NCBI GenBank assembly: GCA_902544985.1
Contig: CACCFV010000008.1
Span: 1 to 35,004 of the forward strand
Direction of reading: 5' to 3'
Origin: an uncultured Pelagibacteraceae bacterium
GTDB lineage: Bacteria; Pseudomonadota; Alphaproteobacteria; Pelagibacterales; Pelagibacteraceae
Length of the DNA stretch: 35,004 bases
The translations under genes and the position numbers were made by a program. The notes beneath the pieces are model-generated. The model saw only the letters and a program-made list of their open reading frames with translations, was not told where the DNA came from and ran no database searches. Below, piece by piece: positions 1 through 35,004 of this stretch (positions within the stretch are counted from its first letter, which is position 1; each line of letters starts with the position of its first letter).

Positions 1-480
1 GTCTTTTTTAGACATTACTGGTTTTTTAATTGGCCATCTGATTTTAAGATCTTTGTCATCAAATCTAATACCCGTCTCATGTTTTGCATCTCTATATTTT
101 GTACAACTATAAACAATATAATTTTCATTAGATAAAGTACAAAATCCATGGGCAAAACCAGGAGGAATAAAAATAGATTTTGCATTTTTTTCACTTAATA
201 TAACTGAAAAACTTTTGCCGAATGTTTTAGATTTTTTTCTTAAATCAACAACCACATCAAATATTTTTCCTTTTATTACGCTAATGAATTTTCCTTGAGA
301 ATTTTTTGTCTGAAGATGGAGACCTCTAATTACATTTTTTTTTGAAAAAGACATAACAAGAAAGGGAAATTTTCTGTTCAAATATTTTTCTTTTAGCAAT
401 TCTCTAAAATAACCCCTGTTATCTTTAAAAGAGACATTATTAATTAAAATTAAATCTTTAAATTTTGTTTTTTTTATCAT
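1..480 (-). CDS. rfbC: dTDP-4-dehydrorhamnose 3,5-epimerase (3' end beyond window)
   Basis: This is the RmlC/RfbC cupin epimerase, which converts dTDP-4-keto-6-deoxyglucose to dTDP-4-keto-L-rhamnose in the cytoplasm. The first 160 codons are visible, read leftward from the ATG at 480, and the frame is still open at base 1. The family hallmarks are RGLHLQ at residues 52-57, whose His is the usual catalytic base, and IPPGFAHGF at 105-113. Family members are about 180 residues long, so only some 20 residues are missing. Its ATG overlaps the rfbA stop as ATGA, so it is the third gene of a coupled rfbB-rfbA-rfbC operon. RfbD, the last enzyme of the pathway, would be expected just outside the left edge. 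Confidence 0.93.
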   Translation of the reverse strand, partial: MIKKTKFKDLILINNVSFKDNRGYFRELLKEKYLNRKFPFLVMSFSKKNVIRGLHLQTKNSQGKFISVIKGKIFDVVVDLRKKSKTFGKSFSVILSEKNAKSIFIPPGFAHGFCTLSNENYIVYSCTKYRDAKHETGIRFDDKDLKIRWPIKKPVMSKKD

Positions 481-1349
481 TGAATCAATTTTTTAAGATA
501 TGATGAATATTCACAATTGCCATAAAATTTAATTGAATTCAAAATATCCTTTTTATTAATCCATTTATTGAGCAATGCGATTTCCTCAAGACAAGCTATT
601 TTGAAGCCTTGTCTATTTTCAATAGCTTGTACAAAAGCAGAAGTTTTATAATAATCACTTATAGAACCTGTATCTAACCAAGCACCACCTCTTCCAATAA
701 ATTCTGCAGAAAGTTTATTAGTTTTTTTATATTGATAAATTAAATCAATTATCTCAAGCTCTCCTCTTTTAGATGGTTTGAGTTTTTTTGCATAATTAAC
801 AACTTTCTTATCAAAAAAATAGAGACCTGTTACCGCATAATTTGAGATAAATTTTTTAGGTTTTTCTACAATTTTTAAAATTTTCTTATTTTTTTTATCA
901 GTTTTTGCTACACCAAATGACTCAGGATTTTTTACATTATGAAGCACTACTTTAGCACCTTTTTTTAATTTTGCACAATCACGTAATAATTTAGATAAAT
1001 TCTGACCATAAAAAAAATTATCTCCCAAGATCATTGCGATGTTTGAATTGTTAATAAATTTTTCACCAATTAAGAATGCATCTGGTAACCCTCTTGGTTT
1101 ATCTTGTTCTTTGAAAGAAATATTCAAGCCTAAATTTTTATTTTTTGGAAATAATTTTCTGTATTGATTTAGCTGACCTTTATTTACAATAATCAAGATA
1201 TCTCTAATTTTTGCTAACATTAATATTGATAGAGGATAATAAATAAGAGGTTTATCATAAATTGGTAAAAGTTGTTTATTAACAGCTTTTGTTAATGGGC
1301 TCATTCTGGTTCCCATACCACCTGCTAAAATAATTCCTTTTTTAATCAT
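477..1349 (-). CDS. rfbA: glucose-1-phosphate thymidylyltransferase
   Basis: RmlA/RfbA couples dTTP with glucose-1-phosphate to give dTDP-glucose, the first step of dTDP-rhamnose synthesis. The nucleotide-binding loop GGMGTRMSPLT lies at residues 10-20, followed by the signature KQLLPIYDKPLIYYPLS. The metal-binding GDN is at 109-111 and EKPKKF at 162-167. The length of 290 residues is normal for the family. Its start overlaps the stop of rfbB by 4 nt (ATGA) and its stop overlaps the start of rfbC in the same way, so the three genes are translationally coupled. The nearest alternative is another sugar nucleotidyltransferase, but the pathway neighbours make RmlA by far the best reading. Confidence 0.95.
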   Translation of the reverse strand: MIKKGIILAGGMGTRMSPLTKAVNKQLLPIYDKPLIYYPLSILMLAKIRDILIIVNKGQLNQYRKLFPKNKNLGLNISFKEQDKPRGLPDAFLIGEKFINNSNIAMILGDNFFYGQNLSKLLRDCAKLKKGAKVVLHNVKNPESFGVAKTDKKNKKILKIVEKPKKFISNYAVTGLYFFDKKVVNYAKKLKPSKRGELEIIDLIYQYKKTNKLSAEFIGRGGAWLDTGSISDYYKTSAFVQAIENRQGFKIACLEEIALLNKWINKKDILNSIKFYGNCEYSSYLKKLIQ

Positions 1350-2359
1350 CCTTTTCCCAATCTTTTAACAATATCCTTTTTATTTAAACTTGAATAATAT
1401 TTTTGATTTTCCATATACCAATCAAATGTTTTTGCCAAACCTTCATTAAAGCTCATTTTTGGCTTCCATTTGAGTTTGTTCTTTATTTTTCTGCTTTCTA
1501 AAGCATATCTAATATCATGGCCGGGTCTATCTTTTACATAATTAATTTTTACATTTCTACCAATTATCATTTTGCTTTTTGCAACTCTTAACAATTTTTT
1601 TACTACGTCTATATTATTTAAATTGTAATTTGATCCGATATTATAAAACTCACCAACTTTGCCGATTTTAAGGACTTTAATGAGTGCCTCACAATGATCA
1701 TCAACATATATCCATTCTCTGGAATTTTTACCTTTTCCATAAATTGGCAAAAATTTATTATTTAAAATATTAAAAATTAATTTGGGTATTAATTTTTCAG
1801 GATGTTGTCTTGGTCCATAGTTATTTGAACAATTAGTCACTATGGCTGGCAATCTATATGTTCTAACGTATGAACTAACCAAATGGTCTGAAGCAGCTTT
1901 GCTTGCTGCGTAAGGTGAACTTGGCTGATATGGGTATTTTTCATTAGATCTTCCTCTTAGTATATCTCCGTAAACTTCATCAGTTGATATATGAATTAAT
2001 TTAGATCTATATTTTTTTGAAAATTTTTTAAAACATTCTAGTAAATTATAAACACCAATTATATTACTTTGTATAAAACTGTCAGGATTATCTATAGATC
2101 TATCTACGTGAGTTTCAGCAGCTAAGTTAAATATTCCAAAAGGTTTATATTTTGAAAGTATTTTAATTAATTTATTACTTCTGATATCGAGCTTTATAAA
2201 TTTGTAATTTCTGGATTTTTGGAATTCTTTGACATTATATAAATTTGAGGAGTAAGTTCCCTTGTCAATATTAATAACGTAATATTTTCTCTTAAGTAAT
2301 AAATTAATTAGATTACTACCTATAAATCCCAATCCACCAGTAACAATAATTTTTTGCAT
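1346..2359 (-). CDS. rfbB: dTDP-glucose 4,6-dehydratase
   Basis: RmlB/RfbB is an extended short-chain dehydrogenase that converts dTDP-glucose to dTDP-4-keto-6-deoxyglucose. The Rossmann motif TGGLGFIGSN is at residues 7-16. The catalytic TDE triad is at 126-128 (in STDEVYGD), and the YxxxK pair is Y150/K154 in SSPYAASKAASDH. The family C-terminal motif DRPGHDIRY is also present. At 337 residues it is slightly short for the family but complete. It is the promoter-proximal gene of the minus-strand operon. The 46 bp upstream are shared with the divergent glycosyltransferase at 2406, so the promoters of both must lie in or near that gap. Confidence 0.95.
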   Translation of the reverse strand: MQKIIVTGGLGFIGSNLINLLLKRKYYVINIDKGTYSSNLYNVKEFQKSRNYKFIKLDIRSNKLIKILSKYKPFGIFNLAAETHVDRSIDNPDSFIQSNIIGVYNLLECFKKFSKKYRSKLIHISTDEVYGDILRGRSNEKYPYQPSSPYAASKAASDHLVSSYVRTYRLPAIVTNCSNNYGPRQHPEKLIPKLIFNILNNKFLPIYGKGKNSREWIYVDDHCEALIKVLKIGKVGEFYNIGSNYNLNNIDVVKKLLRVAKSKMIIGRNVKINYVKDRPGHDIRYALESRKIKNKLKWKPKMSFNEGLAKTFDWYMENQKYYSSLNKKDIVKRLGKG

Positions 2360-2405
2360 TTTCTTTTTTACAACAATAATATGTTTAAGTATAATTCATT
2401 ATTAG

Positions 2406-3260
2406 ATGGAATTTACAAGAAATAACTTAACATTTATTATAGTCTCTTTTAAAAGTAGAAAAGTCATTTTTAATTGTCTAAATTCTCTTCCTAAAGATTT
2501 TCCAAAAATAATAATTGAAAATTCATCTGACAAGAAGTTAAAAAAAGAAATAGAGCAGAATTATGATCATACCAAAGTGATCTTATCAAGCAATGTTGGC
2601 ATGGGTGCTGGTAATAATCTTGGTATACTTAACTCAAAAACCGATTTTGTATATATTTTAAATCCAGATGTTAAATTTAATGCAGAAACAATTAATTCCT
2701 TGAATCATTCGATTTCAAACATCAAAGATTTTGCATTACTCTCACCAATTTCTGATAATATTGATTATCCAAATTATAAAGAAGAAAAAGATACAATAGA
2801 TACTAATTTAATTTCAGTTGCTGAAATAGATGGATATTCAATGATAATTAATAAAAATTTTTTTTCAGATAGAGATTTTTTTGATGAGAAATTTTTTATG
2901 TATTTAGAGAATGTAGATCTTTGTTTAAGAGCAAAAAATCAAGGAGGAAATTTGTTAATATGTACAAATTCAAAAATAAATCATCTTGGTGCAAAAGGAG
3001 TTGATGAAAAATTTTTTGAGGAGGTTGAATTATCAAGAAACTGGCACTGGATGTGGTCTAAATTCTATTTTGATAAAAAACATAAAGGATTTTATTTATC
3101 TCTAATTATGGGAATAGCTAGTCTTTTGTTTAATTTTTTAAAATATCTCGTTTATATTGTCCGATTAAATAATCATAAAAAAAGAATTTATTTTATGAGA
3201 GTCTCCGGTCTAGTAAATTCGATCCTTGGAAAAAAATCATTTTATAGGCCAAAAATTTAA
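2406..3260 (+). CDS. family 2 glycosyltransferase, rhamnosyltransferase-like
   Basis: This is a GT-A fold glycosyltransferase of family 2, probably transferring a sugar, plausibly rhamnose given the adjacent dTDP-rhamnose genes, during polysaccharide or O-antigen assembly at the inner membrane. The N-terminus (LTFIIVSFKS) is the first strand of the nucleotide-binding domain. The metal-binding DXD position is replaced by NPDV at residues 86-89, as in WbbL-type rhamnosyltransferases, and the acceptor-side motif FFMYLENVDLCLR contains the ENVD acidic pair at 168-171. A hydrophobic stretch near residues 227-253 (GFYLSLIMGIASLLFNFLKY) suggests membrane attachment. The sugar and acceptor cannot be read from the sequence. 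It is divergent from rfbB. Confidence 0.82.
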   Translation: MEFTRNNLTFIIVSFKSRKVIFNCLNSLPKDFPKIIIENSSDKKLKKEIEQNYDHTKVILSSNVGMGAGNNLGILNSKTDFVYILNPDVKFNAETINSLNHSISNIKDFALLSPISDNIDYPNYKEEKDTIDTNLISVAEIDGYSMIINKNFFSDRDFFDEKFFMYLENVDLCLRAKNQGGNLLICTNSKINHLGAKGVDEKFFEEVELSRNWHWMWSKFYFDKKHKGFYLSLIMGIASLLFNFLKYLVYIVRLNNHKKRIYFMRVSGLVNSILGKKSFYRPKI

Positions 3261-3262
3261 AA

Positions 3263-3790
3263 TTAGTGACCAGGAAATTCAATTAGGCTCTCTACTTTAT
3301 AACCTCTTTTAACTAAATTATCTGATCCTTTTAAGTCAAATAAGTTAATTACAAATACAAAGCCGGATACATTTCCTTCAGAAATTTCAACCAGTTTAGC
3401 AGCAGCTTCTGCTGTTCCTCCTGTAGCAATTAAATCATCAATTATTAAAACTTTGTCATTTTTTTGAATTGAATCTTTATGAACTTCAATAGTTGCTTTT
3501 CCGTATTCGAGCTCGAAATCTACAGAATGGACTTCTGCAGGCAACTTATTTTTTTTTCTTAACATTATAAATGGTTTTTTTAATATATAAGAAACTGCTG
3601 AAGCAAAAACAAAACCTCTCGATTCGATTGCAGCAATCTTATCAAAATTAAAATTTTTAGATTTTTTAACTATTTGGTTAATTGTTTCAGCAAATGCCTT
3701 TTCATCTTTAATTAAAGTAGTGATATCTCTAAATAAAATACCTTTTTTTGGATAATCTGGGATAGATCTAATAAAGTCTTTTAAATTCAT
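3263..3790 (-). CDS. apt: adenine phosphoribosyltransferase
   Basis: Apt converts adenine and PRPP to AMP, salvaging the adenine released by the neighbouring MTA phosphorylase. The PRPP-binding signature VLIIDDLIATGGT is at residues 114-126, the N-terminus (IRSIPDYPKKGILFRDIT) is typical of bacterial Apt, and the 175-residue length is standard. It lies tail to tail with the glycosyltransferase (stop codons 2 nt apart) and is divergent from mtnP across only 41 bp, which supports co-regulation with MTA salvage. Confidence 0.95.
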   Translation of the reverse strand: MNLKDFIRSIPDYPKKGILFRDITTLIKDEKAFAETINQIVKKSKNFNFDKIAAIESRGFVFASAVSYILKKPFIMLRKKNKLPAEVHSVDFELEYGKATIEVHKDSIQKNDKVLIIDDLIATGGTAEAAAKLVEISEGNVSGFVFVINLFDLKGSDNLVKRGYKVESLIEFPGH

Positions 3791-3831
3791 AAGAGTAAAT
3801 TATAAAAGTATAAATAAATTATATTTTTAAC

Positions 3832-4704
3832 ATGACAACAAATAAATTAGCAATTATTGGTGGTAGTGGTCTTTATGATGTTGAAGAATTCAAAAATAGA
3901 AAATTATTAGATTTAACTACACCTTGGGGTAAACCTTCTGACGAAATTTTAAAAACTAATTATGATAATAAAGAAGTTTATTTCTTACCAAGACATGGAA
4001 AAGGTCACTTTGTTTCTCCATCTAAAATAAATTTTCGTGCAAATATTGATGCTCTTAAACAGTTAGGTGTAACAGATATTGTATCTGTATCAGCAGTGGG
4101 GTCATTAAAAGAGGATTTGCCACCAGGAAAATTTGTTATTGTTGACCAATTCATTGACCGGACATTTGCAAGGGAAAAAACATTTTTTGATGATGAAATT
4201 GTTGCTCATGTCTCTATGGCCCATCCAACATCTAATGGTTTGATGAATGCATGTGAAGAGGCCATAAAAAAAGAGAAAATTGAGTATCAAAGAAATGGAA
4301 CATACGTTGTTATGGAAGGACCTCAATTTTCAACTCTAGCAGAGTCAAATTTATATAGATCTTGGAAAGCAGACGTAATTGGAATGACTAATATGCCTGA
4401 AGCAAAATTAGCAAGGGAAGCAGAAATTAGATATGCATCTGTATCAATGGTCACAGACTATGATTGTTGGCATCCTGATCATGAAAACGTTGATGTTCAA
4501 CAAGTAGTAAAAGTTTTATTAGGTAATGCTGCTAAAGCAAAAAATATGATTAAGAATTTAATAAAAAATTTTGAAGATCATATTGACCCTAATGATCCAA
4601 CTAATAATTGTTTGGATGTAGCTATTATCACAGCACCTGAAAAAAGAACAAAAAAGACAATAGAAAAACTTAAAACTGTTGCTGGTAGAGTTTTAAATAA
4701 ATGA
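3832..4704 (+). CDS. mtnP: 5'-methylthioadenosine phosphorylase
   Basis: MtnP splits 5'-methylthioadenosine with phosphate into adenine and 5-methylthioribose-1-phosphate. It belongs to the trimeric PNP/MTAP family: GGSGLYD at residues 10-16, the phosphate-binding RHGKGH at 54-59, SAVGSL at 87-92, the substrate loop EGPQFST at 162-168, and VTDYDCW at 207-213 with the two Asp residues that mark adenine/MTA specificity. Its 290 residues fit the family. The start is the ATG at 3832, and the stop overlaps the mtnA start as ATGA. It is the first gene of a four-gene operon (mtnP, mtnA, aldolase, speDE). The adenine product feeds Apt, encoded divergently. Confidence 0.95.
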   Translation: MTTNKLAIIGGSGLYDVEEFKNRKLLDLTTPWGKPSDEILKTNYDNKEVYFLPRHGKGHFVSPSKINFRANIDALKQLGVTDIVSVSAVGSLKEDLPPGKFVIVDQFIDRTFAREKTFFDDEIVAHVSMAHPTSNGLMNACEEAIKKEKIEYQRNGTYVVMEGPQFSTLAESNLYRSWKADVIGMTNMPEAKLAREAEIRYASVSMVTDYDCWHPDHENVDVQQVVKVLLGNAAKAKNMIKNLIKNFEDHIDPNDPTNNCLDVAIITAPEKRTKKTIEKLKTVAGRVLNK

Positions 4705-5771
4705 GAATAGAGGGAAAAGAATATCGTACTATTTGGTTTGAAAATAATGTTGTAAAAATTATTGATCAAACAAAACTTCCACACCAATTTATAATTAAAG
4801 ACCTCAAAACTGTTAAGGATGCAATAAATGCTATTAAAGTAATGGAGGTAAGAGGCGCACCTCTAATAGGAGCTACAGCAGCTTATGGATTGGTTTTAGC
4901 TGTAATTGAAAATAATGATCAATCATTTTTAAAGAAATCAGCAGAAGGTTTGATTAGCTCAAGACCAACAGCAATAAATTTAAAGTGGGCTGTTGATAGA
5001 ATGATGAATAAATTATCAGGCGTCAATAGTGATCAAATTTTAGAGATAGCTCTTAATAAAGCAAAAGATATATGTGAGGAAGATATAAAATTTTGTGAAA
5101 ACATAGGATTAAATGGTCTAAAAATTATTGAAGAAATCTATAATAAAAAAAAGGATACCGTAAATATTCTTACTCATTGTAATGCAGGTTGGCTTGCAAC
5201 AATAAATTGGGGGACTGCAACTTCTCCCATTTATCATGCACATAGAAAAGGAATTCCTGTTCATGTGTGGACAGATGAAACTAGACCAAGAAATCAAGGA
5301 GCAAATCTTACCTCATATGAATTAAATGAAGAAGGAATTAAAAATACTATTATTGCAGATAACACAGGTGGAATTTTGATGCAAAGAGGAGAGGTTGATA
5401 TGTGTATCGTCGGAACTGATAGAACTTTAGCTAATGGAGATGTTTGTAATAAAGTTGGTACTTATCTTAAAGCACTAGCAGCTCATGATAATAATATTCC
5501 TTTTTATGTTGCACTACCAAGTTCAACAATTGACTGGAATATAAAAGATCATAAAGAAATTCCAATCGAAGAGAGAAACTCGGATGAATTATCTCATGTT
5601 GAAGGTTTAGATGAAAAAGGAGATATAAAGAAAATACAAATTTATCCAAAAAAAAGTAAAGCTATGAATTTAGCTTTTGATGTAACACCTGCAAAATATG
5701 TAACAGGCTTAATTACTGAAAAAGGTGTATGTGAAGCTTCAGAAAAAGGACTTAAAGAATTATTTAAATGA
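4701..5771 (+). CDS. mtnA: methylthioribose-1-phosphate isomerase
   Basis: MtnA isomerises 5-methylthioribose-1-phosphate to 5-methylthioribulose-1-phosphate. It is related to eIF2B alpha. The family signature RGAPLIGATAAYG lies at residues 51-63. The catalytic Cys160 (LTHCNAGWLAT) and Asp240 (IVGTDRTLANGD) fall exactly where Bacillus MtnA has its catalytic pair. Its length of 356 residues is normal. It overlaps mtnP upstream and the aldolase downstream by 4 nt each, so all three proteins are made by coupled translation. The family also contains ribose-1,5-bisphosphate isomerases, but the mtnP neighbour settles the assignment. Confidence 0.94.
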   Translation: MRIEGKEYRTIWFENNVVKIIDQTKLPHQFIIKDLKTVKDAINAIKVMEVRGAPLIGATAAYGLVLAVIENNDQSFLKKSAEGLISSRPTAINLKWAVDRMMNKLSGVNSDQILEIALNKAKDICEEDIKFCENIGLNGLKIIEEIYNKKKDTVNILTHCNAGWLATINWGTATSPIYHAHRKGIPVHVWTDETRPRNQGANLTSYELNEEGIKNTIIADNTGGILMQRGEVDMCIVGTDRTLANGDVCNKVGTYLKALAAHDNNIPFYVALPSSTIDWNIKDHKEIPIEERNSDELSHVEGLDEKGDIKKIQIYPKKSKAMNLAFDVTPAKYVTGLITEKGVCEASEKGLKELFK

Positions 5772-6421
5772 AGAATTTAGATCAAAGAAATCAGATTATT
5801 GAGTATTCGTTAAAATTAAATTCTACAAATCTTTCACCTCTTAGGTCAGGAAATATATCATTGAGAGGAATAGAGGATGATAAAGAGGGATATTTAATTA
5901 CTCCATCAGGAAAAAAATATGAAACACTAAAACCTGAAGATATTGTTTTTATGGGTTTAAATGAAGAAGAGGAAAACGATGCAAGCAACAAACCATCATC
6001 AGAATGGAGATTTCATCGAGATATTTATACAAATAAAAAAGAGGCACAAGCCATTGTCCATGCTCATTCTCCACACGCAACGGCTGTATCTTCACATGGA
6101 AAACCCATTCCACCTTTTCATTACATGATTGCTCTTGCAGGAGGAGATGACATTAAATGTGCAGAATACGCTACTTTTGGAACTGAAGAGTTATCAAATA
6201 ATGTTATCAAAGCTTTAGAGAATAGAAGCGCATGTTTAATGTCTAATCATGGTCAGGTTGCTTTTGGTAAAAATTTAGAGGATGCATTTGAACTTGCACA
6301 AGAGATAGAAAACATTTGTCATCAATACATTATTGCTCTAAGGTTAGGTGAACCTAAAATTCTTTCATTTGAAGAAATGAAAAAAGTTTTAGATAAAGCT
6401 AAGAATTATAAAAAAGGGTAA
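5768..6421 (+). CDS. class II aldolase, probable methylthioribulose-1-phosphate aldolase (DHAP shunt)
   Basis: This zinc-dependent class II aldolase is closely similar to L-fuculose-1-phosphate aldolase. SGN is at residues 27-29, the general acid/base Glu is E79 (KPSSEWRFHRDIY), and the zinc ligands are H98 and H100 (VHAHSPHATAVS) with H161 (NHGQVAFG), matching the FucA set E73/H92/H94/H155 with a 6-residue offset. In the mtnP-mtnA context the likely reaction is cleavage of methylthioribulose-1-phosphate to DHAP and 2-(methylthio)acetaldehyde, as by Ald2 in the DHAP shunt described in Rhodospirillum rubrum and E. coli. The alternative is the homologous dehydratase MtnB. The close FucA resemblance and the absence of mtnC and mtnD nearby favour the aldolase. 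The function is inferred from context. Confidence 0.85.
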   Translation: MKNLDQRNQIIEYSLKLNSTNLSPLRSGNISLRGIEDDKEGYLITPSGKKYETLKPEDIVFMGLNEEEENDASNKPSSEWRFHRDIYTNKKEAQAIVHAHSPHATAVSSHGKPIPPFHYMIALAGGDDIKCAEYATFGTEELSNNVIKALENRSACLMSNHGQVAFGKNLEDAFELAQEIENICHQYIIALRLGEPKILSFEEMKKVLDKAKNYKKG

Positions 6422-6422
6422 G

Positions 6423-7463
6423 ATGATTAAAGTTGGGGAGCATATTACTTTAGATATTATAGGTACTACAAAAGAGTACGATCCTTCAGTCTTTGAAAGA
6501 GTTATACATAAAATAGCTAAAGCAGCCAATGTAACTATTTTGAACATTTCAAAATATAAATTTGAACCTCAAGGTTTTACTATTTTAGCTTTATTGGCTG
6601 AGAGTCATATTAGTTTTCATACATTTCCAGAAAATGGAATAATCAGTTTTGATTTTTTTACATGTGGAAAAATAAGCCCATCAGTAGCAATTGATATTGT
6701 TAAAAAAGAATTTGAACATAAGCGTATAGTTAAAAAAGAATTTAATAGAGATACCAGATCTCTTTACCATGATATTTATAGTTCACCTGGATTACAAAAA
6801 TCATATGTTGTAAATGAAGTTTTAGAAGACTTTAAATCAAAAGTTGGTCAACACATTGAAATTTTAGAATTAGAACAATTTGGAAAATCTTTATTTATTG
6901 ATGGTGAAATACAGGTAGCGGCATCAGATGAACATTTATACAGCTCAACTTTTGTTGGAGCAGGTCTGAATTTAAATAAAAAAAATGAAAGAGCAGCAAT
7001 AATCGGTGGTGGTGATGGTGGTGTTGCAAGGGAATGTATTTCAAAAAAATTTAATTTTATAGATTGGTACGAATTAGATCCAGAAGTTGTAGAAGTTTGC
7101 AACAAACATCTTGGTGATATTGGAAAAAAATCTACAGAAAAGAATTCTGTAAAATGTGTATGGGGTGATGCCTTTGAAAGTATAAAAACAGTAAACGAAG
7201 ATACATATGATCATATTTTTGTTGATCTAAATGATGACCAGTTTTGTATAGATCTTGCTGCTAAAAATATGGACTTTTTAGTAAGAATACTCAAACCTAA
7301 AGGAGTTATAACTGCGCAAGTAGGAAGCCAAGATAAAAAACCTCTTCAAGTTGAAAATTGGCTGAATGTATTTAACCATCATTTTGGAAATACAAATTTA
7401 TCAAGAGTTTACATACCTAGTTTTGATTGTTCTTGGAATTTTTCTTCTTCGATAAATCATTAA
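6423..7463 (+). CDS. fused S-adenosylmethionine decarboxylase - aminopropyltransferase (SpeD-SpeE)
   Basis: This bifunctional polyamine protein has residues 1 to about 120 as a prokaryotic SpeD domain and about 125 to 346 as a spermidine-synthase (SpeE) domain. The SpeD part has the self-cleavage site LLAES-HISFHTFPE, with Ser61 becoming the pyruvoyl group, plus His66 and Cys81 at the expected places. The SpeE part has the SAM-binding GGGDGG at 195-200, ELDPEVVEVC at 217-226 and the catalytic Asp268/Asp271 in VDLND. The usual YHE triplet after DE is YSS at 173-175, and the D-S/T-x-D-P motif ends in DD rather than DP, so the amine acceptor may not be plain putrescine. The methylthioadenosine it releases is the substrate of the upstream genes. 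The start follows the aldolase stop by 1 nt. Confidence 0.9.
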   Translation: MIKVGEHITLDIIGTTKEYDPSVFERVIHKIAKAANVTILNISKYKFEPQGFTILALLAESHISFHTFPENGIISFDFFTCGKISPSVAIDIVKKEFEHKRIVKKEFNRDTRSLYHDIYSSPGLQKSYVVNEVLEDFKSKVGQHIEILELEQFGKSLFIDGEIQVAASDEHLYSSTFVGAGLNLNKKNERAAIIGGGDGGVARECISKKFNFIDWYELDPEVVEVCNKHLGDIGKKSTEKNSVKCVWGDAFESIKTVNEDTYDHIFVDLNDDQFCIDLAAKNMDFLVRILKPKGVITAQVGSQDKKPLQVENWLNVFNHHFGNTNLSRVYIPSFDCSWNFSSSINH

Positions 7464-7524
7464 TTTTTTCTTTTTAATACCCACAATTTGTGAAATACTA
7501 TTTTTTTTATTAAAGGAGATAACA

Positions 7525-8352
7525 ATGAATATATTCAAGAAAACTATTTTTTCAGTTTTACTTTCTCTATTGGTAATAGGAAATGTAAATGCTGATAAAA
7601 TAAGAATTGGAACAGAGGGTGCTTATCCTCCATGGAACTCAAAAAACGAAGCAGGTAAGTTAATCGGTTTCGAAGTTGAATTAGCTTATACACTTTGTAG
7701 ATACATTGGACAGCAATGTGTGATAGTTGAGCAAGATTGGGATGGAATGATCCCAGCTCTAATCATGAGAAAGTTTGATGCAATAATGGCAGGTATGTCA
7801 ATTACTGCAGAAAGACAAAAAGCTATTAGCTTTTCTCAAGGATATGCAGATGAAGTTGCATCTCTGGCAGTGATGAAAGGATCTAGCTTAGAAGGTTTAG
7901 ATACATCTGCTGGGATAAATCTTACAAAACCAAATGCTGCAGCTAAAAAAGATCTTAAAACACTTACTGCTGCATTAGCAGGTAAAACTGTTTGTGTACA
8001 AACTGCTACGATCCACCAAAACTTTTTAGATTCTGGTGATGTAGGAAAAGTAAATGTAAGAACATACAAAACACAAGACGAAGTTAATTTAGATTTAGCA
8101 TCTGGAAGATGTGATGCTGCATTAGCTGCTGCCGTTGCATTCAGCGATTATGCAGAAAAATCTGGTAAGCCAGTTGTTCTTACTGGACCAACTTTCTCTG
8201 GTGGTGCATTTGGAAACGGTGTTGGTGTAGGTATTAGAAAAGATGATACTGAACTTTTGAAAAAGTTTAACGCCGCTATTAATAAAGCGAGAAAAAACGG
8301 AGACATTAGTAGAATTGCTACTAAGTGGTTTGGTTTCGACGCTTCTATGTAA
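7525..8352 (+). CDS. periplasmic polar/basic amino-acid binding protein of an ABC importer
   Basis: This is a family 3 solute-binding protein, closest in feel to the lysine/arginine/ornithine/opine binders (HisJ, ArgT, NocT, OccT). A clear signal peptide ends near residue 23 (LLSLLVIGNVNA before DKIRIG). The mature protein opens with KIRIGTEGAYPPWNS and carries GFEVELAYTLC, a disulphide-like Cys pair in CRYIGQQC, and GMSITAERQKAISFS, all hallmarks of the family. A strong Shine-Dalgarno (AAAGGAGA) precedes the ATG. Two permease genes follow. The exact ligand is not certain. A hairpin separates this gene from the permeases and probably lets the binding protein be made in excess. Confidence 0.9.
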   Translation: MNIFKKTIFSVLLSLLVIGNVNADKIRIGTEGAYPPWNSKNEAGKLIGFEVELAYTLCRYIGQQCVIVEQDWDGMIPALIMRKFDAIMAGMSITAERQKAISFSQGYADEVASLAVMKGSSLEGLDTSAGINLTKPNAAAKKDLKTLTAALAGKTVCVQTATIHQNFLDSGDVGKVNVRTYKTQDEVNLDLASGRCDAALAAAVAFSDYAEKSGKPVVLTGPTFSGGAFGNGVGVGIRKDDTELLKKFNAAINKARKNGDISRIATKWFGFDASM

Positions 8353-8361
8353 TTAAATTTT

Positions 8362-8395
8362 AGATTTGGCGACTATCATGTATAGTCGCCAATCT
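8362..8395 (+). other. stable intercistronic hairpin between binding-protein and permease genes
   Basis: GGCGACTAT (8368-8376) pairs perfectly with ATAGTCGCC (8382-8390) around a 5-nt loop. The stem extends outward as AGATT/AATCT with one bulged T. No T-run follows and the permease ATG begins 2 nt after the stem, so this is more likely an mRNA-stabilising or translation-modulating hairpin than a terminator. No Shine-Dalgarno is visible outside the stem. Confidence 0.8.
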
Positions 8396-8397
8396 GT

Positions 8398-9090
8398 ATG
8401 GAACTTCTAGCATTTGGAGATACTGGTTGGGGTGATGAGCTATTTTACGCAACCCTGATGACAATAGCTGTTTCTATCACAGCAATGTTTATAGGTTTTC
8501 TTTTTGCATTAATTTTTACCCCATTAAAATTATCTAAAAATAAGTTTTTAAATTTTATCGCCAATTCTTACACAACCATAATAAGAGGTGTTCCAGAATT
8601 ATTAGTCATTTACCTTTTCTTTTTTGGTGGAACCGGTGCAGTAATGTTTGTTGCATCAATATTTGGTTATAATGAATATATTGAGATAAATGCATTTATT
8701 ACAGGTGCATTTGCAATTGGGATAATTTCTGGTGCTTATTCTACAGAAGTTTTTAGAGGAGCAATACAATCAATTGATAAAGGCCAGTTTGAAGCTGCCA
8801 ATGTATTAGGTCTCAATAAGTTTGGGAAATTTTTTAAAATTATTTTACCTCAAACATTAAGATTAGCTATTCCAAATCTAAGTAACGTTTGGCAAATAAC
8901 ACTCAAAGATACTTCTTTAATTTCAGTTACAGGTTTAGTTGAAATCATGAGACAGTCGTATATTGCTGCTGGATCAACGAGAGATCCATTATTCTTTTAT
9001 TCATTTGCTGCAGTTTTGTATTTACTACTTACGTTTGTGAGCATGAAATTAATCAACAGATTAGAAGTCAAATATAGTAGGGGGTACTAA
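8398..9090 (+). CDS. amino-acid ABC transporter permease (HisQ type)
   Basis: This is an inner-membrane permease of the HisQ/ArtQ type, with an N-terminal membrane segment, the motif TTIIRGVPELLVIYLFFFGG, and the cytoplasmic EAA loop (GQFEAANVLGLNKFGKFFKI) that docks the ATPase. It has about five membrane segments and 230 residues, both normal. The ATG sits 2 nt after the hairpin described above. The stop overlaps the next permease start (TAATG), so the two subunits are coupled and probably form a heterodimer. Confidence 0.9.
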   Translation: MELLAFGDTGWGDELFYATLMTIAVSITAMFIGFLFALIFTPLKLSKNKFLNFIANSYTTIIRGVPELLVIYLFFFGGTGAVMFVASIFGYNEYIEINAFITGAFAIGIISGAYSTEVFRGAIQSIDKGQFEAANVLGLNKFGKFFKIILPQTLRLAIPNLSNVWQITLKDTSLISVTGLVEIMRQSYIAAGSTRDPLFFYSFAAVLYLLLTFVSMKLINRLEVKYSRGY

Positions 9091-9764
9091 TGGATCTTGA
9101 ATTGATGGTTAATAGTCTCCCAAAGTTACTTAATGCTGCAGTGATAACTTTGAAACTTCTTTCAGTTTCTTTAATAATTGGATTATTCATTGGCTTATTT
9201 TTTGCAATTCTAAGATTAAATAAAAATATATTCATAAATAGATTTGCTTATGGATATTCGTATGTTTTTAGAGGTACTCCACTTTTAGTACAAATTTTTA
9301 TAATTTATTTTGGACTAGGTCAGATTGAATATTTAAGATCTACAGTTTTATGGGTAATTTTGAAAGAACCATATTGGTGTGCTATTATCGCTTTTGCTTT
9401 AAACACAGGTGCTTATACTTCTGAGATATTAAGATCAGCATTTCAAACAATTAAACCTGGAATAGTAGAGGCAGGAAAAAGCCTAGGTATTTCAAATAAA
9501 GTAATTTTTTATAAAATTCAGATCCCTATTGCTATCAGACAATCTTTACCAGCCTATGGTAATGAAATAATATTAATGATGAAAGGAACTTCCTTAGCAA
9601 GTACAGTCACAATAATGGACCTAACTGGTGTTGCAAAATATATAATTTCAACAACTTTTAAACCAATTGAGGTATTCATAGTTGCGGGAGGAATTTATTT
9701 ATTTATGACTTTTATAATACACAATGTGATTAAATTTTTAGAGAAAAAATATAGTTTTAATTGA
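9090..9764 (+). CDS. amino-acid ABC transporter permease (HisM type)
   Basis: This is the second permease subunit of the importer, of the HisM type: YSYVFRGTPLLVQIFIIYFG near residues 55-75 and the EAA loop GIVEAGKSLGISNKVIFYKI. It has 224 residues and about five membrane segments. It overlaps the previous gene by one base. An ATP-binding subunit (HisP/GlnQ type) would be expected next, but the following 215 bp are noncoding and the next gene is unrelated. The ATPase must therefore be encoded elsewhere or shared with another importer. Confidence 0.9.
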   Translation: MDLELMVNSLPKLLNAAVITLKLLSVSLIIGLFIGLFFAILRLNKNIFINRFAYGYSYVFRGTPLLVQIFIIYFGLGQIEYLRSTVLWVILKEPYWCAIIAFALNTGAYTSEILRSAFQTIKPGIVEAGKSLGISNKVIFYKIQIPIAIRQSLPAYGNEIILMMKGTSLASTVTIMDLTGVAKYIISTTFKPIEVFIVAGGIYLFMTFIIHNVIKFLEKKYSFN

Positions 9765-9776
9765 GGAATTTCAGAG

Positions 9777-9796
9777 TCTCTAATAGTCTCAAATAG
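9777..9796. repeat. short tandem repeat (10-mer twice) downstream of the permease operon
   Basis: TCTCTAATAG at 9777-9786 is followed directly by TCTCAAATAG at 9787-9796. It lies in the 215-bp spacer after the ABC operon and has no obvious function. Confidence 0.45.
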
Positions 9797-9926
9797 TTTT
9801 AATCCCTTATTATCCTATAAGTTTTGAGATCATTTGATTATTTTTATTGGAAAATCTAAACAATTAATTTTCAAATTCTCGGAACAAATTCGGAAACAGA
9901 GAGATAATTATTGTATAGTAATATCT

Positions 9927-9965
9927 ATGAAAAAAATTTTAGGGACCGTGGTTCTGGATTTATAA
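9927..9965 (+). pseudogene. possible truncated signal-peptide ORF (12 codons plus stop)
   Basis: The ATG at 9927 opens a reading frame starting MKKILGTVVLDL and stopping at TAA 9963-9965. The first ten residues look like the n- and h-region of an exported peptide, but the frame stops before a full signal sequence, so it may be the relic of a small exported protein. The family resemblance comes from memory of signal-peptide composition and no homologue could be checked. It lies between the ABC operon and the MFS gene. Confidence 0.3.
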
Positions 9966-9979
9966 GGTATTAAATTAGC

Positions 9980-11194
9980 ATGAATATAAAATCTTATAAA
10001 TTTTCTCTTTATGATTTTGCTAATTCTGCCTTTACAACAGTTATTATAACTTTTGTTTTCTCAAATTATTTTGCGGAGTCAATTGTTCAAGATATGGTTA
10101 ATGGCCAGGCATATTGGGGTTGGGCCATTTCAGTATCAGGACTATGCATTGCATTAAGCGGACCCTTTTTAGGAAATTTAGCTGATAAGAAGAATTTAAA
10201 CTCAATTATCTTAAAATCAAGCACCTATTTATGTATACTTTTTACAGCAGCATTATGGTTTGCAAAACCATCTTCTGAATATATTTTATTTACCTTAATC
10301 ATAGTTTGTTTGGCAAACTATTTTTATGAACTAAGTTCTATTTTCTATAATTCATTATTAGTTCATTCAGCTGACAAACAACATGTGGGAAAGGTGTCTG
10401 GTTTTGCTTTTGCGCTGGGGTATTTAGGTGGCATTGTCACACTTATTTTGACTATTATTTTATTAATTCAATCAAATTACTTAGTCGATTTAGATCAAAA
10501 AATTAATTATAGATCAACTGCCATTTTTGTAGCTCTTTGGTTCCTCATTTTTTCCTATCCATTATTAAATCAAACTAAATATAAAAAAGTTGAACCAAAC
10601 AAAAAGAAATCAAATAGTTTAAAAAAGATTCTTTGGAATAACGGTCTAACTAATACAACTCGTTTTTTGTTTGCAAGGCTACTTTATGCTGATGGTTTAA
10701 ATACCATTTTTGTCATGGGAGGAATTTTTGCTGTTGGTGTATTTAAATTATCAATAAATGAACTTTTAATGATGTCTGTTTTAATGAATGTTGCTGCTTT
10801 AATAGGTGCTAGTTTTGGTGGATACTTCAATGACAAATATAATTCAAAAAAAACAATTTCCTTTTCCTTGATATGCCTTATTTTTTTCTCCATTTTAATC
10901 ATTTTTACACAGTCAAAAATTAATTTTTTTATTTTTTCATTTTTCTTGGGATTATTTATAGGACCAATACAATCTGCTAGTAGGGTCATGATAACTAAAT
11001 TAACAAAAATTGAGGATCAGAATAAAGCCTTTGGGTTATTTGCTACTTCTGGAAAGCTAACGTCTTTTTTTGGTCCATTTTTAGTAGGGACCATTACTTT
11101 TATAACTGAAAATCAAAGGATAGGTTTTGCCTCAGTTCTTTTACTGCTCTTTTTTGGATGGATCATATTGCATAGAACCAAGGGATTAAAATAA
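9980..11194 (+). CDS. MFS transporter, UMF1 (Atg22-like) family
   Basis: This is a twelve-helix major-facilitator protein of 404 residues. The N-terminus SLYDFANSAFTTVIITFVFSN is the signature of the UMF1/Atg22-like branch. GPFLGNLADKK near residues 61-71 is the cytoplasmic loop between helices 2 and 3, and a second such loop (GASFGGYFNDKYNSKK) follows helix 8. Members of this family are linked to amino-acid or metabolite efflux in eukaryotes, but the substrate in bacteria is not established and cannot be read here. It shares a TAATG junction with the GDPD-like gene, so the two are co-translated. That suggests the cargo may be a product such as a glycerophosphodiester headgroup, which is inference only. 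Confidence 0.82.
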   Translation: MNIKSYKFSLYDFANSAFTTVIITFVFSNYFAESIVQDMVNGQAYWGWAISVSGLCIALSGPFLGNLADKKNLNSIILKSSTYLCILFTAALWFAKPSSEYILFTLIIVCLANYFYELSSIFYNSLLVHSADKQHVGKVSGFAFALGYLGGIVTLILTIILLIQSNYLVDLDQKINYRSTAIFVALWFLIFSYPLLNQTKYKKVEPNKKKSNSLKKILWNNGLTNTTRFLFARLLYADGLNTIFVMGGIFAVGVFKLSINELLMMSVLMNVAALIGASFGGYFNDKYNSKKTISFSLICLIFFSILIIFTQSKINFFIFSFFLGLFIGPIQSASRVMITKLTKIEDQNKAFGLFATSGKLTSFFGPFLVGTITFITENQRIGFASVLLLLFFGWIILHRTKGLK

Positions 11195-11814
11195 TGTTTA
11201 TACACAGAGGATTAATTGCAAAAAACTTCAGAGAAAATCATATTACTTCATTTAAAGAGTGTATAAAAAAAAAGTTTAATATTGAGACTGATATTCACTT
11301 TACCCAAAACAATACACCCATTTGCTTTCATGATTATAGCTTAAGAAGGTTATTCAATATCAGAAAAAAAACTAAAACAATTCTTGATAAGAATTTAAAA
11401 AAATACAAGATAACTAAACTATGTGATCTTTTAAAAATTTTAACTGTAAATACAAAAGTGTTAGTTGAGATTAAGCCATCTCTTAGGAAAAATACTTTAA
11501 ATCGATTACTTGAAATATGTAATGGTTATAAGAAGAATGTTTATTTTATTTCTTTTAAAGAAAGCAATCTAGTTAAGATTAGAGGCATCACAAAAGATTT
11601 CAAACTTGGTTTAATATTACATAGCCATCATAAAAATAATAAAATTAACCAAAAACTAAATAAAAATCATATTAATTTCTTTGTTTTTCATACTCAATTT
11701 TTATTCATTTCCAAAATAAAAAAAATACAAAAAAAAAAATATTTTTATACATTCAAAAATATAAGAATGAATGATGCTAAATCAAATTATATTATTGAAA
11801 ATATTCTAAAATAA
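11194..11814 (+). CDS. glycerophosphodiester phosphodiesterase-like protein
   Basis: This is a short GDPD-family TIM barrel of 206 residues, which would hydrolyse glycerophosphodiesters to glycerol-3-phosphate and an alcohol. The catalytic and metal residues are visible: HRG with H4, EN at 14-15, IETDIHF with E31 and D33, FHD with H46, and VEIKPS with E92 and K94. It has no signal peptide, so it should act in the cytoplasm. It is some 40 residues shorter than typical cytosolic GDPDs, mostly toward the C-terminus, so a compact or divergent member is likely. It starts on the last base of the MFS stop codon (TAATG). Its placement near a PhoX-like phosphatase and non-phospholipid acyltransferases fits phosphorus scavenging. 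Confidence 0.8.
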   Translation: MFIHRGLIAKNFRENHITSFKECIKKKFNIETDIHFTQNNTPICFHDYSLRRLFNIRKKTKTILDKNLKKYKITKLCDLLKILTVNTKVLVEIKPSLRKNTLNRLLEICNGYKKNVYFISFKESNLVKIRGITKDFKLGLILHSHHKNNKINQKLNKNHINFFVFHTQFLFISKIKKIQKKKYFYTFKNIRMNDAKSNYIIENILK

Positions 11815-11818
11815 GTTA

Positions 11819-11844
11819 GGAGCTTGATAATATTACCAAGCTCC
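11819..11844. other. inverted repeat between convergent genes
   Basis: GGAGCTTG (11819-11826) and CAAGCTCC (11837-11844) form a perfect 8-bp stem with a 10-nt loop, between the stops of the GDPD-like and PhoX-like genes. No strong T-run follows on either strand, so it is only a possible bidirectional terminator or mRNA 3' end. Confidence 0.5.
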
Positions 11845-11867
11845 CACTATTACTAGAGAGCTAACAA

Positions 11868-13958
11868 TTAATTAGATACTAATTTAAGGGTTTCAGATGG
11901 AGATCTTTTAACCATGGCTCCAGATGGTAAATTCATTTTAAAAATGAAAATTTGACCACCATTATCCGCGCCAACTTTCTTTAAAAACCCACCACTTTCA
12001 CCTTTGTGCTGAACTACACCTAAAAATGTACTATCTGATAAAGATACTGATTGATTAATTTTTTCATAATTAACACCAGTTAGATCATCCATTGAATAGA
12101 ATTTACCATTTTCATCTTTAGTTACTAAGGCTGTAATGTTCCATGATCCTGAAAACTCTGAACTTGTTGCTTTCGAAAATGATCCTGGGTAAACAGCAGT
12201 TTCTGCTTTGGCTCTTGGATTATTTTTACCTCCAGCCATTGCTAGAAAATAACCTTCATTTGGGTTCATTAAATTCATATTGTTTGAGTCAATTACAAGT
12301 GAATATTTTCTTTCACCTTCCTTATTACCAGAATCTTCATCTACAATAAGAACGTCTCCATCAGATGTTTTAGACCAATATAATCCATCTGGTGCAACCA
12401 TTTTAGCTTCACCATTTTCCCATGTTGAGTGATCACCGCCACTGTGTTTAAGACCTTTGTCAGCGGTAACTAGTTTTAATGATCCATCATACGCACCGAC
12501 AACTTTAGTAACTTTAGCTGAAACATATTTAGGTAGATCTGCACTTCCCCAGAATGTTTTTTGAATTTCATTAACAAAGTTTGTCAATTCAATGCCAATT
12601 AATCCACCTTCTTGAGTCATATTTTGAAGATATCTTTGATTGTTAAAGTCAGGATCAACTGCAGGATGTTCTGTTTTAGAGTCGCCTACTAAAAAAGTAT
12701 ATCCTTTAGGTTGTTCTGATTTATTTCCCCAAAGAAAAACTTCTGTGTCTTTTACAGCTGGTGTTGTATTCCAACCTTTCCACTGGTAACTTGTTGGGTA
12801 AAATCTTACATCAAAACTATTTATAGAATCTGGATTTTTAAGATACTCATCAAGCATTTTCGCTGATAAATCAATTTCATCTATCCCTAATTTTGCAAAG
12901 TCCTCGTTAGCTAAAGCCATTCCGTATATTTTTCCATAAAGAAGACCATTTCTGCCTAAAAATTTATCTCTTTCAGTTGCATTATCAGCTAACGTTTTGC
13001 CATTAATACCAACATTTTTCTTACCTACATAAATTTTTAATGGAGCAGGCTCAACACCATGATTGTAACCAGCAAGAACCATTACAACAAAATCTTTATG
13101 TTTAGAATTTATTGGCATAATTTTTTCATAACCAGATTGACCTAATGCTGGCACAGTGTATGCAGTTCTATTTTTGATATCTACAGCAATTGAAGCCAAA
13201 CCTAATGTATCATCTGATGTATAATTAGTGTTTTCAAACATTCGTTTAATGTTCCATTCTTCTGCTGTTAGCCAAATATCATCATTAAATCCAATTCCTT
13301 GACCATATTTATTTGCTTGTTCATACCAAGCGCCACAAAATGATTGGAAAAAAAAATCAGCTTTAGTTAATTTATATTTGTCATTAAAGTTAATTAACTG
13401 TCTATTTGGTAGAGTTTGATTACCCCAAAGCCCACCATCAGCTTTGGCTTTTACAACTTCACCAAATTGATTATAAATTGTATCAAACAATTTTCCTGAA
13501 TTAATTACCATTCCACTGGCAGTATCGTTATTATTTAAGAAGTTTGCAAATTTTGTTCGATCATAATCAATTGTATGAATATGGGAGCCAGTAAAAGTTG
13601 CACCAGAATTCATTTCCCATGGATAAGTTTCACTACTCATAGTTGCATAAGACTCACTTTGGTAAACAACTCTTATAGTATTATTGTCATGTAACCATGC
13701 AGCATTACCATCTGGATATCCAGTTAACGCTTCATCATTTCTAAACTTATTAACTTCTCCAACAGTTGCTATTGCCTTTATTTTATCAATAAAAGGGAAG
13801 TCTAAATCACCACTTCCACCGTCAACTAATTGAATTTGATTATTTGCTGTACTAGCTTCTGGAATTAGAGATTTTATTTCTCCAATTTTTAAGTTTTCTG
13901 CATTTGCAAAAGTTCCTGAAGCTGAAAGAACTATTAATGCAGTTATTATTTTTTTCAT
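11868..13958 (-). CDS. large exported PhoX-like (DUF839) protein, probable phosphatase
   Basis: This is a 696-residue exported protein. The signal peptide MKKIITALIVLSASGTFANA is cleaved near residue 20, indicating Sec rather than the Tat export usual for PhoX. The best family match I can argue is PhoX: SFCGAW around Cys208 followed by IWLTAEEW (228-235) resembles the PhoX iron-ligand motif C..G..TPWGTWLTCEE. Later repeats such as APDGLYWSKTSDGDVLIVDE look like beta-propeller blades. If correct it is a calcium/iron phosphomonoesterase supplying phosphate in the periplasm. The divergence from classical PhoX and the missing twin-arginine motif lower certainty, and a non-enzymatic secreted propeller is the alternative. 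The start follows a good ribosome site (AAAGGA). It is divergent from the OlsB-like gene. Confidence 0.62.
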   Translation of the reverse strand: MKKIITALIVLSASGTFANAENLKIGEIKSLIPEASTANNQIQLVDGGSGDLDFPFIDKIKAIATVGEVNKFRNDEALTGYPDGNAAWLHDNNTIRVVYQSESYATMSSETYPWEMNSGATFTGSHIHTIDYDRTKFANFLNNNDTASGMVINSGKLFDTIYNQFGEVVKAKADGGLWGNQTLPNRQLINFNDKYKLTKADFFFQSFCGAWYEQANKYGQGIGFNDDIWLTAEEWNIKRMFENTNYTSDDTLGLASIAVDIKNRTAYTVPALGQSGYEKIMPINSKHKDFVVMVLAGYNHGVEPAPLKIYVGKKNVGINGKTLADNATERDKFLGRNGLLYGKIYGMALANEDFAKLGIDEIDLSAKMLDEYLKNPDSINSFDVRFYPTSYQWKGWNTTPAVKDTEVFLWGNKSEQPKGYTFLVGDSKTEHPAVDPDFNNQRYLQNMTQEGGLIGIELTNFVNEIQKTFWGSADLPKYVSAKVTKVVGAYDGSLKLVTADKGLKHSGGDHSTWENGEAKMVAPDGLYWSKTSDGDVLIVDEDSGNKEGERKYSLVIDSNNMNLMNPNEGYFLAMAGGKNNPRAKAETAVYPGSFSKATSSEFSGSWNITALVTKDENGKFYSMDDLTGVNYEKINQSVSLSDSTFLGVVQHKGESGGFLKKVGADNGGQIFIFKMNLPSGAMVKRSPSETLKLVSN

Positions 13959-13998
13959 TTTTTTATCCTTTGTTGAAAAAAAGTCATAATATAAATAT

Positions 13999-14029
13999 GT
14001 TAAAGTTTTTTTTTAGATAAGTTAAAGTT
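13999..14029 (-). promoter_or_regulatory. candidate PhoB-type box: two 9-mers 22 bp apart upstream of the PhoX-like gene
   Basis: GTTAAAGTT occurs at 13999-14007 and again at 14021-14029. A 22-bp period equals two 11-bp Pho-box units, and the position, 41-71 bp before the ATG, suits an activator site. The same 9-mer, reverse-complemented as AACTTTAAC, appears at 14233-14241 before the divergent acyltransferase operon. The sequence does not match the E. coli Pho-box consensus closely, so the assignment rests on spacing and context. Confidence 0.45.
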
Positions 14030-14070
14030 ATTTAAAAATACAAACAAAAACTGAACTCAACAAATTATTA

Positions 14071-14105
14071 TCTCCCTTGCAATATTTACATAACTACAAG
14101 GGAGA
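14071..14105. repeat. perfect 9-bp inverted repeat in the divergent leader
   Basis: TCTCCCTTG (14071-14079) pairs with CAAGGGAGA (14097-14105) across a 17-nt loop. It is GC-rich for this DNA but has no T-run after it on either strand, so it could be an RNA structure in one of the leaders or an operator. Confidence 0.6.
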
Positions 14106-14232
14106 CTTTAAATAGAAGGAAATATAAACAATGTTAAATACTTCTAAATCTTTAGAGAAATTTTATTAACTATTTCTTAAACTCATATGAATAAATTATT
14201 AAAATTCATCCTTATTATATAAAAAGAAACCA

Positions 14233-14241
14233 AACTTTAAC
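14233..14241 (+). promoter_or_regulatory. single AACTTTAAC element upstream of the acyltransferase operon
   Basis: This 9-mer is the same as the pair upstream of the PhoX-like gene, here in the plus orientation 223 bp before the OlsB-like start. A second unit 11 or 22 bp away is not obvious. Confidence 0.3.
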
Positions 14242-14272
14242 GAGAATTAGATTTAATGACTAATACTACAAT

Positions 14273-14304
14273 AGTATTGTTCTAGGATATTATAGGACAA
14301 TACT
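14273..14304 (+). repeat. 12-bp hairpin just before the tandem duplication
   Basis: AGTATTGTTCTA (14273-14284) pairs with TAGGACAATACT (14293-14304), with one G-T wobble and an 8-nt loop. It abuts the first 77-bp unit, suggesting a leader structure or a recombination scar. Confidence 0.6.
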
Positions 14305-14305
14305 T

Positions 14306-14459
14306 AGGATCAATTGGAGAATGCATGAAATGAAACTGAAATAATTCTTTAATATAATTTTAATATGAATCAGTTAATTCAAAGGATAAATTGGAGAATG
14401 CATGAAATGAAACTGAAATAATTCTTTAATATAATTTTAATATGAATCAGTTAACTCAA
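14306..14459 (+). repeat. 77-bp tandem duplication in the OlsB-like leader
   Basis: Unit 1 (14306-14382) and unit 2 (14383-14459) begin AGGAT and differ at only about two positions (C/A near the sixth base, T/C near the end). Each unit contains an ATG (14365 and 14442). The first opens an 18-codon frame running across the junction to 14421. The second opens a 9-codon frame that stops at 14471 and overlaps the GTG start of the next gene. The near identity implies a recent duplication. Confidence 0.9.
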
Positions 14460-14463
14460 AATA

Positions 14464-15288
14464 GTGATTAGACAAGTACTATTAAATTACAAAAAACAAT
14501 CAAAAAAAGTTTACTTAAACACAAAAAATTTTTTTAAGCCTGAAATCTTTGTTAAATTAGCTGACAGTAAGTCCGAAATTAAACAAGCTCAGAAACTACG
14601 TTATCAAGTTTTTTTTTCTGATAGAAATAAAAAAAAAATTCTTAATATTAGTAATTTTAGAAAAGATTCCGATAAATATGATAGTTATTGTGATCATGTT
14701 ATAGTAAATTATAAACATTCTAAATTTTCTAAAAATAAAGTTATTGGCACATATAGATTGCTTCAACAGAAGGTTGCTGAAAAAAAAATTGGTTTTTATA
14801 GTGCTGAAGAATTTTGCCTAGATAAACTGATTCAATCAGATGAATATACTAACATGCTTGAATTGAGTAGGTCTTGCATTTCTCAGAAATTTAGAAGCAG
14901 AAATGTATTAAAATTAATGTGGAAAGAAATTTATAATTATATAAATACAAATAAAATTGATGGGATGTTCGGAACAGCTAGTTTTTTAGAGATTGATATT
15001 CAAAAAATTAATAATCAGTTATTATTTCTCCAACAAAATTATAAAATGCCTGAAAATATTAGAGTAAAAGCTCGAAAATATTGTAGTGCAAAAATAGATT
15101 ATTCAAAAAATATTAAATTAAATCTGAAACTAGTAAAATCATTACCAACTCTAATAAAAGGTTATATAAAACTAAATGCTTATATTGGTGATGGTGCTGT
15201 TATTGATTACAAATTTAAAACTACTGATGTTTTTGTTTTCTTACCTTCAAATAAAATAAATAAAGAATATGTAGAAAAAATTGTTTGA
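14464..15288 (+). CDS. OlsB-like N-acyltransferase (GNAT/hemolysin-like)
   Basis: This belongs to the Acetyltransf_5 / OlsB family, which transfers a 3-hydroxyacyl chain from ACP to an amine, classically ornithine, in the first step of ornithine-lipid synthesis. The family core is visible: the early block AQKLRYQVFFSD around residues 42-53, CDHVIV followed by VIGTYRLLQ, then LELSRSCISQKFRSRNVLKLMWKEI and IDGMFGTASF. The length of 274 residues is usual. The start is a GTG at 14464 with no Shine-Dalgarno, and no closer ATG exists, so the true start could be slightly downstream at another near-cognate codon. A PlsC-like gene follows after 3 nt and would add the second acyl chain. Ornithine or glutamine lipids are known to replace phospholipids in phosphate-starved marine bacteria. 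Confidence 0.8.
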   Translation: MIRQVLLNYKKQSKKVYLNTKNFFKPEIFVKLADSKSEIKQAQKLRYQVFFSDRNKKKILNISNFRKDSDKYDSYCDHVIVNYKHSKFSKNKVIGTYRLLQQKVAEKKIGFYSAEEFCLDKLIQSDEYTNMLELSRSCISQKFRSRNVLKLMWKEIYNYINTNKIDGMFGTASFLEIDIQKINNQLLFLQQNYKMPENIRVKARKYCSAKIDYSKNIKLNLKLVKSLPTLIKGYIKLNAYIGDGAVIDYKFKTTDVFVFLPSNKINKEYVEKIV

Positions 15289-15291
15289 TTA

Positions 15292-16032
15292 ATGTTAAGT
15301 TATTTTGTTAAAAAAATTTCTAAAATTGATTATATTAAAGATCTATATAAAAAAAATTATGATGAATTAAAAAGAACTGATAATTTTTGGGCTAAGACAA
15401 TTGAGTATTTAAATATTAAATACACTGTTAACTCATTAGAAAACATACCAAGTAAAGGGCCAGTAATAATTGTATGTAATCATCCATTCGGTCTTTTGGA
15501 CGGATTAATCGTTGCTGCGATAATAGCAAAAATTAGGAAAGATTATAAAATTTTGATAAATGAGGAAATTACACAAATTGATCTGATTGAAAAATATCTT
15601 TTGCCAATTAAATTCTCTGGAATAACTGGTGATATAAAACAAAATATTAAAAGTAAAAAAAGTGCAATTAATTTAATTAATGATGGAGGTTCGCTAATAT
15701 TATTTCCATCAGGAGAAGTTGCTACTTCAAAGTTCATTTTTGATAAACCAAAAGAAAGAAATTGGAAACCATTAGTTGGTTCCATTATTAAAAAAACAGA
15801 ATGTAAAATTATACCTATTTATTTCAAAGGTAAAAATTCTTTATTATTTCAAACTGTAGGTTTTTTAAGTGATCAACTTAGAAGAATACTATTTATACGA
15901 GAATTATTAAATAAAAAAAATAACAATTATTTTTTAAAAGTTGGAAACTGTATAGATTCAAACAAATTTAAATATTGGAACAGTAATGCCATTGCAGATT
16001 ATTTAAAAAATCAAGTCTTAAAACTTAATTAG
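15292..16032 (+). CDS. PlsC-like lysolipid acyltransferase (OlsA-like)
   Basis: This is a membrane-associated 1-acylglycerol-phosphate-acyltransferase-type enzyme of 246 residues. The acyltransferase block is NHPFGLLDG at residues 63-71, a variant with five rather than four residues between His64 and Asp70, as found in the branch that accompanies hemolysin-like OlsB domains. The second block FPSGEVATS is at 138-146. Together with the preceding N-acyltransferase (3-nt gap) it forms a two-gene unit resembling a split bifunctional OlsF, so the likely job is O-acylation of a lyso-aminolipid. A role in ordinary phosphatidic-acid synthesis is less likely given the neighbour. Confidence 0.82.
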   Translation: MLSYFVKKISKIDYIKDLYKKNYDELKRTDNFWAKTIEYLNIKYTVNSLENIPSKGPVIIVCNHPFGLLDGLIVAAIIAKIRKDYKILINEEITQIDLIEKYLLPIKFSGITGDIKQNIKSKKSAINLINDGGSLILFPSGEVATSKFIFDKPKERNWKPLVGSIIKKTECKIIPIYFKGKNSLLFQTVGFLSDQLRRILFIRELLNKKNNNYFLKVGNCIDSNKFKYWNSNAIADYLKNQVLKLN

Positions 16033-16128
16033 CCACAAGTTATAATCTAGTTACTAATTATGATATATTATTATAATTTCTATATTACATTGTGGATTGT
16101 AACTGAATTGTATTAAGTAATTTTAAAA

Positions 16129-16758
16129 TTATTTATCAAGCGATTTAAATCCTAATAAAAGCGCAGCAACTAACATTAATGAGCCTCCAACTTTATTAAT
16201 CATCAAGCTTGAATTGCTCTTTATCATCATAGTGATTTTCGAGGCTGCAAAACCATAAAAAAAAAGAAATATTCCATCAATGAAAATATATGTAATTGAT
16301 AAAATTAAGCATTGAGTCCAGATATCACCATTTACAGATATAAATTGTGGAAAGAGAGCAGCAAAAAATAAGATTGCTTTAGGGTTTGATGCGGATGTTA
16401 AAAAACCTTGTAAAAACAATTTTCTATAAATTTTTTTATTATTTGTTTTTTTATATTTGTTAGCATTTTCCTTTTTTTCAAAAATTAATTTTAAAGCGTT
16501 CCAAACTAAATAGGTAACACCTATCCATTTTATGTAGATTAAGATGTTATTATCAAATGATGCTATCAATAACACAATTCCAGCTGTGGCTATTATCATT
16601 TGTAAAAGATTTGCTGACAAATCCCCTACTATTGTTGCAACTGAATTTTTAAGGCCATAAGTTGCGCTGTTGGATAACATTAATAATTGACTTGGCCCAG
16701 GTGTGCTCATAAGAGCTAAAACCAAAAAAATAAATAATACCCAGTTATCTAAAGTCAT
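16129..16758 (-). CDS. LysE/RhtB family amino-acid exporter
   Basis: This is a 209-residue inner-membrane exporter with about six hydrophobic segments. The N-terminal motif ALMSTPGPSQLLMLSNSATYG (residues 16-36) matches the family hallmark with its conserved PGP, and NPKAILFFAALFPQFI (about 122-137) is the second signature. Members export lysine, homoserine/threonine, leucine and similar amino acids, and the cargo is not predictable here. It lies downstream of pirin on the same strand but is separated by 115 bp holding one att-like repeat, so co-transcription is uncertain. It is convergent with the acyltransferase pair. Confidence 0.88.
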   Translation of the reverse strand: MTLDNWVLFIFLVLALMSTPGPSQLLMLSNSATYGLKNSVATIVGDLSANLLQMIIATAGIVLLIASFDNNILIYIKWIGVTYLVWNALKLIFEKKENANKYKKTNNKKIYRKLFLQGFLTSASNPKAILFFAALFPQFISVNGDIWTQCLILSITYIFIDGIFLFFYGFAASKITMMIKSNSSLMINKVGGSLMLVAALLLGFKSLDK

Positions 16759-16832
16759 AATTTATTAGTTAAAAAAAATTTTATTAATTGATTAATAACA
16801 ATATCAAATTCATAAATAAAGCAATTACTCGA

Positions 16833-16863
16833 GAACCAATGTCATTGGAGCAGTATTGGAGCA
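16833..16863 (-). repeat. att-like dispersed repeat, copy 1 (after pirin)
   Basis: The 31-bp element begins GAACCAATGTCATTGG and continues with two TTGGAGCA octamers (second at 16856-16863). It contains the perfect palindrome CCAATG-T-CATTGG. The pirin stop codon follows 10 bp away. One base differs from the commonest version (CAG for CAC). Confidence 0.85.
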
Positions 16864-16873
16864 AGAAAATTAA

Positions 16874-17587
16874 TTAATTGCCAATGTACTTAGGTAGATC
16901 AATAAATAAAACTTCTGCATCCTCCAATGCTTCTATCTTAACATTTTTTTCTTCTGTGATTTCTGCTCCATCACCTTTAACTATTTCTTTACCGTTAATC
17001 TTAATTTTACCTTGAGAGCATAATACATAGGCTTGATTTCGAGTTACAACTTGGTCTACAAAGTCACCTTGTTTAATATTACCTGCTAGGATTTCAATAT
17101 CTTGATAAATCTTTAATGTTTGATCATTATCATTTTCAAATCCTGTCACTAATGGTTTTAATTTACCTTTAACTGGTTCTTTAGGAAATTTTTTTGCATC
17201 CCATCTCGGTTTGACATCTTTTTTATTTGGAAAAATCCATATTTGATAAAGATTAGTATCCTCATTTTCATAATTATATTCTGAGTGCACAACACCTGTC
17301 CCAGCAGACATCACTTGAACATCGCCAGCTTCAGTTTTTCCAACATTACCCATATTATCTTTATGAGTTATTGCACCTTTTCTAACGTAGGTAATTATTT
17401 CCATATTATCATGTGGATGAGAAGCAAAGCCTGTTTGTGGAGAAACCACATCATCATTAATCACTCTCATAGGTCCGAAATGAACTCTTTCAGGATTTTG
17501 ATAACTTGCAAAACTAAAATGATGTTTTGCTTTCAACCAACCATGGTCAGCACCGCCTAAATCATTATATTTAATTATATTAATCAT
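16874..17587 (-). CDS. pirin-family bicupin (quercetinase/YhhW-like)
   Basis: This is a bicupin metalloprotein of 237 residues. The metal ligands line up with E. coli YhhW: H57 and H59 (SHPHDNMEI) and H101 with E103 (TGVVHSEYN). VHFGPMRVIND and GDVQVMSAGTG are further pirin signatures. Bacterial pirins can act as quercetin 2,3-dioxygenases or redox-responsive proteins, and the physiological substrate here is unknown. It overlaps the azoreductase stop by 4 nt (ATGA), so the two are coupled. With the HxlR regulator upstream the set looks like an electrophile or quinone response. Confidence 0.9.
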   Translation of the reverse strand: MINIIKYNDLGGADHGWLKAKHHFSFASYQNPERVHFGPMRVINDDVVSPQTGFASHPHDNMEIITYVRKGAITHKDNMGNVGKTEAGDVQVMSAGTGVVHSEYNYENEDTNLYQIWIFPNKKDVKPRWDAKKFPKEPVKGKLKPLVTGFENDNDQTLKIYQDIEILAGNIKQGDFVDQVVTRNQAYVLCSQGKIKINGKEIVKGDGAEITEEKNVKIEALEDAEVLFIDLPKYIGN

Positions 17588-18159
17588 AAACTATTTACCT
17601 CCTGTTGAGCTTCCTTAAGATTTTCATCACTCTTATTTAATTGAGATGCATCAATTACTTTAATGTCAGTTATACCTAAGAAATTTAATGCTTGTTTGAA
17701 CCATGGTGTACAAAAATCAACTGGACTATCAATTGGCACTCCGCCTGAAGTTACAATTAAATAAACTTTTTTATTACCTTCAATAAGTCCTTTTGGACCA
17801 GTTGGCTCATAAGCAAAAGTTCTACCTGCTCTTGCAACCATATCAAACCAAGCTTTAGCAGCAGCTGGTGGTCCAAAGTTATAAATTGGAGTAGAAATTA
17901 CAATTGTATCTGCCGCTAATAATTCATCAACTAATTCATCTGAAAATTTAAATAATTTTTTATCTTCTTCGTTTCTTTCTTCTTCAGGAATAATAAAGCC
18001 AGCACCTTTAATACCTGCAACGAAAGGAATATTGTTGGAAATATCTCTATAAGTTACTTTATCGTTATCTTTTTTTAAATTATTTACTAAATCCTTAGCA
18101 AGTTTCCTTGATACAGATTCATCTTTTCTCGCACTTGAGTCTAAATGTAAAATATTCAT
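17584..18159 (-). CDS. azoR: FMN-dependent NADH:quinone reductase / azoreductase
   Basis: This is a flavodoxin-fold AzoR/AcpD enzyme of 191 residues that reduces quinones and azo compounds with NADH, two electrons at a time. MNILHLDSSARKDESVSRKL at the N-terminus supplies the FMN phosphate loop. STPIYNFGPPAAAKAWFDMV (about 90-109) with ARAGRTFAY and the glycine-rich VTSGGVP (about 137-143) complete the family pattern. A good ribosome site (AAAGGAGCC) precedes the ATG and overlaps the end of a 56-codon upstream ORF. It is coupled to pirin downstream. Regulation is probably by the divergent HxlR protein. Confidence 0.92.
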   Translation of the reverse strand: MNILHLDSSARKDESVSRKLAKDLVNNLKKDNDKVTYRDISNNIPFVAGIKGAGFIIPEEERNEEDKKLFKFSDELVDELLAADTIVISTPIYNFGPPAAAKAWFDMVARAGRTFAYEPTGPKGLIEGNKKVYLIVTSGGVPIDSPVDFCTPWFKQALNFLGITDIKVIDASQLNKSDENLKEAQQEVNSL

Positions 18160-18164
18160 ATTAT

Positions 18165-18335
18165 CTATTGGCTCCTTTTATGTTTTGCTTCTTTATCTTC
18201 TAAATTTTCGTTTACAGTTGGATAATTACTCAAACCACACTCAACTTTAGCTTTGCTGGGTGAAACCACAGATTCTTGGGCCTCCATTAAGCATTTAATT
18301 TTATCTTCATTTAAATAAATTGTTTTGTTATTCAT
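18165..18335 (-). CDS. small uncharacterised protein upstream of azoR (56 aa)
   Basis: An uninterrupted frame runs from the ATG at 18335 to the TAG at 18165-18167, giving 56 residues starting MNNKTIYLNEDKIKCLMEAQ and ending in a charged tail. It contains Cys15 and Cys33 and no membrane segment. AGG sits seven bases before the ATG as a weak ribosome site, and the azoR ribosome site overlaps its end, so it would be the first gene of the azoR-pirin operon. I do not recognise a family. The two cysteines suit a redox context, but this is inference. It could also be a leader ORF or chance, although codon use looks like real coding DNA. Confidence 0.55.
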   Translation of the reverse strand: MNNKTIYLNEDKIKCLMEAQESVVSPSKAKVECGLSNYPTVNENLEDKEAKHKRSQ

Positions 18336-18384
18336 GAAAACCTAAATAATAATTTTCAAAAACAATGCAAGTACTCAATATTTT

Positions 18385-18407
18385 CATACTAGTATGTATA
18401 AACATAC
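18385..18407. promoter_or_regulatory. overlapping palindromic operator, probably for the HxlR regulator
   Basis: CATACTAGTATG (18385-18396) is a perfect 12-bp palindrome. It overlaps GTATGT-ATAA-ACATAC (18392-18407), a second perfect palindrome with a 4-bp spacer. They lie 36-58 bp before the hxlR ATG and 50-72 bp before the divergent small ORF, the expected place for a repressor controlling both directions. Confidence 0.7.
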
Positions 18408-18442
18408 CTTGAAATTTTAATTAAAAAGGTTAATTAAGCGGT

Positions 18443-18802
18443 ATGAAAGATTTAATTACTTGCCCAGCAGAAAGAGCAATTTATTTTTTAGGTGGTAAAT
18501 GGAAGATTAGAATTCTATTTTCACTTTATGAAAATAAAAAAGTAAGATTTAACGAGCTCAAAAAAGTGCTAAAAACTATCACCCAACAAATGTTATCCAA
18601 ACAACTAAAAGAATTAGAAACTGATGGTATAATTAACAGAAAAGTATATCAGGTAGTTCCTCCTAAAGTTGAATATTCTCTTACAGAATTTGGATTATCT
18701 GTAATTCCAATTTTAAAGTCTTTTTCTGATTGGAATAAAAAAAATACGAGAACAATTTCAATAAAACTTAATAAAAGTTTTGAAGAAAATAGAATTAGAT
18801 AA
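18443..18802 (+). CDS. HxlR-family winged-helix regulator with N-terminal cysteine
   Basis: This 119-residue HxlR-type winged-helix repressor opens with ITCPAERAIYFLGGKWKIRI, the family hallmark. Cys7 matches the redox-sensing N-terminal Cys of YodB/HypR, which respond to quinones and electrophiles. The recognition helix region is RFNELKKVLKTITQQMLSKQL, and the wing (NRKVYQVVPPKVEYSLTEFG) is typical. It is divergent from the small ORF-azoR-pirin operon with two overlapping palindromes between them. The likely job is repression of that operon until an electrophile modifies Cys7. The target is inferred from position. Confidence 0.9.
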   Translation: MKDLITCPAERAIYFLGGKWKIRILFSLYENKKVRFNELKKVLKTITQQMLSKQLKELETDGIINRKVYQVVPPKVEYSLTEFGLSVIPILKSFSDWNKKNTRTISIKLNKSFEENRIR

Positions 18803-18816
18803 TTTTAACTAATCAA

Positions 18817-18848
18817 GAGCCAATTCTCATTGGAGCACTATTGGAGCA
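18817..18848 (-). repeat. att-like dispersed repeat, copy 2 (beside tRNA fragment)
   Basis: This is the same element as at 16833 with a slightly degraded palindrome (CCAATTCTCATTGG). It is followed by 22 bp that match the flank of the intact tRNA-Met almost perfectly and then by the tRNA fragment. The whole block 18811-18917 repeats at 19709-19814. Confidence 0.9.
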
Positions 18849-18870
18849 AAATGATATCGATCGTCTAGAA

Positions 18871-18917
18871 TGGTAGCGGGAAGTGGGATCGAACCACTGA
18901 CCTCGGGCTTATGAGTC
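18871..18917 (-). pseudogene. 3' fragment of tRNA-Met (partial duplicate)
   Basis: These 47 bases are identical to the 3' part of the tRNA-Met at 19768-19844: CCA end, acceptor 3' strand, T arm, variable loop and anticodon loop. Identity stops in the anticodon stem at ATGAGTC, the usual crossover zone for tyrosine recombinases. The rest of the tRNA is absent, so this is not a functional gene. It has the form of an attachment-site half left by an integrated element. Confidence 0.92.
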
Positions 18918-18995
18918 TATCGCCATGAACCCTTCTCTACTCATCTAGAACAATTACTCCTGTAAATGCTCTCTTTCCTTTCTAATGATATTGAA

Positions 18996-19049
18996 TCAAA
19001 TTAAAGAATCTTAGTCAAGAACCAATGTCATTGGAGCACTACTGGAGCA
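18996..19049 (-). repeat. att-like dispersed repeat, copy 3 (54-bp version)
   Basis: The 31-bp core at 19019-19049 is preceded by 23 bp (starting TCAAATTAAAG) that also precede copy 4, giving 54 bp with a single mismatch (T/C in the second octamer). No tRNA sequence follows here. A truncated coding-like tail abuts instead. Confidence 0.9.
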
Positions 19050-19057
19050 GAAAATGA

Positions 19058-19132
19058 CTATAGTAACTTTATTATTTCTTCACTTGATAAAACAGTAGCA
19101 AATTCATCTTTTAGACTTGCTAAAGAAATTTT
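19058..19132 (-). pseudogene. possible C-terminal remnant of a lost gene
   Basis: Minus-strand frame ending in TAG at 19058-19060 encodes about 24 residues (beginning KISLASLKDEF and ending SSEEIIKLL) directly after an in-frame stop, with no start codon. The composition looks protein-like, but the stretch is short and could be chance. It sits between repeat copy 3 and the tautomerase stop, consistent with a rearranged junction. Confidence 0.25.
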
Positions 19133-19147
19133 TTATTTTTAAATATA

Positions 19148-19534
19148 TTATTTAGGAGCGTATTGTGCTTCTCCGTTTCCAAATGACCAGTTTTCTTTTG
19201 CAACCTCAACCAAACTTATAAAAACATCCTCTTTTCTAATATCTAGTTCTTTGTTTAGATCTTCAGCAATTCTTTTATATAATTTTTGTTTTAATTCTGT
19301 TGATCTACCACTATTTAGAGTTATTTGAATTATAACAATTTTATTTGTGTATTTAATTCCAAGATAACTTTCAGGAATATTTAACTCTGTATCGTCATGC
19401 TTTGTTATAATTTGAAACTTATCATCTTTTGGAACACTTATCTCTTGCTCCATAGCACGATATATAATTTCACCAATTTTTTTTGAGTTTTCAGCGTTAT
19501 ATGATTTGTTTAGGTCTATTCTTACTAAAGGCAT
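19148..19534 (-). CDS. tautomerase-superfamily protein (MSAD-like)
   Basis: This small enzyme of 128 residues belongs to the tautomerase superfamily, whose chemistry depends on an N-terminal proline exposed by Met removal. The sequence starts MPLVRIDL. D38 and R77 (SGRSTELKQKLYKRI) sit about where malonate semialdehyde decarboxylase has Asp37 and Arg75 in Pro1 numbering, and the length matches that longer branch rather than the 60-residue 4-oxalocrotonate tautomerases. The substrate cannot be assigned. It lies alone between two att-like repeats, inside the segment bounded by the tRNA-Met fragment and the intact tRNA-Met, so it may have arrived with or been left by an integrated element. Confidence 0.82.
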   Translation of the reverse strand: MPLVRIDLNKSYNAENSKKIGEIIYRAMEQEISVPKDDKFQIITKHDDTELNIPESYLGIKYTNKIVIIQITLNSGRSTELKQKLYKRIAEDLNKELDIRKEDVFISLVEVAKENWSFGNGEAQYAPK

Positions 19535-19570
19535 AATTACTTCTTATATAATTTCAAATTGTACAGCAAT

Positions 19571-19604
19571 AAAAAAAACCCCCGAAACTTTCGTTTCGAG
19601 GGTT
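19571..19604 (-). terminator. intrinsic terminator for leftward transcripts (tRNA-Met)
   Basis: The stem arms 19577-19588 and 19593-19604 pair over 12 bp with one mismatch around a TTTC loop (core CGAAAC/GTTTCG). A run of eight A on the plus strand (19571-19578) gives the U-tract on the minus strand. It would end transcripts from the tRNA-Met gene about 165 bp downstream of the tRNA, after repeat copy 4. Confidence 0.88.
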
Positions 19605-19691
19605 CTAATTTTGTTTAGTGTATATATTTAGAGTGTTCTCTAAATGGAAAAGTATTACATTCTCATGCACTTTTCAAAGATCACAATTTCT

Positions 19692-19745
19692 TCAAATTAA
19701 AGAATCTTAGTCAAGAACCAATGTCATTGGAGCACTATTGGAGCA
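19692..19745 (-). repeat. att-like dispersed repeat, copy 4 (next to intact tRNA-Met)
   Basis: The core is at 19715-19745 with the extended left arm from 19692. It lies 22 bp beyond the CCA end of tRNA-Met. The two TTGGAGCA octamers and the CCAATG palindrome are intact, so this is probably the least altered copy. Confidence 0.92.
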
Positions 19746-19767
19746 AAATGATACCGATCGTCTAGAA

Positions 19768-19844
19768 TGGTAGCGGGAAGTGGGATCGAACCACTGACCT
19801 CGGGCTTATGAGTCCCGCGCTCTAACCAACTGAGCTACCCCGCC
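19768..19844 (-). tRNA. tRNA-Met (CAU anticodon), CCA encoded
   Basis: This is a 77-nt cloverleaf read leftward from G at 19844. The acceptor strand GGCGGGG pairs with UCCCGCU through G-U at both ends, the D arm is GCUC/GAGC, the anticodon loop is CUCAUAA, and the T arm is AGUGG-UUCGAUC-CCACU, followed by A and an encoded CCA. The pattern fits elongator tRNA-Met rather than initiator, because the three G-C pairs below the anticodon loop are absent and position 1 pairs. An odd point is an A31-G39 mismatch at the top of the anticodon stem (CGGGA against GCCCG). Its 3' half is duplicated at 18871-18917. Confidence 0.95.
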
Positions 19845-19935
19845 TTTTCAATCTGTTGATTTATAATATTTATAAATTTTGATTCAATAATTATTAATCA
19901 TTAAATTCATGAAATTTTTGATTAAATCTTTGGTT

Positions 19936-20148
19936 TTAGCTAAAAACAACTAACCCAAATAGAATTAAACCCGTAGAAGCTGCGGCAGAAAAATAAAACT
20001 TTTTTCTAATTTCTTGTTTTTTGTCTAATTTTACTCTATTCAAAAGAACGTTAATATTTGTACTTCTAGAAGTGGTATTTGGAGTGTCAGAAACTTTATA
20101 TCTTGAAGTAAGTTTTCGTGTAAGAGAATTAGTTAAATTTTTCATCAC
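19936..20148 (-). CDS. small tail-anchored membrane protein, paralogue A
   Basis: This 70-residue protein has a basic, Ser/Thr-rich N-terminal half and a single hydrophobic C-terminal segment (FYFSAAASTGLILFGLVVFS) ending at the terminus, so it should be tail-anchored with its N-terminus in the cytoplasm. The central stretch STNINVLLNRVKLDKKQEIRKK matches the neighbour at 20188 (RVDINVLKSKLEAQQGKELRKN) at I-N-V-L and E-x-R-K positions, so the two are paralogues. No known family is recognised. It follows paralogue B on the same strand after 39 bp and is probably in the same transcript. The start could be the second Met. Confidence 0.7.
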   Translation of the reverse strand: MMKNLTNSLTRKLTSRYKVSDTPNTTSRSTNINVLLNRVKLDKKQEIRKKFYFSAAASTGLILFGLVVFS

Positions 20149-20187
20149 GCCTAATAAAACATTCTTTTAAATTATTAGCAAATAAAA

Positions 20188-20418
20188 TTATAAAGATAGG
20201 AATATCCCAATCGAACCTAGCAGCAAAATACAAAATGAAAAAATGAAAATATTTTTTCTTAACTCCTTACCTTGTTGGGCTTCCAGTTTTGACTTCAAAA
20301 CATTAATGTCGACTCTGCCGGAACTAATTTTGCTCGGATTCAAAGGCTTTTCAGAAACTTTAATATCATTTGGGGTCTCGATATTTTCAGTATTCTCTGT
20401 AAAGCCTTTAGTATTCAT
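20188..20418 (-). CDS. small tail-anchored membrane protein, paralogue B
   Basis: This 76-residue protein has an acidic, polar N-terminus (ENTENIETPNDIKVSEKP), the same INVL...ElRK core as its neighbour at about residues 38-55, and a C-terminal membrane segment (IFIFSFCILLLGSIGIFLSL). A short helical or coiled linker is predicted by eye between core and anchor. No known family is recognised. It is divergent from the double winged-helix regulator at 20530 with 111 bp between starts, which suggests control by that protein. Confidence 0.72.
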   Translation of the reverse strand: MNTKGFTENTENIETPNDIKVSEKPLNPSKISSGRVDINVLKSKLEAQQGKELRKNIFIFSFCILLLGSIGIFLSL

Positions 20419-20462
20419 ATCTTATTAAAACATCTAAGAGCTTGAAGAACAATTTTATGAAA

Positions 20463-20516
20463 GTTCAATTTGGGTCACTATTAAATTGACAACTGTTCAA
20501 TTTGGGTTTCTATTAA
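20463..20516. promoter_or_regulatory. 22-bp direct repeat pair before the double winged-helix gene
   Basis: GTTCAATTTGGGT followed by nine bases ending CTATTAA occurs at 20463-20484 and again at 20495-20516, a 32-bp period (about three helical turns) with two mismatches. AAATTG just left of the second copy makes a partial inverted repeat with CAATTT. The pair ends 13 bp before the ATG, so it probably covers the promoter or early leader as an operator. Confidence 0.75.
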
Positions 20517-20529
20517 CAAAAATTAAATT

Positions 20530-21507
20530 ATGAGTATTCAAGAAGTAGATTTTTCCAAAACTCTCTCAGACGAGCAGGTCTATGAGTCCATTATGTCTCA
20601 CTATTCTATTCTTAGTAAAGATTGGATATCACATCAATGGAATTGGATGAACAGTGTTTATAGGCCATTTAATGATCACTATAAATATTTGATAATAATT
20701 TCTTTGATTGAAAAGACACTTCAATTTTATGACCAAATGAATATTCAATACTCTTATGATGAATACTACTCAAAATCATATGTTCAAATTGATAAGTTTA
20801 GTATTACTGAACTTTGTGAAAAATTAGATTTACCTAAAGAAACAATTAGAAGAAAAGTTATAGAGCTTGAAAATGTGGGTGCAATAACACGTAATAAAAA
20901 AAAAATTGTAATTGATAGAAAAGCATTTTCGTTTGTTAAACCTGATAACCAAATAAAATTTTCAGCAAAATATATTTACTTAGTTTCACAAGCTTTAAAT
21001 AGAGATAAGGTTTATTCTAAAAAACCTGATCAAAAAATTATTGAAAATATTATAAAAAAGAAATTTTCATTATCATGGAGATGGTTTTACAGGATGCAAA
21101 TACCATTGATTATAGGTTACCATAAATTTTTTAAAGATTTAACTACATTTCATATTTGGGGAACAGTTTGCATGAATCAGGTTTTAAATGTTTCAAGCCA
21201 ATTAAATTCAGATAATAAAAAATCTTCATTAGATTACTTTACTACTAGTAGTATTGTTATAGAAAATCTTGGAGCAGAAACTGGTATAAGTGCAATGTCA
21301 ATTTCTGATATGACTAAAATCCCCAGAGCAACAATAATTAGAAAGTGTAAATATTTAATAAAAGAGGATTTAGTAAAATTAAATAAAAAAAAACAATATG
21401 TGCTAACCACTATGAATTTTAGAAAAATTTTACCTTATCAAGCACAAATTTTTAAATACAAAGCTAAATTTATTCGTAAAATTTTAAATCTTCTTGTAAT
21501 TTCTTAA
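20530..21507 (+). CDS. uncharacterised regulator with two winged-helix domains
   Basis: This 325-residue protein has two DNA-binding-like segments. The first is residues about 90-132 (FSITELCEKLDLPKETIRRK then a wing with VGAITRNKKKIVID). The second is about 255-297 (MSISDMTKIPRATIIRKC then EDLVKLNKKKQYVL). Both read as MarR/GntR-like winged helices, and they resemble each other, with S-I-x-[DE]-[LM], [LI]-P-[KR]-x-T-I-[RI]-R-K and a lysine-rich wing. The middle part (140-240) is aromatic and of no family I know. It could bind the pair of 22-bp repeats before its own gene. The function is unknown beyond probable DNA binding. A replication-initiator-like two-wHTH protein is an alternative but less likely on a chromosome. 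Confidence 0.68.
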   Translation: MSIQEVDFSKTLSDEQVYESIMSHYSILSKDWISHQWNWMNSVYRPFNDHYKYLIIISLIEKTLQFYDQMNIQYSYDEYYSKSYVQIDKFSITELCEKLDLPKETIRRKVIELENVGAITRNKKKIVIDRKAFSFVKPDNQIKFSAKYIYLVSQALNRDKVYSKKPDQKIIENIIKKKFSLSWRWFYRMQIPLIIGYHKFFKDLTTFHIWGTVCMNQVLNVSSQLNSDNKKSSLDYFTTSSIVIENLGAETGISAMSISDMTKIPRATIIRKCKYLIKEDLVKLNKKKQYVLTTMNFRKILPYQAQIFKYKAKFIRKILNLLVIS

Positions 21508-21546
21508 ATCTTCAATAAATTATTTCGAGTATTACACAGAGGGGTC

Positions 21547-22398
21547 ATGGGTATAGTAACAACAATAGCGCCATTTGCGCTAGCTCTTATAATGTTAGGG
21601 CTTGGGGCGTCATTAACAGTAAAAGATTTCACAAGAGTTTTTCAGCATCCAAAAGAATTTTTCGTTGGTTTAATTTGTCAATTAGTTGTTCTTCCAATTA
21701 TTGGTTATCTGTTAATAATAATTTTAAAAACTCCAGTAGAGCTAGCTTTAGGTGTTATGTTGATTGCAGCCGCACCTGGTGGAGTAACATCAAATGTATT
21801 AACTAAATTTGCAGATGGTGATGTCGCACTATCTATATCTCTTACTGCTTTTACTAGTTTAATAAGTATTGTTTCAGTTCCTTATATAGTTTTTTTATCA
21901 ATTGATTTATTTGATATCACTTATGTAGAGAAAGAAATTTCAATGCTTGGTATATCCTTAAAGATGTTTTTTGTAGTTACTGTGCCTGTAATAATTGGAA
22001 TGATTATTAGAAAATTTTTTAGTGATTTAATAGAAAATAATATCAAAATTATTGAAAAAGCATCTATAGGATTATTTTCAATTGTTTTCATTGCTATCTA
22101 TATTCAGGAATGGGACAGTATCATAATGTTCCTAACTACAGCAGGAACTATTGCTTTGGTTCTTAATATTTCAATGATGATCATAGGCTTTTACGTAGCT
22201 AAATTTTTTGCATCAGGTGTTGCTCAACAAAGATGTATATCTCTTGAATGTGGATTACAAAATGGAACGTTAGCTGTTTTTGTAGGAACTCAACTGTTTG
22301 GACAAAACATGACTTACATGGTTCCAACAGCAGCATATGCATTAATTATGATGATGACTTCTGTTCTTTTTGTATTTTTCTTAAGAAAAAGAACTTAA
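21547..22398 (+). CDS. bile acid:sodium symporter (BASS) family transporter
   Basis: This 283-residue protein has about nine to ten membrane segments. LALGVMLIAAAPGGVTSNVLTKFADGDVALSISLTAF (about residues 67-103) is the BASS crossing motif with its conserved Pro-Gly-Gly, and LECGLQNGTLAVFVG (about 238-252) is the second. Bacterial BASS proteins carry organic anions such as pantothenate, 2-keto acids and sulfated or sulfonated compounds with sodium. The cargo is unknown here, but the next operon handles taurine and methylated amines. The ribosome site GAGGGG precedes the ATG. It ends with stop codons overlapping the convergent DMGDH-like gene. Confidence 0.88.
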   Translation: MGIVTTIAPFALALIMLGLGASLTVKDFTRVFQHPKEFFVGLICQLVVLPIIGYLLIIILKTPVELALGVMLIAAAPGGVTSNVLTKFADGDVALSISLTAFTSLISIVSVPYIVFLSIDLFDITYVEKEISMLGISLKMFFVVTVPVIIGMIIRKFFSDLIENNIKIIEKASIGLFSIVFIAIYIQEWDSIIMFLTTAGTIALVLNISMMIIGFYVAKFFASGVAQQRCISLECGLQNGTLAVFVGTQLFGQNMTYMVPTAAYALIMMMTSVLFVFFLRKRT

Positions 22399-24839
22399 TT
22401 ATTTTTAAAATTAGTTTGTTTTAAAGGTTTGATAATAATCTCTATTGGATATTTTTTTTTCTCTACTTCAATGAATAAATCTTTTTTGTGAAGTTCATCA
22501 TTTGAAATATCGTTATTGATATAACCAAATGCTAAATTTTTCTTAAAATTAAAAGAATAATTGCCTGATGTTGATCTACCTATAATTTTATTTTCTAAAT
22601 ATATGGGCTCATCATGAAGCAATAATGGTTCACCTGGCTTACTATCTTTTAAAGTAAACATTGCAAATCTACTTTTAATTTTTTCTTTTTTGATTTTTTC
22701 CAATGCTTTTTTACCAATAAATTCATCCTGTTTTTTAGAACTTATTGTGAAAGATAAACCTGCTTGATATTGATTTTCCTCTGGTGAAATATCATGACCC
22801 CAATGTAAAAATCCGCTCTCCATTCGCATAATATCCATGGCGTGCATACCACAATTCGAAAGGTTAAAATCTTTACCTTTATCAATCAACAGTTCGTAAA
22901 TTTTTTTGGCTTCTTTTGATCTTACATATAGTTCAAAGCCTAATTCACCAACATATGACAATCTTTGAGTCCAAATTTTAATCCCTTCAATTGAAATATA
23001 TTTTGCTGTACCAAATCTAAATTCATCATTTTCAAAATCGTCTTTTGAAATTGATTTCATTAAAGCTCTACTCTTTGGTCCAAACACACCAAATACACAA
23101 AAATCATCTGTAACGTCTTTTAATTCTAGATCTTTTGCGAGGTATTTTTTTATGTGAAATTTATCTCTCTCCCTTGTGGCTGCAGAGCTTATTATTCTAA
23201 AATGATCATTATCGATACACACAACTGTTAAATCTGTTTCAATGCCACCGTCAGGATTTAACATATGTGTATAAATACATTTGCCAACTTCATTTTTAAT
23301 ATTTGCCGTACAAATTTTTTGTAATTCCTTGTGAGCTTTATCAGATTTAATCTCAAATTTAGAAAAAGGAGTTAAATCAAATAATCCAACATTTTTAACG
23401 GTATTATTCGTTTCATATTCTGCTGAAGGGTACCAATTTTGGTAATTATAACTGTATTCGTATTCTGTTTTTTCTCCATCTAGAGCAAACCACATAGGTC
23501 TTTCATATCCACCTGATACACCAAAACAAGCGCCAAAACTTTTTAACTCATTGTGATATGGAAGGGTTTTTATATTCCTTGAGGTTTTATGTTGTTTAAA
23601 CGGCCAATGCATTCCATATAAATCTCCTAAAGACTCCGTAATCCTTTTTTTAATAAAACTTAGATCAGAATGAAATTTTTGAAATCTTTTGATGTCATAA
23701 CAAAAAATATCTTCATTAATATGTCCATTGATTAACCATTCAGCGGTAACTTTACCTACACCTCCACCACTTCCAATTCCAATACTATTTAAACCACAAC
23801 ATACAAAAAAGTTTTTTATTTCAGGCACTTCTCCTAGAAGTGTATTTGTATCTGGAGTAAATGACTCAGGGCCTGAAAAAAATTTTCTAATTCCTGCTGT
23901 TTCTAAAACTGGAAATCTTTTTATTGCAGTAGCTAAATAAGGTTCAAAATGCTCAAAATTTTCTTGAAATTCTCCAAACGAAAAATCCTCTGGAACTTTA
24001 TTAATTTTATCCCAAGCTGGAATAGACTGAGACTCAAATATACCCACTAATATTTTTCCAGCATCTTCTTTAATATAAGTCCTATTATCAAAATCTCTTA
24101 TCACTGGTAAAGTTTTAGAAAGTTTTTTGATTGGCTCAGTAATTATATAAAAATGTTCTGCTGGATAAAGAGGAATACTTACTCCAGCTTTTTCTCCAAT
24201 TTGACGTGACCACATTCCTGAAGCTAAAACTATATACTCACAATCAATTTTTTGGCCATTTACTTTTACTCCAGAAATTTTTCCATTCTTTGTTAAAATT
24301 TCATCAACAGGAGATTGTTCAAAAATTTTTGCTCCTTCCATTCTGGCTGCTTTTGCTAACATATGTGTTACTCCTGATGGATCTGCAGCACCATCACCTG
24401 GCATTAAAATTCCTCCTAAAACTTCATGGGTATTTACAATCGGATAATCTTTTTTAATTTGATCTTTATCCAAAATTCTAACATCAACATCAAAGAGCTG
24501 AGCTGTGGTTGCTTGTCTTTGAAGTTCTTGCCATCTACCTTTATTCTCAGCAATTGAAAGTGCACCGTTCAATCTTAATCCAGCTGAATGATCAACTTTT
24601 TTTTCAAGTTCTTTATAAAGATCTAAAGTATATTTTCTAATTTTGGTAATTGCTGCTGAAGGACCTAATTGACTTACTAATCCAGCTGCATGCCAGGTTG
24701 TCCCTGAAGTTAACTGATCTCTTTCTAAAAGAATTGTGTCTTTCCAACCAAATTTAGCTAAATGGTAAGCAACTGAACAACCAACTACTCCACCTCCGAT
24801 AACAACAACTTTAGTGCTACTTGGAAGTTTTTTTTCCAT
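22395..24839 (-). CDS. dimethylglycine/sarcosine dehydrogenase-like FAD enzyme with GcvT domain
   Basis: This 814-residue enzyme oxidatively demethylates an N-methyl amine and hands the one-carbon unit to tetrahydrofolate. The N-terminal DAO domain begins VVVIGGGVVGCSVAYHLA and includes TSGTTWHAAGL, whose His is the covalent FAD site in this family. A C-terminal aminomethyltransferase (GcvT) domain starts near 430-450 and includes HMLNPDGGIETDL and ESGFLHWGHDISPEENQYQAG. The length and layout are those of DMGDH/SARDH. Dimethylglycine from glycine betaine is the common SAR11 substrate. Its position as third gene after the taurine aminotransferase and alanine dehydrogenase raises N-methyltaurine as another possibility (inference). 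The gap to the alanine dehydrogenase stop is 4 nt. Confidence 0.88.
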   Translation of the reverse strand: MEKKLPSSTKVVVIGGGVVGCSVAYHLAKFGWKDTILLERDQLTSGTTWHAAGLVSQLGPSAAITKIRKYTLDLYKELEKKVDHSAGLRLNGALSIAENKGRWQELQRQATTAQLFDVDVRILDKDQIKKDYPIVNTHEVLGGILMPGDGAADPSGVTHMLAKAARMEGAKIFEQSPVDEILTKNGKISGVKVNGQKIDCEYIVLASGMWSRQIGEKAGVSIPLYPAEHFYIITEPIKKLSKTLPVIRDFDNRTYIKEDAGKILVGIFESQSIPAWDKINKVPEDFSFGEFQENFEHFEPYLATAIKRFPVLETAGIRKFFSGPESFTPDTNTLLGEVPEIKNFFVCCGLNSIGIGSGGGVGKVTAEWLINGHINEDIFCYDIKRFQKFHSDLSFIKKRITESLGDLYGMHWPFKQHKTSRNIKTLPYHNELKSFGACFGVSGGYERPMWFALDGEKTEYEYSYNYQNWYPSAEYETNNTVKNVGLFDLTPFSKFEIKSDKAHKELQKICTANIKNEVGKCIYTHMLNPDGGIETDLTVVCIDNDHFRIISSAATRERDKFHIKKYLAKDLELKDVTDDFCVFGVFGPKSRALMKSISKDDFENDEFRFGTAKYISIEGIKIWTQRLSYVGELGFELYVRSKEAKKIYELLIDKGKDFNLSNCGMHAMDIMRMESGFLHWGHDISPEENQYQAGLSFTISSKKQDEFIGKKALEKIKKEKIKSRFAMFTLKDSKPGEPLLLHDEPIYLENKIIGRSTSGNYSFNFKKNLAFGYINNDISNDELHKKDLFIEVEKKKYPIEIIIKPLKQTNFKNN

Positions 24840-24843
24840 TTAA

Positions 24844-25962
24844 TTAATTTTTGATTGCATCTCCTGGGTTAACATATTCATGTCCAAAAATATCTGCAAC
24901 AGCTTTATAAGTCACATGACCCTTGTAAACATTTAATCCTGCTAAAAAGTTTTTATCTTCACTAAGAGCTTTTTTATAACCTCTATTGGCTAATTTGACT
25001 AAATAAGGAAGTGTTACTTTGTTTAATGCGATAGTTGATGTTCTAGGAACCCCTCCTGGCATGTTAGCCACACAATAGTGAACAACATTATCAACTATAA
25101 AAGTTGGATTATTAAAAGTTGTTGGTTTACTTGTTTCTACACAACCACCTTGATCAATTGCAACGTCAACAATAACAGAGCCTCTTTTCATCAATTTTAA
25201 CATATCTTTAGTGACTAATTTAGGCGCCTCTGCTCCGGGGATTAAAACTCCTCCTACTATTAAATCTGCTTCAGCTACTAACTTTTTTAGATCTATCTTA
25301 TCACTTTGTTCTGGAATAATTTTATCTCCAAACATTTCAACTAATTGTTTTAGTCTTGCTTCTGATTTATCTACAACATGAACTTTTGCCTTCATACCAG
25401 TTGCTATAGTTGCAGCATTTTCTCCTACTACACCTCCACCTAAAATTAAAACATTCGCTGGTTCACCACCAGGAGCTCCACCCAATAATACTCCTCTACC
25501 TTTTTGATTTTTTTCTAAACAATGTGCTCCTGCTTGAACTGACATACGTCCTGCTACGGCACTCATAGGTGCAAGCAAAGGAAGCCTTCCATTATCGTCG
25601 GTAATAGTTTCATAAGCTATATTAATACTTTTTGATTTTACCAAACCCTCTGTCAATTCTTTTGCAGCAGCCAAATGTAAATAAGTGTATACGATTTGAT
25701 TTTCTTTAATCATTTCAACCTCAACTTTTTGAGGTTCTTTAACTTTAACAATTATTTCAGCGTCATTAAAAATATCAGTGGCTTTTTCAATAATTTTAGC
25801 ACCAGCATTTTTGTACTGATCATTGTCGAAACCTGCTTCAAAGCCTCCATTGTTTTCTACTAATACTTCATGTCCCTCAGAGACAAGAGTTTTTACACTA
25901 TCTGGAGTTAAGCCTATTCTATTTTCTTGAGGTTTAATTTCTTTAGGTACGCCAATTCTCAT
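24844..25962 (-). CDS. ald: alanine dehydrogenase
   Basis: This NAD-dependent enzyme of 372 residues oxidatively deaminates L-alanine to pyruvate and ammonium. MRIGVPKEIKPQENRIGLTP at the N-terminus holds the Arg/Lys substrate-binding region, ILGGGVVGENAATIATGM is the NAD loop, and VHYCVANMPGGVPRTSTIAL is the C-terminal signature. In the tpa-ald pair it regenerates the pyruvate acceptor used by the aminotransferase, releasing the taurine nitrogen as ammonium, as known for taurine-degrading bacteria. It lies 9 nt after the aminotransferase stop on the same strand. Confidence 0.95.
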   Translation of the reverse strand: MRIGVPKEIKPQENRIGLTPDSVKTLVSEGHEVLVENNGGFEAGFDNDQYKNAGAKIIEKATDIFNDAEIIVKVKEPQKVEVEMIKENQIVYTYLHLAAAKELTEGLVKSKSINIAYETITDDNGRLPLLAPMSAVAGRMSVQAGAHCLEKNQKGRGVLLGGAPGGEPANVLILGGGVVGENAATIATGMKAKVHVVDKSEARLKQLVEMFGDKIIPEQSDKIDLKKLVAEADLIVGGVLIPGAEAPKLVTKDMLKLMKRGSVIVDVAIDQGGCVETSKPTTFNNPTFIVDNVVHYCVANMPGGVPRTSTIALNKVTLPYLVKLANRGYKKALSEDKNFLAGLNVYKGHVTYKAVADIFGHEYVNPGDAIKN

Positions 25963-25971
25963 TAACGAAAT

Positions 25972-27318
25972 TTAATTTTTTTTACTTTTTGCGTAATTAG
26001 TTATTCCGGTTCTTAATTTTTCTATAATTTCATCAATATGTTTTTTTTCACAAATAAACATCGGTGCTATAATTAAACAATCACCTGTAGCTTTGAAGTT
26101 TACTCCAGCATCATAACAATGTTTAAAGGTAGCTAAGCCTGCTTTACCAGGTCTACTATCAGTTTTAATATCTATACCACCCATCATTCCATAGCCTCTA
26201 ATGTTATCCACTACATCAATATCTTTTAGAGAAAATAGACCTTCCTGGAAGTAAGGAGCAAGTTCCTTTGCTCTATTGAAAATATCCTCTTTTTCGAAAA
26301 TATCTTGAACAGCTAATGCTGCTGCAACAGAAACTGGTATTCCTGAATAAGTGTAACCATGAAATAATTCTATCGCACCTTTTGGAGAATTATCCATAAC
26401 TGCATCATAAATTTCTTCTTTACAAGCAACTACACCAAATGGAACTATTCCATTAGTTGTTGCTTTTGCCATAGTCATTATGTCAGGTGTTACACCAAAC
26501 TCTTGAGCTCCAAAAGCTGAACCAGTTCTTCCCCATCCAGTAATAACTTCATCGAAAATCAAAAGTATTTTATGTTTGTCACAAAGTTCTCTTAATCTTT
26601 GTAAATATCCAACTGGTGGAACTAAAGTTCCTGTTGAACCAGCAATTGGCTCAACAATGCAGGCTGCAATATTTTCTGAACCAAAATTAGTACAAATTCT
26701 TTCTAGGTCATTAGCAATTTCAGCGCCTGTTTCAGGTTGGCCTGATATAAATTTATGTTCATCTAAATGTGTATGTCTCATATGAACAACACCTGGCATC
26801 AAAACACTTGCATAAGCTTTGACATTATTAATCATACCACCTACTGATGTTGCTCCAATATTCATCCCATGATACGCACGTTCTCTTCCAACAAATCTAA
26901 ATCTTTGTCCCTCGCCTCTCGCTTTATGGTAAGCAATACTAATTTTGATCGCTGTTTCAACTGCAGTAGATCCACAAATTGTATAAAAAATTTTATTTAA
27001 ATTTCCTGGTGTATGTTTTGAAATTCTAGTTGCTAATTCAAAAGATCCACCAAATCCTTGTTGGAAGGGTTGACAATAATCTAAAGTTTGTAATTGATTT
27101 GTTATTGCTTCAATAATTTCTTTTCTACCATGTCCTAAAGGATTGCAGAATAATCCTGAGCTAGCATCAATTTGAGTTTTACCTTGGTGATTTTTTAAAT
27201 ATACACCTTTTGCCTCCACTATAAGTTTTGGATTTTCTTTAAAATCTTTATTAGATGTAAATGGCATCCAATGTTCATTTAAAGAATTAGGTACAGATGT
27301 TCTTTTTTCTGAGCTCAT
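25972..27318 (-). CDS. tpa: taurine-pyruvate aminotransferase (class III)
   Basis: This is a PLP-dependent class III aminotransferase of 448 residues. LLIFDEVITGWGRTGSAFGA contains the cofactor Asp, and the Schiff-base Lys lies in IMTMAKATTNGIVPFG. The start (SLNEHWMPFTSNKDFKENPK) and HGYTYSGIPVSVAAALA are typical of omega-amino-acid aminotransferases. Class III enzymes also use beta-alanine, GABA or putrescine, so the taurine assignment comes from context: alanine dehydrogenase next to it and tauABC divergent across a 176-bp regulatory gap. The product would be sulfoacetaldehyde. Specificity from sequence alone is uncertain. Confidence 0.85.
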   Translation of the reverse strand: MSSEKRTSVPNSLNEHWMPFTSNKDFKENPKLIVEAKGVYLKNHQGKTQIDASSGLFCNPLGHGRKEIIEAITNQLQTLDYCQPFQQGFGGSFELATRISKHTPGNLNKIFYTICGSTAVETAIKISIAYHKARGEGQRFRFVGRERAYHGMNIGATSVGGMINNVKAYASVLMPGVVHMRHTHLDEHKFISGQPETGAEIANDLERICTNFGSENIAACIVEPIAGSTGTLVPPVGYLQRLRELCDKHKILLIFDEVITGWGRTGSAFGAQEFGVTPDIMTMAKATTNGIVPFGVVACKEEIYDAVMDNSPKGAIELFHGYTYSGIPVSVAAALAVQDIFEKEDIFNRAKELAPYFQEGLFSLKDIDVVDNIRGYGMMGGIDIKTDSRPGKAGLATFKHCYDAGVNFKATGDCLIIAPMFICEKKHIDEIIEKLRTGITNYAKSKKN

Positions 27319-27337
27319 ATTAAAATTTTATAATTGT

Positions 27338-27407
27338 CTAATTAATGAATCCTTAGACTAATTAAGTCCAATAAACCACCAAAATAATTGTCACAACTTA
27401 AAGTTGT
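27338..27407. promoter_or_regulatory. operator candidates between tpa and tauA
   Basis: CTAATTAA occurs at 27338-27345 and again at 27358-27365, exactly 20 bp apart (two helical turns). GTCTAA (27336-27341) and TTAGAC (27353-27358) form an inverted repeat overlapping them. A second palindrome, ACAACTT-A-AAGTTGT, is at 27393-27407. Direct repeats two turns apart are what MocR/TauR-type regulators bind, but no regulator gene of that type lies in the window and the sequences are AT-rich. Confidence 0.5.
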
Positions 27408-27494
27408 ATAACTAGAATGAGCATTTTTTTGTTTTACATATAGGTCAATTTAATCTTAAAATTGAAACATATAAATAAACAAGGAAGAGGAAAA

Positions 27495-28436
27495 ATGAAA
27501 AAAATAATTAGTTATATTCTTGGATGTTTTGTAGCTCTTAATCTTTCAATTTCAGTTGCTAATTCTGCAGCTAATGAAGTTAGAGTTGCATACTTCTTAG
27601 AGTGGCCAAGCCCAAATCTAGAGGATATGATGAAGAAAAACTTCGCTAAAGCTCTAGGGGTTCCTGTTAAGTGGACAAACTTCACTAACGGTGGTGCAAT
27701 GACTGATGCTATGTTAGCGGGAGATATTGATATCTCTTACTCTCAAGGTTTAGTTCCATTCATTAATGCTGTTAAATCAAAAGCTCCTATCAAACTTGTA
27801 GATGTAGCTATGGAATACGGAATGGGTGGTACAACATGTGTAACATCTAATGCTTCTGGTATAACAAAAGCTAATGCTACTGAGCTTGAAGGTAAAAAAG
27901 TTGCTGTTCCACTAGGTACAATGGCTGAATACGTTTTTGATGAAAGTATGAAAGTTGTTGGTGCGGACAGAAAAAAAATGGATATCATTCAAATGGACCC
28001 TGAAGAAGGTGCTGCTGCTTTAGTAAGTGGTGATGTTGTAATGGCATGTTTATTTGGTGGTAACTCAATTAAAGCTGCAACTGCAGTTGGATCTAGATTA
28101 CTTACAGTTCAAGAAGCTAGAGACGCAGGTATCTTAGGTATCGATATCACTTCAGTAACTACTAAGTTTATGAAGGAAAATCCAGGTATGCTAAGAACTT
28201 TTATTGAAGTAACTCATGAGGCTAATGCGAGATATAGAGCTGGTAAAAGCGATATGAACTCAATGTCAAAAGCTTCTGAAATGAAAGTTGCTGATATGAA
28301 AGAAACTTTAAGTGGCTTTAAATTTCTAACACCAGAGGAAACTAAACAATCTATGGAAAGTGGAAATCTTGATGCATTCTTAAAAGGAATGGGAACACCA
28401 AAAGGAAACGTAGATACTAGTTTCTTACCTTTATAA
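27495..28436 (+). CDS. tauA: periplasmic taurine/sulfonate binding protein
   Basis: This is a TauA/SsuA-type (NMT1-like) binding protein. The ATG at 27495 is preferred over an in-frame ATG at 27462 because AAGGAAGAGG lies just before it and the signal peptide (KKIISYILGCFVALNLSIS, cleavage near NSA-ANEV) then starts at residue 2. The mature domain shows VRVAYFLEWPSPN, AGDIDISYSQGLVPFINAV and KKVAVPLGTMAEYVFDE. The product is 313 residues. tauB and tauC follow, separated by a terminator hairpin. Taurine is the best guess because the divergent genes are tpa and ald. Other sulfonates remain possible. Confidence 0.88.
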   Translation: MKKIISYILGCFVALNLSISVANSAANEVRVAYFLEWPSPNLEDMMKKNFAKALGVPVKWTNFTNGGAMTDAMLAGDIDISYSQGLVPFINAVKSKAPIKLVDVAMEYGMGGTTCVTSNASGITKANATELEGKKVAVPLGTMAEYVFDESMKVVGADRKKMDIIQMDPEEGAAALVSGDVVMACLFGGNSIKAATAVGSRLLTVQEARDAGILGIDITSVTTKFMKENPGMLRTFIEVTHEANARYRAGKSDMNSMSKASEMKVADMKETLSGFKFLTPEETKQSMESGNLDAFLKGMGTPKGNVDTSFLPL

Positions 28437-28457
28437 TCTAAGGGTAATTTAAATTTT

Positions 28458-28497
28458 AATAGGCGCCAATTGTAATAAATTGGTGCCTATTTTTTTA
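28458..28497 (+). terminator. attenuating terminator between tauA and tauB
   Basis: Arms 28458-28471 and 28478-28491 form a 14-bp stem (core GGCGCCAATT/AATTGGTGCC with a G-T pair), a 6-nt loop, then six T residues. It is the strongest intrinsic terminator seen in the window. Partial read-through would give much more binding protein than ATPase and permease. Confidence 0.92.
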
Positions 28498-28524
28498 TTA
28501 AAAATTCAAATATAAAGTCTCTTT

Positions 28525-29322
28525 ATGAGTGATTTAATTTCACAAAATCTAAACATGATTTTTAAAACTCCTAAAGGAGAAACTGTTCACGCTTTAAAAG
28601 ATTTAAATTTTACTCTCAAAAAAGGAGAGCTTCTCACAGTTCTTGGGCCGTCTGGTTGTGGAAAGACCACGTTACTAAACATTACCGCAGGATTTATTAG
28701 ACCAACTTCAGGAAGTATTACTTTAAATAATAAAGAAATAGATGGACCAGGAGTTGAGAGAGGAATGGTTTTTCAACAAGGTGCTTTGTTCGAATGGCTT
28801 ACAGTTGCTGAAAACGTCAATTTTGGATTAAGAATGAAAAAAGAAGATCCAGTTGAAACTCAGAAAAAAGTTGATGAATGGTTAGAGATAGTTGGATTAA
28901 AAGGTTTTGGAAATACTCCAACTTATCAATTATCTGGAGGAATGCAGCAAAGAGTTGCTCTTGCGAGATGTCTAATCAATAATCCAGATTTGATTTTAAT
29001 GGATGAACCATTGGGAGCTCTTGATGCTCTTACAAGAGAAAAAATGCAGTCTTTAGTTTTAAAAATTTGGAAAGAAACTGGCAAAACAATTATTCTGATT
29101 ACTCACTCAGTTGAAGAGGCTTTGCTTCTTGGTGAAAGATTATATGTGATGGCTCCAAGACCTGGAAGAATACATAAAGAATACAATCTACCATTTGCAT
29201 CAATGGGATTAGAGGAAGATTTAAGAGAAATTAAAAAAAATAAAGAGTTTTCTCAAAAACGAGAAGAAATCCTTGAAATGATCTGGAACATGGAAGAGGA
29301 AATTATGGGGAAAGATAATTAA
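28525..29322 (+). CDS. tauB: taurine ABC transporter ATP-binding protein
   Basis: This cytoplasmic ATPase of 265 residues energises taurine import. Walker A is GPSGCGKTT at residues 41-49, the Q-loop lies in MVFQQGALFEW, the signature is LSGGMQQRVALARC, Walker B is LILMDEPLGALD, and the switch His is in ILITHSVEEALLLGERLYVM. It matches the TauB/SsuB/NrtD branch. It starts 34 bp after the terminator hairpin, and its stop abuts the tauC ATG with no gap (TAAATG), so the two are coupled. Confidence 0.93.
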   Translation: MSDLISQNLNMIFKTPKGETVHALKDLNFTLKKGELLTVLGPSGCGKTTLLNITAGFIRPTSGSITLNNKEIDGPGVERGMVFQQGALFEWLTVAENVNFGLRMKKEDPVETQKKVDEWLEIVGLKGFGNTPTYQLSGGMQQRVALARCLINNPDLILMDEPLGALDALTREKMQSLVLKIWKETGKTIILITHSVEEALLLGERLYVMAPRPGRIHKEYNLPFASMGLEEDLREIKKNKEFSQKREEILEMIWNMEEEIMGKDN

Positions 29323-31248
29323 ATGTTAACTCAGATAATAACTTTTCTAATATTCTTCGCTGTAATCGGCTGTATTCTTTATGGAAGAAGATTAATAAGG
29401 ACTGAAAAAGTAGATGCTGTATTTGGAAATCCAGAGAGAGCACTAGGGGGTACTCACTGGGTAATTGTTGGAAGTAGTTTTTTACTTTTAATTTGGCTCT
29501 ATTACTCATGGGATATTGCCAAAGGATTTTACCCAAAATCTGCCAACGAACTATGCCAAGTTGCAAAGGTTAATGACTCTTTGCTTGGATTAAAATATCA
29601 ATTTCCAATTGAGGAAAGAGAGCTCAAAAGTACTTCACAAATCAAAAAAGAGAATAAAAATTTAAAATTAATTCAAAATGAGATTCAAAATTCTGAGGAG
29701 CTAAATAGCCAACAAAAAACAATACTAATTAGTTATATAAGTAAAACTAATCAACTTATCCCATTACTTACAAATGAAGATTTATTAGAGATTGAGACTC
29801 AACAAAAAATAGATGATATCACTGGAAAAATAAATCTATTAACTGAAAATTTCCAAAAATCTGATTATCCATTTGAAAATGAGCAAGAACTCAATGAAAG
29901 ACTTAAAGCAGTAGAAGAAGAAGGTGGTTGGGGGATTACTAAAGTGGATGCTGGCTCAGGCTCTATTGAAAATACATTAGAGGTACCTTTGGTTCCTGCA
30001 ACATATAGAGGTTTAAAATTTCACACCGCAGCTCAAGAATTAAATTTAATAAGTGAAGAATTTTTCAAGTTAAGAAATCATAACCCTCAATTTAAAAGCA
30101 AGATAAAAGATCTAAAAGAGGAAATTAAAACTTATCGAAAAAATTTAAGTGATAGTGATGAAGTAGCTTCAACGTACGCAAAAAATATTGTTAAGATTGC
30201 TAGAAGAATAGAATTTGCAAGTATCTACCCTCCAAATGCATTAGATAAGATGCAGGCGGCAATTGTCAAATTTGATAACGCTCAAAAAAAAGAACAAGGT
30301 GGTTTGAGATTAATTGATATTTTTTTATTTCCTGCAGGAACTATTGTTGCTAGTGGTCCAAGTTGTTCAGAGCAAGGTTCGGGTAGATGGTTGCCTAAAC
30401 CATCCGATACGTTCAATAAATTCATATTAATGTCAAAACCCAGTGTGGGTTATAAAGATATTCCTTTGTTGTGGATACAAATGGTTGATGTAAGCAAAAT
30501 GATCGGCTTTATTTTGCCAGACTGGATTGCAGATATTTTGCCAGGTGAATATCCTGTTCATAGTAAAGATGGAATAGTTAAACAAAACTTCAAAGGTGGA
30601 GTTTTAAAAATTGTAACTGGTGATTTTAATTTATTTAAAGTACCTGTTCCCTACGGACATATATGGGACTCTTTTTTAAGAGTTTTCTTAGGTTTAGTTT
30701 TTGGAATATTGATTGGAGTGCCTTTAGGCTTATTTATGGGTTTAAATAGATTTGCAAAAGGTTTTTTTGATCCATTGATAGAACTTTACAGACCAGTTCC
30801 ACCTCTTGCTTGGGCTCCCTTAATTATATCTGTATTAGGAATTGATAATACCGGAAAAGTATTCTTATTATTTATGGTATCATTATCAATAATGATTATT
30901 TCGGCTCGTGCTGGTGCATCTGGAACTCAACTATCAAAAATTCATGCAGCTCACTCATTAGGAGCATCTAAGAGGCAAATATTAAGGCATGTAATTTTTC
31001 CAAACTCATTACCAGAGATACTTACTGGTATAAGAGTTGCAGTAGGGATGTGTTGGGGAACCTTGGTTGCTGCAGAATTTTTAGCTGGTACTACTGGTAT
31101 TGGTTTTGTAGAGAATGTGGCCAAGAAATATTTTCAATATGAAGTAATTTGGATAACAATTTTTATAATGGGAATGCTTGGTCTTTTATTTGATATAACA
31201 CTGAGAAAAATTATAGATAAAACTATTCCTTGGAGAGGAAAAGGTTAA
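29323..31248 (+). CDS. tauC: taurine ABC transporter permease with a large N-terminal extension
   Basis: At 641 residues this is more than twice the usual TauC length (about 270). The canonical permease is only the last 210 or so residues (from about 433: HIWDSFLRVFLGLVFGILIG, then the EAA-type loop HAAHSLGASKRQILRHVIFP). Before it are two membrane segments (about 2-20 and 46-65) and some 330 polar residues with charged, helix-rich, coiled-coil-like stretches (for example SQIKKENKNLKLIQNEIQNS), likely periplasmic. No frameshift or internal stop is visible and the domain boundary is smooth, so this is a true fusion. The extension could cap the translocator or recruit the binding protein. Its function is unknown. 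Confidence 0.9.
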   Translation: MLTQIITFLIFFAVIGCILYGRRLIRTEKVDAVFGNPERALGGTHWVIVGSSFLLLIWLYYSWDIAKGFYPKSANELCQVAKVNDSLLGLKYQFPIEERELKSTSQIKKENKNLKLIQNEIQNSEELNSQQKTILISYISKTNQLIPLLTNEDLLEIETQQKIDDITGKINLLTENFQKSDYPFENEQELNERLKAVEEEGGWGITKVDAGSGSIENTLEVPLVPATYRGLKFHTAAQELNLISEEFFKLRNHNPQFKSKIKDLKEEIKTYRKNLSDSDEVASTYAKNIVKIARRIEFASIYPPNALDKMQAAIVKFDNAQKKEQGGLRLIDIFLFPAGTIVASGPSCSEQGSGRWLPKPSDTFNKFILMSKPSVGYKDIPLLWIQMVDVSKMIGFILPDWIADILPGEYPVHSKDGIVKQNFKGGVLKIVTGDFNLFKVPVPYGHIWDSFLRVFLGLVFGILIGVPLGLFMGLNRFAKGFFDPLIELYRPVPPLAWAPLIISVLGIDNTGKVFLLFMVSLSIMIISARAGASGTQLSKIHAAHSLGASKRQILRHVIFPNSLPEILTGIRVAVGMCWGTLVAAEFLAGTTGIGFVENVAKKYFQYEVIWITIFIMGMLGLLFDITLRKIIDKTIPWRGKG

Positions 31249-31251
31249 ATC

Positions 31252-32136
31252 TTAACGGTTGTTAATAAAATCATTAATGTAATCTGTAAGATTAATCTTT
31301 CCAAAATATTTATATACTTTATTCGATAAATTCATATTTGTTAGTGCAGATGCATATCTTTCTCCAGGCCTCTTTTTTAAATACCTAACTTTAGATTTAA
31401 ACATTTTTGCAACCTCATTTATTGAATAACTTTTTTTACTAGAAATACTATAGTGCCTTGATAAATTTTTTTTCCAAGCTAAATAACAAACTTTTACAGT
31501 ATCATCTATATGAGTAAACCTTCTTGTCTGAGATCCAGGTTTTACAATTGGCAGTGGTTTTTTGTTTTTATAAGCCTCTTCGAATATTCCAATAACAGTT
31601 GACATTTTTCCTTTTGATATTTGTTTTGGACCGTAGACATTATAAAAATAGATAACCTCAAATTTAAAATTATACCATTTTTTTAAATTTTCTAAGAGTT
31701 CAAGATTTTTAGCTTTAGTAAATGCATAAGGTGATAAATTTCTATCATTTCCTTTATTGCCTAACGATGCTGATGTAGCTGAATAAATTAATCTTATTTT
31801 ATTTTTCAAACAAAAATTAAAAACCGAATGGGTTCCTACAGTATTAGAATCTATACACTCATTCATATTCAAAAAGCTTTGATATATTCTTGCAAACTCA
31901 CCAAAATGAAAAACTGTTTGGATTTTTTCTGGTTTTTTTATTATTTTAAATATGTCCTTAGTATTTGCATTAATATAATTTATTCTTTTATCCTTTAAAT
32001 GATTTTTTTTAAAACCTGAGGAATAATTATCAATACTTATCAGATTATACTTTGTTTTTTTTATTAAATAACTAATCAAATTCGATCCAACAAAGCCAGC
32101 TCCTCCAGTAACAATTATAGAATTCTTTTTAACCAT
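31252..32136 (-). CDS. NAD-dependent epimerase/dehydratase (GalE-like)
   Basis: This 294-residue extended short-chain dehydrogenase probably acts on a nucleotide sugar. The NAD loop is VTGGAGFVGSN at residues 10-20. The catalytic Ser/Tyr/Lys are read from YSATSASLGNKGNDRNLSPY followed by AFTKAK (YxxxK). GERYASALTNMNLS at the C-terminus resembles UDP-glucose 4-epimerase-like members. It is convergent with tauC (3 nt between stops) and divergent from the Ldh2-type gene across 82 bp. It is functionally unrelated to the taurine genes and may serve surface polysaccharides. The exact sugar is not predictable. Confidence 0.85.
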   Translation of the reverse strand: MVKKNSIIVTGGAGFVGSNLISYLIKKTKYNLISIDNYSSGFKKNHLKDKRINYINANTKDIFKIIKKPEKIQTVFHFGEFARIYQSFLNMNECIDSNTVGTHSVFNFCLKNKIRLIYSATSASLGNKGNDRNLSPYAFTKAKNLELLENLKKWYNFKFEVIYFYNVYGPKQISKGKMSTVIGIFEEAYKNKKPLPIVKPGSQTRRFTHIDDTVKVCYLAWKKNLSRHYSISSKKSYSINEVAKMFKSKVRYLKKRPGERYASALTNMNLSNKVYKYFGKINLTDYINDFINNR

Positions 32137-32218
32137 TTGAAAAATTTAATCTCTTAATCATTTGTTGTTTGATTAATTAAAACTATTATTAAAATAAGAT
32201 TGTAATATATTAAATTTA

Positions 32219-33223
32219 ATGAAACTCCAACAATTAAAAAGAATTGTTAAAAAAATATTTATCAGTCATGGATTATCTAATAATCATGCAATAATTTCTA
32301 CTAATGCTTTAGTCAATGCAGAATTGGTTGGTGCATATGGTCATGGTCTTTCAAGACTAAAAATGTACTGCGATCGAATTTCAAAAAAAGTAATCAATCC
32401 AAAACCTAAAATAAAAATTAAAAAAATTTCTCAATCAATTTCACATATTGATGCCAATGATAGTATAGGGTTTGTTGCAGCTGATATAGCTATTAAAAAG
32501 GCTATTTTAAATGCCAAAAAAACTGGAATAGGTTTAGTTGCTGTTAGAAACAGTGGTCATTATGGTCTCTCTGGTTATTACGCTGAGCAAGCTGTAAAAA
32601 AAAATTTAGTTACAATGATTTATACTAATGCACCGCCAGCTATAGCTCCGCACGGATCAATTAAAAGTTTATTTGGTACCAATCCTATTTGTTTTGGAAC
32701 TCCCAGTGGATCAAAGGCACCCTTTATTTTTGATACGTCAATCTCAATGATAAACAGGGGTAAGATCAGATTTGCATCAAAAAATAATCAGAAGCTACCA
32801 ATCGGTGTTGCCTTAGATAAGTTTGGTAAACCAACAACTGATGCAAATAAAGCTCTCAAAGGTGTTCAGTTGCCAATAGCAGGATTTAGAGGTTCAGGAT
32901 TAGCGTGGATGGTTGATATATTAAGTGGTGTTTTAACAGGTGGTAATCACGCTGGCAGAGTTAAAGATCCTTTTGAAGATTTTAGTGGACCACAAAATAT
33001 TGGGCATTTATTCATCACATTTAAAACAAATTTGTTTGTAAAAGATTATAACAACAGAATTAGAGACAATATAAAAAAAGTAAAACGATTACCTAAAGTT
33101 AAAGGAGTAAAAGAAATAATGTATCCAGGACAAAATAAATATAAAAGATACAAAATCAATTTAAATAAAGAAATTAAAATTTCTAAAATTATCGAAGAAG
33201 AATTAGAAATACTTAAAAAATAG
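32219..33223 (+). CDS. Ldh2-type 2-hydroxyacid dehydrogenase (malate/lactate/sulfolactate family)
   Basis: This NAD(P)-dependent dehydrogenase of the malate/L-lactate/sulfolactate family has 334 residues, near the usual length. Motifs in order are AYGHGLSRLKMY (about 38-49), VAVRNSGHYGLSGYYAEQA (about 107-125), SLFGTNPICFGTP, PIGVALDKFGKPTTDANKAL and GFRGSGLAWMVDILSGVLTGG. The family includes ComC/SlcC (R)-sulfolactate dehydrogenases. Because an HpsN-like gene and a Pta-like gene follow in the same direction, with the taurine operon nearby, a C3-sulfonate substrate such as sulfolactate is attractive but unproven. Lactate or malate remain open. The stop is 2 nt before the next start. Confidence 0.82.
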   Translation: MKLQQLKRIVKKIFISHGLSNNHAIISTNALVNAELVGAYGHGLSRLKMYCDRISKKVINPKPKIKIKKISQSISHIDANDSIGFVAADIAIKKAILNAKKTGIGLVAVRNSGHYGLSGYYAEQAVKKNLVTMIYTNAPPAIAPHGSIKSLFGTNPICFGTPSGSKAPFIFDTSISMINRGKIRFASKNNQKLPIGVALDKFGKPTTDANKALKGVQLPIAGFRGSGLAWMVDILSGVLTGGNHAGRVKDPFEDFSGPQNIGHLFITFKTNLFVKDYNNRIRDNIKKVKRLPKVKGVKEIMYPGQNKYKRYKINLNKEIKISKIIEEELEILKK

Positions 33224-33225
33224 TT

Positions 33226-34137
33226 ATGCTTTCAAATAAAGAAATTGTTGTTCCTAATAATCTATTGAATGCAGCACTTAAAAATAAAGGAGTAAAAGCT
33301 GGTATTGTTAATGCTGGAAAACCATTGCCAATGCTATCTGTTCAAGATGCAGTTAAAGAAAATTTAATTGATCCAATTTTTATAGGAGATGAAAAAGAAA
33401 TTATTAAATGTGCTGAAGATATTAAGTGGGATATTTCAAAATATGAAATAATAAATGAACCAGTTGAAAATAATACAGCAGGTATAGCTGCAAAACTTGC
33501 TAGTGAAGGAAAAATTAAAATTATAGTTAAAGGTCACATCCATACAGATATCTTGATGAAAGAAGTTTTAAAAAGAGAATACAACTTATTAGGCAAAACA
33601 AGACTAAGTCATATATGGCACATGACTTTAGAAAAAGATGATAAACCTTTAATAATTACAGATGGCGCTTTAAATGTTTTGCCAAATGTAAAAACCAAAA
33701 TGCATATCTTAAAAAACGTGATTAATTTTTCTCACAGAATTGGAATTGAAAGACCAAAAATTGCAGTGTTATCTGCAACAGAGGAAGTTTTAGACAGTGT
33801 TCCAAGTTCAAAAGAGGCTGAGGAAATTACAAACCTGGCAAAGAAAGAAAATTTAAGTGCAGATGTATTTGGACCTTTAGCTTTTGATAATAGTATTTCA
33901 AAAAAATCTGCAACTATTAAAGGTATAAAAAATGATGTTGCAGGAATTGCAGATGTTTTATTGGTACCTAGTGTTGAAACAGGCAATGCATTAGTAAAGA
34001 TGTTAATCTATTTTAGTGGCGCATGTGCTGCTGGAGTAGTTGTAGGTGGTAAAGTACCTGTAGTGATAACTAGTCGTTCAGATGAAGCACCTGCTAGATT
34101 AGCTTCGATTGCTGCAGCTGTAGTTGCATTAGATTAA
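33226..34137 (+). CDS. pta: phosphate acetyl/butyryltransferase family protein
   Basis: This Pta/Ptb-fold acyltransferase of 303 residues moves an acyl group between phosphate and CoA. Family features are GIVNAGKPLPMLSVQDAV, VKGHIHTDILMKEVLKRE, AVLSATEEVLDSVPSSKEAE, LLVPSVETGNALVKMLIYFSG and the C-terminal VVITSRSDEAPARLASIAAA. This short single-domain form is the one often found with xsc in sulfonate degraders, where it converts the acetyl phosphate from sulfoacetaldehyde to acetyl-CoA. No xsc is in the window. It starts 2 nt after the dehydrogenase stop, suggesting one transcript. A butyryl or propionyl specificity is not excluded. Confidence 0.85.
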   Translation: MLSNKEIVVPNNLLNAALKNKGVKAGIVNAGKPLPMLSVQDAVKENLIDPIFIGDEKEIIKCAEDIKWDISKYEIINEPVENNTAGIAAKLASEGKIKIIVKGHIHTDILMKEVLKREYNLLGKTRLSHIWHMTLEKDDKPLIITDGALNVLPNVKTKMHILKNVINFSHRIGIERPKIAVLSATEEVLDSVPSSKEAEEITNLAKKENLSADVFGPLAFDNSISKKSATIKGIKNDVAGIADVLLVPSVETGNALVKMLIYFSGACAAGVVVGGKVPVVITSRSDEAPARLASIAAAVVALD

Positions 34138-34200
34138 ATGTTTGATTGCATTAAAACTATATTTGTCTTAAATAGCTACAAATTATAGAATTTATTAATG

Positions 34201-35004
34201 GCAATTACTTATTTAAAAAAATCTCCAAAAACATCGTCAACTGACGATAATAAGACAACTGGAATAGTTCAAGATTTACTAAAAAATATCGAAACAACAA
34301 AAGAACAAGGCTGCATCGATTTAACTAAAAAATTCGACAAATATGATGGTGACATCATAGTGTCAAAAGACAAAATTGAGGAAATTAAAAAAACTTTAGA
34401 TCAAAAAACCAAAGATGATATTCAATTTTCATTTGATCGTGTTAGAAAATTTGCTGAAGCACAATTAAAAAATTATGGGCAAGACTTTGAAGTAGAGCTT
34501 TCTGATGGTTTGTATGCGGGTCAAAAATTAGTACCTGTAAATACAGCAGGTTGCTACATTCCAGGCGGTAGATATGCTCACATTGCATCTGCTGTAATGA
34601 GTGTAACTACTGCAAAAGTTGCTGGAGTAAAAAATATTATTGCGTGTAGTCCTCCTAAAGAAGGTGTTGGTGCCCACCCTACTATTGTATACACGGCTGA
34701 TCTTTGCGGTGCAGATGTTATCTTAAATTTAGGTGGTGTTCCTGCAATTGCAGCAATGACCAATGGATTATTTAAAAATCCTCCTGCAGATATTATAGTT
34801 GGCCCAGGAAATCAATTTGTAGCTGAGGCTAAAAGAATTTTATATGGAAAAGTTGGTATTGATCTATTTGCAGGACCAACTGAAATAGGAATTATAGCAG
34901 ATGCTAAAGCTGATCCAGAAATTGTTGCGGTAGATTTAGTTGGGCAGGCTGAGCATGGATATAATTCGCCTTGTTGGCTTTATACAACTAGTAAAGAATT
35001 AGCT
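34201..35004 (+). CDS. histidinol-dehydrogenase homologue of the sulfopropanediol dehydrogenase (HpsN) type, 3' end beyond window
   Basis: The first 268 residues of a zinc/NAD dehydrogenase are visible, open at the window end. TAGCYIPGGRYAHIASAVMS, VTTAKVAGVKNIIACSPP, GAHPTIVYTADLCGADVIL, LGGVPAIAAMTNGLF, VGPGNQFVAEAKRILYG and DLFAGPTEIG are the HisD fold. The zinc-ligand region is GQAEHGYNSP, with the Gln and His found in HisD. The YAHIAS and AEHGYNSP forms, and the sulfonate neighbours, point to the HpsN branch (2,3-dihydroxypropane-1-sulfonate to sulfolactate) rather than biosynthetic HisD. That assignment is from motif memory and context. No Shine-Dalgarno is obvious before the ATG, which follows 63 bp of noncoding DNA. 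Confidence 0.78.

Follow-up and report, generated by a model that had tools for sequence, protein, structure and literature searches.

Organization of the locus

The window, by which we mean the whole stretch of 35,004 nucleotides that was analyzed, comes from a SAR11 bacterium of the family Pelagibacteraceae and makes up contig C8 in its draft genome of 0.93 Mb (G000). Two short genes of a microprotein family that we call FAM lie in tandem on its minus strand, 42 bp apart, and the gene of a putative regulator (R) diverges from the first of them, FAM-B, with two copies of a candidate operator in the intergenic region. The features are as follows.

19936..20145, minus strand: FAM-A, microprotein of 69 residues with a predicted C-terminal membrane helix, second gene of the pair (ATG start; a GTG lies one codon upstream)
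20188..20418, minus strand: FAM-B, microprotein of 76 residues with a predicted C-terminal membrane helix, first gene of the pair (ORF list and AF2 model)
20424..20429, minus strand: TTTAAT, possible -10 element of the FAM promoter, 5 nt before the ATG of a presumably leaderless transcript
20463..20475, minus strand: candidate operator copy M2, ACCCAAATTGAAC, beginning 57 nt before the FAM-B ATG
20486..20491, plus strand: TTGACA, probable -35 element of the R promoter
20495..20507, minus strand: candidate operator copy M1, ACCCAAATTGAAC, 32 bp from M2 and downstream of the TTGACA of R, starting 9 nt after its first base
20530..21507, plus strand: R, putative regulator of 325 residues, built of two fused units of two long helices and a winged helix each (AF2 model and profile match of one half to the other)

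The first-pass annotation had listed the pair as ORFs of 70 and 76 residues. Their positions stand, but the ORF of 70 residues begins with GTG-ATG, which makes FAM-A a protein of 69 residues from the ATG at 20145. Such starts also matter for the 41-locus neighborhoods used below: the gene caller accepted ATG starts only and therefore missed the GTG-start FAM-A of locus L088.

FAM-A and FAM-B are paralogous membrane microproteins

Both ORFs contain the core that had been noticed in them, namely INVL and then E-[IL]-R-K, which is directly followed by a hydrophobic C-terminal stretch (19-20 residues). A single blastp comparison of FAM-A with FAM-B gave a modest E of 1e-4, and the pair score was equalled by one of 5000 full shuffles and by 50 of 5000 shuffles in which the soluble part and the membrane helix were each scrambled on their own. 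Profile-profile comparison with 14 orthologues each gave P = 3.9e-10, or 3.2e-7 with the membrane helix left out, and neither score was reached by any of 150 column-shuffled profiles. The case for paralogy is thus strong by profile comparison and moderate from the two sequences by themselves. A lack of significant similarity between the two had been named as the outcome that would speak against it; similarity was found, since the orthologue profiles match each other even without the membrane helix. Median dN/dS was 0.20 for FAM-A (261 usable of 400 pairs drawn) and 0.25 for FAM-B (381 of 400), where only pairs with 0.1 < dS < 2 were kept, and both genes are under purifying selection. Together, these results confirm FAM-A and FAM-B as real, conserved coding paralogues. 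The FAM-B frame of one locus, L179 (2626-3000), has an in-frame TAG in the core, with FAM-A and R open, which could be a sequencing error.

The C-terminal membrane anchor proposed for both proteins is borne out by prediction. Hydropathy is highest at residues 50-68 of 69 in FAM-A and 57-75 of 76 in FAM-B, and the AF2 model of FAM-B agrees: residues 1-31 have pLDDT below 50, and residues 38-75 form a single continuous helix that appears to be a juxtamembrane helix continuing into the membrane helix. At the start of this helix lie L41 and N39, which are invariant and conserved at 90% or more, respectively, among 41 aligned FAM members. Within the membrane helix, too, some positions are conserved: A54, L60, and G64 of FAM-A reach 90% or more, as does I72 of FAM-B, and G71 of FAM-B is invariant. 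Each protein is thereby predicted to have one membrane helix ending a few residues from the C-terminus and a soluble N-terminal part, as tail-anchored proteins do. The last 25 soluble residues include eight K/R and two D/E in FAM-A and six K/R and three D/E in FAM-B; this basic juxtamembrane segment predicts a cytoplasmic N-terminus, and an inner membrane topology with the N-terminus inside is very likely.

The duplicated architecture had been taken to suggest a hetero-oligomer or two versions of an adaptor at the membrane. A hetero-oligomer is not needed, as many genomes have a single FAM copy and three A-type copies lie apart from R with no operator; FAM may be an adaptor at the membrane.

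Distribution and identity of the FAM family

A profile of the 41 FAM members matches 179 of 247 Pelagibacteraceae genomes at E 0.01, about 15 of these matches being weak (E > 1e-4). FAM was found in 86 of the 102 high-quality genomes and in 10 of the 14 genera among the 247. In an order-wide sample of 147 genomes, all 78 FAM matches fell inside Pelagibacteraceae, with none in the four listed genomes of another family. A class-wide sample of 289 genomes gave seven matches at E <= 0.01, of which two belong to the window's genus; the other five are not convincing (E 4e-4 to 0.009, partial profile coverage, within longer frames). Within the samples searched, FAM is therefore convincing only in Pelagibacteraceae.

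The earlier statement that the pair has no known family holds, in that both proteins fall below every Pfam and NCBIfam cut-off. When all 41 members were compared with curated families, the best E-values were 0.00042 (Pfam) and 0.0034 (NCBIfam), with single or few members each, and searches of PADLOC, PHROGs, and PDB sequences returned nothing usable for FAM (best PDB E 0.33). The matches to ETRAMP (12 of 41 members, best E 0.004), PT26-6P_helical (3 of 41, best E 0.00042), and MacP (1 of 41, E 0.021) were taken as matches of composition. No description of the pair was found in the open-licence literature, judged by titles and abstract openings. A phage origin was also considered and set aside, as neither the A-type FAM alignment nor the R of the window has relatives on viral contigs.

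In a FAM tree of 76 columns with many open forks, 10 A-type copies group with eight copies lying apart from R (support 96/95), and 12 B-type copies group with two of four further copies near R (99/95). The A copies of G078 and G240, the apart copy of G026, and the near-R copies of G074 and G083 fall elsewhere, and neither group includes the single copies of other genera. These misfitting rows make the number of duplications uncertain; on the simplest reading, which is tentative, the gene was duplicated within genus g1 and the copies later became separated in one sub-clade.

The neighboring regulator

The AF2 model of R (pLDDT 85.4, pTM 0.84) consists of two units, each with long helices and a winged helix. 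Profiles of its N-terminal and C-terminal halves match each other with P = 1e-19 over 140 columns, and R is for this reason read as a tandem duplication. Its affiliation is less clear-cut. The R of the window scored 21.1 bits against MarR_2, below the Pfam cut-off of 27, and the only model it passed was HTH_DeoR (25.2 against 21), as a bare HTH. Foldseek returned no match to the R model with E <= 0.001. Structural alignment placed R on MepR chains (Z 7.2-7.4), on many MarR chains (Z 6-7.4), and on the part of the CRP-family protein Clr that binds DNA (Z 7.7); Z values of this size are common for models with no true match. The predicted structure thus points to a resemblance to MarR- and CRP-like winged helices, none of the matches being decisive. 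The arrangement of R recalls that of SarS from S. aureus, a single chain with two winged-helix units (Z 6.6 over 177 residues); at an rmsd of 6.2 and 8% identity the arrangements are alike, and these values do not demonstrate kinship.

Proteins that match a single half of R also occur in other Alphaproteobacteria. Of the 289 class-sample genomes, 11 gave a match, eight of them from outside Pelagibacteraceae, and a set of alphaproteobacterial winged-helix proteins (L130-L138) that match one half of R has an LPRETVRRK-type helix in most members. Unlike R, these are mostly frames of about 150-240 residues, although L137 (316 residues) reads as two units. The class sample, including the genomes with half-R proteins, yielded no convincing FAM outside the window's genus. 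Among defense-related models, the PADLOC CARF3/Csa3/CasR models match R with a best value of 2.9e-9, the best stretch lying in their C-terminal HTH part. Matches to replication initiators (PHROG O-like, Phage_rep_O) were weak, each best stretch covering one winged helix, and this identity was rejected.

Gene order and co-occurrence

R was found in 172 of the 247 genomes at E 1e-8 and in 8 of the 14 genera sampled. R homologues (cluster c2) adjoin FAM in 30 of 41 loci, which were chosen for FAM and are not a random sample; 21 of these arrangements are divergent and nine convergent, and convergent genes overlap by up to 6 bp or end up to 11 bp from each other. A set of 80 named loci, the best 80 of 223 confirmed matches to the A-type profile and for that reason a biased and closely related set, keeps the order of R, FAM-B, and FAM-A found in the window in 79 cases, the exception being L179 with its interrupted FAM-B frame.

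The co-occurrence with the divergent regulator for which the first-pass annotation had called is strong, and a shared operator (below) joins the genes. Of the 247 genomes, 153 have both FAM and R, 26 FAM only, 19 R only, and 49 neither (Fisher p 1e-17, kinship ignored). With weak matches removed, according to lists drawn up by hand from the E-values, the counts become 144, 20, 14, and 69 (p 1e-28), and within the genus (76 genomes) they are 67, 2, 1, and 6. Linked genes that are lost together in one event can inflate such figures. One genome that is 98% complete (G018) has FAM and no R match, and many other genomes with only one of the two are incomplete. Copies of R in L317 and L318 (second copies) and in L321 have no FAM match within the fetched stretch; upstream of R there is only a half-like site in L317 and L318, and a site with a second half-like one in L321.

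Small hydrophobic proteins beside a probably autoregulated DNA-binding gene could also be a pair of toxin-antitoxin type, with FAM as a small membrane-active toxin and R as its autorepressing partner. We consider this very unlikely for a module that is widespread in one bacterial family and under purifying selection, the more so since FAM has no PADLOC match, the viral contigs gave no relatives of either A-type FAM or the window's R, and FAM stands without an R match in those 26 genomes.

A candidate double operator between R and FAM-B

In the window, two copies of ACCCA-N3-TGRAC lie 32 bp apart between R and FAM-B. Exactly two sites at this spacing were found in 73 of 79 named intergenic regions; five of the other six have one degenerate copy, and the sixth (L151) spans just 56 nt, probably because a start was misjudged. 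A scan of the 247 genomes for double sites, with spacers of 17-21 nt allowed, returned 49, one per genome, all in genus g1 and all with a spacer of 19 nt, and the reversed control pattern gave no double site in the same genomes. Forty-eight of them lie 4-51 bp from the R ORF, and the remaining one adjoins R in L312.

Single strict sites are likewise concentrated at this locus. The window's own genome has three, two of them at the R-FAM locus and one inside an ORF taken for a transporter, and eight near-complete genomes together have 19, with 14 at the R-FAM locus and five elsewhere against seven matches of the control. Strict sites outside the locus are thus at control level, and the conserved double site is nearly unique to it; the counts use the strict pattern, which degenerate targets would escape. 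A role of R as a global regulator is not favored by these counts. The site is an imperfect palindrome, RYYCA-N3-TGRRY, which would fit the two diverged winged-helix units of R, and we infer with high confidence that R binds it.

The positions of the two copies suggest different effects on the two promoters. On the R strand, TTGACA is present in all 79 named intergenic regions, and M1 is offset from its first base by 9 nt in 75 regions and by 10 nt in three. M1 would therefore sit just downstream of the probable -35 element, a repressor position. The -10 element of R is uncertain because only 32 of 80 TTGACA sites are followed by TnTAnT after a 17-nt spacer. On the FAM strand, 56 of 79 named loci have TGnTT[TA]A no more than 24 nt from the ATG, and the FAM transcript may well be leaderless. 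M2 starts 57-59 nt before the FAM ATG in 71 of the 73 two-site regions, and this near-fixed distance suggests contact with RNA polymerase and hence activation. From these positions, it is reasonably probable that R represses itself and most likely activates FAM.

The site core beyond the tandem clade

Outside the tandem clade, a shorter core, CCCA-N3-TG, is present between -80 and -40 of FAM in 23 of 32 loci (mean 0.14 and maximum 3 in shuffled sequences), and 21 of these 23 cores lie at -56 to -66. The 32 loci include close relatives and exclude L265, whose start is misassigned, and the copies in L101, L103, and L122; L307-L310 were read by eye, outside this count. The core is absent from the tested range in the other nine loci, including L117, where R is next door. 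It also occurs upstream of FAM in genus g4 loci that have R on another contig, so the link between site and FAM does not rest on proximity alone, though close relatives are numerous among these loci.

Upstream of R the picture varies. Six of the nine convergent loci have CCC[AG]-N3-TG 28-40 bp upstream of R, and none of 20 in genus g4 has the site upstream of R, which means that autoregulation is not universal. The A-type copies apart from R in L101, L103, and L122 have no site (0 of 3). FAM loci of genomes with no R match are split: L119, L309, and L310 have the site, and L116, L118, L307, and L308 lack it. The site does not simply follow R; its presence or absence in these genomes is not decisive because several of them are incomplete. 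A further variant occurs in L262-L276, where 7 of 15 loci (L262, L266, L270, L271, L274, L275, and L276; loose pattern) have an inverted site copy at -81 to -92 that faces a forward degenerate copy nearer FAM, in place of the tandem pair.

These data bear on the reading that R and FAM adjoin only through conserved gene order and that the site serves R alone. The double site of genus g1, where found, does adjoin R, as this reading expects. Nevertheless, the core precedes FAM even where R is elsewhere or convergent, and the 30 linked loci include both divergent (21) and convergent (9) arrangements; we regard mere adjacency as highly improbable.

Proposed mechanism

We conclude that R, FAM-B, and FAM-A belong to one SAR11 module, in which a regulator that controls its own gene is combined with one or two membrane microproteins. 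In the mechanism that we propose, R would act as a fused pseudo-dimer of two winged-helix units binding the pseudo-palindrome RYYCA-N3-TGRRY. Bound at M1, downstream of its own -35 element, it would repress its own gene; bound at M2, at a near-fixed distance upstream of FAM, it would control FAM, most likely by activation. The output of the circuit would be FAM, because R has no other evident target. FAM would reside in the inner membrane with its N-terminus inside, and its conserved juxtamembrane helix would most likely bind R, holding it off the DNA at the membrane and closing a membrane-based feedback loop. A contact between R and FAM is suggested by the architecture and is a possibility we put forward with reserve; the whole mechanism, in which FAM would feed back on R at the membrane, is our preferred though unproven reading and is offered tentatively.

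The closest precedent for such feedback is SdpR/SdpI of Bacillus subtilis, in which an autorepressor is captured at the membrane by a membrane protein encoded alongside it (PMC1626106). The two systems differ in both components. That account presents SdpI as a putative polytopic immunity protein (PMC1626106), whereas FAM has one predicted membrane helix in about 70 residues and often occurs in two copies. R has two units, and its only likeness to the SdpR model in the library scan was an HTH match of 16.9 bits (cut-off 100).

A different role for FAM is a serious candidate, if still short of probable: FAM proteins may be effectors that bind and tune a membrane complex, such as a transporter or envelope enzyme, while R sets the level of FAM and never touches it. 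The conserved positions in the membrane helices of FAM-A and FAM-B are what a specific helix partner would lead one to expect, and since the membrane helix too is conserved in this way, we consider the effector role about as likely as the feedback. The persistence of three A-type copies with no operator is also in its favor, as is the frequent location of the module near genes for an SBF-family transporter, a class-III aminotransferase, an alanine dehydrogenase, and ABC transport, which we take to be a taurine cluster. No gene for a membrane partner, however, is linked in every arrangement, the SBF and aminotransferase/dehydrogenase genes being absent near some loci, and by the strict site the regulon of R comprises little beyond FAM and R.

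A local autoregulator paired with a membrane protein is a known kind of system; what is new here is a microprotein family restricted to one lineage, a regulator of two fused units, and an operator nearly confined to one locus. SAR11 bacteria are streamlined and have few transcription factors, which makes a regulator seemingly dedicated to one or two membrane proteins of 70 residues notable, and we consider the R-FAM module a more interesting object than the FAM pair alone. If FAM does tether R, this would be a very small membrane-coupled switch. A bolder version, which we think rather unlikely, is a SAR11-specific minimal gene switch coupled to the membrane, in which a pseudo-dimeric regulator would control only itself and one or two tail-anchored microproteins that serve as both output and membrane sensor, and in which duplication and later separation would have left two tethers, one regulated and the other not. 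The module is readily recognized by its 32-bp double site and by the profiles.

Other features of the window

The segment beside the FAM genes contains several repeats. A 91-nt direct repeat (18827-18917 and 19724-19814) has copies that are 99% identical and 897 bp apart; the right copy covers part of an intact tRNA-Met gene (19768-19844), up to near the anticodon, and ARAGORN found no tRNA at the left copy. A Tautomerase_2 gene (19148-19534) and no integrase gene lies between the copies, and the arrangement suggests that an attachment site was duplicated around a short segment. A 57-nt repeat has three copies, at 18795-18851 (63%), 18996-19052 (the reference), and 19692-19748 (96%), which hint at repeated insertions at tRNA-Met. 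In L084, L086, L092, L093, and L094, varying genes (up to 1090 residues) lie between the FAM genes and tRNA-Met, a pattern suggesting that insertions recur at this spot in the genus. Elsewhere in the window, at 14464-16032, a GNAT-domain gene (Acetyltransf_5) is directly followed by an acyltransferase gene, a layout resembling that of ornithine-lipid synthesis.
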